A DNA stretch of 64,000 nucleotides from Halorubrum lipolyticum DSM 21995 (GTDB lineage Archaea > Halobacteriota > Halobacteria > Halobacteriales > Haloferacaceae): assembly GCF_000337375.1 (NCBI RefSeq), contig NZ_AOJG01000007.1, positions 39,971 to 103,970 on the forward strand, in the 5' to 3' direction. Shown here one piece after another: positions 1-64,000 of this stretch; the stretch's first letter is position 1; the number at the start of each line of letters is the position of its first letter. The position numbers were made by a program, and so were the translations under genes. The notes beneath the pieces were generated by a model. That model searched no databases. It was not told the DNA's origin and worked only from the letters and a program-made list of their open reading frames with translations.

Positions 1-15
1 CGAGGGACGCGGTGA

Positions 16-192
16 GCGCTCGGAGAGCGCGAACCGCGAGGCTGGGGAGGCGTGAGGTGCTGTGCGGTGCCGTGCGGGGCGGGACTCAAAGGGGCTGGAG
101 CTTTGGAAGTGTTCTGGGAGGTGGCAGCTGCGTCTAGCCGAGCGGCTGGGGCTTTGGAAGTCGTCACCGCTGGGCCGTCGATCCTTTATAAA
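16..192 (+). repeat. Left-edge repeat-like segment
   Basis: Positions 16-192 hold two copies of an 18-bp unit, GGCTGGrGCTTTGGAAGT, at 93-110 and 144-161. They are followed by two copies of CCTTTATAAAT at 183-193 and 218-228. One plus-strand frame stays open from 16 to 192 with only a GTG at 49, but its product would be a low-complexity peptide unlike a normal haloarchaeal protein. I read this as non-coding or repeat-derived DNA. From general memory, related stretches are scattered through Halorubrum genomes, but I cannot confirm that here. Confidence 0.4.
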
Positions 193-281
193 TAGCCGCC
201 GGCAACGCTACTCGTTCCTTTATAAATGACCACTCAGACAACCCGATTCACGTACTCTCGCTCTCGATCGAGAAGCCCGTT

Positions 282-533
282 TCAGCGACCGAGCGCGTCA
301 CTCAAAGCGGTATCTAAAGAGGGAAATCCCGACAGCGTCGAGCCCTCCGGCCGCGCCAGTTCCGGGGGAATCGCGTCCGGGAGCGCGTCCAAGAGCGACA
401 CGGTGTAGTGGAGGAACACGGCGAGCGCGACGACCGACAGCAGCAGTAAGAAGAGGAGGATCAGCCGCTCGTCGCTGCGCACGACCGCGCTGGCGTCGGC
501 GGCGAACCGCCGGACGGGCCCGTGCGACTCCAT
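282..533 (-). CDS. Small single-pass membrane protein, unknown function
   Basis: An 83-aa protein. A short basic/acidic N-terminus (about residues 1-24) leads into one strongly hydrophobic helix (about 26-48, rich in Leu and Val) and then a proline-rich acidic tail of about 30 residues. This predicts a single membrane span. The ATG at 533 lies 29 nt below a TTTTTAA element at 558-565, so the transcript is probably leaderless, which supports both the gene and its start. It stands alone, with purU downstream of its promoter side. I do not recognise a family. Confidence 0.6.
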   Translation of the reverse strand: MESHGPVRRFAADASAVVRSDERLILLFLLLLSVVALAVFLHYTVSLLDALPDAIPPELARPEGSTLSGFPSLDTALSDALGR

Positions 534-557
534 AGCCGGTGATACGTCTCGCGGGCG

Positions 558-566
558 CTTAAAAAG
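558..566 (-). promoter_or_regulatory. TATA element for the small membrane gene
   Basis: On the minus strand this reads CTTTTTAAG. Its centre is about 29 nt upstream of the ATG at 533, the expected spacing for a leaderless haloarchaeal transcript. Confidence 0.45.
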
Positions 567-600
567 GCCGGCGCTGGCGGTCGGGGACGGCCGTACCGAT

Positions 601-654
601 CGAACCGACCGAACCGACCAACGTCATCGAACCGACCGAACCGACCGAACCGAC
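601..654. repeat. CGAACCGAC 9-bp tandem repeat
   Basis: Five copies of CGAACCGAC lie at 601, 610, 628, 637 and 646, with one diverged unit between the second and third. The repeat sits between the end of purU and the promoter of the small membrane gene. It has no visible coding role. Confidence 0.75.
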
Positions 655-659
655 CCGGC

Positions 660-1643
660 TCAGTCGCTCTCGGCGGTCGGCGTCCCCGACCGCGACAGCG
701 GCTCGCCGTCGACCGGTTCGTCCGGGTTGGCGTCGATCGCGGCCTCGCTGAGCCCGAGTTGGGCGTCGACGTCGGCGTCCTCGCGCACGTGGACCGTGCC
801 GCGGTGGATCGCGATCGCGTCGGCGAGGTGGAGCCGGACCGCGTCGAGCAGCACGTCGGCCTCGAGGGGCTGCCCGCGCCGCTTGATCTCGGCGACGTCG
901 GCGCCCGCGGGGATGTCGAAGGCGCGCTGGGCGATGACCGGCCCCTGGTCGAGGTCGGTCGTGACGTAGTGGGCGGTGACGCCCGCGATGCGGACGCCGG
1001 CGTCCTTCGCCTGCCGGTACGCCTCCGCGCCGGGGAACGCCGGTAGGAGGGAGGGGTGGACGTTGATGATCCGGCCCTCGTAGCGGAAGACGACCTCCGG
1101 CGAGAGGATGCGCATGTAGCGGGCCAGCGCGATCAGGTCCACGTCGTACTCGGCCAGCAGGTCGAGCAGGCGCTCCTCGTCGGTGTTGCCGTTGCCGTCG
1201 CCCACGTCGTAGAAGGGCTTGTCGTACCGCTCCGCGAGCGACCGGAGGTCGCCGCGGTTCCCGATCACCACCGGGATCTCGGCCTCCTCGCCGTCGTCGG
1301 CGAGGTCGCCGTTGGCCTCCGCCTCCAGCAGCGCCTCGGGCGCGTGGGTCTCCTTGGTGACGAGCAGCGCGATCCGGCGCGCGTCGCGGTCGCTCGGGAA
1401 GCGGACCTGGATGTCCACGTCGAGCTCGCGGCCGAGCTCGGCGAGCGCCCGACGGAGCTCGCCCCGGGAGGTCTCCAGCTCCGAGGCGTCCACGCGGGTC
1501 GTCATCCGGAAGACGCCCTCGCGGACCGCCTGGTCGAGGTCCTCGATGTTGATTCCCCGCTCGAACAACAGGGAGGTGACCCGCGCGATGAGTCCGGTCT
1601 TGTCTCCTCCGACGACCGTGATCTCGGTCAGTTCGCGGGTCAT
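660..1643 (-). CDS. purU: Formyltetrahydrofolate deformylase
   Basis: A 327-aa protein that hydrolyses 10-formyl-THF to THF and formate. An ACT regulatory domain spans residues 5-85, followed by a GART-like formyltransferase domain at about 90-290. The catalytic set is visible: N194 and H196 in INVHPSLLP, and D232 in LDQGPVI after TAHYV. It carries acidic inserts and a charged C-terminal tail, so it is longer than bacterial PurU (about 280 aa). The reading frame is open upstream, but a strong Shine-Dalgarno, GGAGGTGATC, lies 5 nt before the ATG at 1643 and fixes this start. It is divergent from purS-purQ, so it may supply formate for purine synthesis or balance folate pools. A role in place of a formate-independent PurN is possible but not shown. 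Confidence 0.9.
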   Translation of the reverse strand: MTRELTEITVVGGDKTGLIARVTSLLFERGINIEDLDQAVREGVFRMTTRVDASELETSRGELRRALAELGRELDVDIQVRFPSDRDARRIALLVTKETHAPEALLEAEANGDLADDGEEAEIPVVIGNRGDLRSLAERYDKPFYDVGDGNGNTDEERLLDLLAEYDVDLIALARYMRILSPEVVFRYEGRIINVHPSLLPAFPGAEAYRQAKDAGVRIAGVTAHYVTTDLDQGPVIAQRAFDIPAGADVAEIKRRGQPLEADVLLDAVRLHLADAIAIHRGTVHVREDADVDAQLGLSEAAIDANPDEPVDGEPLSRSGTPTAESD

Positions 1644-1648
1644 GCGAC

Positions 1649-1658
1649 GATCACCTCC
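1649..1658 (-). promoter_or_regulatory. Strong ribosome binding site of purU
   Basis: GGAGGTGATC on the minus strand lies 5 nt before the ATG at 1643. It selects that codon over upstream in-frame alternatives such as the one at 1805. Confidence 0.85.
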
Positions 1659-1754
1659 GATGGTTCGAGCGGCTGCATACACCCCATCGAGAACGTGGAA
1701 GGGTTTGCCCCTTTCGCTCCGTGCCGACCCTGCCGCCCGCACGATCGACCGAGA

Positions 1755-1776
1755 TATATCCACGAACGTGGATATA
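1755..1776. promoter_or_regulatory. 22-bp palindrome in the purU/purS divergent promoter
   Basis: Two perfect 10-bp arms, TATATCCACG (1755-1764) and its complement (1767-1776), flank a 2-bp AA centre. The arms include TATA-like sequence for both directions: GATATAAAAG toward purS and GGATATATC toward purU. This is the geometry expected of an operator for a dimeric repressor controlling both transcripts. A further T-rich element at 1794-1800 lies about 27 nt before purS and could drive a leaderless purSQ transcript. Confidence 0.65.
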
Positions 1777-1823
1777 AAAGACGTTCCAAAACGGTTTTTA
1801 CACACGACTCCGCACTACCGGAT

Positions 1824-2075
1824 ATGACGGCATACACCGCGACGGTGACGGTCCGCCTGAAGCGGGGCGTCCTCGACCCGGAGGCCGAGACGACCCAGCA
1901 GGCCCTCGAGCGCCTCGGGTTCGAGCTGTCGGACCTCCGGTCGGCCGACCGGTTCGAGGTCGACCTCGACGCCGCCGACGCCGACGAGGCGGCCGACCGC
2001 GCCGACGAGATGGCCGAGCGGCTGCTCGCGAACCCGACGATCCACGACTACGAGGTCGCGGTCGCGGAGCGATGA
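1824..2075 (+). CDS. purS: Phosphoribosylformylglycinamidine synthase, PurS subunit
   Basis: An 83-aa PurS, the small bridging subunit of FGAM synthase (PurS-PurQ-PurL), which converts FGAR to FGAM in purine biosynthesis. The whole chain is one PurS domain: an N-terminal strand with the typical VRLKRGVLDPE segment, then the conserved GFELSDLRS turn, and the C-terminal ANPTIHDYEV strand. Its length is the family norm. The gene overlaps purQ by ATGA, so the two are translationally coupled. PurL is not in the window. The ATG at 1824 is about 27 nt below a T-rich element, consistent with a leaderless start. Confidence 0.93.
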   Translation: MTAYTATVTVRLKRGVLDPEAETTQQALERLGFELSDLRSADRFEVDLDAADADEAADRADEMAERLLANPTIHDYEVAVAER

Positions 2076-2749
2076 CGGTCTCAGTGGTTCAGTTCGGCGG
2101 CTCGAACTGCGACCGCGACGCGGTGCGCGCGCTGGCGCACCTCGGGATCGACGCCGAGCGCGTCTGGCACGAGGACGGCCTTCCCGCCGACACCGACGGG
2201 ATCGTGCTCCCCGGCGGCTTCTCCTACGGCGACTACCTCCGCGCCGGCGCGATGGCCGCCCGCGCCCCGATCATGGCCGAGGTCCGCGAGGCCGCCGCCG
2301 ACGGCGTCCCCGTCATCGGCGTCTGCAACGGCGCCCAGATCGGCTCCGAGTCCGGGCTCACCCCCGGCGCGTTCACCACCAACGCCTCCGCGCGCTTCCA
2401 GTGTGAGCCCGTCCACCTGCGCGTCGAGCGCGCGGACACGCCCTGGACCGCCGCCTACGACGCGGGCGACGTGATCGAGGTCCCCATCGCGCACGGCGAG
2501 GGGCGCTTCGAGATCGGCGAGGCGGCCCACGCCGACCTCGTCGCCGACGACCGCGTGCTCTTCCGCTACTGCGACGCCGACGGCGAGGTCACCGACGCGG
2601 CCAACCCCAACGGCTCGACCGACAACGTCGCCGGCGTCCTCGGCGAGCGCGACTCGGTCGCCGTGCTGATGCCGCACCCCGAGCGCGCCACGCTCCCCGA
2701 CCTCGGCCGGAGCACGGACGGCGCGGGGATCCTCGAGGCGTTCGCGTAG
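2072..2749 (+). CDS. purQ: Phosphoribosylformylglycinamidine synthase, PurQ glutaminase subunit
   Basis: A 225-aa class I glutamine amidotransferase that feeds ammonia to PurL. The nucleophile is C85 in GVCNGAQI. The His and Glu of the triad are H202 and E204 in LMPHPERA. The PGGFSYGDYLRAGA segment (about 47-60) is diagnostic of PurQ. The ATG overlaps the purS stop by 4 bp. Length matches archaeal and Gram-positive PurQ, which act with a separate PurS and PurL rather than one large PurL. Confidence 0.95.
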   Translation: MTVSVVQFGGSNCDRDAVRALAHLGIDAERVWHEDGLPADTDGIVLPGGFSYGDYLRAGAMAARAPIMAEVREAAADGVPVIGVCNGAQIGSESGLTPGAFTTNASARFQCEPVHLRVERADTPWTAAYDAGDVIEVPIAHGEGRFEIGEAAHADLVADDRVLFRYCDADGEVTDAANPNGSTDNVAGVLGERDSVAVLMPHPERATLPDLGRSTDGAGILEAFA

Positions 2750-2954
2750 GCGGGTCCGTCGAGTCGCCCCGCTCCGACCGAACCACCGGCGAGTCGCCTC
2801 GCTCGGCTCTGCGTCTCCGCCGAACTGTCCGTCTCGTCGGGCCGGTATGCACCTCCATCCGCCGGTTATTTTCCCTCTTACATTGCGAGACTGCGGCTAA
2901 CCGGTGCGACAGAGAGATGAACGACGGCACCGCGAACGGAACGACAGGTCCTCT

Positions 2955-4454
2955 ATGAGGGACCGGCTTCGGGCGCTCCTCGACCGAATCGTGCCGACCG
3001 GGTCGGTCTTCGACCGCACGATCAAAAGCGGGATCTGGGTCGGCGGGATCAAGGCGGCGAGCCGGCTCATGCAGATCCTGATGCTGATCGTGCTCGCCCG
3101 ACTGCTCGCGCCGCGTGACTTCGGGCTCATGGGCCTCGCGCTGCTCTCGGTGAGCGCGACCCGGAACTTCACCAAGGTCGGGCTCAACGCGGCGCTCATC
3201 CAGCGGAAGACGGAGGACGTCGACGACTACCTCGACACGACGTGGTGTCTCGAGGCGGCTCGGGGCCTGCTCATCGCCGGGATCCTCTTCCTGCTCGCGC
3301 CGGTCATCGCCTCGTTCTTCTCGGAGCCGCGGGCGACGCCGCTGATCCGCGTGATCGGACTCGGCCCGCTGCTCGTCGGGCTCCGGAACCCCGGAATCGT
3401 CTACTTCAAGAAGGACCTGGAGTTCCACAAGGAGTTCCTCTATCAGGTCAGCGGGGGGTTCGTCCAGTTCTTCGTCGGCGTCGGCTACGCGCTGTACTCG
3501 CCGACCGTGTGGGCGCTCGTGTTCGCGTTCGTCGCCGCGGACGCGTTCCGGTCGCTGCTCTCGTACGTCATCCACGACTACCGACCCTGGCCGTCGTTCG
3601 ACGTCGGCGCCGCCAAGGAACTGATCGATTACGGGAAGTGGATCACCGCCTCGTCGATGGTCTACTTCATCTACAGCGAGGGCGACGACGCCTTCGTCGG
3701 GTGGTTCCTCTCCGCGACCTCCCTCGGGTTCTACCAGTACGCCTACCGGCTCGCCGACACCCCCTCCTCGGAGGTGTCTGAGATCATCGCCAGCGTGAGC
3801 TTCCCCGCGTACGCGAAGCTCCAAGACGACCCCGACGAGATGCGGCGCGCGCTGTTGGCGACGACGCGGGTCACCGCGTTCCTGACCATCCCCATGGCGT
3901 TCGGCATCGCGGCCGTCGCGCCGAGCTTCGTCCCGGTCGTGCTCGGCAGCGACTGGACGCCGATGATCGCGGCGATGCAGCTGCTCGCGCTCTTCGGGAT
4001 GTTTCACTCGATCACCCGGAACTTCGGCTCGGTGTTCAAGGCCATCGACCGCCCGGACCTCAATGCGAAACTCGGCGCCGTCCGAGTCGTCTGTATCGCC
4101 GCCCTCATCTGGCCGCTGACCGCCCGGTTCGGCATCGAGGGGACGGCGCTCACCGTCGTGTTGGTGTACGTGTTCCCGATGATCCCGCTCGACGTCTACG
4201 TCATCTCGAGGGTCACGGCCGTCCGCGCGAGGGCGTTCTACCGCGAGTGGGCGTACCCGCTGATCGCCGCCGGCACCATGTTCGGGCTCCTCCGCTACGC
4301 CCAGCGCCTGACCGACCTCTCGCCGGTCGTCGAGCTCGCCCTCACCGTCCCCGCGGGCGCCGCGATTTACCTCGCCGTCAGCTACGTGCTTGACCGGCAG
4401 TTGGGATGGGGGATCCAGCGGAACCTCCGCTCGATGCTCGGCGCGTTAGGGTGA
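2955..4454 (+). CDS. Polysaccharide flippase, Wzx/MATE-like
   Basis: A 499-aa protein with about 12-14 predicted membrane spans from residue 30 to the end, and the N-terminal LARLLAPRDFGLMGLA segment typical of the polysaccharide biosynthesis/export family (Wzx-like, PST group). Such proteins flip lipid-linked oligosaccharides across the membrane. The ATG at 2955 is chosen over an upstream start at 2904, because that 17-residue extension is highly charged and precedes the conserved amphipathic start. It is the first gene of the envelope-polysaccharide locus and is followed on the same strand by a GT2 glycosyltransferase. Confidence 0.85.
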   Translation: MRDRLRALLDRIVPTGSVFDRTIKSGIWVGGIKAASRLMQILMLIVLARLLAPRDFGLMGLALLSVSATRNFTKVGLNAALIQRKTEDVDDYLDTTWCLEAARGLLIAGILFLLAPVIASFFSEPRATPLIRVIGLGPLLVGLRNPGIVYFKKDLEFHKEFLYQVSGGFVQFFVGVGYALYSPTVWALVFAFVAADAFRSLLSYVIHDYRPWPSFDVGAAKELIDYGKWITASSMVYFIYSEGDDAFVGWFLSATSLGFYQYAYRLADTPSSEVSEIIASVSFPAYAKLQDDPDEMRRALLATTRVTAFLTIPMAFGIAAVAPSFVPVVLGSDWTPMIAAMQLLALFGMFHSITRNFGSVFKAIDRPDLNAKLGAVRVVCIAALIWPLTARFGIEGTALTVVLVYVFPMIPLDVYVISRVTAVRARAFYREWAYPLIAAGTMFGLLRYAQRLTDLSPVVELALTVPAGAAIYLAVSYVLDRQLGWGIQRNLRSMLGALG

Positions 4455-4464
4455 CGGTTCCGAA

Positions 4465-4524
4465 CCGCGTCCCTCGCGAACTGCGCGTCCCTCGCGAACC
4501 GCGCGTCCCCCGCGAACCGCGCGG
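4465..4524. repeat. 18-bp direct repeat, about three copies
   Basis: CGCGAA-based units start at 4475, 4493 and 4511 with an 18-bp period and one or two substitutions. They sit just after the flippase stop. No hairpin or coding role is evident. Confidence 0.6.
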
Positions 4525-4570
4525 CCTCGACGGAGCCGACGTCTCCGACACGGGCGGACAACCACCGGAT

Positions 4571-4580
4571 AACAATATAC
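4571..4580 (+). promoter_or_regulatory. TATA element for the GT2 gene
   Basis: AACAATATAC is centred 26-27 nt before the ATG at 4603. This suggests a leaderless transcript separate from the flippase, and it supports 4603 rather than the TTG at 4591. Confidence 0.45.
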
Positions 4581-4602
4581 GCCGTCGCCGTTGTCGTCGA
4601 CG

Positions 4603-5565
4603 ATGGACCGCGACGCGGACGACGAGGAGCGACCGCTGGTGAGCGTCGTGTTACCGACGTACGACCGCCCCGAGTACCTCCGCGAGGCGGTCGAGAGCGT
4701 CCGCGAGCAGACGTACGACCCGATCGAGCTCGTCGTCGTCGACGACTGCTCGCCGACGCCCGCGGCCCGGACGCTCGACCGGATCGACACCGGGGCGCTC
4801 GCGGTCACGTGCCGCCGCCACGAGTCGAACCGGGGCGCGAACGCCGCTCGGAACACCGGGATCGACGCCGCCGCCGGGGAGTTCGTCGCGTTCCTCGACG
4901 ACGACGACCGGTGGCGCCCGCCCAAGGTCGAACGGCAGGTCGAGCGGTTCGGCGACGACGAGGCCCTCGGGCTCGTCTACACGGGCCAAGAGTACGTGAA
5001 CGGCGAGGGTCGAACGACGGAGTTGAAGACGCCCGGGACCGCCGGCGACGCCGCCGAGGCGATCCTCCGCGGGGCGGGGGTCGGGCCGTTCTCCACGCTG
5101 ATGGCGCGCGCCGACACGATCGACGCCGTCGGGCGCCCGGACGAGCGCCTCCCCAGCTGGCAGGACCGCGACTGGGTGATCCGGATAGCGAGCCGGTATC
5201 GGATCGCTCCCGTCCGCGAGCCGCTCGTGGTCCGCCGGATGGAAGCCCACGACCAGATCAGCGACGACTTCGAGGGCAAGCGAGACGTGAGCTACCCGCT
5301 CATGCTGGAGAAACACCGCGAACGCGCCGCGACGTACGGCCCCGGGACCGAGCGGCGGTTCGTCGCCAACCTCTCGGTGAAGCTCGCCGACGCCGCGCTC
5401 GCGAACGGCTACCACCGCGACGCCGTCCGCTTCGCCGCGAGGGCGATCCGCGCGGCCCCCCGAGCGCGCTCCGGGTACCTCTACCTCCTGGTGGCCGCCG
5501 GCGGCGAGTTCACGTACCGCCCCGCGAAGTTCCTCAAACGGGCGTCAGTCAGGTATCGCCGCTGA
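4603..5565 (+). CDS. Family 2 glycosyltransferase
   Basis: A 320-aa GT-A fold enzyme. VSVVLPTYDRPEYLREAVES near residue 12 is the nucleotide-sugar binding start, VVVDDCSP follows about 30 residues later, and the DXD-type metal site lies in AFLDDDDRW (about residue 95). The WQDRDWVIRIA segment (about 186) fits the acceptor region of GT2 proteins. There is no membrane span, so it probably acts on the cytoplasmic face on lipid-linked glycans. It follows the flippase and most likely adds a sugar in the same pathway. Donor and acceptor cannot be told from sequence. Confidence 0.88.
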   Translation: MDRDADDEERPLVSVVLPTYDRPEYLREAVESVREQTYDPIELVVVDDCSPTPAARTLDRIDTGALAVTCRRHESNRGANAARNTGIDAAAGEFVAFLDDDDRWRPPKVERQVERFGDDEALGLVYTGQEYVNGEGRTTELKTPGTAGDAAEAILRGAGVGPFSTLMARADTIDAVGRPDERLPSWQDRDWVIRIASRYRIAPVREPLVVRRMEAHDQISDDFEGKRDVSYPLMLEKHRERAATYGPGTERRFVANLSVKLADAALANGYHRDAVRFAARAIRAAPRARSGYLYLLVAAGGEFTYRPAKFLKRASVRYRR

Positions 5566-5619
5566 CCGAGGCCGACGCGCTCCGCTCGTGCCTCCGACCG
5601 AGCGTGGCGGCGGACCCGC

Positions 5620-7947
5620 CTACGCCTGGTCGTCGAACGTCACGGCCGCCGATCCCCGGAGTTCGAGGTCGACGAGGTCCCCGGAGAAGCGGTAGGTGTC
5701 GACGCCCGTGTGGACGACGCCGACCACGGCGCCGTCCCCGACGGTGTCCTCGATACGGTCCCAGTCGCCGGTCTCCCCGGCGTCGCTCTCTTGGTCGGCG
5801 ACGACCTCGCCGGTGACCGAGAACCGGTAGGAGCAGATCTCGTCCGAGCGCGAGCCGTCGAAGGCGACGACGCTGTCGAGCGCGGTGTCGTCGTCGGTAG
5901 AGCCGTCGTCGGTAGAGCCGTCGTCGGTAGAGCCGTCGTCGGTGGATCCGTCGTCGGTGGATCCGTCGTCGGTGGATCCGTCGTCGGTGGATCCGTCGTC
6001 GGTGGAGCCGTCGTCGGTAGACCCGTCGTCGGTAGACCCGTCGTCGGTAGACCCGTCGCCCGCTGGGAACGACAGGGGATCGACCTCGCGGACGATCGTT
6101 CGCGTCTGCGCGTCGGCGACGAACACGCGGACCAGATCGAGGTTCTCGCCCTCGAACCGCGTCACCTCGCCGTCGTAGTAGAGATTATCGAGCCCGTAAG
6201 AGGGCCCCATGCCGCCGGTCGCGGTCGTCCCGTCGACCGTCGGGGGGTACTCCCACTCGCCGGCCTCGAGCGCGCCGTCGACCTCGACCTCGTAGCTCAC
6301 GCGCGCGCCGGACTCGACCTGTTCGATGACGAGCTCCTTGGGGAGGTCCGTGTGGACCCCCTCGGCCTCGTCGTAGCGGAACCCGCCGTCCGTGTCGCCG
6401 TCGGAGGTTCCGTCGTCGGTGGACCCGTCGTCGCTCGTTCCGTCATCGCTCGTTCCGTCATCGCTCGTTCCGTCGTCGGTGGACCCGTCGTCCTCGGGCA
6501 CCTCGTGGGTGACGTTCCGGGTCTCGACCTGCGAGTTCTGGAAGTCGGTCGCGCTTCCGGGAACGACCACGTTCGTGTCCGCGACGACGCAGTCGTCCGA
6601 GTTCATGAGACGGATCCCGTCCGCGTCGTTGTCGGTCATGTGGATCGAGCAGTTCCGGATCTCCGTGCCGTCGGCGTCCTCGACCTCGACGACGACCGGC
6701 ACGTCGCCCGACCCGGTGATGGTGACGTTGTCCATCCGGAGCCAGCGCGGGTCCTCGCCCGCCGGGTGGCTCGCCTTGTTGCTGTAGTCCTCCTTGCAGA
6801 TCACGTAGCCGCCGGTGTTCTCGTAGGTGATGGTCGTGTCGGTCACCTCGATCGAGCGACCGTTCGACCACGACATGATCGCCGGCGCCCATGTGGGGTT
6901 CTCCTCGACGAGGATCTCACAGCCCCGAACCGCCGCGCCGGCCGCCTTCTGTCCGTGATTCTTGTGGTTCTCCTCGAGCAGCACGCCGCGCATGTTGAAC
7001 GCCTTGTCCTCGTCGCGCCGCGGGCCGGTGTAGCGGTCCTCGCTGACGACGATCCGGGTGTTCTCGACGAAGCTTCCCTCGCCGCCGATGCGGACCGAGG
7101 CGACGTTGTTGTTCTCGAAGTAGCTGTCGAACACCTGCACGTTCCCCGGGCACCGGCTCGTGTACAGCGCGTTGTTCCCGTACTCGCGGAGGTCGCAGTC
7201 GACGAACTTCGCCGTGCCGCTGTGGTCCGGACCGAGGTAGAACCCCATCCGACCGCCGGACCCGGAGTAGCTCGCCCACGAGGAGCCCTTCTTGTTCGTG
7301 TAGTTGACGATCCGCGCGACGCCGTCGGAGTCGGTGATCGACGGGGACATCTCGACGCCCCAGTCGCCGCCGCGCCCGACGACGTCGATGTCGTGGATCT
7401 CGATCCGGTCGCTGACCCGCCAGAAGTGGCCGACGGCCCCGTCCGACTGGTCGTGGGTGAATCCGGCGTAGTAGACGGCAGCGCTGTCTCGGACGTTCCA
7501 AGACGTGTTCGTGAACCCCGCGGCGCCGACGATCGTCGCGTCGCCGATCGCCTCGAACCCGACGTTCCCGAGCCGCGGGAGGTCGAGCCGCTCGTCGATC
7601 AGGTAGTCGCCGTCCGGGAACTGGACCAGCGTGTTCGCCGGTACGTCGGCGATCTGATCGGTGACCGATTGGCCTCCGGTCGGGTCCATGCCGAGGTCGT
7701 CGACGGCGTCGACGACGCGCTCGAACGCGATCCCCTCGCGCTCGGCCGCGGCCGCCGCGGTCCCGAGCCCCGTCCCGAGCCCCGCCACGGTCGCCGCCGC
7801 GGCGCCCGCTTTCAGGTACGTCCGCCGGCCGAACCTCGACGAATCCGGGTCGTTCCCGCGGTCCACGTCTCGTTCGTCCTCGCTATCGCTGTCGCTCTCC
7901 GGTTTACCCCGGGGTGACCCCGGGTCGCTACCCAGCTTGTGTGCCAT
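5620..7947 (-). CDS. Tat-exported parallel beta-helix protein with STDDG linkers
   Basis: A 775-aa secreted protein. A long charged N-terminus carries the twin arginines R41-R42 (RRTYLKAG) before an Ala/Gly-rich hydrophobic stretch: a Tat signal. A right-handed parallel beta-helix of the polysaccharide-lyase/NosD type follows to about residue 490. Then come a short acidic TSDDG/STDDG linker, a beta domain of about 100 residues, an 11-unit STDDG linker (DNA 5889-6055), and a C-terminal beta domain ending in YRFSGDLVDLEL. It is probably a surface glycan-binding or lyase protein. No catalytic residues can be assigned. The ATG at 7947 is preferred to one at 7968 because a CACATATAAG promoter element at 8000-7991 would start transcription near 7968. 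It is a close paralog of the next gene upstream. Confidence 0.85.
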   Translation of the reverse strand: MAHKLGSDPGSPRGKPESDSDSEDERDVDRGNDPDSSRFGRRTYLKAGAAAATVAGLGTGLGTAAAAAEREGIAFERVVDAVDDLGMDPTGGQSVTDQIADVPANTLVQFPDGDYLIDERLDLPRLGNVGFEAIGDATIVGAAGFTNTSWNVRDSAAVYYAGFTHDQSDGAVGHFWRVSDRIEIHDIDVVGRGGDWGVEMSPSITDSDGVARIVNYTNKKGSSWASYSGSGGRMGFYLGPDHSGTAKFVDCDLREYGNNALYTSRCPGNVQVFDSYFENNNVASVRIGGEGSFVENTRIVVSEDRYTGPRRDEDKAFNMRGVLLEENHKNHGQKAAGAAVRGCEILVEENPTWAPAIMSWSNGRSIEVTDTTITYENTGGYVICKEDYSNKASHPAGEDPRWLRMDNVTITGSGDVPVVVEVEDADGTEIRNCSIHMTDNDADGIRLMNSDDCVVADTNVVVPGSATDFQNSQVETRNVTHEVPEDDGSTDDGTSDDGTSDDGTSDDGSTDDGTSDGDTDGGFRYDEAEGVHTDLPKELVIEQVESGARVSYEVEVDGALEAGEWEYPPTVDGTTATGGMGPSYGLDNLYYDGEVTRFEGENLDLVRVFVADAQTRTIVREVDPLSFPAGDGSTDDGSTDDGSTDDGSTDDGSTDDGSTDDGSTDDGSTDDGSTDDGSTDDGSTDDDTALDSVVAFDGSRSDEICSYRFSVTGEVVADQESDAGETGDWDRIEDTVGDGAVVGVVHTGVDTYRFSGDLVDLELRGSAAVTFDDQA
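5889..6055. repeat. 15-bp coding minisatellite (STDDG x11)
   Basis: Eleven 15-bp units encode Ser-Thr-Asp-Asp-Gly. By third-base pattern they fall into blocks: three units with AGAGCC, four with GGATCC, one with GGAGCC and three with AGACCC. The block structure suggests recent unit duplications. The last unit reads STDDD. Confidence 0.9.
6410..6494. repeat. Second acidic linker repeat
   Basis: A shorter, less regular run of 15-bp units encodes STDDG and TSDDG between the beta-helix and the middle beta domain of the same protein. Confidence 0.75.
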
Positions 7948-7990
7948 TGCAACCGTTAAGATGCTCATAACCCTGTTAAGTGTTTTGTTT

Positions 7991-8000
7991 CTTATATGTG
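7991..8000 (-). promoter_or_regulatory. TATA element for the larger beta-helix gene
   Basis: CACATATAAG on the minus strand predicts a start of transcription near 7968. Two GTTAAG elements at 7955 and 7975 flank that point, where a bound repressor would block initiation. Confidence 0.5.
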
Positions 8001-8090
8001 AGAAGAATAATGAAATACCTGAACGGATACCGGAACGCTCGTGAAATTCCGGCTGATTGACGCTCAGATCGCCGATGCCGTTACGACAGT

Positions 8091-8248
8091 GTTAATCTGA
8101 TTAGTTTGCCCTTAACGCGGTGTATTGGCTTGTTAACGCGCTAATATCGGTCCGTTATTACTACGTACGTTCGTTAATGCATCCGCCACACTTCCCGTTA
8201 ATACACCCGTATTGCTCCGTTAACGCACCCGTACTGATTCGTTAACGC
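8091..8248. promoter_or_regulatory. Array of eight GTTAA(C/T)GC-type elements, about 21-bp spacing
   Basis: GTTAA-like elements begin at 8091, 8111 (CTTAACGC), 8132, 8154 (GTTATT), 8173, 8197, 8219 and 8241, with spacings of 20, 21, 22, 19, 24, 22 and 22 bp. That is close to two helical turns, so all copies face one side of the DNA. The last three extend to GTTAAyrCACCCGTAy. The array fills the otherwise gene-free 326 bp between the two beta-helix genes, upstream of the larger one. Related copies lie at 7955 and 7975, and one GTTAACGC lies at 9773, just upstream of the second beta-helix gene. It looks like a multi-site operator or activator array. Confidence 0.7.
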
Positions 8249-8273
8249 ACCCGTATCGTTCTCTTTCCGGGGA

Positions 8274-9755
8274 TCAGCTGGATCGGTCGGACGCCGAGTC
8301 CGACTCGTCGTCGACCCCCTCCCCGTCGCAGTCGGTTCGGAGGTCGACGGCGGGATCCGACTCCCGCTCGATCACGGCGGTCCCCGCGACGTCGATGGCG
8401 GTGTCCTCGATGACCACGTCCGCGGACCGGACCACGTTGATGCCGTTCCCCTCCGAGCGGGGGAGTCGCAGACAGCAGTCTCGGATCCGCGACCCGTCGG
8501 CGTCCCGCAGGTCCACGACGCGACGGGTCTCGCCGTCGCCGTCGACCTCGACGCCGTCGAGCCGCAGCCAGCGGGGGGGTTCCCCCGGCGGGTGGCGGCC
8601 TTTCGACCCGTAGTTCTCCCGCCTGATCACCGAGGGCCCCGTCGCGTCGTACCGGATGCTCGTGTCCTCGACCGACAGGGAGCGGCCGTTCGACCACACC
8701 TCGATGGCCGGCGCGCCCGTCGGGTTCTCCTCGAAGCGGAACTCGCAGTCCCGGACCGCGGCGCCGGCGGTCTTCTGTCCGAGGTCCGCGTGGCTGTCCT
8801 CGACGAGGACCCCGCGCATGTGGAACGCCTCGTCCTCGTTCTCGCGGGGGCCCTCGTACCGGTCCTCGCTGACGACGATCCGGGTGTTCTCGACGAAGCT
8901 CCCCTCGCCGCCGATCCGGACCGAGGCGACGTTGTTGTTCTCGAAGTAGCTGTCTGACACCTGCACGTCCCCCTGACAGCGACTCGCGTAGAGCGCGTTG
9001 TTGCCGAACTCGCGGAGGTCGCAGTCGACGAACCGAAGCGTCCCCCGGTGTCCGTCCCGCACGAGCGCGCCGATCCGCCCGCTCGACCCGTTGTAGCTGG
9101 CCCACCCTGACCCCTCCCGGTCGACCCAGTTGCGGACGGTCCCGACGCCGTCGGGCTCTAAGAGCTTGATGTTGAACGCCGACGGCTCGATGCCGTCCTC
9201 GCGGTTGGCCCGCCCGCGGAACCGCACGTTCTCGACGTGGAGGGCGTCGCGCGCCCAGAGGAGAAACGTCCCGACGGCGCCGTCGTTCGTCTGGTCCACG
9301 GTGAAGTTCTCGAAGGTGATCTCGGCCGCGTCCTCGATCCGGAGGAGCTGGTCGTTCGCGCCGGTCGGTACCTCGATCGCCGTGCCGAGCGGCGATCCGA
9401 GGAAGCCGATCCGGTCGCAGTTCTCGACGCGCGCGCCGGGGTCCCACCGGAACCGTCCGGCGGGGAACCGGAGGAGTGTCCCGTCGTCGATCCCGGCGAT
9501 GAGGTCGTTGGTGACGGTACCGCCGGGGTCCAGCCCGATGTCCTCGACGGCGTCGAGGCCCCGATCGAACTCGATCCCGTGTCTGGTCAGCGGGAACGGC
9601 TCGCCGCCGTCGGCGTCGGAGCCGTCGTCCGAGCTCCCCGTTTCCGGCTGGCCTGAATCGTCGTCAGTCGATGCGCGACCGAGACAGCCGGAGAGCAGGA
9701 GGGACCCCGTAGCGGCGACCCGCAGAAACGAGCGGCGATCCATGTGTTCGGACAT
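8274..9755 (-). CDS. Tat lipoprotein with parallel beta-helix
   Basis: A 493-aa protein. The N-terminus has RR at 7-8 (DRRSFLRVAATG) and a lipobox LSGC with C24, so it is predicted to be a Tat-exported lipoprotein anchored on the outer face. A Ser/Asp/Glu-rich tether (25-50) precedes a beta-helix that is collinear with the neighbouring larger protein. They share VASVRIGGEGSFVENTRI almost exactly, but this one lacks the STDDG linkers and C-terminal beta domains. An alternative start four codons in (9743) keeps the signal. A likely role is surface glycan binding or modification within the polysaccharide locus. Confidence 0.85.
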   Translation of the reverse strand: MSEHMDRRSFLRVAATGSLLLSGCLGRASTDDDSGQPETGSSDDGSDADGGEPFPLTRHGIEFDRGLDAVEDIGLDPGGTVTNDLIAGIDDGTLLRFPAGRFRWDPGARVENCDRIGFLGSPLGTAIEVPTGANDQLLRIEDAAEITFENFTVDQTNDGAVGTFLLWARDALHVENVRFRGRANREDGIEPSAFNIKLLEPDGVGTVRNWVDREGSGWASYNGSSGRIGALVRDGHRGTLRFVDCDLREFGNNALYASRCQGDVQVSDSYFENNNVASVRIGGEGSFVENTRIVVSEDRYEGPRENEDEAFHMRGVLVEDSHADLGQKTAGAAVRDCEFRFEENPTGAPAIEVWSNGRSLSVEDTSIRYDATGPSVIRRENYGSKGRHPPGEPPRWLRLDGVEVDGDGETRRVVDLRDADGSRIRDCCLRLPRSEGNGINVVRSADVVIEDTAIDVAGTAVIERESDPAVDLRTDCDGEGVDDESDSASDRSS

Positions 9756-9805
9756 CTGCAGTCGGCGGCTTTGTTAACGCCCACTTACCGGGTCTGAGCC
9801 CGTGG

Positions 9806-10651
9806 TCAGAGCGTGACGAGGTAGTTCGGGTCCTCGGAGAGCGCCGAGCCGACGACGCGCGCGACGTCGCCGAGACTGAAGAAGAACAGCCTGAGCCCGT
9901 TCAGGTCGTAGGCGTCGATCGCGTCAGCGGCCGCCAGGGCCCGGTGGATCTTCGGTTTGTTCCACGAGTAGAACGGCGAGGCGTACTGCCCGCAGGTCTG
10001 TGCGACGCGTCTGTGGCGCGTCTCCGTCTCGTACAGCACGCCCTCGAACGTCTCGTCGGCGACGTACGGCGCGTCGTACCGGCTCTCGAGGTAGTGGAGG
10101 TGCGAGCAGGTGATCCACGGCACCCCGACGTTCATGACGAGCACGTCGTCGTCGACGAGCTTCGCGAAGCAGCCGTCGGGGTGATACGAGTCGTCGTGCC
10201 GGCAGTCGTCGAAGCGGTACGGTCCCCGCACGAGGATCGACTTGATCGCGTCGTCGGTGCGGTAGTCGGCGTCTTCGAGGAACAGCGCGCCGAAGGTGCC
10301 GTGTTTCGGGCGCGAGTACGCCTTGTGGTACACGCCGGAGGTCTTGAAGTAGTCGGTGAACCCCGGCGCGAGGACGCTCTCGAACCGGGAGTCGACCGCG
10401 GAGCGGAGCAGCTCGTACGGGTTCCCGTCGAACGCGCTCGCGAGGTCGCTCAGCCCGACGTGGAGGAACACGGCGTCCTCGCCCGCGGCGTGGCGGTCGA
10501 GGATCCGCTCGAACCGCGACCGCGACGCCCGGCCCACCTGACGGCGCCCGTGCGCGCGCTTGAGCAGCTGGTGTTTGACCAGGTTGCCGGCGCGGCTCGC
10601 CTGCGTCGCGGGGTCCCGAACGGCGGCGCGCGCGGCCGACTCACCGCTCAC
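9806..10651 (-). CDS. AAC(3)-like N-acetyltransferase family protein
   Basis: A 281-aa protein resembling the aminoglycoside 3-N-acetyltransferase fold (COG2746 type). Recognisable parts are FLHVGLSDL near residue 63, the LAPGFTDYF segment, RPKHGTFG, YRTDDAIKSILVRGPY and the CSHLHYLE segment. In this locus it is more likely to acetylate an amino sugar of an envelope glycan than to act on antibiotics; that is inference. It starts with GTG, whose GTGA overlaps the stop of the upstream BNR-repeat gene, so the two are translationally coupled. The frame is open far upstream, but only as a shadow of that gene. The N-terminal 40 residues are basic and have no family match I recognise. Confidence 0.75.
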   Translation of the reverse strand: MSGESAARAAVRDPATQASRAGNLVKHQLLKRAHGRRQVGRASRSRFERILDRHAAGEDAVFLHVGLSDLASAFDGNPYELLRSAVDSRFESVLAPGFTDYFKTSGVYHKAYSRPKHGTFGALFLEDADYRTDDAIKSILVRGPYRFDDCRHDDSYHPDGCFAKLVDDDVLVMNVGVPWITCSHLHYLESRYDAPYVADETFEGVLYETETRHRRVAQTCGQYASPFYSWNKPKIHRALAAADAIDAYDLNGLRLFFFSLGDVARVVGSALSEDPNYLVTL

Positions 10652-11910
10652 CGTCGCCCACCCCTTCTCCTCGCTCCCCGCCGGCCATCCGTCCCTCGCT
10701 CCCCGTCGGCCACCCCTTTTCGCGGCCCGCCGCCGACCGACTCCGCGTCCCGCGCGTCGCCGACCGACTCCGCGTCTCGCGCGTCGCCGACCGATTCCTC
10801 CCCCCGCAAGCCGCCGACCACCGCTCCCGAGTCGAACGTCGCGGGGTCGAACGCGATCACCTCGCCGTGTCGCGTCCGCGTGTTGAACGGGTTGACGAGG
10901 AGCCCGCGTTCGGGGTGCGTCGCGAGGAACGCGTACGCGTTCGACGCCGGGAGGCCGGGGACGCGTTCTCCGAGGGTGTCGGCGCGCTCGAAGTCGGCGA
11001 CCGCGTGCCACCGCTCGAAGTCGGTCCGGCTCGACGCGGCGACGACGGAGACCCGTCTCGACCCCGTGTTCCCGAGGCGGTCGGCGGGGGCGACGGCGTC
11101 GGTCCCCGTCGTCGACGCCGTCGACAGCACCGCCCAGACCTCGCCGTCGTCCTCGATCGTCTCGGCGTAAAAGACGGGGTTGTCGACGGTGCCCACCGCC
11201 TCCGGTTCCGGGTCCCCGGCGGGGATCGAGCGCCGCGAGAGCCGGAGGATCTCGATCGAGGGGGCGAACGAACAGTCCATCCCCCACACCACCGCGTCGG
11301 GGGTGAACGCGAGCCCGACCGCGCGCCAGCGCTGGCTCCCGCGGCCGACCGGGCGGAAGTCGCCGCCGTCGAGGGTCCCGATCGCGCACTCGCCGTCCGC
11401 GTCTCCCGTCGTCGCCCAGAGCGACCCGCCGTACGGGTCCGAGAACACCCCGTGAAAGTGGCGCACGTCGTCCCGGGTCGCGAACTCGCGCCACGTCCGG
11501 CCGTCGTCGCTGACGAGCACGGTCGCCGGCTCGTCGCCGAGCGGGTACTCGGCGAGGTACGTCCGTCCCTCGTGGACGGCCACCGAGGTCGGCAACACCC
11601 CCATCGGTCCCGACGAGTCCGGCAGGTCGCGAACGCGCCTCCACGACCGCCCGTCGTCCGCGGAGCGGTACACCCGGTTCCCGAGCGTGGCGAGCAGCCG
11701 CCCCTCGGCGATCGGCCACACGTTCGCCCTCGTGACGCGTCCGGTGAGGCGACCGAGCAGCCACCGGGCGGACCGCCGGTCCATCCACGCCTCCCGGGCC
11801 GGGGGGCGCGGCAGCGCTCCGCGCGGTTCGAAGGCGTCGAGACGACATCGACCGACCGCTCGGCCGACGGTCGCGTACACGCGGTCGCCGTCGGCGCCCC
11901 CGAGTTTCAT
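10648..11910 (-). CDS. BNR/Asp-box repeat protein (sialidase-type beta-propeller)
   Basis: A 420-aa protein. Two clear Asp-boxes, SADDGRSWRRV and VSDDGRTWREF, and further propeller-like repeats suggest a beta-propeller like those of sialidases and glycosidases. No signal peptide is visible, so it may be cytoplasmic. The C-terminal 70 residues are low-complexity, with repeated ESVGDARDA units and Arg-rich ends. The ATG at 11910 is about 30 nt below an ATTACTTAT element; the longer upstream frame is non-coding. The stop overlaps the GTG of the acetyltransferase gene. The pair probably works on the same glycan. Catalytic sialidase residues are not evident. Confidence 0.75.
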   Translation of the reverse strand: MKLGGADGDRVYATVGRAVGRCRLDAFEPRGALPRPPAREAWMDRRSARWLLGRLTGRVTRANVWPIAEGRLLATLGNRVYRSADDGRSWRRVRDLPDSSGPMGVLPTSVAVHEGRTYLAEYPLGDEPATVLVSDDGRTWREFATRDDVRHFHGVFSDPYGGSLWATTGDADGECAIGTLDGGDFRPVGRGSQRWRAVGLAFTPDAVVWGMDCSFAPSIEILRLSRRSIPAGDPEPEAVGTVDNPVFYAETIEDDGEVWAVLSTASTTGTDAVAPADRLGNTGSRRVSVVAASSRTDFERWHAVADFERADTLGERVPGLPASNAYAFLATHPERGLLVNPFNTRTRHGEVIAFDPATFDSGAVVGGLRGEESVGDARDAESVGDARDAESVGGGPRKGVADGERGTDGRRGARRRGGRR

Positions 11911-12040
11911 GTGATCGGAGACCACCGCCCGCGAGAGATAAGTAATACTCCGGGTAACGCCCGCGTCGCGAGCTCGACCGCCGAGCGGCGTTTCGGGCGA
12001 TGCGCGGACCGCGGCTCGCTCCTGGTTCGCTCCCGGTTCG

Positions 12041-12060
12041 CTCCCGGTCCGAACCGGGAG
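12041..12060. repeat. Inverted repeat between divergent genes
   Basis: Eight-bp arms CTCCCGGT and ACCGGGAG flank a 4-bp loop. They follow three or four short GGTTCGCTCCC-like direct repeats from 12014. This lies in the 280-bp gap between the BNR gene and the divergent sulfatase gene and could be a regulatory or structural element. Confidence 0.5.
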
Positions 12061-12190
12061 GCCCCGGCTTCCGTCGGTCCGACTCCTCGCGACGCCGTCC
12101 GACGCCGCTTCGACTCCCGCGACGCCGGTTTCCGTCGGGCCGCGCTTACGCCGGTCATAACTATGCGATTGTGAGTCGCGCACTCGAGAC

Positions 12191-13585
12191 GTGAACCGCG
12201 ACATCGTCTGGGTGACGCTCGAAAGCGTTCGCCGCGACAGGACCTCGGAGGGCGCGTCCGAGCGGCGGACGACGCCGAACCTCGCCCGCCTCGCGTCCCG
12301 CGAGGACGCGGTCGGGTTCGGGAACGCCGTGGCGCACTCCATCTGGACCCGCCCCTCCACGGCGTCGATCCTCACGGGCCGCGCGCCGTCCGACCACCGC
12401 GTCTGGTCGGCCGAGGCGGCCCTGCCCGACGGGATGCGCACGGTTCCCGAGCAGCTCCGCGACGCCGGCTACCGGACCGTCGGCGTCTCGGCGAACCCGC
12501 AGTTCAGTCCGGCGACCGGGCTCGACCGCGGATTCGAACGGTTCCACTACCTCGAGCGGGGATCGCTCGTCCGCGAGGCGGGGTTCGGAACGATGTGCCG
12601 GTACCTGCTCAACGTCCGGCGCCACTCCGCCGGCCTCACGACGGACACGCGACAGCACTGCCTCGGGTTCCTCCACGACTCGATCGCCCGTCGTCACATC
12701 GGCCGGGCGGCCGACGACGACCGGCCGCTGTTCCTGTACGTCCACCTCGGCGACAGCCACCACCCGTACTGCCCGCCGAAGGGGTTCCGGGACCGGTTTG
12801 CGGACGAGCTCGCGCTCTCGCCGGCGGACGCGCTCGAGACAGTCCTCGACGCCTCCGCTCGCCTCCACGAGCACATCGCCGAGGGCGTGCCGTTCGACGA
12901 GGAGCGGTGGAACGCGCTGTCGGTCCTGTACGACACCTGCCTGGCGTACGTCGACGCGCTCGCCGGGTCCATCGTCGACGCCGCGTCGTCCCGGCTCGAC
13001 GACCCGGTGATCGTCGTCACCGCCGACCACGGCGAGTTCTTCGGCGAGGACGACCTGCTCGCGCACATGCTGTCGACGCACACGGCCGTGACCGACGTGC
13101 CGCTCGTCGTCCGCGGACTCGACGAGCGGGCGGCGGCGAACGGCCCCGTCCAGCACGCCGACGTGTGGGCGACGCTCTCGGGGCGATCGATACCCGCCGT
13201 CGACGTCCCGATCGGCCGCGACCTCGTCTCGGAGTCGCCGTCGTTCGCCGTCACCCAGCGGGGCGGCGAGCGGGCCGCGAAGAAGGTCGAGACGATCGCC
13301 GCCCACAACCCCTCGTTCGACGGCGACCGGTACGGTCGCGGCCCGGTGACCTCCCTCCGGACCGAGTCTCACCGACTCCGGCGCGACGCCGACGGCGACG
13401 CGCTGTTCGACCTCCGGGACGAGACGACCGACATCCGGGAGACGGAACCGGCGCTCGCGGCGGAACTGAGCGACGCCGCCGACGAGTGGCTCCGCGAGCG
13501 GGGACAGCCGAGCGCGGGGCACGACGGAGAGGCGACGTTCTCATCGGAGATGGAACGTCGGCTGGAAGACCTCGGCTACTTATAA
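12191..13585 (+). CDS. Sulfatase / alkaline-phosphatase superfamily protein
   Basis: A 464-aa protein. The N-terminal metal-site region is VWVTLESVRRDRT. The active-site region is WTRPSTASILTGRAPSDH, where a Ser or Thr replaces the formylglycine Cys of true sulfatases. The ADHGEFFGED segment (about residue 278) supplies metal ligands. The C-terminus ends in the LEDLGYL tag common in haloarchaeal members. No signal peptide is seen. It could transfer or remove sulfate or a phospho-group on glycans. It begins with GTG at 12191, is divergent from the BNR-acetyltransferase pair, and converges with another sulfatase-like gene 13 bp away. Confidence 0.8.
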   Translation: MNRDIVWVTLESVRRDRTSEGASERRTTPNLARLASREDAVGFGNAVAHSIWTRPSTASILTGRAPSDHRVWSAEAALPDGMRTVPEQLRDAGYRTVGVSANPQFSPATGLDRGFERFHYLERGSLVREAGFGTMCRYLLNVRRHSAGLTTDTRQHCLGFLHDSIARRHIGRAADDDRPLFLYVHLGDSHHPYCPPKGFRDRFADELALSPADALETVLDASARLHEHIAEGVPFDEERWNALSVLYDTCLAYVDALAGSIVDAASSRLDDPVIVVTADHGEFFGEDDLLAHMLSTHTAVTDVPLVVRGLDERAAANGPVQHADVWATLSGRSIPAVDVPIGRDLVSESPSFAVTQRGGERAAKKVETIAAHNPSFDGDRYGRGPVTSLRTESHRLRRDADGDALFDLRDETTDIRETEPALAAELSDAADEWLRERGQPSAGHDGEATFSSEMERRLEDLGYL

Positions 13586-13598
13586 ATCGAGCCGAACC

Positions 13599-14516
13599 TC
13601 AGTCCGCGTAGCCGAGGTCTCGCAGCCGGTCGACGACCACGTCGTCAGCGACTTCGGCGTCCTCCGTCGTCGACGTCTCGGCGGAGATCCGCGGCCGGGG
13701 ACCGTCCTCGTACACGAGCCACGGAACCTCGACGAGTTCGGGGACGTGGAGCCCGCGGAGGTGGCCGTACTTCCGATAGGGGATCGGTCCGCTCCGGTCG
13801 CCGAGCAGCTCGCCGTGGTCGGCGGTGACGACGACCCGTCCCGAGAGCCCGTCGAGCAGCTCGTCGACCTCGTCGAGCACGAGCTCGAGGTTCTCGTCGT
13901 ACGCCCGGCGGACGACGTCGAGGTCGACGTCGAGGTCGCCGCGCTTGTACGACTCCCAGAAGTTCAGCTGCCGCGACGGCAGCCTGTCGCGGCCCGTGGG
14001 ACCGATGTACGGAGCGTGCGGCTGCATGTAGTGGACCAGCAGCCGCTTGTTCGGGTGCTCCTCCGCCGCTTCGAGCGCGGCGCGGGTGACTCGGTCCGGG
14101 TGAACGGTCCCGGTCTCGTCGTCCCATCCGTCCTGCCAGACGTCGACGACCTCGTGGAACCGACAGCCGATGGGCTCGACGTCGTACACGCCGTGTTCGA
14201 TCCGGTAGAACTGCGGGTTCGCGGTGACGTACACCGTGTCGGTCATGTCGACGCCGGCGAGGTTCGCCCGGAGGAACTCGACGGTCGTCGGCGCCTTCGA
14301 CCGCCGCTTCGAGAGGGAGCCGGGGAGGTCGCTGAGCCGCTCGAAGGCGTCGAATCGGCACGCGTCGAGGATGACGAGGGCGTCCCAGTCCTCGGCGGGG
14401 ATGTCGACGCCGTCCGTGGCGTTCCGGGTCGTTCGTGCGTAGTAGTGCCGCTGGAGTTCGTTCAGCGCCATTCGCGGGTTTCGGACGCCCCGCGTCAGTT
14501 GATCGACGGAGTACAT
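13599..14516 (-). CDS. Sulfatase-like alkaline-phosphatase superfamily protein
   Basis: A 305-aa member of a shorter haloarchaeal group. ALVILDACRFDAFERL (about 36-51) replaces the usual N-terminal metal and nucleophile site. LVHYMQPHAPYIG (about 165) and VVTADHGELLGDRSGP (about 248) are the other hallmark segments, and the protein ends in RLRDLGYAD. The ATG at 14516 gives the typical MYSVDQLTRG start. It follows the large membrane protein gene by 31 bp on the same strand, so the two are probably co-transcribed. Since the classic CxPSR motif is absent, it may be a transferase or phosphodiesterase rather than a sulfatase. Confidence 0.78.
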   Translation of the reverse strand: MYSVDQLTRGVRNPRMALNELQRHYYARTTRNATDGVDIPAEDWDALVILDACRFDAFERLSDLPGSLSKRRSKAPTTVEFLRANLAGVDMTDTVYVTANPQFYRIEHGVYDVEPIGCRFHEVVDVWQDGWDDETGTVHPDRVTRAALEAAEEHPNKRLLVHYMQPHAPYIGPTGRDRLPSRQLNFWESYKRGDLDVDLDVVRRAYDENLELVLDEVDELLDGLSGRVVVTADHGELLGDRSGPIPYRKYGHLRGLHVPELVEVPWLVYEDGPRPRISAETSTTEDAEVADDVVVDRLRDLGYAD

Positions 14517-14547
14517 TGGTGGTGGCCGGGGGAGTCGGTGTCCGGCG

Positions 14548-16569
14548 CTACCGCCCTCGACGTAATGTATATGCGCCGGATAATCGCGAGCTGCCGGACG
14601 AGACGCCGGTGATCCCGGCCGCGTCTCCCGCCGCGTCACTCACGTTTCCGCCCGTCTCCGCGTCTCCGCCGCCCGCCTCAGTGCCCCCGCTATCGAGGCC
14701 CGTGTCCCCGCCTTCGCCGTCCTCACTGCCATTGCCGTCGGTCGCTATCCCGCTCTCGAGGTAGTAGAGGTCGAACCCGCCGTTGTCCCGGACGTGGTGG
14801 AGCCCGGGCTCCGAACCGAGCGCTTCGAGGGACGCCCGCGAGTAGCGGAACTCGCGGTAGGCGATCGTCTCCCGTTGCACGTCCCGGGCGGTCACTCCGA
14901 AGTACAGATCGCCGGGGGGCGAGTCCAGCTGCAAGCGGAGCTCCGCGTCCGTGTACGTGGAGTTCCCGTTCGCGGCGGGCGGTCGTTCCCCGGGCGAAAG
15001 GGCGTCGAACTGCCGGCCCGGTCCGGACCGGATCCCGCTCCACTGCACCGCTCCGTCCCGATATTCGATCGCGTTTTGGTACCCGTTGACCTCCTGGTCG
15101 GAGACGTGCGAGGACGGGAGGTAGATGTACGGCGACGGGAACACCGCGACGAGCGAGACGACGAGCGCGACCACGAGCACGACGACGGCGATCGGGCGCG
15201 CGATCGACCGCCAGTCGCGCGGCAGGAGGTCGCCCGCCGCGTGGAGCCCGACCGCCCCGATCACCGTCACGAGCGTCACCGCGAACCCGAGGTGTCTGAA
15301 GAAGTACTCCGAGACGTCGCCGAGGAAGTGCAGCAGGAAGAACGGCCCCAACACGAGCCCCGCGTAGCCGAAGTAGGTCACGACCGACCGCCCGCCGTCC
15401 GGGGAGCCGTCCCGCAGGGTCAGGAACGAGTACGCCACGGCCCCGAGCGCGGCGGCCGAGTAGACAGCCGGGACGAGGAACAGCTTGGCGAACAGCTCCG
15501 GGAGCCCGGCGCCGACCCCCTCGGCGGAGTCGCCCGTCTCCGCGACGGCCTGTCCCGCCACCTGCGTGCCGAAAACCGTCCCGTACGCCGAGTCGAGGAC
15601 GTTGCTGCCGGCGACGAACACCTGCCAGTGGCCGAGCGACCAGACGGCCCAACAGACCGCCGTCACGGCGACGACGCCGGTCAGCGGGCGGACCGCGGCC
15701 ATCGGGTGGTCCGGGGCCCGGCGCGTGTACAAGCGGTGGACGACGGCGATCGTCCCGATCAGGATCACGACGTTCAGGTTCACCTGCGGGTGGATCAGCA
15801 GCGACGCGAGACAGACGCAGAGGAGGGTGCCGTTCAGCCCGCCGAGCCGGTCGACCGTCGAGAGCCCCTCCCGGTCGCTCCGCAGGAACCGCACCAACAG
15901 GTAGAGCACCACCGGTAGGAACATCACGCCGAGCGAGTAGGTGTGGAACATCAGGCGCGTGCTGACGTTGTTGAACGCCAGCAGCATGAACCCGGAGAAG
16001 GCCGCGATCACGGCCGCTCCGGGGGTGTCGACAAGCGCCCGCACCGTCAGCGGCACGAACAGCACGTACACCCCGACGAGCACCGCGACGAACAGCAGCA
16101 TGGCGCGGGCCGTCTCCAACCCCGCGGCCTCGGCGAGCAGCCCCGCCGACCCGTGACCGCCGGGGTAGAACAGGTCCCCGAACGACAGCCGACCCGTCCG
16201 CAGGTCCACGGCCCATCCGAGGTGCGTCATCGGGTCGCCGCTCCCGTGGAAGCGGTAGCTCCGGACCGCCGGCAGTCCGCTGATAAGGACCGTCGTCAGC
16301 CAGCCGAGCAGCACCCCGATCCCGGAGAGCCGGTCCCGCGGGTTCATCACGCAAACCGCGCCGGCCGCCGCGAACGCGACCAGCGCGCCCGCCCAGAACG
16401 CCGTCGGCGTCGCCCGGTAGATGGATATCTCGTACCCGGTCGCGGGCGCGTTCCAAGCGGCCAGCGTCCCGACGGCGATCCCCAGAAACCCGACGGCGAG
16501 GACTGCCTTGCGGAGGTCGCGCCGCCTCTCGTCGCGCCCGCCGCGGGAGTTTCGTGCCCGGTAGCTCAT
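14548..16569 (-). CDS. Large multi-TM envelope protein, unknown function
   Basis: A 673-aa protein with about 12-13 predicted transmembrane helices from residue 20 to 470, then an extracellular domain of about 110 residues, and an acidic Gly/Asp-rich C-terminal tail (about 600-660). The layout is like GT-C glycosyltransferases or oligosaccharide polymerases, with a first loop containing GSGDPMTHLGWA that could hold acidic active-site residues. I cannot name a family. It is followed by a sulfatase-like gene in the same direction and preceded, 97 bp away, by a GT4 gene, so a role in assembling or moving a surface glycan is likely. Confidence 0.7.
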   Translation of the reverse strand: MSYRARNSRGGRDERRRDLRKAVLAVGFLGIAVGTLAAWNAPATGYEISIYRATPTAFWAGALVAFAAAGAVCVMNPRDRLSGIGVLLGWLTTVLISGLPAVRSYRFHGSGDPMTHLGWAVDLRTGRLSFGDLFYPGGHGSAGLLAEAAGLETARAMLLFVAVLVGVYVLFVPLTVRALVDTPGAAVIAAFSGFMLLAFNNVSTRLMFHTYSLGVMFLPVVLYLLVRFLRSDREGLSTVDRLGGLNGTLLCVCLASLLIHPQVNLNVVILIGTIAVVHRLYTRRAPDHPMAAVRPLTGVVAVTAVCWAVWSLGHWQVFVAGSNVLDSAYGTVFGTQVAGQAVAETGDSAEGVGAGLPELFAKLFLVPAVYSAAALGAVAYSFLTLRDGSPDGGRSVVTYFGYAGLVLGPFFLLHFLGDVSEYFFRHLGFAVTLVTVIGAVGLHAAGDLLPRDWRSIARPIAVVVLVVALVVSLVAVFPSPYIYLPSSHVSDQEVNGYQNAIEYRDGAVQWSGIRSGPGRQFDALSPGERPPAANGNSTYTDAELRLQLDSPPGDLYFGVTARDVQRETIAYREFRYSRASLEALGSEPGLHHVRDNGGFDLYYLESGIATDGNGSEDGEGGDTGLDSGGTEAGGGDAETGGNVSDAAGDAAGITGVSSGSSRLSGAYTLRRGR

Positions 16570-16666
16570 CTGCCCCGACGAAGGGGGTTCCCCGGCTTCG
16601 TTAGATGCGGAATAACCCCGTCCCGCGGGCGTCTCCGCGGCGACCGCCGACGGCGGCGGACCGCGC

Positions 16667-18049
16667 TCACGACGCCCCCTCGGCGAGACACGACGCGTAC
16701 ACCTCCCGGAGCTCCGCGGTCACGACCTCCCAGGAGTACCGCTCGGCGACCAGCTCCCGGTTCGTCCGTCCCATCCGCGCGGTCGACTCCGGCTCCGCGA
16801 TCAGCTCGCGGATCGCCTCGGCGAGCGCGTCCGCGTCGCCCGGCGGCACCGTCCGGCCGTTCTCCGGACCGACCGTCTCCGGGATGCTCCCCACCGTCGT
16901 CGAGACGATCGCGTTGCCGCCGGCCATCGCCTCGAGGATCGCGATCGGCAGCCCCTCGGCGTGGCTCGGCAGCACGTAGACGTCGCCCGCCGAGAGCAGC
17001 GCCCGCTTCTCCGACTCCGAGACGTATCCGGCGACCGCGACGTGAGGGCGGTCGGCCGCGAACCGCTCGACCGCGTCCGAGTACGGGCCCTTCCCCGCGA
17101 TCGTCGCGTGATACGGCGGCGAGTCGGTCTCGTCGAGCGTCTCGAGCGCGTCGAGGAACTCGCTCACGCCCTTCCGCTCGATCAGGTTCGAGAGGAACAC
17201 GACGTGGAGGCCGTCGGTCGCGCGCTCATCGTTCGCCAGGTCGTCGTCGTTCTCCCCCTCGCCGTCCACCGCGTCGTCTTCGCCCTCGGCGTCGTACTCG
17301 GACGGGTCGACCGCGTTCGGCACGACCGCGACCGACGCCGGGTCCACCCGGCGCGAGACCGCCTCCTTCCAGTACGTCGAGAGCACGATGACCCGACAGG
17401 CCGCGTCGAAGACGAGCGACTGGTAGGCGCCCAGCAGCCGGGAGTCGGTCCGGACGAACTCGTCGAACGAGGAGCCGTGGACGTGTAACACGACCGGCCG
17501 GCGCCACGCGTACCGGCCGAACAGCACGTAGAACGACTCGCGGACGAACGAGTAGTCGTGCGAGCAGTGGACGTGGACGAGGTCCGGCCGGTCGCGGACG
17601 ACGAACCGCGCCGCGTCCGCGACGGCCTTCGCGGCGGCCGCGACGAACCACCGCGTCCCCGAGCCGTCCGGGGAGGCGACGTTGTGCAGCGCCGTGTCGC
17701 CCGCGAGGTGTTTCCGCTGCTCGGTGATGTACTGGCCCACTCCCCCGGTGGCGCCGCTCGACGCCCCGACGACGAGCAGCCGGCCCGGCCTCCCAGCGGC
17801 GCGCCGGCCGTCCGCGGGGCCGTCGTCGGGCACCGCGACGGCGTCCGGCGCCGGCGAACCGTCGCCGGCTTCCCCCGCGTCGTCGCCGGCTTCACTCGCG
17901 TCGTCGGCGTCCGGTTCCTCGAACGCGCCGCGTGCGAGGCGGTCGAGGGCCCCCGCGACGGCCGCGATGACCGTGGCGGCAGTCCCGGTCACGGCGACCG
18001 CGGCGGCGACGGCGCCCGCCGCAGTGCTCGGGAGCGATCGGGGGCTCAC
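16667..18049 (-). CDS. GT4 glycosyltransferase with N-terminal extension
   Basis: A 460-aa GT-B enzyme. The GT4 core begins at about residue 91 (RLLVVGASSGATGGVGQYI) and ends with the nucleotide-binding region: VVFLSNLIERKG, VLPSHAEGLPIAILEAMAGG (with the EX7E pattern) and RYSWEVV. The first 90 residues are unusual: a hydrophobic Ala/Val-rich stretch (10-35, a possible membrane anchor) and then an acidic spacer. It starts with GTG in a GTGA overlap with the upstream toroid gene, so the pair is coupled. The start could instead lie downstream of the extension, but the exact overlap argues for 18049. A further acidic insert lies near 240-265. Confidence 0.85.
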   Translation of the reverse strand: MSPRSLPSTAAGAVAAAVAVTGTAATVIAAVAGALDRLARGAFEEPDADDASEAGDDAGEAGDGSPAPDAVAVPDDGPADGRRAAGRPGRLLVVGASSGATGGVGQYITEQRKHLAGDTALHNVASPDGSGTRWFVAAAAKAVADAARFVVRDRPDLVHVHCSHDYSFVRESFYVLFGRYAWRRPVVLHVHGSSFDEFVRTDSRLLGAYQSLVFDAACRVIVLSTYWKEAVSRRVDPASVAVVPNAVDPSEYDAEGEDDAVDGEGENDDDLANDERATDGLHVVFLSNLIERKGVSEFLDALETLDETDSPPYHATIAGKGPYSDAVERFAADRPHVAVAGYVSESEKRALLSAGDVYVLPSHAEGLPIAILEAMAGGNAIVSTTVGSIPETVGPENGRTVPPGDADALAEAIRELIAEPESTARMGRTNRELVAERYSWEVVTAELREVYASCLAEGAS

Positions 18050-19407
18050 GGGCGGTCCTCCGCGGTCCGCAGGAGGTACTCGCTCAGCGCCAGACACATC
18101 CACGCCTGGCTCCAGCGGATGTACGGCGTCCTGTCCGTCAGTGCGCGCCCGATCCGGCGGTAGAAGTAGCCGTCGGGGTCGTACAGGTGCTCGAGGGACC
18201 ACCCGAGGACGCGGCGTGTGACCTCCCGGTCCGCCGGGTCGTCTCGACGCGTGAACGTGATCAGCGCCTGTGCGGCCGCGTGGGCGTCGTACGGGTGCGA
18301 CCGGTCGTGCTCGAACTTCGGCGCGCCGTCCGGCTCGAAGTGGTGCTCGCGGTGGAACGCCATCCCGCGCTCGTAGGCGCGGCGCGCGGGGTGGTCGGGC
18401 GATCGGCCCTCGGCGTACCGAGAGAGGCTCTCGAGGACGAACCCGGTGTGGAAGTTGTCGTACCCCAGATGGGAGTCCGACGCGGGGACGGAGTAGTGCC
18501 ACCCGCCCTCCTCGGTCTGTTCGTCGATGACGAACTCGACGAGCCGCTCGCCGCGGTCCCGGAGGGCGTCGTCACCGACCGCGTCGGCGACGGCGAGCAG
18601 GTGATCGCCCGCGAGCGCGTTCGCGTTGACCGCCACGTACGAGTCGTAGGGGGTGTAGCTGAGCGCGTCGTACTCGCCCACGCGCACCGTTTCGAGGTCC
18701 TCGAGGAGGAACGACGCCGCGCCGCGCGCGATCGAGAGCGACCGCTCGCTGCCGGTCAGTCGGTGGTGACGGAGGAACGCGCGGGCGCAAAACACCGTCA
18801 CGACGCCGCAGGGGTGCCCCGCGGGGAGGAAGAACTTCGTCGAGTTCTGCCAGTCGAAGTTGTACCCCCACGACGGGCGGTCGAACGCTTCCGAGGTGTG
18901 CTCGGCGAGCCAGTCGAGCAGGCGCTCGGCCTCCGCGAGCGAGGCCCGGTCGCCCGTCAGCTCGTACCGGTTCAGGTAGGCGGTCGCGAACAGCCCGATC
19001 CCCTTCGGATTCCGCTCGCGCGGCACGCCGAGCGCGGGGCGGAGGTTCACCGGGGAGGCTTGGACGCCGTGGATCGCCACCAGCCGGGCGATCGGCCGTC
19101 GCGCGATCGCCGAGAGGATCGGGCTGTTCAGCCCGTCGTACGGGTCGTAGCCGGCGTAGTCCCGGTCGCGAGCCCACCCCAGCGCCGCGTCGAGGACGAC
19201 CGCGGGGTCGTAGCCGGCGACCGTCGCCCGCTCCTCGCCGTCGGCCCCGGGGGCCCGGAGTTCGTGAACTACCCCACCGAGCCGAAGCTCCGCCGGCTCG
19301 GCGGTCGCCCCGTCGTCGGCCCGCTCGGCGGTCGCGGCGGGGGGATCGGTCCCGGTCTCGCCGACGCTTTCGGCGTCGTCGTCGGTCGCTCGCGCATCCT
19401 GACCCAT
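18046..19407 (-). CDS. Alpha/alpha-toroid fold protein of the glycan locus
   Basis: A 453-aa protein. After a disordered acidic N-terminus (1-60), the chain is repetitive alpha-helical with aromatic- and Gly-rich turns (YDPYDGLNSPI, WGYNFDWQNS, GGWHYSVPASDSHLGYDNFHTGFVLESL), typical of an (alpha/alpha)6 barrel as in terpene cyclases, glucuronyl hydrolases and some glycoside hydrolases. From memory, relatives sit in haloarchaeal glycosylation clusters, sometimes labelled as antibiotic transport permeases, which this soluble protein is not. Its stop overlaps the GT4 start (GTGA). A polysaccharide hydrolase, lyase or epimerase role is plausible but unproven. Confidence 0.7.
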   Translation of the reverse strand: MGQDARATDDDAESVGETGTDPPAATAERADDGATAEPAELRLGGVVHELRAPGADGEERATVAGYDPAVVLDAALGWARDRDYAGYDPYDGLNSPILSAIARRPIARLVAIHGVQASPVNLRPALGVPRERNPKGIGLFATAYLNRYELTGDRASLAEAERLLDWLAEHTSEAFDRPSWGYNFDWQNSTKFFLPAGHPCGVVTVFCARAFLRHHRLTGSERSLSIARGAASFLLEDLETVRVGEYDALSYTPYDSYVAVNANALAGDHLLAVADAVGDDALRDRGERLVEFVIDEQTEEGGWHYSVPASDSHLGYDNFHTGFVLESLSRYAEGRSPDHPARRAYERGMAFHREHHFEPDGAPKFEHDRSHPYDAHAAAQALITFTRRDDPADREVTRRVLGWSLEHLYDPDGYFYRRIGRALTDRTPYIRWSQAWMCLALSEYLLRTAEDRP

Positions 19408-19471
19408 CTTGCCGGCGGTTCGGCACCCGCCCGATAAGTTATGCGCCCGTTTCCGGACGCCCTGAGCGGGG

Positions 19472-20578
19472 TCACCGCCCGTCCGCTCTCGGAGGGCGCT
19501 CGTCGAGCACGCCGTCCGTGCGGTCGAGATCCGGGTCGATCGGGTCGTCGATGAGGGCGCGCACCAGCCGGGAGACCTCCCGACGGACGCGGATCGACCG
19601 GTCGAGGTCCGGCTCGGTCTCGACGCCTCCCGCGGGCGCCAAGTGGTCGACGATCTCGTCGGGGTCGCGGGAGTGGAACACCATCCCGTCGGCGACCATC
19701 TGCCTGTCGACCGAGAGGAGCGGTCCCGGGAAGAAGGAGACCGCCGGCTTCCCCATGCACGCCGCCTCCCGGGCCATCGTCCCCGATCCGGTCAACATCC
19801 CGTCGGAGTGCCAGGCGAGCTGGAGGCCGTTGAGCGCGCCGTCCGGGACGTACACCCGGTCGTCGTCGAACGGCTCCGCGTGCGGTCGGTCGGCGGGGCG
19901 CCGCGGCAGGTAGACGACGTTCGTCCCGGCGTCGCGGAGCGCCCGCAGCAGCGCCGGCACGAGCGTCTCCGACTCGTCCACGTACGCGGCGCCGAGCGCC
20001 TCCGGCCGGACGACGACGTAGCGGTCGAACGGGAGCGCCTCGGTGAACGACTCGTCGGGCTCGAAGTTCGCGACGTAGATGTCCTCTTTGTACCCGTCGT
20101 AGGTGTGGATGCGGTCCGGGTCGACCCCCCAGCGGGTGAGCTCCGAGGTCCGGAACGCCGACGGCACGACGTGCCGGGTGGCGTACGACCTGAACCGACA
20201 GAAGAGCCGCTCGACGAGCGGCGTCTCGGCGTACGCGGTGATGTCGTTGTCCGAGAAGTGGATCGACGGCATCCCCCTCGCGCGCGACGCCAACACGCAC
20301 ATCGCGTTCCTCGCCGACAGCGAGACGTCCGCGCTCGGGGCCTGAAACCCGAGCTGCACGGTTCGGAGCGGCACGCCGATCGTCCGGAGCGCGACGTTGT
20401 CGAAGTCGCGCCCCACCAGCTCGAACTCGAAGCCCGCCTCCCGCGCGAGCGCGGCCGTCTCCGTCTTCCGCCGGACCGAAGTCCGGAACCGAACGTCGGT
20501 GATGTCCGCCAAGAGCCCCTCGAAGAACAGCGGATGAGAGGGGCTCGCGAGGTCCAACCACGCTGTCGTCTCCCTCAT
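19472..20578 (-). CDS. DUF354-type GT-B protein
   Basis: A 368-aa protein with the DUF354 signature: an N-terminal LDLASPSHPLFFEGLL segment, a central PSIHFSDNDI segment, and a C-terminal GT-B half with LTGSGTMAREAACMGKPAVSFFPG (about 255-280), resembling UDP-GlcNAc 2-epimerase or MurG-like folds. These proteins occur in archaeal glycan clusters and are thought to be glycosyltransferases or epimerases. It lies 64 bp upstream of the toroid-GT4 pair on the same strand, so it is probably the first gene of that unit. Confidence 0.8.
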   Translation of the reverse strand: MRETTAWLDLASPSHPLFFEGLLADITDVRFRTSVRRKTETAALAREAGFEFELVGRDFDNVALRTIGVPLRTVQLGFQAPSADVSLSARNAMCVLASRARGMPSIHFSDNDITAYAETPLVERLFCRFRSYATRHVVPSAFRTSELTRWGVDPDRIHTYDGYKEDIYVANFEPDESFTEALPFDRYVVVRPEALGAAYVDESETLVPALLRALRDAGTNVVYLPRRPADRPHAEPFDDDRVYVPDGALNGLQLAWHSDGMLTGSGTMAREAACMGKPAVSFFPGPLLSVDRQMVADGMVFHSRDPDEIVDHLAPAGGVETEPDLDRSIRVRREVSRLVRALIDDPIDPDLDRTDGVLDERPPRADGR

Positions 20579-20947
20579 GAGCGGTCCGTCGCCGACGGTC
20601 CGTCGCCGTCCGGCGTTCCCTCCGTGGCCCTCCGCCCGGGCGGGTCGCGTGACCCGTGGGTCGGAGGCGGTCCGAACGCTTCCTGCGCGCGTCGTGAGTG
20701 GTTACGATCCATGTGTGAGTTCCGTCTCCTCGGTATCCGACCGGTTCGACTGCACTGTCGGCCCGTCGGGTCTTTGTTATCCCTCGCCTTTCGACCGCCG
20801 GCGGGACGCCCCGGGACGGGAGCGCGGCCGGCGTCGCGACTCCCCTCGACGCGCCGTCGCGTTCGGGAGACGCCGCCGGAGCGCGGTCGAGCTCCGACAG
20901 ACCTCTCGTCGGGCGTTATAGTCGCGTTACCGACGCCCCTCGCGGCG
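20579..20947. other. 369-bp gap without a recognisable gene
   Basis: This lies between the DUF354 gene start and the DUF1616 gene end, both on the minus strand. A GTTATAG-like sequence near 20916 and GGTTACGAT near 20700 are the only A/T-rich spots. It presumably holds the promoter of the DUF354 gene and the end of the DUF1616 transcript. No clear hairpin or coding frame was found. Confidence 0.5.
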
Positions 20948-21901
20948 TCAGCCGCCCGGGCCGCGGTCGACCGGGAGCCAGACGTGTACCGACCGGTACG
21001 CGCTGTCGCGGCCGGGGTTCTCGGGCGGCTCGTCGACGTACAACAGATAGGTGAGCCGGATGTCGTCGCCCGCGATCGGCGGCGAGACCTCGTGAGACCG
21101 CGTCGTCGTCGCGCCGGGCTCGACGGTCAGACCGAACTCGTCGGTGCGCACCACCTCCGAGACGCCCCCGTCGCTGACTCGTTCGAACTGGGCGACGACG
21201 CGGTACGTCGTGGCGGTCCGCTCCCGGTTCTCCACCTGCAGTTGGAGGGAGATCGGTTCGTCGACCGTCGCGTCCGTCGGGTAGTCGCCCGCCACGAATT
21301 CGCCGTCCCGCTCGGTGCCGACCGCGAACTCGGTGTAGGACGTCCCCTCCTGTGGCGCGGCGAACGCGACCCCCGCCACGGCGACCGCGACGAGCACGCT
21401 CGCGGCGAGCGCGACGTTCACGGCCGCGGTGCGCGTCGAGCCCTCGACGGTCCCGGCCCGCGCCGCATCGAGCCACCTGCCGAGGGGGACGACGAAGCGG
21501 TCCCCCTCCGGGAGCGCGCTCCGCCTGACCGCGCCGACGAGGGTCGCGCCGGTCGCGATGGCCGCGGCGACCGGGACGATCGGACCGCCGAGGTCACCGA
21601 GGGCGACCCCGAACGCGAGCGCGAGCAGCGGCAGCAGCGCGACGCTCAGTCCGAACGAGAGCGCGGCGCGTTCGACGAGGCCGAGCCGCGGCACCTCGAC
21701 GGCGCGTCCGTTGAGCGGCGTGCGCCCGACGCTCGGGCGTCCGGGAAACAGGGCCGCCGCGAGCCCGTATCCCGGCAGGAACAGGAGCACGGGAGCGACG
21801 ACGACGAGCCGGAGCGCCGGGGGGACCTGCGCCGCGAGCGCGACGGCTCCCGCGGCGTAGCCCGCGACCGCGACCACGTCCCACGTGAACAACCCGCGCA
21901 T
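20948..21901 (-). CDS. DUF1616 membrane protein
   Basis: A 317-aa protein matching the DUF1616 pattern: an N-terminal pair of helices with the conserved LRLVVVAPVLLFLPGYGLAA segment, a GLVERAALSFGLSVALLPL helix, another helix, then a fifth span (about 165-185) followed by an extracytoplasmic beta domain of about 120 residues (EGTSYTEFAVG to the end). The role is unknown; such proteins are common in archaeal surface-glycan loci. The ATG at 21901 places the first helix near the N-terminus. A GTG at 21913, or one at 21994 inside the upstream gene, are alternatives. It follows the GT4 gene by 58 bp in the same direction. Confidence 0.8.
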   Translation of the reverse strand: MRGLFTWDVVAVAGYAAGAVALAAQVPPALRLVVVAPVLLFLPGYGLAAALFPGRPSVGRTPLNGRAVEVPRLGLVERAALSFGLSVALLPLLALAFGVALGDLGGPIVPVAAAIATGATLVGAVRRSALPEGDRFVVPLGRWLDAARAGTVEGSTRTAAVNVALAASVLVAVAVAGVAFAAPQEGTSYTEFAVGTERDGEFVAGDYPTDATVDEPISLQLQVENRERTATTYRVVAQFERVSDGGVSEVVRTDEFGLTVEPGATTTRSHEVSPPIAGDDIRLTYLLYVDEPPENPGRDSAYRSVHVWLPVDRGPGG

Positions 21902-21959
21902 CGAGACGCTCACGCCGAGACGCCCCCGTCGGCGACCGACTCGTCCGGTTCGCGACCCG

Positions 21960-23156
21960 TCACGTCGGAGACGGCTCGGCGTCGCCGTCGTCACCTCCGA
22001 TTCGGTTCGCGCCGACGAGTGCGGCGTCCCGGTACACCGCCCGCGTCCGGTCGGCGATCCGGCCCCAGTCGAGCCGTCGGGCGACCGCCCGGTTGCGCCG
22101 CCCCATCGACCCCAGTTGATCGGCGTCCGCCACCGCCCGGCGGAGCGCGTCGGCGAGCCCCTCGGGCTCTTCGGGGTCGTACAGGTGCCCGCCCGCGGAG
22201 CCGACGAGCCCCGGGAGACAGCCGAGTTCGGGCGCGACCACCGCCCGTCCGAACGTCATCGCGAGCACGGCGCTGCCGGAGGTCAGGACCGAGTCGAACG
22301 GGAGCACGACCGCGTCGGCGGCCCGCATGTATCGCTGGACCTCGTCGTCGGGGACGTACTCGAGGACCGCCCGGATCCTGTCGTCGCCGTCGCACGCCGC
22401 GCGGACCTCCCGGTCGAGGGCGTCGCTCCAGGGGTTCCCCACGACGAGGAGCCGCGCGTCGAGGTCCGTCTCTCGGAACGTGTCCGCGAGGGACGGGACG
22501 TTCTTGTACGGCCGTATCAGGCCGAAGTACAGCAGCACCGGAACGTCCTCGGGGAGGTCGAGGCGCCGACGCGCCTCCTCACGCGTCACGTCGTCAGGGT
22601 AGACGCCCGCGAAGTTGCCGTGGGGGACGACCCGGATGCGCCTCGCGACGCGGTTCGGCAGCCCGTACGTCTCGCGGACGGACGCCGCCGCCGCGTCGCA
22701 GTGGACGACGAGCCGGTGGACGACCGCCGCCAGTCCCCGCCTGACCGCGAGCTCGACGCGTGGCGCACGCCGCTCGTGGTCGGCGAGGTTGTGAACGGTC
22801 CACACGAGCCGCGCGCCCAGCGCCCGCAACACGCAGGCCTCGAAGAGGAGCCTGACGCCGAGGGCCGCGGCCAACACGGCGGGGAACCGCCGCTCCGTGA
22901 TCAGGAACCGGTGCGCCCAGTGGAGGTGCACCACGTCGGGAACGCCGTGCCGGCGGGCGGCGGACAGGAGCGGGAACGCCCCGCGGACCGCGACGGGCGT
23001 GACGTCGACATCGCGGTCCGCGAGGGCGTCGATCAGCTCGGACTGGTACGGGTTCGACTCCGTGTAGTCGGGACACATCAGCACGCGGACCCGATCGCGC
23101 TCGGCGTCTGCCGTGCGGTGGTCGGCGTCGACCGTGCGGTGCTCGGCGTCCGTCAT
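21960..23156 (-). CDS. GT4 glycosyltransferase
   Basis: A 398-aa GT-B glycosyltransferase. The acceptor half has VRVLMCPDYTESNPYQSEL and DVVHLHWAHRF. A linker PHGNFAGVYP leads into the donor half with LLYFGLIRPYKN, ADAVVLPFDSVLTSGSAVLAMTFG and the acidic pair region near 345-355. The segment PYQ...LHW resembles enzymes that add glucuronate or mannose to exopolysaccharide. The N-terminal 20 residues contain a three-fold DAEHRT-like repeat. It is the first gene of a minus-strand unit with DUF1616, divergent from the VCBS gene. Confidence 0.85.
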   Translation of the reverse strand: MTDAEHRTVDADHRTADAERDRVRVLMCPDYTESNPYQSELIDALADRDVDVTPVAVRGAFPLLSAARRHGVPDVVHLHWAHRFLITERRFPAVLAAALGVRLLFEACVLRALGARLVWTVHNLADHERRAPRVELAVRRGLAAVVHRLVVHCDAAAASVRETYGLPNRVARRIRVVPHGNFAGVYPDDVTREEARRRLDLPEDVPVLLYFGLIRPYKNVPSLADTFRETDLDARLLVVGNPWSDALDREVRAACDGDDRIRAVLEYVPDDEVQRYMRAADAVVLPFDSVLTSGSAVLAMTFGRAVVAPELGCLPGLVGSAGGHLYDPEEPEGLADALRRAVADADQLGSMGRRNRAVARRLDWGRIADRTRAVYRDAALVGANRIGGDDGDAEPSPT

Positions 23157-23445
23157 GCGTTACGACCGCGCGGACGGTCCGCCGCGCCGGGGGCGCGAGA
23201 ACTGACACGGTACATCGGTGGAGCCACGATGACGCGAGCTAAGCCGTCGACCGATATTGTTAGGCGGGAGTTGATTGCCGTCGGCGCGGGCCGAGAGTCC
23301 GCTTCGGCCGTCGACGATCCCGGACGGGCGTCGGCGGCGGTGGCCGGCGGAACGGCCGATTGCCGTCGGAGCGAGCGGTGGCCGTCTCTGCTAGAAACCG
23401 TTATGTACTCGTTAGCAAACCCGTCGCACGTGCACAGTCGGGGTG

Positions 23446-24594
23446 ATGCGATTCGAACACGAACGGATCGACGACGACCCCCCGTGCGGGCGGCTCGGCT
23501 TCTGCCTCACGACCGACCTGACCGGGAACGGCCGCCCCGACGTGGTGGTCGGCGGGATGGGGTCGACGAGGCCCGTCACCGTCCTCGGGAAGCGGATCAA
23601 GCTCCGTCTGCTGCCGGTCGTGGGAGCGGCGATCGAACGCCTCGAGTCCAACGTGTTCTGGTACGAGAACCCGGGGTGGGAGCGACACGAGGTCGCCGAC
23701 TGCCCGGACCTCTCGGTCGGCGCGTCGCTCGGCGACCTTACCGGCACCGGCCGACCGGACCTCGTCGTCGGACAGAACGACGGCACCGGTCTGTACTGGT
23801 TCGAAGTCCCGCCGGACCCGCGGGAGCCGTGGACCCGACACCTGATCACCGACGCGTTCCGGAAGTACCACGACGCGGCGGTCGCCGACGTCGACGGCGA
23901 CGGGGAGCCGGAGGTGGTCGTGTGTTCACAGCTGAGCCAGGTGGTCTGTTACTTCGACGTTCCCGACGATCCCCGGGCCTCGCCGTGGCCCCAGGAGTGC
24001 CTCCACGTCGTCGCCGCGGGGCTGAACGTCGAGGGGCTCTCCGTCGCCGACCTCGACGGCGACGGGGAGTCGGAGATCGTCGCCGGTCCGAACGTGTTCC
24101 GCCGCGGGCCCGACGGCGGCTGGGACCGCGAGCGCCTCGGCGACGACTGGGAGTGGACGCGGGTCGCCGCCGCCGACCTCGACGGCGACGGGGAGTCGGA
24201 GATCGTGCTGACCGAGGGCGACCTGCCGTATCACGGGGACCGCCTCGGGCGCGTCGGCGTCTTCGACCCGCCGGACTGGGACGTGACCGTGCTCGACGAC
24301 GACCTCTTCTGCCCGCACACGGCCCAGATCGCGGACTTCGACGGCGACGGCCGACCCGACCTCCTCGTCGGGGAGATGGGCCTCGCTGACAACGACGACG
24401 CCCGGCTGTTCGTCTATCGGAACCGCGGCGCGGACCTCGACAGTGACGCCGGCTTCGAGCGCGTCGAGATCGGACGGGGGGTCCCGACCCACGAGGCGAA
24501 GCCCGTCGATCTCACCGGCGACGGTGCCCTCGACGTCGTCGGGAAGTCGTACGGCCCGGACGCGCACGTCGACGCCTGGATCCGTCGCGACTGA
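23446..24594 (+). CDS. FG-GAP/VCBS-repeat beta-propeller protein
   Basis: A 382-aa protein built from about seven repeats of about 50 residues, each with a calcium-type loop: DLTGNGRPDVVVGG, DLTGTGRPDLVVG, DVDGDGEPEVVVC, DLDGDGESEIVAG, DLDGDGESEIVL, DFDGDGRPDLLVG and DLTGDGALDVVG. This is an integrin-like seven-bladed propeller. Unlike most such proteins it has no signal peptide, so it may be cytoplasmic or exported by an unknown route. The ATG at 23446 directly follows a GTG at 23443; either could start. It stands divergent from a GT4 gene at the end of the polysaccharide locus. Confidence 0.85.
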   Translation: MRFEHERIDDDPPCGRLGFCLTTDLTGNGRPDVVVGGMGSTRPVTVLGKRIKLRLLPVVGAAIERLESNVFWYENPGWERHEVADCPDLSVGASLGDLTGTGRPDLVVGQNDGTGLYWFEVPPDPREPWTRHLITDAFRKYHDAAVADVDGDGEPEVVVCSQLSQVVCYFDVPDDPRASPWPQECLHVVAAGLNVEGLSVADLDGDGESEIVAGPNVFRRGPDGGWDRERLGDDWEWTRVAAADLDGDGESEIVLTEGDLPYHGDRLGRVGVFDPPDWDVTVLDDDLFCPHTAQIADFDGDGRPDLLVGEMGLADNDDARLFVYRNRGADLDSDAGFERVEIGRGVPTHEAKPVDLTGDGALDVVGKSYGPDAHVDAWIRRD

Positions 24595-24649
24595 GCGCTT
24601 CCGACTCGGTACGGAGGTCCCGCGGTGGTCTCGCGGTGGTCTCGCGATC

Positions 24650-24685
24650 GCTCGCTACCGATCGGACGCTCGCTACCGATCGGAC
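24650..24685. repeat. 18-bp perfect tandem repeat at the end of the SHOCT gene
   Basis: Two identical copies of GCTCGCTACCGATCGGAC cover 24650-24667 and 24668-24685. The stop codon of the minus-strand SHOCT gene (24673) lies in the second copy, so the repeat could have moved the C-terminus. Confidence 0.75.
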
Positions 24686-25158
24686 GCTCGCTCCGAGCGC
24701 TCTCGGGGCTCGCGGTCAACGGTCCCCGCTCCGCGTTCCGCCTCGCCGTCCGCCTCGTCTCCGAGCTCGCGCTCCAGCGCGCGTTCGAACTCGTCCTCGC
24801 TGAGCTCGTCTTCCATGTACCGCCGCTGAAGCCGCTCTACCGGGTCCTCGTCGACGACGTCTCGGCCGGCGTCCCGTTCTCGCGACTCGGCCGCCCCGTC
24901 GACTGACAGCGTGCGAACCCCGACGTAGGCGAGGACGAGAACCGCCGCGAGCGGCAGGAGCACGAACAGGAACGGCGCGATCCCGGGTCCGGCCGCGCCG
25001 CCCATGCCGCCCATCATTCCCATCGACCCCGCTCCGGTCGTCGCGACCGTGGGTCCCGCGGTGGGAACGCCGACGAGGAGCGCGGCGAGCGCGAACGCCC
25101 CGAGCGCGGTGAGACCGACGGCCGCCGCGACCCGTCCGCCGTGGCCGATCGTAGTCAT
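24673..25158 (-). CDS. SHOCT-domain membrane protein
   Basis: A 161-aa protein with two predicted helices (about 10-31 and 60-81) joined by a Gly/Met-rich loop (GSMGMMGGMGG), then a charged linker and a C-terminal SHOCT motif, DPVERLQRRYMEDELSEDEFERALE (about 105-130). SHOCT is a short helical oligomerisation domain found at the ends of many archaeal and bacterial membrane proteins. The exact role is unknown. The ATG at 25158 is about 25 nt below TATACATATA, a strong leaderless promoter. Confidence 0.8.
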   Translation of the reverse strand: MTTIGHGGRVAAAVGLTALGAFALAALLVGVPTAGPTVATTGAGSMGMMGGMGGAAGPGIAPFLFVLLPLAAVLVLAYVGVRTLSVDGAAESRERDAGRDVVDEDPVERLQRRYMEDELSEDEFERALERELGDEADGEAERGAGTVDREPRERSERASDR

Positions 25159-25176
25159 GTGTAGTAGTTACACTGC

Positions 25177-25186
25177 TATACATATA
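25177..25186 (-). promoter_or_regulatory. TATA element of the SHOCT gene
   Basis: TATACATATA is centred about 25 nt upstream of the ATG at 25158, giving an apparently leaderless transcript. Confidence 0.5.
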
Positions 25187-25260
25187 TGAGGAGCGCCCGA
25201 TCCCGTCGGCTCGGATTCCGACCGGCTCACTTTTTGAACTCCGCGCCCGAACCGGCCCCC

Positions 25261-25653
25261 ATGCAGGCACGCCACATCGACCACGTCAACCTCCGGATCC
25301 CCGCCGACGGCGTCGACGACGCCCGGGAGTTCTACGGCGAGCGGCTCGGCTTCGGCATCGAGGACGGGCCGTACGCGGCCGGCGAGAAGCCCTTCTTCGA
25401 CGTGCGGCTGTCGGCGACCGCCGTGATCCACCTGTGGCCGACCGACGAGTTCGAGCCGCCGACGGCGACGAACTACGACCACGTCGCCGTCGTCGTCGAG
25501 GGCTCGGCCGACGAGCTCGAGGCCGAGCTGGACGCGGCGGGCGTCGAGATCGAGAAGTCGCTCGACGAGCCGCTCGGCGCGGTCGGCGAGTCGCCCGCCG
25601 TGTACGTCCGGGACCCGTTCGGGTACCGGGTGGAGCTGAAAACGGCGGTATAA
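25261..25653 (+). CDS. VOC-family protein (glyoxalase/dioxygenase fold)
   Basis: A 130-aa vicinal-oxygen-chelate protein. HIDHVNLRI (residues 5-13) gives a likely metal His, ATNYDHVAVVV gives a second, and VYVRDPFGYRVELK at the C-terminus gives a Glu, matching the usual metal-site arrangement of two betaalphabetabetabeta halves. Such proteins include glyoxalase I, fosfomycin-resistance enzymes and extradiol dioxygenases; the substrate cannot be told. The ATG at 25261 lies 27 nt below TTTTTGAA, which supports this start over an upstream one at 25186. Confidence 0.85.
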   Translation: MQARHIDHVNLRIPADGVDDAREFYGERLGFGIEDGPYAAGEKPFFDVRLSATAVIHLWPTDEFEPPTATNYDHVAVVVEGSADELEAELDAAGVEIEKSLDEPLGAVGESPAVYVRDPFGYRVELKTAV

Positions 25654-25711
25654 CGGAGACAACACGAACGGTTGTACTTTTAAGAGGACACGCACGCGAC
25701 ATATCGAGAAG

Positions 25712-26803
25712 ATGGACGAGGAGACGGTGTCAGGATACGTCGCACGCTCTCAGTCGCTCGTCGAGTCGTCGCCGCAAATGGACGAGCAGAACACACGGGC
25801 GCGACTGATAGACCCATTTATAAGAGACGTTCTCGGCTGGGATTTCTATTCAACATCGATCGAGATGGAGTACTCGGTCCAGATGGGATCGACGAAAAAG
25901 AAGGTCGACTACGCACTATTCACCGACGGATCGCCGGCAGTGTTCGTCGAAGCGAAAGGCTGTGACACCACTATCACGGAGTCGCACGCCGACCAGCTCC
26001 GGAGCTACATGCGACAGGAGTGGGTCGACTGGGGGCTTCTCACGAACGGAAAGTCGTACCACATCTACCGACTCAAAAAAGACGGCAACAAGCCCGACGT
26101 GGAATTCCTCCGACGCATCGATCTGTCCGACCTCACGGCAAACGACTGGCTGCTCGCCGCGCTGTCCGAGGAGTCGATCCGGTCGGGAGCATCAACGGAG
26201 ATTTACCAGCGTGTCGAACGCCGCCGGCAGGCGATTGAGACGCTCACAGAACAAAAAGCGGGGGTCGCCGAAGCGATCCGCGAGACTGTCGTCGACCGCG
26301 TCGGCGAGGTGGTCTCTCAGCCGGCGGAGTCGCTCTCGAAAACGTTCGTCGACGATCTGATCGCGGAGTTGGAAAGTGATCAAAACAACAGCAACACCGA
26401 CGCGAGTAACTCTGCACAGCCGAAAACTGAATCGGATCGTAGCGAACAGACCGGCGTCGATGATCTGTCCGGTGCGTACGTGGTCGAAATCGCTGATCAA
26501 ACGGACTCAAACCTGTTCAGCGACGACAGTCAAGCCGACCTCATGGGGATCGTCGTCGACCACCTTATCAGAGACCACGACCTGATCGACGCGTATGCCC
26601 CGCTCCCGTACGTTCCCGGCAAGAAGATTGCAATATTAAACGACGAACCGACGCATCCGTCAGGCGAGGAAATGCGGTTATATCGTGCGGTTGGTGGCGA
26701 CTACTACGTGTACACCTCGCTGAACAAGGGCGACAAGAAGCGCCACCTCCGCGAGTTCGCTAACGCCTGTGGCGTCGATATCGACTTCGACGGCGAGTGG
26801 TAA
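25712..26803 (+). CDS. Orphan HsdR-N-like PD-(D/E)xK nuclease
   Basis: A 363-aa protein whose N-terminal half matches the type I restriction HsdR N-terminal domain: ENTRARLIDPFIRDVLGWD, then the catalytic set D66 (KVDYALF), E80 and K82 (VFVEAKG), and the downstream LRSYMRQEWVDWGLLTNG segment. There is a Ser/Asn/Asp-rich linker near 235-260 and a C-terminal domain of about 110 residues with RLYRAVGGDYYVYTSLN. No methylase, specificity or helicase gene is nearby, so it is not an intact type I system. By eye the gene is richer in A/T than its neighbours, hinting at transfer. It may be a defence, repair or silencing nuclease. Confidence 0.8.
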   Translation: MDEETVSGYVARSQSLVESSPQMDEQNTRARLIDPFIRDVLGWDFYSTSIEMEYSVQMGSTKKKVDYALFTDGSPAVFVEAKGCDTTITESHADQLRSYMRQEWVDWGLLTNGKSYHIYRLKKDGNKPDVEFLRRIDLSDLTANDWLLAALSEESIRSGASTEIYQRVERRRQAIETLTEQKAGVAEAIRETVVDRVGEVVSQPAESLSKTFVDDLIAELESDQNNSNTDASNSAQPKTESDRSEQTGVDDLSGAYVVEIADQTDSNLFSDDSQADLMGIVVDHLIRDHDLIDAYAPLPYVPGKKIAILNDEPTHPSGEEMRLYRAVGGDYYVYTSLNKGDKKRHLREFANACGVDIDFDGEW

Positions 26804-26856
26804 CTCCCACCCCGAACCAGTTCGCCCCACCGAGCAACCCTCGCTCCGTTGCGTCC

Positions 26857-26863
26857 GTTTAAG
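26857..26863 (+). promoter_or_regulatory. TATA element of ilvD
   Basis: GTTTAAG is centred 27 nt upstream of the ATG at 26887, consistent with a leaderless transcript. Confidence 0.45.
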
Positions 26864-26886
26864 ACCCCCGAGTTACAGATACGAGT

Positions 26887-28674
26887 ATGAGCGAACAGCA
26901 GCCGCGGTCGGAGGGAGCGGGCTCCCGGGACCGCGACGACGCGGACCGGTTCGCGGGCGAGAAGGACGAGAATCTGCGAAGCAGAGACGTGACGGAGGGG
27001 GCGGACAAGGCCCCGCACCGCGCGATGTTCCGGGCGATGGGGTTCGACGACGAGGACCTCTCCTCGCCCATCATCGGCGTGCCGAACCCGGCGGCCGACA
27101 TCACGCCGTGTAACGTCCACCTCGACGACGTGGCGGACGCCGCGATCGACGGGATCGACGCGGCGGGCGGGATGCCGATCGAGTTCGGGACGATCACCAT
27201 CTCCGACGCCATCTCGATGGGGACCGAGGGGATGAAGGCGAGCCTCGTCTCCCGCGAGGTGATCGCGGACTCGGTCGAGCTCGTCTCCTTCGGCGAGCGG
27301 ATGGACGCGCTCGTGACGGTCGCGGGCTGCGACAAGAACCTCCCAGGCATGCTGATGGCGTCGATCCGCACCGACCTCCCGTCGGTGTTCCTCTACGGCG
27401 GCTCGATCATGCCCGGCCAGCACGACGGCCGCGACGTGACCATCGTGCAGGTGTTCGAGGGCGTCGGCGCCTACGCCGAGGGCGACATGAGCGGCGAGGA
27501 GCTCGACGACTTAGAGCGCCACGCCTGCCCCGGCGCGGGCTCCTGTGGCGGAATGTTCACGGCGAACACGATGGCCTCCATCTCCGAGGCGCTCGGGATG
27601 GCGCCGCTCGGCTCCGCCTCCGCGCCCGCCGAGGACCCGGAGCGCTACGAGATCGCGGAGCGCGCCGGCGAGCTCGCCCTGGAGTGTATCGAGGAGGACC
27701 GCCGCCCCTCCGACATCCTCTCGCGGGAGTCGTTCGAGAACGCGATCGCGCTCCAGACGGCGATGGGCGGGTCGACGAACGCGGTCCTCCACCTGCTCGC
27801 GCTGGCCGCCGAGGCCGACGTGGACCTCTCGATCGATGACTTCGACGAGATCTCGCGCCGCACGCCGAAGATCGCGAACCTCCAGCCCGGCGGGAGCCGC
27901 GTGATGAACGACCTCCACGAGATCGGCGGCGTGCCGGTCGTGCTCCGGCGCCTGCTCGAGGCCGACCTGCTCCACGGCGACGCGATGACCGTCACCGGGC
28001 GCACCCTCGCCGAGGAGCTGGGTGAGCTGGAGGAGCGCGGCGTGCTCCCCGACGATTCGGAGATCGAGGCCGACTTCCTCTACACCGTCGACGACCCCAA
28101 GGAGGAGGAGGGCGCCATCAAGATCCTCAAGGGCAACCTCGCGCCGAACGGCTCGGTGCTGAAGGTGACCGGCGACGACGAGTTCTACCACGAGGGGCCG
28201 GCGCGCGTGTTCGAGAACGAGGAGGACGCGATGGAGTACGTCCAGTCGGGCGCGGTCGACTCCGGCGACGTGATCGTGATCCGCAACGAGGGACCGACCG
28301 GCGGCCCCGGGATGCGCGAGATGCTCGGCGTCACCGCCGCCGTCGTCGGCGCGGGCCACGAGGACGACGTGGCGCTGCTCACCGACGGCCGCTTCTCCGG
28401 CGCGACCCGCGGCCCGATGATCGGTCACGTCGCGCCCGAGGCGGCCGACGGCGGCCCGATCGGTCTCATCGAGGACGGCGACCACGTCACCGTCGACATC
28501 CCCGAGCGCGACCTCGCCGTCGACCTCTCCGAGGAGGAGCTGGCCGAGCGCCGCGCGGAGTGGGAGGAGCCGGAACCGCAGTACGAGGGCGGGGTCTTCG
28601 CGAAGTACGCCCGCGACTTCGCCGGCGCGTCCGACGGCGCCGTGACGAATCCGAGACTGACCCGCGACTTATAA
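26887..28674 (+). CDS. ilvD: Dihydroxy-acid dehydratase
   Basis: A 595-aa enzyme that dehydrates 2,3-dihydroxy-3-methylbutyrate and -valerate to the 2-oxo acids in valine and isoleucine synthesis. The Fe-S ligand cysteines are visible: C75 (TPCNVH), C148 (AGCDKNLPG) and C220 in the [16 protein letters not shown] segment. The substrate-binding [12 protein letters not shown] and the C-terminal [19 protein letters not shown] are intact. It has a charged N-terminal extension of about 40 residues compared with bacterial IlvD. It stands alone here, with no ilvB, ilvN or ilvC nearby. Confidence 0.96.
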
Positions 28675-28720
28675 AGAGTCGAACGAACACCGCCGACCGT
28701 TAATAAGCGCTCGCAGACCG

Positions 28721-28725
28721 TTTTT
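28721..28725 (+). terminator. T-tract downstream of ilvD
   Basis: A run of five T follows a G/C-rich stretch 47 nt after the ilvD stop and 22 nt before the end of the convergent small gene. This is the usual form of an archaeal terminator. Confidence 0.4.
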
Positions 28726-28746
28726 CCGCTCTCCGTCCCGCCTCTC

Positions 28747-29004
28747 CTACTCTCCCACCGTCCCGCCGTCGGTGTGCGCCGTCCGGACGGACTCGGCGCG
28801 CCAGACGTTGCTCCGGCGGCCGGCCCGCGACAGCTCCATCTTGACCACCGAGCCCACCGGGAGGTCCGCGACGCGGTCGCGCGCGTCCTCGTCGGCGTAC
28901 TCGACGACGTGGAAGGTCTCGTTGCGCGGATGTGCACGTACCGTGGTGCAATCGTGATCGTTCTGCTCGGAAATGACGGTGTACGCGTTGGGTCCGGACA
29001 TCAT
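28747..29004 (-). CDS. Small conserved-looking acidic protein
   Basis: An 85-aa protein with mixed beta content: NAYTVISEQNDHDCTTVRAHPRNETFHVVEYADEDAR leads into DLPVGSVVKMELSRAGRRSNVWRAE. It contains no membrane span or metal motif. The composition is typical of small haloarchaeal proteins, and I do not recognise a named family. Two adjacent ATG codons (29004 and 29001) could both start it. A GAATATACG element near 29042 could serve as TATA box with a short leader. It converges on ilvD. Confidence 0.7.
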   Translation of the reverse strand: MMSGPNAYTVISEQNDHDCTTVRAHPRNETFHVVEYADEDARDRVADLPVGSVVKMELSRAGRRSNVWRAESVRTAHTDGGTVGE

Positions 29005-29115
29005 AATCGGTTATTCTTGGACATCCTACTTCAATACTTCGTATATTCACTACAGTCGTCGATCAGGTGGTAATACGAATATAAGGTGTATAGAAGTCGG
29101 AACGAGGCCGCCGAC

Positions 29116-29535
29116 TCACCGAACGACCGTGACGGGCGCCGCGGAGCCTCGAACGATCTTCTCGGCGATGTTGCCGACGAGCAGTCGGTCCGCGAGGCTC
29201 CCGCTGTGGCTGCCGATGACGACGACGTCGAACCCCTCGCTCGCGTCGACGACCGACCGCGCCGGGTGGCCGGCCATCACCTCCGTATCGACCTCGATCC
29301 CGCTCTCGGCGGCGATCTCGCGGGCGCGGTCGAGGAGGTCGCTGGCCTGTTCTTCCGCCGCCTCCTCGGTGTCGTCGGCGAGCGCGAGCCCGGCCGCGCC
29401 CCCCATCATCGACGAGGGCTGGCCCACCACGTGGAGCACGACGATCTCCGCGTCCGGGTGCGCCTCCAGCGCGAACCGCAGCGCGCGCTCCGCCATCTCC
29501 GACTCGTCCATCGGCACCAGCACGCGGGATATCAT
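29116..29535 (-). CDS. Universal stress protein (UspA family)
   Basis: A 139-aa single-domain UspA. It begins with the conserved VLVPMDESEMAERALRFAL and ends with VIGSHSGSLADRLLVGNIAEKIVRGSAAPVTVV, which contains the ATP-binding G-2x-G-9x-G(S/T)-type pattern. Such proteins bind ATP or signal stress; the specific role is unknown. The ATG at 29535 is 27 nt below an ACTTATCC element, which supports this start over the long upstream frame. It is one of two uspA genes in the window. Confidence 0.9.
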   Translation of the reverse strand: MISRVLVPMDESEMAERALRFALEAHPDAEIVVLHVVGQPSSMMGGAAGLALADDTEEAAEEQASDLLDRAREIAAESGIEVDTEVMAGHPARSVVDASEGFDVVVIGSHSGSLADRLLVGNIAEKIVRGSAAPVTVVR

Positions 29536-29826
29536 AGGACGACCTACATCCGACGCACGGATAAGTGGTGTGTCCGCACGCATCAGTTCGTGTTCTCTCT
29601 GGTCTCCCCGTGTGCCTCCGTTGCAGTTCTCTTCGCGGAGACGAGCCGAGCCGGAACGGTCAGTCGTCGAACGCTCGGTCTCGATCGATAGCGGGAGTCC
29701 GTGTCTCAATTCGGTTGATCGACTGTTTATAACTGACCGAGTGGTGTTGTTGTCGGCTGTTTAACTGTCGTCTCGCCGCCGCGCCAGACCAGCACACATA
29801 TCTCCGCGGATCGCGCACCGAGACGC

Positions 29827-30303
29827 ATGGAATCCAGCCGGTCGGACGACGACCCCGTCGGCGTGGCGCTGTTCGTCGACGGACCGAACGTGTTGCGGGA
29901 GGAGTTCGACGTCGACCTCGACGACGTGCGGGTCGCCGCGGAGGCGGAGGGGCAGCTCGTGACGACGCGGCTCTACCTCGACGAGCACGCGACGCCGGGG
30001 CTGATACAGGCGGCGGAGGCCCGCGGCTTCGAGGTCGTCGTCACGAGCGGCGACGTGGACGTGAAGCTCGCGGTCGACGCCGCGCGCTTCGCGGCCGAGG
30101 GCCGGATGTCGACGCTCGCCATCGCCTCGCGCGACACCGACTTCAAGCCGGTCGTCGAGACCGCGAACGGCTACGGGATCCGGACGCTCGCGATCGCGCC
30201 CGGGGAGTTCGGCCGATCCGACGCGCTCCGAAACGCCACGACGGACTCGGTGACGCTCGACGGCGACGAGGACGAGGGAAACGATGAAAACGACGGTTCG
30301 TGA
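29827..30303 (+). CDS. NYN-domain (PIN-like) predicted ribonuclease
   Basis: A 158-aa NYN/LabA-type protein (DUF88). The acidic active-site residues are visible: D18 in ALFVDGPNV, two Asp in GDVDVKLAVDA (about 77-85), and SRDTDF (about 100), which completes the PIN-like metal site. After YGIRTLAIAPGEFG there is an acidic tail. It probably cleaves RNA. It starts about 28 nt below a CATATC element, giving a leaderless transcript. It converges on the signal peptidase gene. Confidence 0.88.
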   Translation: MESSRSDDDPVGVALFVDGPNVLREEFDVDLDDVRVAAEAEGQLVTTRLYLDEHATPGLIQAAEARGFEVVVTSGDVDVKLAVDAARFAAEGRMSTLAIASRDTDFKPVVETANGYGIRTLAIAPGEFGRSDALRNATTDSVTLDGDEDEGNDENDGS

Positions 30304-30330
30304 TCGGCGTCAGAGAGACGGCGCCGTCCG

Positions 30331-31005
30331 CTAGCGCTCGTCGCGCTCGTCGCTGGGCCGTCGACGCGCCGCGATCCGACCGAGGAGGAGCGCGCCGAAC
30401 CCCCCGGTGACGGCCGCGAGACCGCCGACTCCGACGGCGGTCGGGAGGAGTCCCGCCCGGGCGACCGCGGCGTCGACGCCGACCCGGAACCAGCCGAGGT
30501 CCGGGACGGCGAACAGCGCCTTGGCGGTGATCCACTCCTCGCGGACGACGGGGGCGATCCCGGCGCTCTGGTCGTACTCGCCGTTGGCGTCGCCGTAGGT
30601 GACGTACCCGTCGTGCGGGGCGGGACAGGACGCGATCGCCGAGCAGTCGCCGTCGAGCAGCGCGGGGTCGGCCCGCTCCGTCCAGTCCTCGCCGGCGGTC
30701 ACCGGGAAGGCGATCCGGTGGAGTATCGGTCGATGGCCGTCGTTCGGCGGGTTGAACACGACCACGTCGCCGGCGCCGCCGAGGCGCGTCGGCGCGCCGG
30801 GCTCCGTCGCGCCGACGAGCCCGCCCCACGGGAACCGGTCCGTCGACGTGACCGCGACGAGGTCGCCGCGCTCGACCTCCGGGGCCATGCTCCCGCTCTC
30901 GACGGCGACGAAGGGGGGCCACGCGCCCGCGACCGCGGCGACGACGACCGCGACCAGCAGGACCGCGACGGCGGGCGCGAGCAGGTCGGAGGCGTTCCGC
31001 GTCAC
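30331..31005 (-). CDS. Signal peptidase I (S26B type)
   Basis: A 224-aa membrane protease that removes Sec signal peptides outside the membrane. It has an N-terminal helix (about 8-27), the catalytic S39 in VESGSMAPEVERGDLV, and H96 in ILHRIAF in place of the bacterial Lys, as in archaeal/ER-type enzymes. YVTYGDANGEYD supplies the acidic residue, and there is a C-terminal helix (about 180-205). The insert between the Ser and His boxes (WGGLVGATEPG) is typical of haloarchaea. It is divergent from gcvT. Confidence 0.88.
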   Translation of the reverse strand: MTRNASDLLAPAVAVLLVAVVVAAVAGAWPPFVAVESGSMAPEVERGDLVAVTSTDRFPWGGLVGATEPGAPTRLGGAGDVVVFNPPNDGHRPILHRIAFPVTAGEDWTERADPALLDGDCSAIASCPAPHDGYVTYGDANGEYDQSAGIAPVVREEWITAKALFAVPDLGWFRVGVDAAVARAGLLPTAVGVGGLAAVTGGFGALLLGRIAARRRPSDERDER

Positions 31006-31117
31006 GTGCGGTATCGGGGGAGGAAACGGCTTGAGGCTGTCGGCGACGGGCCCCGCTCACGGGAAGTTTCGAGGGAGTCGCCGTCGCGGTACGGGGGCGG
31101 CGTGAGCGGGATGGCAA

Positions 31118-31128
31118 GACCTTAGGTC
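31118..31128. promoter_or_regulatory. GACC-TTA-GGTC palindrome before gcvT
   Basis: An 11-bp palindrome whose centre is 27 nt before the gcvT ATG, where the TATA element should be. It could be an unusual TATA element overlapped by an operator. Confidence 0.35.
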
Positions 31129-31149
31129 CGGCCGAGAGACGGGTTCGGC

Positions 31150-32322
31150 ATGCCTGACCGACGCACTCCCCTTCACGAGGTCCACGAGGAACGCGGCGCG
31201 AAGTTCACCGACTTCGGCGGGTGGCAGATGCCGGTCGAGTTCGACTCGATCCGCGAGGAGCACGCGGCGGTCCGCGACTCGCTCGGCGTCTTCGACGTGT
31301 CGCACATGGGCGAGATCGAGGTGTCGGGACCGGACGCGACGACGCTGATGAACCGCCTCACGACCAACGACGTGACGGCGCTCGACCCGGGCGACTCCCA
31401 GTACGCCGCGATCACGAACGCGGACGGCGTCATGCTCGACGACACGGTGGTCTACCGCCTCCCCGACGGGATCGAGGCGGGCGAGGGCGCCGCGTCCCTC
31501 GCCGGGCTCGACCGCGACCTCGACGCCGGCGCCGGCGACCCCGCGTACCTCTTCGTCCCCAACGCGGGCCACGACGAGCAGATGGCGGACCGGTGGGTCG
31601 ACTACCGGGGCGAGGAGGGGCTCGACGCCGCGGTCGCGAACGCGACCGACGACTGGGCCATGCTCGCGGTGCAGGGGCCGGACGCGGCCGACGCCCTCGA
31701 CGAGGCGACCCCGACCGACCGGGTCGTCGACCTCTCGAAGTTCGAGGCGACGGTCGCCGCCGTCGACGGGGTCGACGGCTGGGTCGCCCGGACCGGCTAC
31801 ACCGGCGAGGACGGCTTCGAGGTGATGTGTCCGGCCGACGGCGTCGAGACGGTCTGGGGGGCGTTCGTCGACGCGCCGCGCGCCGCCCAGCCCTGCGGGC
31901 TCGGTGCGCGCGACACCCTCCGGACGGAGATGGGGTACCTCCTCTCGGGGCAGGACTTCGACCCCGAGACCGAGCCGCGGAGCCCCTACGAGGCCCGGAT
32001 CGGGTTCGTCGTGAAGCTCGACACCGAGTTCGTCGGCCGCGACGCCCTCGAGGCCCAGAAGGAGCAGGGCGTCGACGAGCGGTTCGTCGGCGTCCGCCTG
32101 CTCGAGCGCGGCGTCCCGCGCAACGGGTACGCCGTCACCGACGGCGACCTCACGCGGGTCGGCCAGCTGACCTCCGGGACGATGAGCCCCACGCTCGACG
32201 AGCCGATCGGACTGGGGTACCTCCACGAGCACTACACCGAGCCCGGAACCGAGGTGAGCGTCGTCGTGCGCGGCGACGAGAAGCGCGCCGAGGTCGTGAT
32301 ACCGCCGTTTTTGGACCGGTAA
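31150..32322 (+). CDS. gcvT: Aminomethyltransferase, glycine cleavage T protein
   Basis: A 390-aa GcvT that transfers the methylene group of aminomethyl-lipoyl-GcvH to THF, giving 5,10-methylene-THF and ammonia. FTDFGGWQMPVEF, REEHAAVRDSLGVFDVSHMGEIEVSG, VARTGYTGEDGFEVMCPA (folate site) and LGARDTLRTEMGYLLSGQD are all diagnostic. Length is slightly above bacterial GcvT because of acidic inserts near 115-145. GcvH and GcvP are not in the window. It lies 0.9 kb from formate dehydrogenase and 3 kb from formate-THF ligase, pointing to a one-carbon neighbourhood. Confidence 0.94.
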   Translation: MPDRRTPLHEVHEERGAKFTDFGGWQMPVEFDSIREEHAAVRDSLGVFDVSHMGEIEVSGPDATTLMNRLTTNDVTALDPGDSQYAAITNADGVMLDDTVVYRLPDGIEAGEGAASLAGLDRDLDAGAGDPAYLFVPNAGHDEQMADRWVDYRGEEGLDAAVANATDDWAMLAVQGPDAADALDEATPTDRVVDLSKFEATVAAVDGVDGWVARTGYTGEDGFEVMCPADGVETVWGAFVDAPRAAQPCGLGARDTLRTEMGYLLSGQDFDPETEPRSPYEARIGFVVKLDTEFVGRDALEAQKEQGVDERFVGVRLLERGVPRNGYAVTDGDLTRVGQLTSGTMSPTLDEPIGLGYLHEHYTEPGTEVSVVVRGDEKRAEVVIPPFLDR

Positions 32323-32328
32323 CCGGGC

Positions 32329-32976
32329 TTAGCGCTCTCCTTCGACCGCCTCCGCGTGGACGTTTCGAAGCACCATGTACAGGTGCCAGCCGTCGACGCC
32401 GAGCCGGTCGGCGAGGGCTCGCACCGCGTCGAGGTACCGGTCGTACGCATCGACCGTCATCGGCTCCGGATAGGGGCCGTCGAGGGCGGCACCGAGGTGA
32501 GCGTCGTCGGTCAGCGCGGCGACGACCGCCCACTCGCGCTCGCCGACGACGAACTGCTCGTCCGGGACGAGGAACCACAGCAGTGCGGAGGCGACCGCCA
32601 CGTCGACGCCCGGTATCTGCGTCAGAGCGTCGAACGCGCGGTGATGCGGGGGGGTCGAGTCGGCGACCGCCTCCGACTCCGCCCCGTCCAGCGCGTCGAT
32701 CGCGTCCCACATCGCGCCGCGGAGTTCCCGAGGCTCGGCGTCGGAGACGGCCTCCTCGGCCGCGCGCCGCTCCCCGTGGTCGATGTCGGTCACGGCGCGC
32801 CGGAAGTACCAGCGGACGACCCACTCAACGTCCCGCTTCCCGTACTCGCCGGCCCGGAACGCCGCCGGGAGCGACTCGATCGCCTCCGCCTCGACCGGGT
32901 GAAAGGGGGCCGACTCCCGGTACGCCTCGACGTGGTCGGCGACGCTGTCCTCGACGTCGGCGACGGTGCGGTCCAT
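32329..32976 (-). CDS. Conserved-looking helical protein, unknown function
   Basis: A 215-aa acidic, helix-rich protein. EYGKRDVEWVVRWYFRRAV (about 48-66) and the C-terminal RLGVDGWHLYMVLRNVHAEA are distinctive. The segment FDALTQIPGVDVAVASALLWFL (about 118-139) resembles a helix-hairpin-helix DNA-binding motif, and the chain then resembles the helical part of DNA-repair glycosylases, but catalytic residues are not identifiable. The ATG at 32976 begins the well-behaved part; the frame stays open further upstream without conserved features. It converges on gcvT with a 6-bp gap. Confidence 0.65.
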   Translation of the reverse strand: MDRTVADVEDSVADHVEAYRESAPFHPVEAEAIESLPAAFRAGEYGKRDVEWVVRWYFRRAVTDIDHGERRAAEEAVSDAEPRELRGAMWDAIDALDGAESEAVADSTPPHHRAFDALTQIPGVDVAVASALLWFLVPDEQFVVGEREWAVVAALTDDAHLGAALDGPYPEPMTVDAYDRYLDAVRALADRLGVDGWHLYMVLRNVHAEAVEGER

Positions 32977-33169
32977 GTCCCCTCGAACGGCCCCGGCCGA
33001 CAAAACCGTTCGGCGGCCGCCAGCGATGCAGGCCACCCGCGTCGGCTCGGCGGCCGCTCGCGCCGGCTCCGTCGACCGCCCGCCCCGGCCGCTCGCGTCG
33101 GCTTCCGGCGGGAACCACCGACACACTCATTGAGGTGGCATCACAAATCATGACATATGATCGCACGTC

Positions 33170-33176
33170 GAGGTGA
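33170..33176 (+). promoter_or_regulatory. Ribosome binding site of formate dehydrogenase
   Basis: GAGGTGA lies 5 nt before the ATG at 33182 and favours it over an in-frame start at 33173. A CATAT element at 33154-33158 lies about 26 nt upstream, which would also allow a leaderless message, so both modes are possible. Confidence 0.6.
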
Positions 33177-33181
33177 GAGCT

Positions 33182-35371
33182 ATGTCCGCTGAGGACGACG
33201 AACCGGTGAAGACCATCTGCCCGTACTGCGGCGTCGGCTGCGGGATCAAGGTGAACCAGGGCGACGACCCCGGCGACGTGAACTTCATGCCGTGGGGCGA
33301 GGCGCCCGTCAACGAGGGGCGGGTGTGTATCAAGGGCGGCGCGGCGACCCAGGTCGTCGACCACGAGGACCGACTCACGGAGCCGCTTATAAAAGAAGAC
33401 GGGGAGTTCCGCGAGGCGACGTGGGAGGAGGCGTACTCGCGGATCGTCTCGGAGATGGAGGGGATCCGCGAGGAGAACGGCCCCGACGCGATGGGATTCT
33501 TCGGCTCCTCGAAGACGATGAACGAGGAGAACTACCTCCTCCAGAAGATCGCGCGCCGGTACGGCACGAACAACGTCGACAACTGCACCCGGATGTGCCA
33601 CGCCTCGACGGTGTGGGCGCTCCGGACGAGCTTGGGGGCGGGCGCGATGACGAACAGCATGGTCGACTTGGAGGAGTCGGCCGACGTGTTCTGGATCCAG
33701 GGCGCGAACCCCGGCGAGCAGCACCCGATCGCCAACAGCCAGTACTTCCGGCAGGCCGTCCTGGAGGGCGCGACGGTCATCCAGGTCGACCCCCACGCCA
33801 ACAAGACCACCCGGTCGTTCGAGATCGGCGAGACCGACCGGCACATGCACCTGCAGGTGAACCCGGGCGCCGACATCCCGCTGCTCAACGTCGTCCTGAA
33901 GACGGTCCTCGAACGCCACGAGGAGGAGCCCGACGCGGGCTGGATCGACGAGGAGTTCGTCGAACAGCGCACCGAGGGGTTCGATCACTTAAAAGAGACT
34001 CTCGAAGACTTCGACAAGGAGGCGGCCGCCGAGGAGGCCGGCGTCCCGCTCGAGGACATCGAGCTCGCCGCCGAGAAGTACGCGATGGCGAACAACGCGG
34101 CCATCTTCACCGGGATGGGGATGAGCCAGCACACCTGCGGCGTCGACAACGTGCAGAACGAGATCAACCTCGCGCTGATCACGGGGAACCTCGGGAAGCC
34201 CGGCACGGGCGTCAACCCCCTCCGCGGCCAGAACAACGTCCAGGGGACGAGCGACGTGGGCGCGATGCCGAACGTCCTCCCCGGCTACCAGCTCGTCGAC
34301 GACGACGAGGCCCGCGAGGGCGTCGAGGACGTGTGGGGGTTCGAGGTGCCCGACGAGCCCGGGCTCACCAACGTGGAGATCTCCCACGAGGCGGGCCGCT
34401 CGGTGAAGGGGCTCTACGTGATGGGCGAGAACCCGATCATGAGCGAGCCCGACGGCAACGAGGTCGAGAAGCGCCTCGAGTCGCTGGAGTTCATGGTCGC
34501 GCAGGACATCTTCATGACCGAGACCGCCGAGCTCGCGGACGTGGTCCTCCCGGCGACGACGTGGGCGGAGCGCGGCGGCACCGTCACCAACACCGACCGG
34601 CGGGTCCAGCGCATGCGCGGCGCCGAGAAGGTCCACGGGAACACGAAACACGACCTCGAGATCCTGATGGAGGTCGGCAGCCGCCTGTTCAGCGAAGACG
34701 AGTTCCGCTTCGACGACGTGGAGGCCGTCTTCGAGGAGCTGCGCGAGGTGTGCCCGATCTACCACGGGATGACCTACGACGCGCTCGGCGAGACCGGGCT
34801 CCAGTGGCCCTGCTACGAGGAGGGCGACGAGGGCGACCAGTACCTCTACGCGGAGTCGTTCGACACCGAGAGCGGGCTCGGCCAGATCGAGGGCGTCCGC
34901 CACCAGCCGCCGGCGGAGGTGCCGGACGAGGAGTACCCGCTGATCCTCACCACCGCCCGGCTCGAGGAGCACTACAACACGGGGACGATGAGCCGGCGCT
35001 CGCCGACGCTGGCGCGGCAACACCCGGAGAACTTCGTCGACGTGCACCCGAACGACGCCGAAGAGTACGGCATCGAGGACGGGGACCGGGTGACGCTCCG
35101 GTCGCGACGCGGCGAGATCGAGGTGAAAGCGCAGGTGACGGAGGACATCAAGGAGGGCGTCGTCTGGACGACCCCGCACTTCGCGGCCGCCTCCGCGAAC
35201 CGCCTCACGAACGACGTGCTCGACGAGCGGGCGAAGATACCCGAGTACAAGGCCGCCGCCGCGGACATCGCGGTCACCGTCACCGACGGCGGAGAGCGCG
35301 CGAGCCGCGGCGAGACCGAGGCGGAGTCGGGCGACGCGGAGTCGGGCGACGCGGAACCGGCGGACGACTGA
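33182..35371 (+). CDS. fdhA: Formate dehydrogenase alpha subunit, molybdopterin type
   Basis: A 729-aa Mo-bis-MGD oxidoreductase that oxidises formate to CO2. The N-terminal 4Fe-4S ligands are C13, C16, C20 and C49 (CPYCGVGC...C). NCTRMCHAST carries C139 at the position of the active-site Sec/Cys, followed by His as in FDH. GANPGEQHPIAN, GLYVMGENPIMSEPDG and the C-terminal MGD-binding NTGTMSRRSPTL are intact. No beta, gamma or FdhD gene lies nearby, so it probably uses a soluble or separately encoded electron partner. An acidic tail with repeated ESGDA ends the protein. It lies upstream of formate-THF ligase, which competes for formate. moaC for the cofactor is close. Confidence 0.88.
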   Translation: MSAEDDEPVKTICPYCGVGCGIKVNQGDDPGDVNFMPWGEAPVNEGRVCIKGGAATQVVDHEDRLTEPLIKEDGEFREATWEEAYSRIVSEMEGIREENGPDAMGFFGSSKTMNEENYLLQKIARRYGTNNVDNCTRMCHASTVWALRTSLGAGAMTNSMVDLEESADVFWIQGANPGEQHPIANSQYFRQAVLEGATVIQVDPHANKTTRSFEIGETDRHMHLQVNPGADIPLLNVVLKTVLERHEEEPDAGWIDEEFVEQRTEGFDHLKETLEDFDKEAAAEEAGVPLEDIELAAEKYAMANNAAIFTGMGMSQHTCGVDNVQNEINLALITGNLGKPGTGVNPLRGQNNVQGTSDVGAMPNVLPGYQLVDDDEAREGVEDVWGFEVPDEPGLTNVEISHEAGRSVKGLYVMGENPIMSEPDGNEVEKRLESLEFMVAQDIFMTETAELADVVLPATTWAERGGTVTNTDRRVQRMRGAEKVHGNTKHDLEILMEVGSRLFSEDEFRFDDVEAVFEELREVCPIYHGMTYDALGETGLQWPCYEEGDEGDQYLYAESFDTESGLGQIEGVRHQPPAEVPDEEYPLILTTARLEEHYNTGTMSRRSPTLARQHPENFVDVHPNDAEEYGIEDGDRVTLRSRRGEIEVKAQVTEDIKEGVVWTTPHFAAASANRLTNDVLDERAKIPEYKAAAADIAVTVTDGGERASRGETEAESGDAESGDAEPADD

Positions 35372-35393
35372 GCGATCGCCGTCTCGCGACCGG

Positions 35394-35399
35394 TTTTTT
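35394..35399 (+). terminator. T6 tract between formate dehydrogenase and formate-THF ligase
   Basis: CCGGTTTTTTATCGG begins about 20 nt after the dehydrogenase stop. It could end that transcript, or serve as a TATA-like element 55 nt before the next gene. Either reading implies partly separate transcription. Confidence 0.4.
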
Positions 35400-35452
35400 A
35401 TCGGACGAGAACGCCTCCAACACTGATTACGACGCCGAGAGAACGCTCGGGT

Positions 35453-37177
35453 ATGGTGCACGCAGACCCGGCGGTCGACGGGGCCGACGCGGCGGACGGA
35501 CCGGAGTCCGACCTCGCCGTCGCGCGCGCCGCGACCACCCGTCCCATCGAGGATGTCGCGGCCGACCTCGGGCTGACGGCCGACGAGATCGAACCCCGCG
35601 GCGACGGGGTCGCGAAGCTCACGCAGTCGGCCGTCCGCTCGGCGACCGCGGGCGAGCCCGACGGGACGACCGTGCTCGTCACCGGGATGACCCCGACGCC
35701 GAAGGGCGAGGGGAAGACCGTTACCTCGGTGGGGCTCGGACAGGCGCTCGCCGGGCTGGGGGAGTCCGCGGCGGTGGCGGTCCGGGAGCCCTCCCTCGGC
35801 CCCGTCTTCGGGGTCAAGGGCGGCGCCGCGGGCGGCGGGTACTCGCAGGTGCTCCCGATGGAGGCGATCAACCTCCACTTCACCGGCGACATCCACGCCC
35901 TCACGGCCGCGCACAACCTGATCGCCGCGACGCTCGACAACCGCCTCCATCAGGGGAACGACGAGGGGATCGACGTGCGCCGCGTCGACTGGCCGCGCGC
36001 GCTCGACGTCAACGACCGCGCGCTCCGCGAGACCGTCGTGGGGCTCGGCGGGCCCGCGCGCGGGGTCCCGCGCGAAGACGAGTTCGTCATCACCGCGGCC
36101 TCGGAGCTGACGGCCGTCCTCGGGCTCGCGGGGGACCTCGCGGACCTCAAAGACCGGATCGGTCGGATCGCGCTGGCCGAGGACGCCGACGGCGACCCGG
36201 TCACGCCGGACGACCTCGGCGTGACGGGGGCCGCGGCGGCGCTCCTCCGCGACGCGTTCCGCCCGAACCTCGTCCAGACCGTCGAGGGCGTCCCCGCCTT
36301 AGTCCACGGCGGCCCCTTCGCGAATATCGCGCACGGGACCAACACGCTCGTGGCCGACCGCGTCGGCGCCTCGCTCGCCGACTACCTCGTCACCGAGGCC
36401 GGCTTCGGCGCGGACCTCGGCGCCGAGAAGTTCATGCACATCGTCGCCCGCGAGGGGATCGTCCCCGACGTGGCGGTCGTCGTCGCGACGGTCCGCGGGG
36501 CCAAGCGTCACGGGCTGGAGATGTGGCCGGCCGACTTCGACGCGCTCGCGGAGACCGATCCCGAGGCGGTCCGGGCCGGCGTCGAGAACGTGCGACGGCA
36601 CGTCGAGATCGTCGAGTCGTTCGGCGTCCCGGCGGTCGCCGCGATAAACGTCTTCCCGGACGACGCGGAGTCGGAGCTCGCGGCCCTCGAGTCGACGCTT
36701 GCCGACGCGGGGGTTCCGGTCGCGCGCTCGACCGCCTACCGCGACGGCGGCGAGGGGGCGACCGGTCTCGCCGAGCTGGTCCGCGAGCGCGCCGGGACCG
36801 GGGAGTTCGCGCCGCTGTACGACCTCGACGCCCCGCTCCGCGAGAAGATCGAGACCGTCGCCCGCGAGGTGTACGGCGCCGACGGCGTCGAGTACGTCGA
36901 CGGCGCCGAGGCGGACCTCGACCGCGTCGAGGCGTGGGGGGACGGCGACCTCCCCGTCTGCGTCTCGAAGACGCCGTACTCCCTCGCGGACGACCCCTCG
37001 CTGACGGGCGTGCCGGAGGGGTGGACGCTCACCGTCCGCGAGGTGTCGCCGTCGGCGGGCGCCGGCTTCGTCGTCGTCAAGACCGCGGACGTGATGACGA
37101 TGCCGGGGCTCCCCGCCCGGCCGGCCGCAGAGGATATCGACGTCGACGCCGACGGGAACGTGACGGGGCTGTTCTGA
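35453..37177 (+). CDS. fhs: Formate-tetrahydrofolate ligase
   Basis: A 574-aa enzyme making 10-formyl-THF from formate, ATP and THF. The P-loop-like TPKGEGKT is at 82-89. REPSLGPVFGVKGGAAGGGYSQVLPMEAINLHFTGDIHA, FANIAHGTNTLVADR and TEAGFGADLGAEKFM are the family signatures, and KTPYSL near the end contacts folate. Length is the normal 55-60 kDa. It lies 81 bp after formate dehydrogenase on the same strand, with purU and gcvT in the same window. Together they can make, use and destroy 10-formyl-THF. The N-terminus is extended by about 20 acidic residues. Confidence 0.95.
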   Translation: MVHADPAVDGADAADGPESDLAVARAATTRPIEDVAADLGLTADEIEPRGDGVAKLTQSAVRSATAGEPDGTTVLVTGMTPTPKGEGKTVTSVGLGQALAGLGESAAVAVREPSLGPVFGVKGGAAGGGYSQVLPMEAINLHFTGDIHALTAAHNLIAATLDNRLHQGNDEGIDVRRVDWPRALDVNDRALRETVVGLGGPARGVPREDEFVITAASELTAVLGLAGDLADLKDRIGRIALAEDADGDPVTPDDLGVTGAAAALLRDAFRPNLVQTVEGVPALVHGGPFANIAHGTNTLVADRVGASLADYLVTEAGFGADLGAEKFMHIVAREGIVPDVAVVVATVRGAKRHGLEMWPADFDALAETDPEAVRAGVENVRRHVEIVESFGVPAVAAINVFPDDAESELAALESTLADAGVPVARSTAYRDGGEGATGLAELVRERAGTGEFAPLYDLDAPLREKIETVAREVYGADGVEYVDGAEADLDRVEAWGDGDLPVCVSKTPYSLADDPSLTGVPEGWTLTVREVSPSAGAGFVVVKTADVMTMPGLPARPAAEDIDVDADGNVTGLF

Positions 37178-37196
37178 GACGGGACGGGCGGTCCGA

Positions 37197-37727
37197 CTAC
37201 TCGCCGAGCGCCCGCTTCTCCTTTGCGACGACGCCAACGTCAGTGATCCCGGTGTCCGGATACTGACCGTCCTCGTCCTTCTCCGCCGCCTTTACCATGT
37301 CCCAGACGACGTTGAGCCCGGTCGTCACGCCCTCCAGCGCCTCCATCTCGCAGCCGGTCTTCCCGGTCGTCTCCACGGCGACCGTCAGCTCGATCCGGTC
37401 GTCGCCGACGACGAAGTCGGTGTCGACGTTCGTGATCGGGATCTGGTGGCACATCGGGATCGTCTCCCAGGTGTGTTTGACGGCCTGCACCGCGCCCACC
37501 CGGGCGGTCGCCAGCACGTCGCCCTTCCCGACCTCGTCGGCCTCGACGGCCGCGATCGTCGAGGGCGTCAGTCGGATCTCGCCGCGCGCGACCGCGCGAC
37601 GGCTCGTGTCGGGCTTGTCGCCCACGTCGACCATCCGCACCTCGCCGGACGCGTCGGTGTGGGTCAGCTCGTCGGTGTCGGCTCCCTCGTCGGTCGCTCT
37701 CCCCCGCTCCGCGCGCTCGTCACTCAT
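37197..37727 (-). CDS. moaC: Cyclic pyranopterin monophosphate synthase
   Basis: A 176-aa MoaC for molybdopterin synthesis: it converts the MoaA product to cPMP. Hallmarks are MVDVGDKPDTSRRAVARGEI, IPMCHQIPIT (92-97 core), GCEMEALEGVTTGLNVVWDMVKA with the catalytic Asp near 143, and VVAKEKR. It carries an acidic N-terminal extension of about 28 residues. Its ATGAGTGA start overlaps the stop of nnr by 8 bp, so translation is coupled. It supplies cofactor to enzymes such as the nearby formate dehydrogenase. Confidence 0.95.
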   Translation of the reverse strand: MSDERAERGRATDEGADTDELTHTDASGEVRMVDVGDKPDTSRRAVARGEIRLTPSTIAAVEADEVGKGDVLATARVGAVQAVKHTWETIPMCHQIPITNVDTDFVVGDDRIELTVAVETTGKTGCEMEALEGVTTGLNVVWDMVKAAEKDEDGQYPDTGITDVGVVAKEKRALGE

Positions 37728-39192
37728 CACGCATCGCCTCGGGAAGCCGATCGGGTAAGTCCGTCGCCACGAGGCCGTACCCCATCTCCTCGGCCGCCGC
37801 GTCGCCGGCCAGCCCGTTGACGTACGCCCCGACCGCGGCCGCCCGGAACGGGTCGGTCACGGCCGCGAGCGCGCCCACCGCGCCCGCGAGCACGTCGCCC
37901 GTCCCGCCGACGGTCATCCCCGGGTTGCCCGTGCGGTTCAGGCGGACCGCGTCGCCGTCGCTCGCGACGTCCACCGCGCCCTTCACCAGCAGCGTGTGAC
38001 CGATTTCGTCGGCGAACGACCGCACGAGCGCCGCCCGCTCGTCGGGGTCGTCGGCGGTCTCGCCCCCCATCTCGACCAGTTCGCCCTGGTGCGGCGTGCA
38101 GATCAGCTCGGCGCCCGTGTCGACCTCGGGGACGACGCGTAGCGCGTCGGCGTCGACGACCGCGCGCCCGTCGTACCGCGACAGGAACTCCCGAACGAAC
38201 TCGCTCGCGCTCTCGCCGTCGCCGAGCCCCGGACCGAGGACGACCGCGTCGTTGCCGGCGGCGAGCTCCAGCGCGCGGTCGACGTGGGCTGGACCGACCC
38301 GATCGCCCGGGAGCCCGCGGACGATCAGGTCGGCGGAGTACCCCTGTACCGTCCCCGCGACCGTCTCCGGGCACGCGACGCGCACGAGGTCGGCGCCGGT
38401 CCGGAGGGCCGACCGGGCCGAGAGCGAGGGCGCGCCGGTGTACGGGCCGCCGCCGATCACGAGCACCTCGCCGTTCTCGCCCTTGTGCGAGTCCGGATCG
38501 CGCGCGAGTCCGAGCAGGTCGCCGGGGCCGGTGAACCGCTCCGCGGCCGCCGGGATGCCGATGTCCGCGACGGTCACCTCGGCGTCGAGCGCCGCCAGTC
38601 CGGGCTTCTCGTCGTGGAAGGTGACGACGCGGTCGGCCTCGACGCGGACCGCGGAGCCGGCGTCGCTCCCGGTCGGCTCCCCCGACCCGCTCCCGGCCGG
38701 TTCCCCGGTGTCGGCGTCGATCCCGGAGGGTACGTCGACGGCGACGACCGCGGCGTCGCTCTCGTTCGCCAGCCGCGCCGCGGTCCGCTCCGGCTCTCGG
38801 AGCGCGCCGGTAACGCCGCTTCCGAGCATCGCGTCGACGATCACGTCGGGGCCGTCGAGCGCGAGGTCCGCGGCGTCCGCGACGGTCTCGGTCGGAATCT
38901 CGGCGCGCTCGAGGGCCGCCCAGTTCTCGCGGGCGATCTCCGTCCGGATCGACTCGGGCCGCCCGAGCAGGCGGACGGTCACGTCGTACGCGGAGAGGAA
39001 GCGCGCCGCGACGAACGCGTCCCCGCCGTTGTTCCCGCGCCCGCAGAGCAGATCGACGCTCGCGCCGGGGTCGGCGAGCGCCCGGACCTCGCGGGCGACG
39101 GCGTTGCCAGACGACTCCATCAGCTGTTTCCGCGGGACGCCGAGGGCGGCGGCGTTGGCGTCGACCGCCGCCATCCGATCGGTGGTGATCAT
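37720..39192 (-). CDS. nnr: Bifunctional NAD(P)H-hydrate epimerase and dehydratase
   Basis: A 490-aa fused YjeF-type repair enzyme that restores hydrated NAD(P)H. The N-terminal epimerase has LMESSGNAVAREV and GRGNNGGDAF (GNNGGD 53-58). The C-terminal dehydratase has GPGLGDGESASEF, TPHQGELVEMGG and GTGDVLAG at 430-437, the nucleotide site. The ATG at 39192 lies 27 nt below a GATTAAT element, so a leaderless message is likely; the longer frame beyond it is non-coding. It is the first gene of a two-gene unit with moaC. Confidence 0.93.
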   Translation of the reverse strand: MITTDRMAAVDANAAALGVPRKQLMESSGNAVAREVRALADPGASVDLLCGRGNNGGDAFVAARFLSAYDVTVRLLGRPESIRTEIARENWAALERAEIPTETVADAADLALDGPDVIVDAMLGSGVTGALREPERTAARLANESDAAVVAVDVPSGIDADTGEPAGSGSGEPTGSDAGSAVRVEADRVVTFHDEKPGLAALDAEVTVADIGIPAAAERFTGPGDLLGLARDPDSHKGENGEVLVIGGGPYTGAPSLSARSALRTGADLVRVACPETVAGTVQGYSADLIVRGLPGDRVGPAHVDRALELAAGNDAVVLGPGLGDGESASEFVREFLSRYDGRAVVDADALRVVPEVDTGAELICTPHQGELVEMGGETADDPDERAALVRSFADEIGHTLLVKGAVDVASDGDAVRLNRTGNPGMTVGGTGDVLAGAVGALAAVTDPFRAAAVGAYVNGLAGDAAAEEMGYGLVATDLPDRLPEAMRDE

Positions 39193-39515
39193 GGGCGAGC
39201 GTTCGCGCGCCGGGAGATTAATGCTGGGGCCGCGGGGAGAGCGGCGTTTTCGCGCCCGGAATCGCGTCGGTCGGGAAATGAAAATGTTGATGCACGTCCG
39301 AGGAAAATCCGCGACGTAACAACCGTGGCACAGCCTGGACACGACGACGGCGCTGCGGGCCGATCCGCTCGCGACGGCGGCGCGACGGCGACCGGAGGGA
39401 CGGTGGCGCCCCCGCTCCCGGACGCGGTCCGCGGCGGATCGACGCGGTCGCCAGACCCCGGCGAGTGCTCCGACGGCGGTGCGAGACAGACGACGCGGAG
39501 ACGACGGGCCCTCTC
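39193..39515. other. 323-bp divergent gap, promoter only
   Basis: The GATTAAT at 39216-39222 fits a leaderless promoter for nnr. On the plus strand an A-rich stretch at about 39276-39296 (GGGAAATGAAAATG) is the only A/T-rich spot, 220 nt before the GT4 gene, so that gene may have a long leader. I see no gene here; frames opposite are shadows. Confidence 0.5.
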
Positions 39516-40547
39516 ATGAACATCGGATTCTTCACGGACAGCTACTTTCCCGGCGTCGACGGCGTGACGTACACGATCCGCGCGTGGCGGAACCGGCTCG
39601 AGGACCGGGGCCACGAGGTGTACGTCGTCTACCCGGCGAGCAGCCACGAGCCCGACGAACGCGAGATCCCCGTGCCGTCGCTGCCGAACCCCTTCTACGG
39701 CCAGTACCGCGTCCCGACCTACCGGCGGCTCTCGACGCTTCCCGACCTCGACGTGGTCCACTGTCACGGCCCGGCGTCGACCGGGCTCATGGGCCGTCGA
39801 TACGCGAAGAAGCACGGCGTGAAATCCGTCTACACCCACCACACGCCCGTGGAAGACTACTTCGTTCAGGGGCTGAAACTGGAGCTGCTGGCCGGGATCG
39901 CCGGCCGGGCGTACGTGGCCTACGAGAACCGGTTCCTCCAGTCGTTCGACTGCGTCACGGCCTCGACCTCGCGGATCCGGCGTGACGTGTCCCCCCGGAA
40001 GCTCCCCGTCGGTATCGAGACCGACACGTTCCGACCGGTGGCGGACTCGCGATACGAGACGACGAAGCCGACGGTGGGGTACAGCGGTCGGATGACCCGG
40101 AAGAAGCACGTCGACGAGATCCTCCGGCTGGCCGAGCGTCGACCAGACCTGCGGTTCGAGCTGGTGGGCGAGGGTCCGGTCCGAGACGCCCTCGAGCGGG
40201 ACGCCCCGGAGAACGCCAGGTTGCGCGACTTCCTCCCGCGCGAGGACCTCCCGGCGTTCTACTCCGCGCTCGACGTCTTCGTCACCGCCTCGACTTGCGA
40301 CACGCTCGGGCTCTCGACGCTGGAGGCGAACGCGTGCGGGACCCCGGTCGCCGCCGCCGACGTGCCCCCGTTCGACCGCACCATCGGCCCGGACAACGGC
40401 GCCCGGTTCGAGCACGGCGACCTCGACGACATGGAGCGCGCCGTTGAGGACTGCCTCAACGGCGACAGGCCGACTCGCGCGGCGGTCGAGGAGTTCTCCG
40501 TCGACCGGACGATAGACGACTTGGAGGAGATATACGGGGTGTCGTAG
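39516..40547 (+). CDS. GT4 glycosyltransferase
   Basis: A 343-aa GT-B enzyme close to the mannosyl/glucosyl-diacylglycerol transferase and PimA-like type: MNIGFFTDSYFPGVDGVTYTIRAW at the N-terminus, HCHGPASTGLMGRRYAKKHGVKSVYTHHTP in the acceptor half, then GVETDTF-like GIETDTFRPV, VGYSGRMTRKKHVDEIL and ASTCDTLGLSTLEANACGTPV (EX7E-like). The protein is probably membrane-associated and may glycosylate lipids. Its stop (TAG) is directly followed by the ATG of the DUF2070 gene with no gap, indicating one message. The start at 39516 gives the standard N-terminus. Confidence 0.88.
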   Translation: MNIGFFTDSYFPGVDGVTYTIRAWRNRLEDRGHEVYVVYPASSHEPDEREIPVPSLPNPFYGQYRVPTYRRLSTLPDLDVVHCHGPASTGLMGRRYAKKHGVKSVYTHHTPVEDYFVQGLKLELLAGIAGRAYVAYENRFLQSFDCVTASTSRIRRDVSPRKLPVGIETDTFRPVADSRYETTKPTVGYSGRMTRKKHVDEILRLAERRPDLRFELVGEGPVRDALERDAPENARLRDFLPREDLPAFYSALDVFVTASTCDTLGLSTLEANACGTPVAAADVPPFDRTIGPDNGARFEHGDLDDMERAVEDCLNGDRPTRAAVEEFSVDRTIDDLEEIYGVS

Positions 40548-42203
40548 ATGGGCGCCGACAACGTCGACGTCTTCCAGCGACTGGTGTTCAGCGTGCCGCC
40601 GCTCTCGCGGCAGCTCCCCGCGATGGCGGTCCTCGGGGTCGCGTACAGCGTCGTCGCGTTCGCCGCCTTCACGGCGTTCACGCCGCTCTCGCCCGAGCCC
40701 TCGACGATCATCCCGCTCGCGGCCCTGCTCTTCCTGCTCCCGTTCCTGTTCGCCGGTGAGCTGTTCCACCGCGTCCTCCCGCGGTATCCGCGGACGTGGA
40801 GCTTCTTCCTGGCGCTGGTCAACCAGTTCGTCACGTTCGTCTACGCGCTGGTCCTCTCCGGCGCCAACGACGTGGGGAACGCGTGGAGTATCGTCTGGCT
40901 CCTGTTCATCACCATTTATCTGATCAACATCCTCGCGCTCGTCGTCTCGACCGGAATCGACCGCTACAAGCGGATCCTCCTCGTCGGTCTCGCGGAGCCG
41001 GCGGCGCTCATCGCCGCGTTCTACGCGTTCGCCGGCGGCGACCTCGGCTTCACGACGTACCGCCACGTGTTCGCGTTCGCGTCGCTGCTCATCGCGGCGG
41101 CGTTCCTCGTGTTGGTGCTCGCGATCGTCGACTACCTCATCAGGAGCAACACCGACGTCTCCGCGTTCGAGCTCACCTCCGGCATCCTTCGGAACGACCG
41201 CGCCTCGCTCGATCTGGGGGTCGAGGCCGAGCCCGCCGTCGAGACGCTCGCGATCGACAACGGCGACCGGCTGACGCTCGCCGCGCCGTGGGTCCACCCC
41301 GGCCCGCTCGGCGGGTTCGGCGGCGGCCAGCTGAGCGGGAACGTCATCGACGCCCTGAACGACGGGGACGACGGCGAGAGCGGCTTCTTCCTCCACGTCC
41401 CCTGCACGCACAAGGAGGACCTCTCGAACCCGGACGACGCCGAGACGATCCTCGACGCCGTCGCCGACCCCGAGCGCGTCGGTCGCGCGTCGCGGCTGGT
41501 GCACCGGGACTACGATGAGATCGAGTTTCACGGCCGACGGATCGGCGACAAGCAGGTGATATTCCTCCACGGCGAGGGGATCGACGATTACGACACGGGC
41601 GTGTTCATGGGCGACGTGGACGAGTCGGAGGTGCTGCTCGTCGACCTCCACAAGCACGACCTCCAGAACGGCCCGGAGAAGGAGGTGCTGTACGGCTCCT
41701 CCGAGGCGGACCGACTGAAGCGGCACTTCGACGACTTCCGCGACCGGCTCGCCGACGCGCCGCTTCACGACTACGCGGCGGGGTTCGCGGTCCGCCGCGC
41801 GGACCAGGACGTCGCGGCGCTCGTCGAGTCGGTCGACGGGCAGGAGGTCCTGCTGCTGGGGATCGACACCAACGGGATCACGCCGGACGTGCGGGAGCTG
41901 GCGGCCGACTACCGCGAGGAGTTCGACGAGGCGCTCGTCTTCTCGACGGACACCCACGCCTCCATCCACGAGCTCGCGAACACGAGGCGGTCGGACACGG
42001 ACGCCCTGACCGAGGCGGTCGAGCGCGCGGTCGACGAGGTGGCCCCGGCGACGATCGGGCTCGCCAGCCGAACGACACGGCCGCTCAAGCTCTTAAAAAA
42101 CGACTACAACGGGCTCGTGTTCAGCGTCAACATCCTGATCCGGTTGACGATCATCGCGCTCGCGGTGCTGTACGCGCTGCTCGTCATCTGGCTGTTCTTC
42201 TGA
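40548..42203 (+). CDS. DUF2070-family membrane protein
   Basis: A 551-aa protein with about six N-terminal transmembrane helices (25-205), a cytoplasmic domain of about 300 residues, and a last helix pair at the C-terminus. The soluble part contains APWVHPGPLGGFGGGQLSGNV, HVPCTHKEDLSNP, EVLLVDLHKHD and FSTDTHASIHEL, with several conserved His and Asp that look like a metal-dependent hydrolase site. This architecture matches the archaeal DUF2070 family, of unknown function. Because it is fused in one message to a GT4 gene, a lipid- or glycolipid-modifying role is a reasonable guess. Confidence 0.85.
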   Translation: MGADNVDVFQRLVFSVPPLSRQLPAMAVLGVAYSVVAFAAFTAFTPLSPEPSTIIPLAALLFLLPFLFAGELFHRVLPRYPRTWSFFLALVNQFVTFVYALVLSGANDVGNAWSIVWLLFITIYLINILALVVSTGIDRYKRILLVGLAEPAALIAAFYAFAGGDLGFTTYRHVFAFASLLIAAAFLVLVLAIVDYLIRSNTDVSAFELTSGILRNDRASLDLGVEAEPAVETLAIDNGDRLTLAAPWVHPGPLGGFGGGQLSGNVIDALNDGDDGESGFFLHVPCTHKEDLSNPDDAETILDAVADPERVGRASRLVHRDYDEIEFHGRRIGDKQVIFLHGEGIDDYDTGVFMGDVDESEVLLVDLHKHDLQNGPEKEVLYGSSEADRLKRHFDDFRDRLADAPLHDYAAGFAVRRADQDVAALVESVDGQEVLLLGIDTNGITPDVRELAADYREEFDEALVFSTDTHASIHELANTRRSDTDALTEAVERAVDEVAPATIGLASRTTRPLKLLKNDYNGLVFSVNILIRLTIIALAVLYALLVIWLFF

Positions 42204-42278
42204 TCGGTGAGCGTCGGGGGCGTTTCGGAAACGGCCTCACGCGAAGAGCCTTCAGTTCGCGGCCCGTGCGTTCTCGGG

Positions 42279-42668
42279 ATGCCAGAACGGAACGTCCTCG
42301 GCGACGAACTCGCCGCCTGTAGCTCCGACCCGGCGACCGGCTTCGAACGCGACGGGTGCTGCGGGACGCACCCGGACGATCGGGGGAGACACGAGCTCTG
42401 CGCGGTGATGACCGACGAGTTTCTGACCTTCAGCGAGGCGCGGGGGAACGACCTCGTGACGCCGCGTCCGGAGTTCGACTTCCCGGGGCTCGAGCCCGGC
42501 GACCGCTGGTGCCTCTGTCTCGGGCGGTGGGTCGAGGCGCTCGAAGCGACGCGCGCCGAGCGGCTCCCGGAGACGACCGTTCCCCCCGTCGTTCTCGACG
42601 CGACCAACGAGGCGGTCCTGGATGCCGTGGACCGAGAGACGCTCGAAAGCCACGCGTACGACGCGTGA
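42279..42668 (+). CDS. DUF2237-family protein
   Basis: A 129-aa protein with the whole DUF2237 signature: NVLGDELAACSSDPATGFERDGCC, HELCAVMTDEFLTFS, GNDLVTPRPEFDFPGLEPGDRWCLCLGRWVEAL and DATNEAVL. The family is small, Cys-containing and uncharacterised; the conserved Cys residues suggest metal or redox chemistry. The ATG at 42279 is chosen because the 24 residues upstream lie outside the family. Confidence 0.85.
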   Translation: MPERNVLGDELAACSSDPATGFERDGCCGTHPDDRGRHELCAVMTDEFLTFSEARGNDLVTPRPEFDFPGLEPGDRWCLCLGRWVEALEATRAERLPETTVPPVVLDATNEAVLDAVDRETLESHAYDA

Positions 42669-42689
42669 CGGGACTGCGACGGTCGCCCG

Positions 42690-43703
42690 CTACCGGATCG
42701 TACGAACGCCGAGCACCGACGCCGACACGCCGCCGATCGCCATCGGCATCCAGTAGACGCCGCCGCGGAACACGAGCACGGCGGCGGTGACCGCGGACGC
42801 CGGGACGCCGGTCGTGGGGACGAGCAGCGCGACGAACGCCGCCTCGATCCCGCCGAGCCCGCCGGGAAGCGGGGTCGCGCCCGCGACGTACGCCAGCGGG
42901 ACGGCGAACAGCGGGACCACCGGCGACACCGCGTGGCCGACGGCGGCGAACGCGACCGTGAGCGCGGCGGCCTGAAACAGCCAGCCGGAGAGCGAGAGGC
43001 CGACCGCGGCGGCCAGCCGCCCGGGGCTCGTCCCGACGCGCTCGATGTCTTCGAAGAAGTTCCGCAGCCGCTTGGCGATCCCGGCCTCGACGGCGTCGGC
43101 GTCGAACCGGTCCAACCGTCCCGCGAGCCCGCCGACCGCGCTCGGGAGGCGGTCGACGACGACTCGGCGGTACCGCCAGCCGAGGCCGATCGCCGCGACG
43201 ATCGCCGCGATCAGCGCGACGGCGACGCCGACGGCGACCTCGAGGCGCTCGCCGACCGCGGCGGTCGTCGCGTAGTAGCCGACGCCGAGGAGCACGAGCG
43301 AGATGGAGGGAACGACGTTGAGCACGTCGACGCTCGCGATCCCGACGAGGCCCGTCTCGTAGCGCGACCCGGAGACCCGAGAGATGAGCGCGGCCGCCAC
43401 CGGCTCCCCGCCCGCCTGCCCGAACGGAGTGACGTTGTTGGCGAAGACGGCCCCAGCGTAAACGAGGAAGGAGGTGGTGACCGGGAGATCGACGTCGAGC
43501 GAGCCGAGCACGGTCCGGAGCATGAGGCTCCAGGCGACCAGCCAGCAGAGCGCGAACCCGAACGTCGCCGCGACCAGGGTCGGGTCCGCCGAAAGCACCG
43601 TCTCGATCACGCGGTCCGCCCCGACGACGGCGAAGAGGACGGCGAGGACCGCGACCGCCGCGACGCCGCCGATGAGCAGTCCCCGCCGTTGGCTCCCGTC
43701 CAT
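42690..43703 (-). CDS. UPF0104 / LPG-synthase-TM-type flippase-like membrane protein
   Basis: A 337-aa protein with about eight transmembrane helices. The NNVTPFGQAGGEPVAAALISR segment (about 88-108) and AGATPLPGGLGGIEAAFVALLV (about 272-293) are typical of the lysylphosphatidylglycerol-synthase TM / UPF0104 family, which in haloarchaea includes AglD-like proteins. A role in moving or modifying lipid-linked sugars is likely. A TTTAAA element centred 27 nt above the ATG at 43703 supports the start. It is divergent from a sulfatase-like gene. Confidence 0.85.
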   Translation of the reverse strand: MDGSQRRGLLIGGVAAVAVLAVLFAVVGADRVIETVLSADPTLVAATFGFALCWLVAWSLMLRTVLGSLDVDLPVTTSFLVYAGAVFANNVTPFGQAGGEPVAAALISRVSGSRYETGLVGIASVDVLNVVPSISLVLLGVGYYATTAAVGERLEVAVGVAVALIAAIVAAIGLGWRYRRVVVDRLPSAVGGLAGRLDRFDADAVEAGIAKRLRNFFEDIERVGTSPGRLAAAVGLSLSGWLFQAAALTVAFAAVGHAVSPVVPLFAVPLAYVAGATPLPGGLGGIEAAFVALLVPTTGVPASAVTAAVLVFRGGVYWMPMAIGGVSASVLGVRTIR

Positions 43704-43727
43704 GGGGTGGATGGCGCGCTGGCCGAC

Positions 43728-43733
43728 TTTAAA
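43728..43733 (-). promoter_or_regulatory. TATA element of the UPF0104 gene
   Basis: TTTAAA is centred 27 nt before the ATG at 43703, fitting a leaderless transcript. Confidence 0.45.
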
Positions 43734-43892
43734 CGTCTGATCGGGTCTCGCTCGTCGGGCGGGTCCGGACTCGACCGGGAGAACAGGGAGCGATCGCGGA
43801 GAGTCGACGTTTCAAGCAGAAAAGCGCCGGATTCGCGTTCCGAGACGGCACCAACAAGAATACAACCGTCGACGGGGTACGGTCGCGTACTT

Positions 43893-44759
43893 ATGGACGA
43901 TCAGCGGTTCCTCGAATCGGAGTGGGACTACTGTCTGGTGTTGGACGCGTGCCGCTACGACGTGTTCGAGGACGTGTACGACGAGTACCTCGACGGCGAC
44001 CTCGAGAAGCGCCGGAGCGTCGGGTCGTCGACGCCGGAGTGGGCCTACCGGACCTTCACGGGCGACCACGACATCGCCTACTTCTCGGGGAACCCCTTTA
44101 TCAACGACCTGGGGATCCCGCTGAACGAGTTGAAGTGGGGCGCGAGCTGCGACTACGAGTGGACCGCCTCCGACCACATCAGCGACATCCACGACGTCTG
44201 GAAGACAGGCTGGGACGACGATCTGGGTACCGTTCCGCCGGAGAGCCTCGCGGAGGCGTACCGGGACAACCTCGACGCCGTCGAGCGCGCCGACCGGACC
44301 GTGCTCCACTACATGCAGCCGCACGCGCCGTACCTCTCGCGCGGGAAGGGCCAGAAGCTCAAGCAGATCCAGAAGGGGATCAAACGGCAGGAAGAGGAGG
44401 CGGAAAGCGGCGACGCGGACGACGACGGCGGCCTCCTTTCGTCACTCAGCGACTCGGTCCGGCCGAAGATCGAGAGCCGACTCGACGACAGCGAGTTCGC
44501 CCAGAAGGCGGGGCTGTGGCTCGAACTCGACCCGAAGGACCTCGTGACGGATGGCACCCGCGTGACCGCGCTCAAGCTCTACGAGGAGAACCTCCGGATC
44601 GCGTTGGAGTCCGTCGCCGAGCTCACCGAGGAGCTCGACGGAACGGTCGTCGTCACCGCCGACCACGGCGAGGCGTTCGGCGAGGAGGGCGTGTGGGAAC
44701 ACCACATCGAGACGCACATCCCGCCGCTGATGGAGGTCCCGTGGCTGGAAGTGGAGTGA
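43893..44759 (+). CDS. Sulfatase-like alkaline-phosphatase superfamily protein
   Basis: A 288-aa protein of the same group as the one at 13.6-14.5 kb: CLVLDACRYDVFEDV near residue 13, DIAYFSGNPFIND, VLHYMQPHAPYLSR, and VVTADHGEAFGEEGVWEH near the C-terminus. A helical, acidic insert (about 155-210, with QKGIKRQEEEAESGDADDDGG) is specific to this protein. It lacks the classic CxPSR formylglycine motif. It is followed 34 bp downstream by a GT4 gene on the same strand, so it probably acts on the same glycan. Confidence 0.8.
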   Translation: MDDQRFLESEWDYCLVLDACRYDVFEDVYDEYLDGDLEKRRSVGSSTPEWAYRTFTGDHDIAYFSGNPFINDLGIPLNELKWGASCDYEWTASDHISDIHDVWKTGWDDDLGTVPPESLAEAYRDNLDAVERADRTVLHYMQPHAPYLSRGKGQKLKQIQKGIKRQEEEAESGDADDDGGLLSSLSDSVRPKIESRLDDSEFAQKAGLWLELDPKDLVTDGTRVTALKLYEENLRIALESVAELTEELDGTVVVTADHGEAFGEEGVWEHHIETHIPPLMEVPWLEVE

Positions 44760-44793
44760 CCGACGCGAGAGCGATCGCCCCCGCGACCCCGCG

Positions 44794-45783
44794 ATGAAGG
44801 TCAGCCACTACTTCGAGTTCGAGGACCACGTCACCGGCGGCATCCGCGAGTCGGTCGTCCACCAGCGGAAGATGCTCGACCGCGAAGGGATCGCGTACAC
44901 GACCGAGCCGACCCTCGACGCCGACGTGCTCCACTGCAACCTGATGGGGCCGCGGTCGGTGTGGTACGCCAAGCGCGCGAGCGACCGCGGGATTCCGGTG
45001 GTCGCGCACACCCACGTCACCGCCGAGGACTTCGGCGATAGCTTCCGATTCACCAACGCGCTCGCGAAACCCCTCAAGCCCTACCTCAGCCGGGCGTACG
45101 GCCTCGCCGACGCGCTGGTCTGTCCCTCCGAGTACAACCGCGGCGTGATCGAGGGGTACGCCGACGCGCCGACGACCGTCATCTCGAACGGCGTCGACCG
45201 CGAGAAGCTCGCCGGCTTCGAGTCGCTGGAGGCCGAGTACCGCGAGCGCTACGACCTCGACCCGCCGACCGTCTTCCTCGTCGGCCACGTGATCAAGCGG
45301 AAGGGGTTGGAGACGTTCGTCGAGCTGGCCCGCGAGCTCCCCGAAGTCGACTTCGCGTGGTTCGGGCCGCTCGACCTCTCGTTAAAAGGGCGCGAGACCA
45401 CGAGGCTCATCGAGGAGTCGCCGGACAACTGCACGTTCACCGGCTTCGTCGACGACGTCCGGGGCGCGTTCGCCGCCGGCGACGTGTTCCTCTTCCCGAC
45501 TCACGAGGAGAACGAGGGGATCGCGCTGCTGGAGGCGATGACCGCCGGGAAGGCGGTGGTCGTCCGCGATATCGAGACGTTCTCGTGGCTCGACGACGGC
45601 GAGGACTGTTTGAAAGTCGACCCCGCCGGGGACGACGAGACCGCGGCGTTCGCAGACGCGCTCCGGCGGCTGTCCGACCCCGCGCTCCGGGAGCGGCTCG
45701 GGTCGAACGCGGCGGCGCGCAGCGAGTCGTTCTCGCTCGACGCGATCGCCGAGCGGTACCGGTCGCTGTACGAGTCGCTGTGA
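44794..45783 (+). CDS. GT4 glycosyltransferase
   Basis: A 329-aa GT-B enzyme. It starts with KVSHYFEFEDHVTGGIRESVVHQRKML and has VAHTHVTAEDFG, PSEYNRGVIEGYA, SNGVDREKL, VGHVIKRKGLETFVELARELPEVDFAWFGPL, FLFPTHEENEGIALLEAMTAGKAVV (EX7E) and ERYRSLYESL at the end. There is no membrane span. From the order with the sulfatase-like gene and the AglD-like gene, it belongs to a second envelope-glycan cluster. Donor and acceptor are unknown. Confidence 0.88.
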   Translation: MKVSHYFEFEDHVTGGIRESVVHQRKMLDREGIAYTTEPTLDADVLHCNLMGPRSVWYAKRASDRGIPVVAHTHVTAEDFGDSFRFTNALAKPLKPYLSRAYGLADALVCPSEYNRGVIEGYADAPTTVISNGVDREKLAGFESLEAEYRERYDLDPPTVFLVGHVIKRKGLETFVELARELPEVDFAWFGPLDLSLKGRETTRLIEESPDNCTFTGFVDDVRGAFAAGDVFLFPTHEENEGIALLEAMTAGKAVVVRDIETFSWLDDGEDCLKVDPAGDDETAAFADALRRLSDPALRERLGSNAAARSESFSLDAIAERYRSLYESL

Positions 45784-46021
45784 GCCGTTTCTCGCCGACC
45801 CGTTGAAAAGGGCATTCGCGAGCCGATCGTACGACCGATAGAGCAAGCCCTCTGCCGACCGCTCCGATCGGAATTTTATATTGCGGCATATGATTTATCA
45901 GTCCCTCCGCAGACGATCCACTGTTGCCACGGCGGCGACGAAATTCGGCCGATCCAGAAATGACGACTCACTCTCCGCGGACTCCGGAACGATTACACCG
46001 CCCGCACTCCCACCGTCGGTC

Positions 46022-46855
46022 ATGACCGATTCCGACTGGGGCGACTGGCTGCCGCGCGCGGTGGCGGACGCCGACCCCGACACGGTGGCGCTGTGGTATC
46101 TCGGCTGCAACGGCTTCGCGATCAAAGGGAGTGAGGGGACCGTCCTCTGGATCGACCCGTACGTCGGGACGGGCGACCCGCCGCGCACGGTCCGGATGAT
46201 CCCGGTCCCGTTCGACCCCGAGGATATCGACGAGGCGGACGCGGTGCTGGCGACCCACGAGCACACGGACCACGTCCACGGCCCCTCGCAGGCGCCGATC
46301 CTCGCGAACACCGACGCCGACTTCCTCGCGCCCGACGACTCGCTCGCGGTCGCCCGCGAGGAGGAGCGCTGGACGGAACACTGGGACGTGGACGAGGAGG
46401 CGTTCCTCGAAGTGACCGAGGGCGACGAGCTGAGGGTCGGCGAGTTCACCGTCCACGTCGTCGAAACGCAGGACGCGGACGCCACGCATCCGGTCGGCTA
46501 CGTGATCGAACACGAGTCGGGCACCCTGTTCCACGCCGGTGACAGCAAGCCCTCGGCGTCGTTCTCGGGGCTCGCAGACGAGTTCGACATCGATCTCGGA
46601 ATCTTGGCGTTCGGCTCCGTCGGCAGGGTCCCGGACAAGGAGACGGGCGAGCCGATCGAGACCAAGTGGTACAGCGACGAGAACGAGATCGCGGCGGCCG
46701 CCGAGGACCTCGCGCTCGACCGGCTCGTCCCGACCCACTGGGACATGTGGAAGGGGCTGACCGCGGACCCGACCGCGCTCCACGAGCACACCCGCAGTCG
46801 CTCCCACCCGAACCGGCTCGAGATAGTCGAGATCGGCGACCGGATCGACCTGTAG
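46022..46855 (+). CDS. UlaG-like metallo-beta-lactamase-fold hydrolase
   Basis: A 277-aa MBL-fold protein. The metal-binding motif THEHTDH is at 78-84, followed by VHGPSQAPIL. FHAGDSKPS gives the next Asp, and RLVPTHWDMWKG supplies the last His. This resembles the UlaG branch (L-ascorbate-6-phosphate lactonase), which includes broader phosphodiesterases and hydrolases; the substrate is unknown. The ATG at 46022 starts the conserved part. A TTTTATATT element at 45874-45882 would give a leader of about 119 nt. Confidence 0.85.
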   Translation: MTDSDWGDWLPRAVADADPDTVALWYLGCNGFAIKGSEGTVLWIDPYVGTGDPPRTVRMIPVPFDPEDIDEADAVLATHEHTDHVHGPSQAPILANTDADFLAPDDSLAVAREEERWTEHWDVDEEAFLEVTEGDELRVGEFTVHVVETQDADATHPVGYVIEHESGTLFHAGDSKPSASFSGLADEFDIDLGILAFGSVGRVPDKETGEPIETKWYSDENEIAAAAEDLALDRLVPTHWDMWKGLTADPTALHEHTRSRSHPNRLEIVEIGDRIDL

Positions 46856-46933
46856 GCGTTCGGCCTCAGAGAACCCGATCTCGCGTTTTTTCAGCGGTAG
46901 GTGGTTATCAACGTCGAAACGCGGCCCGTGGAA

Positions 46934-46939
46934 TTTAAG
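46934..46939 (+). promoter_or_regulatory. TATA element of the coiled-coil gene
   Basis: TTTAAG is centred 27 nt before the ATG at 46964; a leaderless transcript is likely and it fixes the start. Confidence 0.5.
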
Positions 46940-46963
46940 CCCCTGCTCCGGGAGGGTCTCGGT

Positions 46964-48712
46964 ATGAGCGAACGGACGGCAGAAGCGACGACGACCGTCG
47001 ACGAGGACGGTATCCGCGTCGAGAAGTCCTTCACGGACGACGCGTTCCCCGTGCCCGCGGTGATGTACGAGCTCTCCTCGACGCGCGAGGAGCCCGTGCG
47101 CGTGCGCATCGTCGACCGGATCCCCGAGTCGTTCCCGATGGACCGGATCGGGTTCCACCCGGAGTACGAGAGCGACAACTGGACCGCTTATAAAGACCAC
47201 CGCGTCGAGTTCGAGCGCGTGATCGACCCCGGCGACGCGATCGAGACGGTGTTCGGGATCCGCGACGACGACCCCGACCTCGACGGCTTCCTCGGGACGC
47301 CCGTGATCGAGCACGTCCCGGTCGGCGAGGAGATCGAAGACGTCCTCGGCGCCGGCGACACCGACGCCGTCAGGGAGGTGCTCTCCGGCGATCGCGCGAC
47401 GCTCCCCGGGATGGAGGAGTCGCTCGCGGCGGAGGATGAGGGAACGGAACAGGTCGAAACCGACACGGAGAGCGTCGATTCGGCTGAGTCGGCGGTCGAA
47501 GCGGAAGCGGAATCTGAATCCGACGCCGACGCGGCGGAGAGCCCAGATGCCGACGCCGACGACACCGAGGCTCCCGAACCGCGGGCAGTCGTCGCGGGGA
47601 CCGCAGTGGTCACCTCGCACGACGAGGAGACAGACGCGGACGAGCCGGCGGCCGACGAACCGACAGCCGACGAGGCGGCCGAGGTGGCAGCGGACGCGAC
47701 GGCCGAAGTCGACGACGGAGACGAGACGGACGGCTCGGTCGAACCGGAAGCGCCCGAGTCGGAAGCGTCCGCTCCGGTCACCGAGGACCCCGAATCGGGG
47801 GACGAACCGCCGGCGTCGACCCCGGAAGAGGGCCTCGCAGCGGCGCTCGCCACGGAGATACGCGCGGGCGAGGTGAACGACGACGACCTCGAGACGCTCC
47901 GCTCCGAGCTCGACGTGGGCGTTCCACGCAGCGTCGACGTGCGGATCGGCCGCCTCCAATCGAGCGTCGCCGACATCGAGGCGTACGCCGACGCGCTCGC
48001 GGAGTTCATCGACGGCGAGGGGACCGCCCGCGAGATCCTCGACGAGCTCGACGAGAAGGTGGACGCCGTCGAGTCGGAGATGGCCGCGATCGACGGCCGG
48101 CTCGCGTCCGCCGACGCGGACCGGAGCGACCTGCGCGATGAGGTCTCGCGGGTCGACGAATCGGTGTCGACCGCGACCGCCAGGATCGACGGCGTCAGCG
48201 AGCGCGTCGACGGCGTCGACGACCGGGTGGAAGGCGTGGAATCGGACGTGTCCGGCGTCGAGGAGTCGGTCGAAGCGGTCGAGGGAACCGTGGACGGCCT
48301 CGAAGACACCGTGGACGGCGTCGAGGAGACCGTGGACGGCGTCGAGGAGACCGTGGACGGCGTCACGGACGACGTGTCGCGGCTCGACGACGAGACGACC
48401 GGCCTCGACGAGGCGGTCGACGACCTAGGCGACGACATCGAGACGCTGTACGAAGAGGTCGACGACGCCGCCGCGGGGCTGGAGGCGACCGAGAACCGGG
48501 TGGACGACGTGGAGGCCCGGATGGGGCGGTTCGACGAGGAGTTCGACGACCTCTGGGACGACCTCGCGGAGGTGGACACCCGCCTGACCGACATCGAGGA
48601 CCGGCTCGGCGAGGACCTCGACGACGTGGAGGCGGAGCTCGACGCGATCAACGACCACCTCGAAGAGCTCGAAGCGTTCAGAAAGCGGCTCAACGAGGCG
48701 TTCGGGCCGTAA
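46964..48712 (+). CDS. Acidic protein with long heptad coiled coil
   Basis: A 582-aa protein in three parts. Residues 1-130 form a compact beta-rich domain (VEKSFTDDAFPVPAVMYEL, RIVDRIPESFPMDRIGFHPEY). Residues 150-300 are very acidic and disordered. From about 310 to the end is an unbroken predicted coiled coil with repeated DGVxxxVDGVE heptads (430-470), ending with a helix EELEAFRKRLNEAFGP. It carries no membrane span. It could be a scaffold or partner of a chromosome or cell-division protein. No family name can be given. Confidence 0.75.
   Translation: MSERTAEATTTVDEDGIRVEKSFTDDAFPVPAVMYELSSTREEPVRVRIVDRIPESFPMDRIGFHPEYESDNWTAYKDHRVEFERVIDPGDAIETVFGIRDDDPDLDGFLGTPVIEHVPVGEEIEDVLGAGDTDAVREVLSGDRATLPGMEESLAAEDEGTEQVETDTESVDSAESAVEAEAESESDADAAESPDADADDTEAPEPRAVVAGTAVVTSHDEETDADEPAADEPTADEAAEVAADATAEVDDGDETDGSVEPEAPESEASAPVTEDPESGDEPPASTPEEGLAAALATEIRAGEVNDDDLETLRSELDVGVPRSVDVRIGRLQSSVADIEAYADALAEFIDGEGTAREILDELDEKVDAVESEMAAIDGRLASADADRSDLRDEVSRVDESVSTATARIDGVSERVDGVDDRVEGVESDVSGVEESVEAVEGTVDGLEDTVDGVEETVDGVEETVDGVTDDVSRLDDETTGLDEAVDDLGDDIETLYEEVDDAAAGLEATENRVDDVEARMGRFDEEFDDLWDDLAEVDTRLTDIEDRLGEDLDDVEAELDAINDHLEELEAFRKRLNEAFGP
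48289..48365. repeat. 21-bp tandem repeat in the coiled-coil gene
   Basis: Three or four copies of a 21-bp unit encode the heptad TVDGVEE with only one or two changes, so the coiled coil may have grown or shrunk by heptad slippage without breaking register. Confidence 0.85.
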
Positions 48713-48763
48713 GCGAATTTCGACCCCGCCGCCGAACTCGCCCCGGACGGAAAGCGCAACCCG

Positions 48764-48768
48764 TTTTA
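48764..48768 (+). promoter_or_regulatory. TATA element of the 301-aa gene
   Basis: TTTTA is centred 26 nt before the ATG at 48792, consistent with a leaderless transcript. Confidence 0.4.
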
Positions 48769-48791
48769 CCCGCGGCGGTCCACGTCCGGTA

Positions 48792-49697
48792 ATGAGCGAA
48801 CCGGTACCGGTCGCCGTGCCGCGGAAAGGCCGACCCCTCGAAGCGGTCCTCGAACGGATCGCGGCCGTCGGCCCGGACGACCGGCTCGACGGGCTCGCGG
48901 ACCGCGTGAGCAACACCCTCCGGTACGAGAAGGCCGTCACGAAGGGGCGCGTCGACGCCGAGGACGGCCCGTACGAGCGGCTGACCGAGTACTCCGACCC
49001 CGAAGACCCCCAACAGCCGGAGTTCACGCTCCTGCGCGACGACCGCGACGGCAAGCCACGCCGGATCGTCTTCGACGCGGCCACCGTGGACCTCGGCGAG
49101 GTGACCCTGAAGCTCGTCGGCCGCGAGGAGCCGTTTCGGGCGCTCCGGACCCACGAGTTCGCGCTCGGGTTCGACTCCGCCGACCTCGTTTTGGAGGAGG
49201 TGGTCGGGATCCGAGCGGGCGGTCTCGGCCAGATTGCCGACATCAACGACCGGATCGATCCCGTCGACACCGACGTGCGCGTGGTCAACGGCCTCGGAGA
49301 CACCGTCTATCACACGCTGATGGGCCGGCCCGAAGGGATCGAACCGGGGACCGATCTCGACCGCGATTTCGTCGCGGAGTACGAAGGATCACTCTGCATC
49401 TCTCCGCGCTACGAGCGGCTCGTCACCGCCGTGTTGGGAACGGACGCGCTGGAGGGCGTCGAGTTCGTCTACCCGAACGCGGACGAGGAGGAGGAGGCCG
49501 CAATCGCCCGAACCGGGCTCGGCGTCTACCTCACGGTCACCGGATCGACGGCCCGCGAACACGGGCTCGTGGTCGGCGAACACCTCTTCCCCAGCGAGAC
49601 CGTACTGATGCGGAACGCGGCCGAACACGACCCGCGCGTCGAATGCGCGCTCGACGCGATCGCGGTCGAATCGCCGTCCTCCGAGATCCGAGTCTGA
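48792..49697 (+). CDS. Conserved-looking protein, unknown function
   Basis: A 301-aa soluble protein. The N-terminal PVPVAVPRKGRPLEAVLERI faintly resembles the start of HisG-type phosphoribosyltransferases, as does LRTHEFALGFDSADLVLEEVVGIRAGGLGQIADIN, but the family motifs for ATP and PRPP are not evident, so I do not call it HisG. The middle (TLKLVGREEPF) and the C-terminal segment (TGSTAREHGLVVGEHLFPSETVLMRNAA) are well ordered. It begins 26 nt below a TTTTA element. A small-molecule-binding role is a guess. Confidence 0.7.
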   Translation: MSEPVPVAVPRKGRPLEAVLERIAAVGPDDRLDGLADRVSNTLRYEKAVTKGRVDAEDGPYERLTEYSDPEDPQQPEFTLLRDDRDGKPRRIVFDAATVDLGEVTLKLVGREEPFRALRTHEFALGFDSADLVLEEVVGIRAGGLGQIADINDRIDPVDTDVRVVNGLGDTVYHTLMGRPEGIEPGTDLDRDFVAEYEGSLCISPRYERLVTAVLGTDALEGVEFVYPNADEEEEAAIARTGLGVYLTVTGSTAREHGLVVGEHLFPSETVLMRNAAEHDPRVECALDAIAVESPSSEIRV

Positions 49698-49714
49698 CCC
49701 CGGTACTTTCTATA

Positions 49715-49737
49715 GCGACATGTGATGTACATGTCGC
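49715..49737. repeat. Inverted repeat GCGACATGT/ACATGTCGC
   Basis: Perfect 9-bp arms at 49715-49723 and 49729-49737 around a 5-bp centre, directly after a TCTATAG sequence and 18 bp after the stop of the 301-aa gene. It could be a terminator stem, an operator, or the edge of an inserted segment. Confidence 0.7.
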
Positions 49738-50291
49738 GATCAGATCGGCTGCCGGTGCTCGAGATCGACCCATACGGCCGCGATAGCGCCCGAAGCCTCT
49801 GTATCCGTGTCGTTGATGAGAGCTACGACATCCCGGCCGCTCTCGGGAACGCGCTCGATGTGAACGGACCCTCGTCAGCGTCGGCTGAGGGGTTTCGAAG
49901 TCCGGGGAGACGTGAGGGAAGCAACCACGCCGAGGCGTTACACAGCGATTCACACCGTCGATCCTGACGTCTCGGTCTCACTCGATGCGCCCGACTCGAT
50001 CGACCGGTGGTGGACACGGCATGTGCGGGGTATCGCCGCCGATCGGACTCGATCGACGGCGGTATCGACCGAGACGAAGATACCTATTGGATATCCAACG
50101 AAACCGTCTTCCCCCTGCTGCCGGTGTCACGACCGACGTGATCTTCCTCCACACCTCCAGGCCGACAAGCGAAAGGACCTCGCTTACTCAGTGAGAATAT
50201 ATCCCGATGACTAGGACTGAATCTTCGTTTTTGTAGTACTAGTATTCTGCATATTAAATAGTGGCCCCCTCATTTAGAGGCCTACAGTACT

Positions 50292-50323
50292 GGATAAGTG
50301 ACCTTATCCCGAATTGTGGGATA
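50292..50323. promoter_or_regulatory. Alternating GGATAAG/CTTATCCC/GGGATAG sites before the recombinase operon
   Basis: Three related elements alternate in direction: GGATAAG (50292-50298), CTTATCCC (50303-50310) and GGGATAG (50318-50324). The first pair forms an 18-bp inverted repeat with a 4-bp centre. The second pair forms TATCCC/GGGATA with a 7-bp centre. This suits either an operator for the RHH protein encoded 38 bp downstream or a recombinase binding site. Confidence 0.6.
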
Positions 50324-50360
50324 GATTGAAGGTGGCGGCCCGAGAAGGCTCGTCCGAGAG

Positions 50361-50741
50361 ATGAGCGACGACCGCCGCTCGGTGAAGACGTACGTCCCCG
50401 AGGACCAGAAGGCGATCTGGCAGGAGCACGCCGACGAGTTGGGGATGTCGCAAAGCGAGTTCGTCAGAATGATGGTACAGTCCGGGAGACGGGAGTTTTC
50501 GATCGACAGGGCCGAGAACCCCGTCGAACCCGATCCGTCGGGGTCTGACCCTGGGGGTAGCGACCTCGAGAGGCGGGTCGAAGCGGCGCTCGCCGACGGG
50601 GTGCGCTCGTGGGACGAGCTCGTCGACGCGGTGTTCGACGACTTCGAGGGGCGGCTGGAAGACGCGCTCGATTCGCTGCAGGATCGGAACCGCGTCAGGT
50701 ACAACGGCCGGGAAGGGGGGTACGCGCTGATCGATGAGTAG
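50361..50741 (+). CDS. Ribbon-helix-helix regulator coupled to recombinase (DUF5805-like)
   Basis: A 126-aa protein. Residues 6-45 fit an RHH DNA-binding domain: a strand SVKTYVPEDQ, then IWQEHADELGM and SQSEFVRMMVQSGRREF as the two helices. An acidic linker leads to a C-terminal winged-helix-like part (DLERRVEAALADGVRSWDELVDAVFDDFEGRLEDALDSLQDRNRVRY). From memory it corresponds to the haloarchaeal family DUF5805. The stop overlaps the recombinase ATG by 8 bp (ATGAGTAG). It probably regulates the operon or helps shape the recombination complex. Confidence 0.85.
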   Translation: MSDDRRSVKTYVPEDQKAIWQEHADELGMSQSEFVRMMVQSGRREFSIDRAENPVEPDPSGSDPGGSDLERRVEAALADGVRSWDELVDAVFDDFEGRLEDALDSLQDRNRVRYNGREGGYALIDE

Positions 50742-51768
50742 CACCCGAACCCCGGCCGAGGTCGACGATCCGATCGGGTACTTCATCGAGGACCTCACCT
50801 ACCACGGGAAGACCGAACGGACGCGCGACGCCTACGAGCGCGTGCTCCGTCGGTTCGAGTCGTTTCTCGACCAGGGAACGACACCGAAATCGGCCACCCA
50901 CCGCGACTGTATGGCGTTCGTCCACTCGCTGCGCGGCGACGCCGCCGACAGCACGGTGGCGACGTACGCGGCGTATCTGCATCGATTTTACGGGTACATG
51001 ACCGAGGTCGGCGTCTTCGAGGGGAACCCGATGACGCTCGTGATGGAGGAGATGGACGAGACGGTGGATAAGGACCCCGCGCGGCGGGACGTGTCGATCC
51101 CGGCGATGCGCGAGTTCGTCGCCGGCATCCGACATCCGCTTCACCGGGCCCTCGTCGTCACGCTGTTGAAGACCGGGATGCGGGTCGGCGAGCTCTGTAA
51201 CCTCGACCTCCGTGACCTCGCGCTCGACGACGAAGAGGTCAGAGGGGCGTTCTCGCTGGGGGCGCGGCCGGCGCTCGCGGACCGACCGAACTCGCTGTAC
51301 GTCACCCCGGACGCGACGGTGGGCGAGGAGCTGAACGGAGCGGTGCGCACGGCTTCGAACAAGCGGAAGCGCGCCACCGTGATCCCGGTCGACGACGAGC
51401 TAGCCCGGACGCTGAAACGGTGGCTCGCCGTGCGGCCTGACGCCCCCTCGGACGCGGAGCCGCTGTTCGTCGGCACCGCTGAGGGGTGGGGCGAGCGGCT
51501 CGAGCCGCAGGCGGTCAGACACGTCGTCGAGCGCTACGCCCGGGAGGCGGGGTGGTACCGCACCGGCGGGGGCGCGGCCGAGAACGTCACACCGCACTAC
51601 TTCCGGCACTTCTTCACGACGCATCTTCGGGACCGAACCGGTGACCGCGGCGTCGTTAAGTACCTCCGCGGCGACGTCGCCGACGACGTGATCGACACGT
51701 ACACCCACAACTGGGGCGATCAGGTCCGCGAGACGTACGAGGCGAACGTGTATCGGCTGTCGGGATAG
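50734..51768 (+). CDS. Tyrosine recombinase (XerC/D-like)
   Basis: A 344-aa integrase. The SAM-like N-terminal domain covers about 10-105, and the catalytic domain has R150 (TGMRVGELCNLD), K210 or K212, H288 and R291 (HYFRHFF) and the nucleophile Y323 (DTYTH). The second His of the usual R-K-H-R-H-Y set, in the LGH box, is replaced: the segment reads LRGDVADD, with D314 at that place. It pairs with an RHH regulator in one message, which suggests a stable chromosomal module rather than a passing phage integrase. It may resolve dimers or mobilise a nearby element. Confidence 0.88.
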   Translation: MSSTRTPAEVDDPIGYFIEDLTYHGKTERTRDAYERVLRRFESFLDQGTTPKSATHRDCMAFVHSLRGDAADSTVATYAAYLHRFYGYMTEVGVFEGNPMTLVMEEMDETVDKDPARRDVSIPAMREFVAGIRHPLHRALVVTLLKTGMRVGELCNLDLRDLALDDEEVRGAFSLGARPALADRPNSLYVTPDATVGEELNGAVRTASNKRKRATVIPVDDELARTLKRWLAVRPDAPSDAEPLFVGTAEGWGERLEPQAVRHVVERYAREAGWYRTGGGAAENVTPHYFRHFFTTHLRDRTGDRGVVKYLRGDVADDVIDTYTHNWGDQVRETYEANVYRLSG

Positions 51769-51829
51769 CGACCGGACACGCGAAGCCGTTTTCCCAACTT
51801 CCGTCGTCGAGTATCCGACCGAATTGGCG

Positions 51830-51845
51830 TTCGATATCTATCGAA
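51830..51845. repeat. Palindrome TTCGATA-TC-TATCGAA
   Basis: Perfect 7-bp arms with a 2-bp centre, 61 bp after the recombinase stop in an A/T-rich tract. It could be a terminator stem, an operator or a recombination site. Confidence 0.55.
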
Positions 51846-52009
51846 TAAATCATATACCGCTATATCGAATTTTCTTCTGTCTCGAGACCGACGTTGGTCC
51901 ACAAATCGGGCGGAGAGGCGCTCTCGAGTCGATCGCGGTCGTAGGCGAGAATGTGAGCACGGGCAGCAGGCGAAAAAATCGACCCGGCTATCGGTCGGCG
52001 TCGACGCGG

Positions 52010-52438
52010 TCACTTCACCAGCGTCGTCGGAACCGCCGTCTCCCGCAGGACGGCCTCGGCGACGCTGCCGATCAGCACTCGTGAAATCCCCGAGCGCCCG
52101 TGCGTGCCGAGCACGACGTGATCGAACCCACTGTCGTCGGCGTAGGCGACGATCCGACGCTCCGCCTCCCCGGTGAGGAAGGTGGCGGTCACGTCGCGGT
52201 CGCCGGCGACCTCGCGGACGGCCTGGAACACCGACGCGGCGGTCTCGTCGCCCACGCCGTCGAGTTCGTCGAGGGAAGCGCCGAACACCTCCTCGGTGTC
52301 CTCGGGAAGCATCTCGAGGTCGGGATGGGCGACGTGAACGACGGTGGTCTGCGCGTCCGGGAACGTTTCGAGGGCAAACGAGAGCGCCTCGCGGCTCAGC
52401 GGCGAGTCGTCCATCGCGACGAGCACGGAGTCTGCCAT
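52010..52438 (-). CDS. Universal stress protein (UspA family)
   Basis: A 142-aa single-domain UspA: VLVAMDDSPLSREALSFALETFP at the start and VLGTHGRSGISRVLIGSVAEAVLRETAVPTTLVK at the end, with the complete G-2x-G-9x-G(S/T)-like ATP-binding signature. GGAGG directly precedes CGTATG at the ATG, and a TTGATAC element lies about 27 nt upstream. It is divergent from the radical SAM gene. The much longer frame upstream is non-coding. Confidence 0.9.
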   Translation of the reverse strand: MADSVLVAMDDSPLSREALSFALETFPDAQTTVVHVAHPDLEMLPEDTEEVFGASLDELDGVGDETAASVFQAVREVAGDRDVTATFLTGEAERRIVAYADDSGFDHVVLGTHGRSGISRVLIGSVAEAVLRETAVPTTLVK

Positions 52439-52576
52439 ACGCCTCCTTCGACGGGCGAGCGTATCAATCCGTGGGGCCGTTCGGACGGAACGAGATTTCT
52501 CGGAGACCCCTCTCGGTCGCGTGAACACGTTCGGGAGAGGAACCAAACGGATGGGACGGAAACCCTCGAGACGCCG

Positions 52577-53668
52577 ATGTTCGACGACCTCGACACGGAC
52601 CGGCGGCCGCTGGTTCTCATCTGGGAGGTGACGCAGGCGTGCGGGCTCGCCTGTCGTCACTGCCGCGCCGACGCGAAGCCGGCTCGTCACCCCGACGAGC
52701 TGACGACCGCGGAGGGGAAGCGGCTCCTCGACGACGCGGCGACGTTCGGAGAGGGACAGCTCGTCGTGCTCTCCGGCGGCGATCCGCTCGCCAGAGACGA
52801 TCTGCTCGATCTCGTCTCGCACGGCGACGATCGAGGGCTCCGCATGACGATCACGCCCAGCGGGACGGGGTCGCTGACCTCCGACCGGATCGAAGACCTC
52901 GCCGACGCCGGGATCCGGCGGATGGCGCTCAGCCTCGACGGCGCGACGCGAGAGAGCCACGACCGATTCCGGGGCGAGGAGAGCTTCGAGAGCACGCTTG
53001 CGGCGGCGGAAGCGGCGTCCGCCGCTGGACTGCCGCTCCAGATCAACACGACCGTCTCCGCGGAGACGGTGGACGAGCTCCCGGCGATCCGCGACCGCGT
53101 CCGAGAGCTCGGCGCCGTCCTCTGGAGCGTGTTCTTCCTCGTCCCCGTCGGACGAGGGCGGGTCCTCGATCCCGTCCCGCCGGAACGGGCGGAGGACGTG
53201 ATGGAGTGGCTCCACGGCGTCACCGAGTCGGAGCCGTTCGGCGTCAAGACGACGGAGGCGCCCTTTTACCGACGAGTTGGGATCCAGTCCGACGGGGGCG
53301 AGAGCGCGGTCCGGCGGCGCGGCGGGATCACCGCCGGCCGCGGGTTCGCGTTCGTGAGCCACACCGGCGAGGCGTACCCGTCGGGGTTCCTCCCGGAGTC
53401 GGCGGGTAACGTCCGCGACCGGTCGGTCGTCGACATCTACCGGGACGCGGACCTGTTCCAATCGCTTCGCGAGCCCGACCGGCTGAAGGGGAAGTGCGGT
53501 GCCTGCGAGTTCCGGCGGGTCTGCGGCGGGAGTCGGTCGCGGGCGTTCGCGGCGACGGGGGACCCGCTGGAGAGCGACCCGCTCTGTCCGTACGTGCCCG
53601 AGGGGTACGACGGCGAGCTGCCGCCGAGCGTCGGCGGCGGCTCGGAGCGCTCTGCAGACGCTTTATAA
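52577..53668 (+). CDS. Radical SAM/SPASM protein, heme-biosynthesis type
   Basis: A 363-aa enzyme. C22, C26 and C29 form the CxxxCxxC 4Fe-4S site (ACGLACRHCR), followed by VVLSGGDPLAR (GGE-type SAM box) and SLDGATRESHDRFRG. The C-terminal SPASM-like segment CGACEFRRVCGGSRSRAFA plus a later Cys (LCPY) binds another cluster. The pattern is that of the AhbC/AhbD group and a related haloarchaeal family, involved in alternative heme or heme d1 synthesis; the exact step is not certain. It is divergent from uspA. Confidence 0.88.
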   Translation: MFDDLDTDRRPLVLIWEVTQACGLACRHCRADAKPARHPDELTTAEGKRLLDDAATFGEGQLVVLSGGDPLARDDLLDLVSHGDDRGLRMTITPSGTGSLTSDRIEDLADAGIRRMALSLDGATRESHDRFRGEESFESTLAAAEAASAAGLPLQINTTVSAETVDELPAIRDRVRELGAVLWSVFFLVPVGRGRVLDPVPPERAEDVMEWLHGVTESEPFGVKTTEAPFYRRVGIQSDGGESAVRRRGGITAGRGFAFVSHTGEAYPSGFLPESAGNVRDRSVVDIYRDADLFQSLREPDRLKGKCGACEFRRVCGGSRSRAFAATGDPLESDPLCPYVPEGYDGELPPSVGGGSERSADAL

Positions 53669-53865
53669 GCGCAGAGTGCGCGGTCACGCGGTGTCGATCT
53701 CGACGCGAGCGCCGTCGCCGGGAATGTTCGTCGCGGTGATCGCCCGTCCTCACGGTTGTCTCCCCAGTGGACCGTATCTGCAGTAGCCCGTCTACCCAAC
53801 TCCACACCCACCGGTTTCGCGCTCGTCTTCCGAGAGCAACGGAAACGAGAATCGGAATACAGATA

Positions 53866-53878
53866 GCCGCATAGCGGC
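53866..53878. repeat. Small inverted repeat GCCGC-ATA-GCGGC
   Basis: A 13-bp hairpin, 18 bp upstream of the ATG at 53897. It may affect translation of the small protein. Confidence 0.4.
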
Positions 53879-53896
53879 AACGGGACATCTATCCAA

Positions 53897-54112
53897 ATGA
53901 CAGACGGTGACCGTTCCGAACGCGTTCCCAGTCAGCCAGTCGTTGTGCAAGAGGATACCCATCAGAACGAGATCCCAGACAATATCGACTCGGATCTCTA
54001 CTCGACGGATTCCCCGACCAACTCGTTTCACGAATTCAAGATCGAGCCCGGTGACGACCTCGTCGAAGCGCTTCGCGACAACGGCTACACGGTCGAATTC
54101 AGAGACCGGTGA
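53897..54112 (+). CDS. Small acidic protein, unknown function
   Basis: A 71-aa protein of acidic, disordered composition. The C-terminal NSFHEFKIEPGDDLVEALRDNGYTVEF has the look of a short strand-helix-strand unit. It starts about 40 nt below a GGAATAC element. No homolog is recalled. It sits at the edge of the accessory block, convergent with the 464-aa gene. Confidence 0.5.
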   Translation: MTDGDRSERVPSQPVVVQEDTHQNEIPDNIDSDLYSTDSPTNSFHEFKIEPGDDLVEALRDNGYTVEFRDR

Positions 54113-54208
54113 TCGCCTCCGGTCTGCGATCTCGACGACGAATCGGGGCCCGCGAAATCGGGTGAGTCGAGAGCGGCGCTTCGCTGCTACGCGAGCGGCG
54201 TATCGACC

Positions 54209-55603
54209 TCAGTCGTCGTTCAGTACCTCGAGCAGCGCGTCGGCGATCGGCTCGGCGGTAGTCGGTATCTCGGAAGTGGATTCGGGCGGGAGCTCAAGCG
54301 TGACGGCAGCAGTTTCGGCACTGTGTGCGGAGCGTATCGCCGGTTCGACGACGTTGCGGAGCGGCAGATTGTCCGGTGTCGTTGCAACGATCTGTAGCAG
54401 TTCGTTCGGGAGGTTCAGTGACCGGTCAACGACGCCAGCAGTCGCACCGAAATCGCCGTTGGGGTCGTGCCCGGAAAGCAAGCCGCCCAAGTACGACCGG
54501 ACGGCGTCGGCAGCGATGTCGCTTCGACTCCGATCAGTTGTCAACGCGAGCGTGTCCAGGAGAAGGGCCGTGTCAACAGAGAGGGGTACGACGACTTCTC
54601 CGGTCTCTTCAGTGCCACCGACCTGGCTCCCGGGATCGACGTTAGACCCGGTGTCCTCAACCGGTTGAGCGTCATCGGAACCGGTCGTCTCCGGCACCCC
54701 TTCTGATTCGTCGGACTCTGAACCCTCCCCTAACGGAGTGAATGAGAGGGTTTCGGGGAAGGGGTGTTCCTCGACGATCCGCTCCGCGTATGTCCGGGCG
54801 ACCGACGGATTCGCCGGAGCGGTTGCAACTCCCTCGGGCCACGCAGCCTCGAAGATCTTCGCCGCGTCCATCGTGTTGGAGACGTACAAGATGGGAGATC
54901 CGCTTTTCGTCGACAGATTGCTGTGTTTCACATCGAGCGTGTCGATCCACTCTTTCAGCTGTTCGAGGCGGTCCCCACCGTCTCTCCCTCGGATCGTCCA
55001 GCCTCCGTCCACTCCGAGGTTTCCGATGTTCTCAAGCACCGCACGCACCATCGCGCGTCTGTGTTCGTCCGGGACCGGTGGGAGCGTCGCGACGTTCCGG
55101 GCGGAATCGGTCAGTCCGTGGTCCGCGAGGACGTCGAGGAACTCCGCGTTTGAGATTAGCGTGGTGGCTTGCACGGACTCCGGTGTTTCGAACTCGTTGA
55201 TGGAGTAGTCGGAATCGACTGCGGCGGCGAACTCCGTGACGTAGTATCGCTTGTCTCCGGTCCGACCCAGCTGTAGTGCCCGTCCGTTGTTTCCCTGCTC
55301 GCTTATCGTGGACCGACTGAAGAGGACACCCAACCAGTACGCCTTCTCGTCCGTATCGATCGTCTCGAAATACGTTTCGTTGATGCTGACGCGCGAGTGG
55401 CCGGCCACGCTACGGATGTCGAGGTCCGCAGCCCGTTTCGCATCGTTCCACGAGCCGAAGGCGTTTTTGATCGCCGTCGACGAAGGCGAGACGTCCAACG
55501 AGTCATACTCACGCACGGTCGGAGACTCGCCGACGATTTCAGCGGCTTCGTGCAAGCCGTCAAGGCAGTTCCGCTGGTGTTGAGAGTACTCTGAATCACT
55601 CAT
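54209..55603 (-). CDS. Homing-endonuclease-like protein with RHH-like C-terminus
   Basis: A 464-aa protein. Residues 8-62 (HQRNCLDGLHEAAEIVGESP to AKRAADL) fit the helix-turn-helix repeat associated with homing endonucleases. Residues 86-100, EKAYWLGVLFSRSTI, align with the first LAGLIDADG helix, and 183-200 (RRAMVRAVLENIGNLGVD) with the second. The usual acidic active-site residue of the first motif is lost (FSRS for FADG), so cleavage looks impaired. From about 335, two clear and one weaker RHH-like modules follow an acidic linker. The start overlaps the previous gene by ATGAGTGA. A DNA-binding regulator or partner of the helicase seems likely, as in WhiA-type domesticated enzymes. Confidence 0.7.
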   Translation of the reverse strand: MSDSEYSQHQRNCLDGLHEAAEIVGESPTVREYDSLDVSPSSTAIKNAFGSWNDAKRAADLDIRSVAGHSRVSINETYFETIDTDEKAYWLGVLFSRSTISEQGNNGRALQLGRTGDKRYYVTEFAAAVDSDYSINEFETPESVQATTLISNAEFLDVLADHGLTDSARNVATLPPVPDEHRRAMVRAVLENIGNLGVDGGWTIRGRDGGDRLEQLKEWIDTLDVKHSNLSTKSGSPILYVSNTMDAAKIFEAAWPEGVATAPANPSVARTYAERIVEEHPFPETLSFTPLGEGSESDESEGVPETTGSDDAQPVEDTGSNVDPGSQVGGTEETGEVVVPLSVDTALLLDTLALTTDRSRSDIAADAVRSYLGGLLSGHDPNGDFGATAGVVDRSLNLPNELLQIVATTPDNLPLRNVVEPAIRSAHSAETAAVTLELPPESTSEIPTTAEPIADALLEVLNDD

Positions 55604-56072
55604 CGTTGGCGCCTCGAGCGGTGTCAAGCGGATCGGAGAGCGAGTCGGAGCCCTCGTCGAGAAGCGCTCGTCGCAGGGCTGTCGGTCTATCGGCGTACTC
55701 GCCGGCGAACACGAGCGCGTCCAGCGTAGCGATGATGCTGCCCGGAAGCTCAACAGTGACCGACTCAGTGGCCGACTCCGTTCGTGTTTCGAGTGCGGAA
55801 GCGACGAACCCTTCAACGCCGTGGTCGCCGCCGACCGCTGCAGCCATCGTCTGTTGTCGCTTTGAGAGCGAAACGGGCACTTCCGTCCCGTTCTCGACGG
55901 TGACGTCTGTCCTGACATCGCCGTCGACGCTCGTTTTGAGATGGTCGCTGACGAGGTCCGCAACCACGGTACTCAACTCACGATCACTCTCGTCCGCGCG
56001 TGTTTCGAGGGCAAGTGCCGTTCCCGGAGAAACCGTTACGCTCACGATCTCCCGTTCGGTATCCGTGTTCAT
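55596..56072 (-). CDS. Triple RHH-like-module protein
   Basis: A 158-aa protein made of three similar strand-helix-helix units: about 10-47 (VSVTVSPGTALALETRADES...), 64-98 (VPVSLSKRQQTMAAAV...) and 104-140 (VTVELPGSIIATLDALVFAG...). Each has a short beta strand, a helix, a turn and a second helix, as in ribbon-helix-helix proteins, and the last is the most typical. No other domain is present. The helicase C-terminus and the 464-aa protein have the same units, suggesting assembly together or binding to the same DNA. Its stop overlaps the next start by 8 bp; the helicase gene ends 63 bp upstream. Confidence 0.65.
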   Translation of the reverse strand: MNTDTEREIVSVTVSPGTALALETRADESDRELSTVVADLVSDHLKTSVDGDVRTDVTVENGTEVPVSLSKRQQTMAAAVGGDHGVEGFVASALETRTESATESVTVELPGSIIATLDALVFAGEYADRPTALRRALLDEGSDSLSDPLDTARGANDE

Positions 56073-56135
56073 TTGTTTTCGCTCCGTGTGGAATGAGTCA
56101 ATGGTATCACGTGGGACAGTTTGGGCAATCGGCCG

Positions 56136-59100
56136 TTAGTTCTGACTCCGCTGCAACCGGCGACGTACACTCTCGCGAATGAACGCCTCAGGGTCCGCCT
56201 CGGGTTGAGTTGAAACCGCTGCGCGTAACTCGCCACCCAGCGAGATCTCGATGGCCATCTCGTCGCCACTGATCGCTAACTCGTGAGCCAAAGCGGTTTC
56301 GACGAGCGCGTCGACAGTGTCGAACGGATCGCTCTCATCCTCGACGACGGCGGTGGCGATCGGAAGATGCCGCTCGGAGAGCTCCGCGGACAGGCCCGTC
56401 GTCTCGAACGCTCGTTCGGAGAACACCGGCGGAACCGGCTCTGACACGAGTCGTTTCAACAGCGTACCGGTTGCGTCCTCCACGAGCGACGAGAGGTCGT
56501 CGTAACGGCCCTCCGACACGGCATCTCGAGCGGCCGACAGCACGACCGGACTCACGGAGATGCCCTGTGGCCCCTCGTCCGGTTCGCCCGGACCGACGAT
56601 CCCTTCGGTAGTGAGTTTCCGTCCGTCGCCGAGCGGGATCCGGTACACGCCGTCTTCGTCTCGGGGGAAGAAGATCGGGTCGTCTTGGGTGTAATCGATG
56701 CCGAGGCTCGCCGCGGCGTCACTGGCTAGCATCACGCCTCTGTCCCGGGGAGGCTCCGGCCACACTTGTTTGTATTCGGGCAGCGATCCGGGCTCACCGT
56801 CGCCGTCGCGGTTATCGCAGACCTCTCGGTACGACCTGTAACGGCGGAGCCATTCCACTAGCGTCTCGTGGACCGGCGTCCCGGCGACCTCGTCGCCCAC
56901 GTCGGCCTGCCAGACGCCCGCTTCGTCTTTGTACGTCTTTACCGTGGAGCCGTGGAGCTCGCGGATGACGGCTTTCGTCGCGCGATACGGCCCGAGTGCG
57001 AGTCGGTACTGTTCGTAGTTCTGATTCCGCTCGTCGAAGGGGCCGTCGGCGCGATCGATACTCTCGGAGGCGTCACCGCCCGACCAGCTGGTAAGAGCGG
57101 GAGGTGCAACGTCGTCCTCATTTGCCGTATCGTACACGAGGCCTTGGATCGTGTGGAAGTGATCGCGGGCATCGTCACGGACGATCGGGGTGAGATCGTC
57201 GATCCGTTCCACCATCCGCACGCCGCCCCGTTCGAGTTCGGTGAGCGTGTCACTGATCGACTCGTCGACGGCGAAGCGGGGCGTTTCACGGAATCCGTCC
57301 CCGAGCGAGACGAACTCGGCGGCGCGCCCGAGCAGCGTCGCACCGTCCTCGACAACGTCCACCGCGTCGGACCGCGCCGGGGTCGGAACGACGTGGTAGA
57401 ACTGCGCCTGCTTCTCTCCGGTGGGATTCCGAAGCACGCGCCCGATCCGCTGGACGAGCGAGGGGTTCACGCCGCCGCGTGCAACGTTGACTGCAACCTC
57501 AGCGTCCGGCATGTCGACACCGGTCCCGAGGAGGTTCCCCGGCCCGATGATGACGCCGCGGTCACTGTCGTTGAAGTCGTCGATGACCCCGATCCGGTCG
57601 ACCGTGCTGTCTCCGAGCGCAAACACGGCCGCCTCTCCGTAGCGCTCGGCGAGTGACGACGCGAGCTCGCGGGCGGCTTCGTACGACTGGACGAGGACGA
57701 CCGTCTTCGCCTCGGGCGCGTGTTTATCGACGATGTCGATGACCGACTGCTGACGCGGAGAGACGTTCCACCGCTGGACCTGTCGAGCCTGCAGGGCGGA
57801 CGCGAACGCGTCGAACTCCGGAGCGTTTCCGCGGAGGTCGCGCGCGTCTGCCGTTTTGACGAACGAGCGGAGACGGCGGTACGTCGTCGGTTCCGGTGGG
57901 AGGGCTTCACGGGAGACACCGAGAGAATCGGCGTTCAGCGTCCCGTCCGCGGAGTCGTACGCGTCGACAAGCCGGGTTGTCAGTTCGGCCAAGGTCGTCT
58001 CGTCGCTCGACAGCGTCGGGACGTAGCTGACCGTCCACGAGAAATCGGCGATCACGCCTTGTTCGCGGGCCGTCGCGATATCGAACCGCGACACTTCACC
58101 GAGGTGCTTCTCGAGCGCGTCTTGGACGCCTTCGTCGCCGAGCCAGCCCTGATCGATCGATCCGGACATCGCAAGCACGGCGTTGCCACCCTCGGTGAGT
58201 CGCTCGAACAGGTCGCCCCATCCGCCGCTCGCTTGGCCGCGACTGTATCTGTGGGCCTCGTCGAGAATGATCAGGTCGTACTGACTGAATCCCTCCCGCT
58301 GGAGCAGCGCCTGAGAGGTGGCGAACTCGATTCGACCCCATCTGAGAGCGATCTCTCGGCGGCCGTCGACTTCCCTCGGTATCGTCCGCGCTTCCGGAAT
58401 ATCGAGGTGCGTGTCGAACTCTTGACGCCACTGAGACAACAGCAGGTCGTTGCCGGCGACAATCAGAACCCTGGGGGTGGCGTCGGTAGCCGGGCCGCTG
58501 TCGAGAGAGTTGTCGAACGGGCCGCGAGCCGTGTCGGCCTCGATCAGTCCCGAATCAACGGGGTGGAGTCCGCCCGCTCCGCTCGGGCTCAGGTCGCGAT
58601 AGCGGGTCGCGATGGCCGCGAGGCCGAGGACCGTCTTCCCGGTTGCAGTCGCCATGTTGACGTAGCCGCGCTGACCCGCGTCGACCCAGCTCCTGAGCGC
58701 TTTTCGCTGGTGATCCCACAGCGGCGTCGTCAACTGAGGGCTATCGAGCAGGTGCGCGAGGGTATCGGAGGGAGTGTCCCCGTCGGGGAGTCGGTCAAAC
58801 AGCTCCGTCGCGTAGGCGGTCACCGTCGGATCCGAGAAGAGCCGCGCGATCAGGTCCGCAGTCGAGTCGCTGTCGCGAAGCATCCGCAGACCCGCGCCGT
58901 CGTTCGCGTCACTACGGCTGCTCTCCTCGATCGCCGCCGTCGCCTGCTTCTCGACGATCGCTTCGATAGCGCGGTCGACATCGTACTCCTCGTCGGAATC
59001 GCCGAGCGCGTCTCGCAACCCGGTGAGTTGGAACGCCAGTTCGCCCACTCGCTGGTCGTCGTAACTGCGCAGCGTCTCTCGCAGCGTCTGTCCGTCACCG

Positions 59101-59366
59101 GCGAGCTCCTGAAGGCCGCTGACGTAAAACGAGCCGGTCGCGGTTCCGAAATTCTCTCTGTCTATCGTGCCCCCGAAATCGCTGTCCTTCGCGGCTTTCC
59201 CGACGCCGATCCCGTACAAGACGTCGAGGGCCGCTCGGTCGATCTGAGCGGGGTATTGCGCGACGGAGATGTTCTCGCGGGTGAGTCGATCGGCCTCGAA
59301 CGACTCACTCGGTGTGTGCCGGTTATTCGAAACTACCTTGTCGACGTCGAATCCGGGGCCGGCCAT
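56136..59366 (-). CDS. SF2 DEAH-type helicase with RHH-like C-terminal repeats
   Basis: A 1076-aa protein. A unique N-terminal region of about 200 residues precedes a two-lobe SF2 core: MATATGKT (238-245, Walker A), ILDEAH (DEAH 369-372), MSGS (motif III, about 400) and QRIGRVLR (639-646, motif VI). A middle region (about 660-930) contains no recognised domain. The last 140 residues form three RHH-like units (about 936-973, 990-1032, 1036-1073). The core resembles restriction- and repair-type helicases (XPB or type III like). The ATG at 59366 is chosen because the TATA element at 59448-59455 would start RNA near 59425, below the alternatives at 59468 and 59459. No nuclease domain is seen. Confidence 0.8.
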   Translation of the reverse strand: MAGPGFDVDKVVSNNRHTPSESFEADRLTRENISVAQYPAQIDRAALDVLYGIGVGKAAKDSDFGGTIDRENFGTATGSFYVSGLQELAGDGQTLRETLRSYDDQRVGELAFQLTGLRDALGDSDEEYDVDRAIEAIVEKQATAAIEESSRSDANDGAGLRMLRDSDSTADLIARLFSDPTVTAYATELFDRLPDGDTPSDTLAHLLDSPQLTTPLWDHQRKALRSWVDAGQRGYVNMATATGKTVLGLAAIATRYRDLSPSGAGGLHPVDSGLIEADTARGPFDNSLDSGPATDATPRVLIVAGNDLLLSQWRQEFDTHLDIPEARTIPREVDGRREIALRWGRIEFATSQALLQREGFSQYDLIILDEAHRYSRGQASGGWGDLFERLTEGGNAVLAMSGSIDQGWLGDEGVQDALEKHLGEVSRFDIATAREQGVIADFSWTVSYVPTLSSDETTLAELTTRLVDAYDSADGTLNADSLGVSREALPPEPTTYRRLRSFVKTADARDLRGNAPEFDAFASALQARQVQRWNVSPRQQSVIDIVDKHAPEAKTVVLVQSYEAARELASSLAERYGEAAVFALGDSTVDRIGVIDDFNDSDRGVIIGPGNLLGTGVDMPDAEVAVNVARGGVNPSLVQRIGRVLRNPTGEKQAQFYHVVPTPARSDAVDVVEDGATLLGRAAEFVSLGDGFRETPRFAVDESISDTLTELERGGVRMVERIDDLTPIVRDDARDHFHTIQGLVYDTANEDDVAPPALTSWSGGDASESIDRADGPFDERNQNYEQYRLALGPYRATKAVIRELHGSTVKTYKDEAGVWQADVGDEVAGTPVHETLVEWLRRYRSYREVCDNRDGDGEPGSLPEYKQVWPEPPRDRGVMLASDAAASLGIDYTQDDPIFFPRDEDGVYRIPLGDGRKLTTEGIVGPGEPDEGPQGISVSPVVLSAARDAVSEGRYDDLSSLVEDATGTLLKRLVSEPVPPVFSERAFETTGLSAELSERHLPIATAVVEDESDPFDTVDALVETALAHELAISGDEMAIEISLGGELRAAVSTQPEADPEAFIRESVRRRLQRSQN

Positions 59367-59447
59367 CAGGTCACACCGGATCCGGAGAGCGCAGTGCCAG
59401 GTTGTTTCAGGGTGTCTTGTCTCACACAGCGATAGTATTCTCCTACG

Positions 59448-59455
59448 GTTATAAA
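59448..59455 (-). promoter_or_regulatory. TATA element of the helicase gene
   Basis: TTTATAAC on the minus strand predicts RNA starting near 59425, leaving a leader of about 60 nt before the ATG at 59366. It separates the helicase unit from the upstream J-domain unit. Confidence 0.55.
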
Positions 59456-59494
59456 TCATGTTTGCCAACCAGTTCTCCTCAACAGTCGTCGATG

Positions 59495-61051
59495 CTACCG
59501 ACTCGACCGGTCACCGATGCGCTCGACCATCGCGTACGTCACGAAGACGGTCGACGGCCACGCGCATGCGACGATCACAATGGCGGCGGCTACAGTCGTC
59601 GCGGGGGGAACGCCCCACAGCGCCCACAGCGTGTTTCCGGTCAAAGCCCACCCGGTCAGGAGCACGAACGGGGCCGCGGCGAACAGCTCCCATCCGAGAA
59701 CGCGTCCCCCGCCGACGGCTCCGTCTCGAAGTAGGTCCGAGAACCCGAGGAGCAGAAGCAGGAGGCCGAAGGCGAGAGAGTAAAACAGCACGATAGCCAG
59801 CCCGAAATTCGCCGCCCATCCCGGTGTGAAGCCGACTACCGGACCGACAGACACCCACGGGGCGATAACGCTGGCGGGCTCGTTCTCAATGGCCCGAAAC
59901 GGGATCCACCACCGGTACGGCGTGAACTCGACCGCGAACACGATCAGCGACGAGAACGCCCCGACAGACACGGCGAGCAGCGGGCTACCAGCCGACCAGA
60001 ACACCGCTCCGGCCGCACCGAGACCGACGAGTAACAGCGGACCACCGATGAGGACCCCGGCGAACCTGCTGAACAGCAGTCCGCCGTTCGCGCTCCCCTG
60101 AGCGACTGCGGCAAGCAGAATAACCGGCCCGATCCCGGAGAGGAGTGCGTACAGCACGGCATCGTCCGGGTCGAGAGCCGGAGCGCTTCGGGGAGTCGCG
60201 CGCAGGACGGAGAGGGCGTCACGACCGAAGACGAACCCGAAGCCGGCGACGACCCCCATCCCGACCGACAGGCCTCCGGACATCCCCCCAATCGAGCCGA
60301 AGACGGCCGAGAGCAAAGACGATAACACGACGCCGGCGAGCGTGCGTGGATACCCTCTCCCGTTCTCGGTCGCCGCCGCTGAGCGACGGCGACGGTCGCT
60401 ACCGGTCCCCGTCGTCGTTGTACTCGTGCTCGCACCCGTGTTCGCGCTCCCCCAGTCCGAGTGACTCGCTGTACCGGTCTGCGCGCCGTCGCCCGCGGTC
60501 GCGTTTGAACGGCTCGACGTCGATCGGCCCGACCGATCCCACCCAGCGTCCCCGGTCTTAGCCGTGCGCTGCTGGCTTGTCGTCTCCGACCCGCTCTCCG
60601 CCCAGGACTGACCGGTGCCCGTTTCGCTTGCCCCCCCGGACGTCGAGTCCCGAGTCGTTCTGTCGGTTCCGGCTGAGGCGTTCGCGGCGTCGTGGCCGCG
60701 ATCGGTGTGGCCAGTCCGCCCCGACGCTGTCCGCTCGTCCGTCGACGCGTCGTGAGCAGACGATGAACCTTCCTCGCCCGCAGATTCGCCAGTTGACCTA
60801 GCCGGTTCCCATCCCCCCGGGTTTGCAACTCTGACGTATTCATCGTGACCCAAGCGGTCATATCGACGTCGCTCCGAGAATGACGTCAGGGTATCCCGAG
60901 CAGACTTGAGCCTCTTGAACTCACTTCTGGACCCACCTTGGTCCGGGTGGTACGTTTTGACGAGCGTCCGATACTGTTCCTGTATCTCGTCCGTGGAGGC
61001 GTCCGTTCCGACTTCGAGCAACGAATAGAACGGAGGGACATCGTCACTCAT
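59495..61051 (-). CDS. J-domain protein with multi-TM C-terminus
   Basis: A 518-aa protein. Residues 6-70 are a J-domain with H35-P36-D37 (YHPDQGG), the Hsp70-stimulating motif, and a final RRRYDRLG. Residues 75-240 are a long Ser/Thr/Gly-rich disordered linker. From about 250 to 510 there are seven to nine hydrophobic helices. It can therefore place a J-domain on the membrane and recruit DnaK there. It overlaps the 181-aa gene by 8 bp (ATGAGTGA) and lies upstream of the helicase gene, so the block combines chaperone recruitment with a helicase. Confidence 0.82.
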   Translation of the reverse strand: MSDDVPPFYSLLEVGTDASTDEIQEQYRTLVKTYHPDQGGSRSEFKRLKSARDTLTSFSERRRYDRLGHDEYVRVANPGGWEPARSTGESAGEEGSSSAHDASTDERTASGRTGHTDRGHDAANASAGTDRTTRDSTSGGASETGTGQSWAESGSETTSQQRTAKTGDAGWDRSGRSTSSRSNATAGDGAQTGTASHSDWGSANTGASTSTTTTGTGSDRRRRSAAATENGRGYPRTLAGVVLSSLLSAVFGSIGGMSGGLSVGMGVVAGFGFVFGRDALSVLRATPRSAPALDPDDAVLYALLSGIGPVILLAAVAQGSANGGLLFSRFAGVLIGGPLLLVGLGAAGAVFWSAGSPLLAVSVGAFSSLIVFAVEFTPYRWWIPFRAIENEPASVIAPWVSVGPVVGFTPGWAANFGLAIVLFYSLAFGLLLLLLGFSDLLRDGAVGGGRVLGWELFAAAPFVLLTGWALTGNTLWALWGVPPATTVAAAIVIVACAWPSTVFVTYAMVERIGDRSSR

Positions 61052-61589
61052 ACTCGTACCCCTCCCAGTCGAACGAAGGAGTCTTTTCGTACACGTCTCG
61101 ATATTCGTGTTCTAATAATTCCGAGTAGGTTAAATGAAGGGCCTTTGCCACCGCCCACGGGCGGTGGCCATACGCGGACAAATATATCGCAATTGCGCCC
61201 GGGCCGTGCGCGGCGACACGGACCGGAATTCGAGGCCGTTCCTCACCTGGAATCCAATACATCGCGGCACACTCGACGTCTTGACGGTAACGGAGAGGAC
61301 CAACGAGTTCCTCCACCTGTGCCCAGTCGGTGGCTCGACCGACCGCTTGTCGCCTGTCACCGGAGAATGGAATAACGCCATCGACGCGATTGAGGTCATC
61401 AGCTGTCAGGGACACGGTCTCACCCGCAGCGGCATCTATCGACGCGACGGAATCGCGTTTGAGGTCCGCGCGTTTCTCTGTTTTTGCAGGCCATCGAACA
61501 CCTCTCGGGGGCGTCTTTGTGGGGACGTAGTAGACGGTATCAGGAGACGCGAGCACGACGCCATAGGTCGCGGTGACGATAACGTCCAT
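61044..61589 (-). CDS. 181-aa protein of the J-domain/helicase block
   Basis: A 181-aa protein of unknown family. The N-terminal VIVTATYGVVLASPDTVYYVPTKTPPRGVRWP is followed by a middle part with WAQVEELVGPLRYRQDVECAAMYWIPGE. The C-terminal GAIAIYLSAYGHRPWAVAKALHLTYSELLEHEYRDVYE looks like a helix-turn-helix. Its start overlaps the preceding stop (TGATG) and its stop overlaps the J-domain start (ATGAGTGA), so all three genes are coupled. A regulator or adaptor function fits; nothing more can be said. Confidence 0.7.
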   Translation of the reverse strand: MDVIVTATYGVVLASPDTVYYVPTKTPPRGVRWPAKTEKRADLKRDSVASIDAAAGETVSLTADDLNRVDGVIPFSGDRRQAVGRATDWAQVEELVGPLRYRQDVECAAMYWIPGEERPRIPVRVAAHGPGAIAIYLSAYGHRPWAVAKALHLTYSELLEHEYRDVYEKTPSFDWEGYEYE

Positions 61590-62407
61590 CACCGGTCCCC
61601 TCCGTTGCTACCGGTCTCGACCGCGAGACCGAGCGAAACGACCACAATCGTCAGTGTGGGGGCGTTAGCCACGAACCCCGCGACATCGAGTCCGATCAGA
61701 CACAACGCGATCGCGCTCCCCATCTGGAAGCGGCGGAGGGTAACGTAATCCAACAGGACAGGACGAAACACGACGGACAGCATAACGAGCGAAACTCCGG
61801 AGAGCGCCGCGGCGAGCGACCGTCCGACGACCGCCCACTCGGTCGTCAGCCCAGTCCACACCCACGGCATCATTCCGTCACCGGGGAGTACGACTGTCAC
61901 CTCGCCAGTAACGACGCTCGCGAGTACATCGAGAATCATCAAACACGTTACGGCGCCGCCGATCGTCAGCAGCGAGGGGACCCAGGAGGGCGTGGAGCCG
62001 TTAACGATGTCGAACGCGATGACCCACAACACGACCACCGTGAGAAGGGAGAAACCCTCTACCCAGAGCGCGTTCTGAGAGGCCGTCGCGACGGCTGCGG
62101 AGAAGGCGGCTGCCGGGAGCTGTACGGCCCCGATGAGACACACGAGTTTCAGTCCCCGTGCTCGGCTCGCGGAGAGCCTCGCGAATACGATCGAAATCGC
62201 TGCTGGGCCGCCGAACACGACTGCCCCGAGCCCGATTGCACCGGTAAGCGAATCCAACGCACCGGACGTGACCATCGACTGGTAAATCCCGGTGAACGGC
62301 AGAAGCATCACTACCGCAAGCGCCTTCGCCCCGGGAACTGCCAGCAGCTGCTGGACCCCTGTTGACGCACGCTGAAGGCCTCCCGGAAGTGCGAAAGAGA
62401 GACTCAT
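61589..62407 (-). CDS. Multi-TM protein heading the J-domain block
   Basis: A 272-aa protein with about seven predicted helices from residue 20 to 265 (ALAVVMLLPFTGIYQ, GLGAVVFGGPAAISIVFA, VLWVIAFDIVNG and others). It has no recognisable motif. The ATG at 62407 begins after a purine-poor leader; the frame upstream is non-coding. The stop shares bases with the next ATG (TGATG). It is probably the membrane partner of the J-domain protein, which has a similar helix-rich half. Confidence 0.7.
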   Translation of the reverse strand: MSLSFALPGGLQRASTGVQQLLAVPGAKALAVVMLLPFTGIYQSMVTSGALDSLTGAIGLGAVVFGGPAAISIVFARLSASRARGLKLVCLIGAVQLPAAAFSAAVATASQNALWVEGFSLLTVVVLWVIAFDIVNGSTPSWVPSLLTIGGAVTCLMILDVLASVVTGEVTVVLPGDGMMPWVWTGLTTEWAVVGRSLAAALSGVSLVMLSVVFRPVLLDYVTLRRFQMGSAIALCLIGLDVAGFVANAPTLTIVVVSLGLAVETGSNGGDR

Positions 62408-62612
62408 CGGCCGCCCCCCAATCCACGGTGACCTGTAGACCGGTCTTTTTGAACCGAGTTTACAGGAAAGTATCCGGCTGCCGCCACGGTGGGAGTTGAA
62501 CACTGTGCCACATCGGTAGGCTTGGTGGGACACACCATTGAGATATGCCGACCGACGGCAGCGTAGGGGGCTTCCAACCAGTAGTTGGTGTCGTATCATC
62601 CAATACGACAGG

Positions 62613-62623
62613 CAGAATATATT
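62613..62623 (+). promoter_or_regulatory. AGAATATATTA promoter element for the 179-aa gene
   Basis: An A/T-rich TATA-like sequence on the plus strand, about 80-130 nt before the possible starts of the following gene. Confidence 0.4.
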
Positions 62624-62695
62624 ACTCTTTTGCCCAGAGGGATCCGGACCGACAGTGCGCGTCGTGCAGCGCCGATCGGGACGAATCGGTGACTC

Positions 62696-63235
62696 GTGTC
62701 GCTCGAGTGGACCGGGAGAGGTTTCACGGTCGGCCAGCACGTACGGCTCGTCATGACGCGCCGTCTCCCGGAGTTACCGTCGGAGCTCGCTATCGGCGAC
62801 AGCAGGCAGCCTTCACAACCAGACAGCAGCCCCGCGCAACGGAAAGACCTGATTACGGAATCCAACTTGATTTCGGGGTGGAACGAATACGGGGACGTGG
62901 TGGATAACGCGATCACCGAGGCGTCGTTAGGCTCGAACATCGAAATCGGAGCGCGTTTTAGCCCACAGATCGTCGATAAGGCGATCCGTTTTGTCACCCG
63001 TTCGAGAGTGTTCAACGCAGACGGGCTGTGTGTGAGCGTCACCGAAGACCTCGGAACGTATCCGGTCGAAAACGACGCCAACTACAGTTGGGAGGCGTAT
63101 CACAGCCACAACTCCGGCGGATGGGACGCCGGCGAATACACCGCGGAATTCGTCGTCTGGGACATGAATCAGCAAGTGACGTCAGCGCCGGTAGAGACGA
63201 CGTTCACAGTGGTCGGAACTGTCGAACCAGAGTGA
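62696..63235 (+). CDS. Beta-sandwich-like protein, start uncertain
   Basis: A 179-aa frame. The last 125 residues (ITESNLISGWNEYGDVVDNAI... to the TTFTVVGTVEPE end) read as an Ig-like or cupredoxin-like beta sandwich of the kind usually found in secreted proteins: NYSWEAYHSHNSGGWDAGEYTAEFVVWDMN. The N-terminus is poor: a GTG at 62696 or an ATG at 62753, neither giving a signal peptide. Upstream frames have coding-like bits, so the original signal peptide may have been lost by frameshift or deletion. This may be a decaying gene. Confidence 0.55.
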   Translation: MSLEWTGRGFTVGQHVRLVMTRRLPELPSELAIGDSRQPSQPDSSPAQRKDLITESNLISGWNEYGDVVDNAITEASLGSNIEIGARFSPQIVDKAIRFVTRSRVFNADGLCVSVTEDLGTYPVENDANYSWEAYHSHNSGGWDAGEYTAEFVVWDMNQQVTSAPVETTFTVVGTVEPE

Positions 63236-63364
63236 GTTCTCCCACGAGTCTGTCGCCGTGAGCCGGAGCTTCGTCACGGAAACCACGACCTCGGCGAGTA
63301 GTCTCCGATCGGGGTACTCCGGAGGAGCAAAATGAGAGTAGAACGATAGAACGAGCGTCTTCCT

Positions 63365-63820
63365 ATGTGTGAACGATGTAACGAAGAGCATGACGACGAC
63401 TACGACGGAGATTCGATCGCGGAAAAACGCCGGAAAGCGGTCGCCTCGATAATTACTCGTCACCCGGAGTTGGGACTTCGACCGGACGACGTGACGTTTC
63501 GATTCGTCCCGAAACACAAGCGACAGTGTCTCCGGATCAACTTGAACACCGACGCGCCTCGATACGAGATCCACGTGCCCAAATCGATGGGGCAAGCGAT
63601 GGCGGGCAGCCCGCCTCTGTCCGGTGTGGCGATGGCGGCGTGTCTCGAAACGGGGAACCCCTACGAGGAGACGTGTGACGTGTTGGCCGTGCCCTCCGAC
63701 ACGCACCTCGAGGCCCTGTTCCTCTCCGAGGAACCGCCGGTCGACCTCAATCGAACCGAATCACCGACTCAGAAGACCAGTTTTGACTCGACGATCACTG
63801 ACCTCCATTCGGACGAGTAG
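63365..63820 (+). CDS. Small protein with N-terminal CxxC, unknown function
   Basis: A 151-aa protein. CERCNEEHDDDYDGD at the start holds a CxxC pair. The middle KAVASIITRHPELGLRPDDVTFRFVPKHKRQCLRINLNTDAPRYEIHVPKSMGQAM reads as a mixed alpha/beta domain, and PYEETCDVLAVPSDTHLEALFLSEEPPVDL follows. The composition is normal for haloarchaea. No family is recalled. It lies downstream of the possibly decaying beta-sandwich gene. Confidence 0.65.
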   Translation: MCERCNEEHDDDYDGDSIAEKRRKAVASIITRHPELGLRPDDVTFRFVPKHKRQCLRINLNTDAPRYEIHVPKSMGQAMAGSPPLSGVAMAACLETGNPYEETCDVLAVPSDTHLEALFLSEEPPVDLNRTESPTQKTSFDSTITDLHSDE

Positions 63821-64000
63821 TTCCGGATCTTCACCGTCGAGTGGAGCGCGGTTTTCGACGCCGACGCGCTCGACGACGCAGCCGAGGCCGCGACGTCGTC
63901 GAGGGCCGTCTCCCGCGACACCGGACGCTGATCGCTTGTGCGTGCGCGCGAAGGTCGAACCGTGGGTTGCACGAGTCTCTCTCACCCGTCGGCGAACGAT

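Follow-up and report, generated by a model that had tools for sequence, protein, structure and literature searches.

Matched triple-RHH tails suggest a helicase-centred, possibly anti-invader module in a variable island of Halorubrum lipolyticum

Three adjacent genes in the genome of Halorubrum lipolyticum, encoding an SF2 helicase (HEL), a 158-aa protein (g158) and a reader-like protein of 464 aa (g464), may form one helicase-centred and probably anti-invader module, whose members would be joined by matched C-terminal triple-RHH tails, a reading to which we assign a probability of about 0.5. The points in its favor are a tail that is rare and yet found on the partner in 6/6 loci, partners with unrelated payloads, the fusion of HNH repeats to related helicases, acidic ribbons, defence-type neighbours and the loss of catalytic acids, and the points against it are the small number of lineages (about 3), the occurrence of tails far from helicases, a weak third unit in g464 and the finding that the tails of a given locus are not sisters.

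Locus organization and genomic context

The window, i.e. the whole stretch of 64,000 nucleotides analysed, holds six minus-strand ORFs arranged head to tail at 54209-62407, as had been noted in a previous sequence-only reading of this DNA. The features are as follows:

54209..55603, minus strand: g464, with an HNH_repeat (residues 14-62), a LAGLIDADG domain (about 78-260) and a triple-RHH tail (about 330-464)
55596..56072, minus strand: g158, a bare triple-RHH protein of 158 aa
56136..59366 (ORF to 59468), minus strand: HEL, an SF2 helicase of 1076 aa
56136..56582, minus strand: triple-RHH tail of HEL (residues 928-1074; tail profile E 7e-49)
59449..59455, minus strand: TTTATAA, a TATA-like box read from the sequence within the 128 nt that separate HEL from JTM
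59495..61051, minus strand: JTM, a J-domain and multi-TM protein (DnaJ E 4.5e-13), trio member
61044..61592, minus strand: g181, a 181-aa protein with no known domain, trio member
61589..62407, minus strand: TM272, a DUF5794 membrane protein (PF19107, E 2.5e-9), trio member
53641..64000, no strand: variable island, with a conserved radical-SAM gene on one side and tRNA-Arg(tcg) on the other

The genes for g464 and g158 overlap by 8 nt and the spacing from g158 to HEL is 63 nt, while JTM and g181 overlap by 8 nt and g181 and TM272 by 4 nt. The TTTATAA box is a possible promoter of its own for HEL-g158-g464. For HEL, a start at 59366 appears more likely than one at 59468, because its relatives begin at that point.

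The tRNA-Arg(tcg) gene bordering the island is found at about 65498 in window numbering, just beyond the window end. The interval from the radical-SAM gene to this tRNA gene spans 11.9 kb here as compared to about 1.0 kb in the relative G361, and G120 carries about 11 kb of different genes at the same site, including a PD-(D/E)XK-like/UvrD pair recognized by N-terminal resemblance. Such a variable site fits a defence or mobile function. A duplication of the tRNA-Arg gene as an att site was sought, and no repeat was detected. An integrase and an RHH protein encoded at 50361-51768 were considered as part of the island and excluded, being conserved in the flanks of relatives.

The membrane/J-domain trio is a separate unit

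The sequence-only reading had taken all six genes as one system, in which DNA-bound subunits would be linked to a membrane complex and to DnaK recruitment. The head-to-tail order and the short gaps agree with a single membrane-linked, chaperone-recruiting system, and JTM was confirmed to contain a DnaJ domain with the HPD motif. However, the two blocks of genes are separated by the 128-nt gap with its TATA-like box, and in G188 (locus L087; 38.5%, 55.8% and 36.7% identity for TM272, g181 and JTM, respectively) the trio recurs with its order and overlaps unchanged, adjoining McrB- and McrC-like genes (McrBC). No HEL relative was found in G188 at E<=1e-30 and no triple tail at E<=1e-4, and in comparisons of neighbourhoods with the trio proteins the trio was absent from the surroundings of triple-tail helicases encoded in other genomes; relatives of JTM were searched with its membrane part only. 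A single six-gene system was thus rejected as very improbable and the proposed membrane and DnaK connection lost its support, since TM272-g181-JTM is, judging from its conservation beside McrBC without HEL and its absence from other triple-tail loci, an independent three-gene unit that neighbours HEL-g158-g464 by chance. The presence of a DUF5794 gene near HEL in L044 is probably a coincidence, since the gene adjoins a housekeeping gene there.

HEL is an SF2 helicase related to defence helicases

HEL comprises a helicase core (about residues 200-700), a clade-specific region (about 760-925) and the triple-RHH tail (about 928-1074). Pfam matches to ResIII/Helicase_C confirmed the SF2 type that had been proposed from the sequence, and the motifs TATGKT, DEAH/DEVH and QR.GR are conserved in 7 relatives, so that by its motifs HEL is an intact SF2 helicase. 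The best family matches were partial and far below full-length scores (PbeA, 81.7 bits; TIGR04095, 63.7 bits with a cut-off of 600), and DpdE was matched with 34 bits (cut-off 500); by these scores, PbeA/DpdE-type defence helicases would be the closest kin of HEL. HEL showed no PLD Pfam match, no HKD motif and no PD-(D/E)XK motif, and a search for a nuclease motif in HEL-g158-g464 found none.

Relatives of HEL were found at E<=1e-30 in 33/293 genomes of the order, including a second one in H. lipolyticum itself (L035), which is fused to HNH repeats and encoded near TGT and DpdJ-like genes. In L042 a relative adjoins PbeC, and other neighbours of HEL relatives include AAA/VWA as well as PD-(D/E)XK and UvrD genes, the latter two coming after HEL in G126, G379, G342 and a Haloferax plasmid. 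Pattern scans of genome contigs with HEL and JTM gave no match, which is not evidence of absence, as another genome search returned relatives. No HEL relatives were found in IMG/VR or a phage collection, where the IMG/VR scan used short peptide patterns that may miss distant kin, and the idea of a viral origin of HEL was dropped.

Based on gene context, a defence role of HEL-g158-g464 is likely. The three genes might instead encode an XPB/AddAB-like complex for DNA replication, repair or mobile-element maintenance, as suggested by the XPB-type similarity of the C-terminal helicase part of HEL, the PD-(D/E)XK and UvrD genes that follow it in the four loci above and the fact that one copy is plasmid-borne. 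The patchy spread of HEL relatives, the location in a variable island and the recurrence of PbeC and TGT/DpdJ-like genes as neighbours argue against such a complex, which we regard as unlikely.

The triple-RHH tails form one family

HEL, g158 and g464 each contain three strand-helix-helix (RHH) units, the third of which is weak and degenerate in g464, in agreement with the two clear modules and one weak module counted in this protein from the sequence alone. Single-sequence Pfam matches to RHH_1 were weak (E 0.1), with E 9.4e-6 for the best tail member. A profile built from 8 tails ranked solved RHH proteins first (CopG, VapB26 and ParD; E 0.013-0.11), and later tail profiles selected mostly solved RHH proteins. 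An AF2 model of g158, of low confidence (pLDDT 62.5, pTM 0.43), had F-plasmid relaxosome chains, which we take to be TraY, and AvtR at Foldseek ranks 1-9 (E 0.034-0.2), with scArc (single-chain Arc) and DndE lower in the list. The comparison of the modules with RHH folds by profile and Foldseek, which the sequence-only reading had suggested as a check, thus recovered solved RHH proteins, each with a weak E-value.

The three units match one another (P between 5e-8 and 5e-10 in hhalign, and no better than 0.05 for reversed controls), and an iterated triple-tail HMM gave a clean split between 21 proteins at E<=1e-23 and the next one at 8e-4, both of which bear out the claim of repeated modules in three proteins. 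By these comparisons the tails of HEL, g158 and g464 are a single homologous family of the RHH type, the type being assigned because individually weak matches (E 0.01-0.2) agree.

The tail is rare, with 12/293 genomes positive for the first profile (E<=1e-4) and 36/392 for the second (E<=1e-6), and all three copies found in the H. lipolyticum genome sit in this locus. Its carriers in haloarchaea are SF2 helicases, TFIIB-core, BRCT, beta-lactamase-fold (MBL), HNH-repeat and LAGLIDADG proteins (for the G081 protein, LAGLIDADG was assigned by eye) and a 565-aa family, named 'CSD' in the tail tree for a cold-shock-like stretch that was read by eye and lacks a Pfam match. Among the carriers with BRCT or the beta-lactamase fold, many are encoded with no helicase in the vicinity, so the triple tail is in general use in haloarchaea and is not HEL-specific. 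No description of the triple-RHH tail as a shared module was found in the open-access literature.

Tailed helicases have tailed partners

All six loci that encode a triple-tail HEL within an interpretable neighbourhood (the window, G126, the Haloferax lucentense plasmid pSVX82-3, G379, G265 and G342) also encode a triple-tail partner, always adjacent to HEL, whereas none of the 18 loci whose HEL lacks a triple tail does so within the roughly 20 kb retrieved (Fisher's exact test, 7e-6). Helicase and module proteins thus occur together in other haloarchaea too, which was the second check put forward from the sequence. G126, G379 and the plasmid represent one lineage and G265 and G342 another, which reduces the six loci to about 3 lineages and the comparison to 3/3 versus about 0/10 (0.0035, with 10 being a rough estimate). 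The locus in G174 is undecidable, as its HEL is interrupted by a transposase gene and by the ends of contigs, and G203 was not counted since its triple-tail HEL lies on a 5.5-kb contig.

The payloads of the partners are unrelated, comprising TFIIB, MBL, HNH repeats and the 565-aa protein. In the window, G265 and G342, HNH_repeat belongs to a tailed protein distinct from HEL, whereas it is fused directly to HEL in L035, L037 and L039 (E 2e-36 to 5e-62). In L043 and L084, tailless readers of the g464 type adjoin HELs without RHH tails, and in L038 the tail of HEL resembles a neighbouring 216-aa protein, with a weak similarity that is not of the RHH type.

In a phylogenetic tree, the tails grouped by bearer protein more than by locus, and tails from the same locus were not each other's closest relatives. 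The HEL tails of G265 and G342 paired at 99%, joined with lower support by the HEL tail of the window, and g158 fell beside the tails that the HNH-repeat partners of G265 and G342 carry (support below 80%). The tree suggests that the HEL tail and the partner tail may have been inherited together as a pair.

g464 as a probable DNA reader

The HNH_repeat at residues 14-62 of g464 was matched by Pfam with E 1.5e-9, and the protein also matches phrog_4645. Residues 1-260 were modelled by AF2 with high pLDDT as HNH-repeat helices and a LAGLIDADG domain, and Foldseek matched this part to I-DmoI, I-SceI and WhiA (E 5e-6 to 6e-4). While g464 has the fold of a LAGLIDADG homing endonuclease, the acid of each motif is absent: the catalytic positions read ADG/GDG in viral relatives compared to SRS and NIG in g464. 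The same applies to all three HEL-linked haloarchaeal LAGLIDADG domains (3/3), which lack both catalytic acids (SRS/ARS and NIG/SSG/SAG). Because both acids are lost, g464 is probably a non-cleaving DNA reader, which suggests that the LAGLIDADG domain was kept as a reader after cleavage was lost.

Docking or DNA binding by the tails

RHH is classically a DNA-binding fold. In DNA-binding RHH proteins, the ribbon strands carry R/K (PMC10853773). Of 113 tail ribbon strands, 29% contained any K/R as compared to 92% of 13 haloarchaeal RHH_1 strands, with means of 0.33 and 1.54 K/R per strand, respectively; the controls are a small set picked by eye and the tails are related, so that p-values make the strands look more independent than they are, yet the difference is a large one. 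The nine ribbon strands of this locus have 1 K/R in all, and tail ribbons are acidic, not basic or polar as in DNA-binding RHH proteins. Haloarchaeal proteins are generally acidic, yet the ribbon controls are haloarchaeal too.

The RHH modules thus probably do not bind DNA themselves. The tails could nevertheless be DNA-binding arrays, the three RHH units of each protein occupying a common DNA element on which the proteins meet, and both the classical role of the fold and the DNA-binding RHH proteins among the Foldseek matches agree with this, as does DNA binding by the tandem RHH of TraY and DndE (PMC10853773). With so few basic residues on the ribbons, we consider arrays of this kind improbable. 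Of the previous proposal that the subunits assemble through matched modules on DNA, assembly by matched modules stands as the best reading, and DNA binding by the modules does not. Since the ribbons are poor in basic residues, we infer that the tails would be homotypic docking modules similar to effector-associated domains (EADs), and not primarily DNA binders.

In the proposed docking mechanism, RHH units would fold only in pairs. Units 1 and 2 of a tail would pair with each other, the intrachain arrangement of TraY and DndE, and docking on another subunit's tail would be left to the odd third unit or, alternatively, to pairs that are swapped. The tails would thereby couple the translocase HEL to DNA readers such as g464, while g158, being a bare tail, would act as a linker or cap, and HEL would translocate on reader-marked DNA and block replication or transcription of the invader; alternatively, HEL may load a nuclease supplied from elsewhere. 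More tentatively, RHH may have been turned into a portable homotypic docking code in haloarchaea, in which an odd number of units, by leaving one without a mate, forces cross-chain pairing and interchangeable readers or effectors are plugged into a defence helicase. The HELs of L049, L051 and L052, which seemingly carry two-unit tails and lack an RHH partner, would be self-paired and fit this parity rule without proving it.

Comparison with known systems

TraY, DndE and AvtR, with tandem RHH, are the best fold matches of the tails and share the predicted intrachain RHH pair, but the tails have three units rather than two, their ribbons are poor in basic residues and they are borne on unrelated proteins. 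Like the non-cleaving proteins of the WhiA type, g464 would use the LAGLIDADG fold as a DNA reader, according to the Foldseek match, to which it adds an HNH_repeat in front, a triple-RHH tail behind and a link to a helicase.

With the Dpd (7-deazaguanine DNA) systems, the locus shares the weak HEL-DpdE match and the TGT/DpdJ-like genes near HEL relatives, including the paralogue in the same genome; in contrast, the genes of the island include no TGT-like DpdA, and the DpdE score is far from its cut-off. The helicase core of HEL is most similar to PbeA of the PbeABCD/CxC ABC-ATPase systems (PMC6459918; PMC10853773), and HEL relatives adjoin PbeC in L042. PbeA is an HKD/PLD nuclease fused to an SF2 helicase, whereas HEL has no PLD/HKD domain, and neither PbeC (CxC ABC ATPase) nor a DndE-like partner is found among the listed ORFs of the island, which also has no PbeD.

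The EAD-coupled conflict systems described so far have MoxR-vWA or GTPase cores and come mostly from multicellular bacteria (Kaur et al. 2020; PMC7159879). As in these systems, a small non-enzymatic domain is present both on the core component and on payloads encoded by adjacent genes, and a payload is sometimes fused straight to the core, here HNH_repeat to HEL. Unlike in these systems, the core is a helicase of the SF2 type from an archaeon and a triple RHH takes the part of the coupling domain, and while neighbouring EADs are usually each other's closest relatives (PMC7159879), the tails group by the role of their host protein and not by locus. The EADs (PMC7159879) and the Pbe/CxC systems (PMC6459918, PMC10853773) are the nearest concepts to the triple-RHH tails. 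If the docking reading is right, archaea would share the adaptor principle known from bacterial conflict systems but would implement it with another domain, the triple RHH. This reading predicts that any haloarchaeal protein with a triple tail may be connected to a helicase or to a second tailed protein, so that searching for the tail alone could bring up members of new defence systems.

Relatives of the helicase and of its C-terminal tail

The genome of the window encodes a second relative of the SF2 helicase HEL (locus L035, G000:C39), a 1552 aa protein that carries HNH repeats and HHH as well as a carboxypeptidase-regulatory-like domain and has TGT and DpdJ-like genes as neighbours. Other HEL relatives are contained in giant fusion proteins of 2369–3266 aa (L044–L048 and L050). 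In L038 (8425–9075 and 9324–12767), a small neighbouring protein weakly resembles the HEL tail (Ig-like and helix-hairpin-helix), and the two may represent a second kind of matched tail. The triple tail of three C-terminal RHH units was found joined to a BRCT-type domain in L073, L074, L077 and L122, and in two genomes such proteins sit in conserved chromosomal surroundings.

Genes flanking the helicase module

53897–54112, +, 71-aa protein with the motif NEIPDNIDS-LY
59495–62407, TM272 (DUF5794), g181 and a J-domain/multi-TM protein (JTM); counterpart at L087 9270–12119
62753–63235, +, short island ORF
63365–63820, +, short island ORF
L034 about 1135–1554, just beyond the window end, pilin-like gene at the island edge

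The 71-aa protein gave no match in a Pfam search; relatives are encoded close to triple-tail genes in L083 (9613–9813) and L078 (12042–12242), and it is possibly a small partner. Neither short island ORF had a significant family match, and genes related to the pilin-like gene occupy the same site in L219. The trio TM272-g181-JTM forms a conserved but rare three-gene unit, the membrane part of JTM being found in 2 of 195 genomes, and is in one case adjoined by McrBC.
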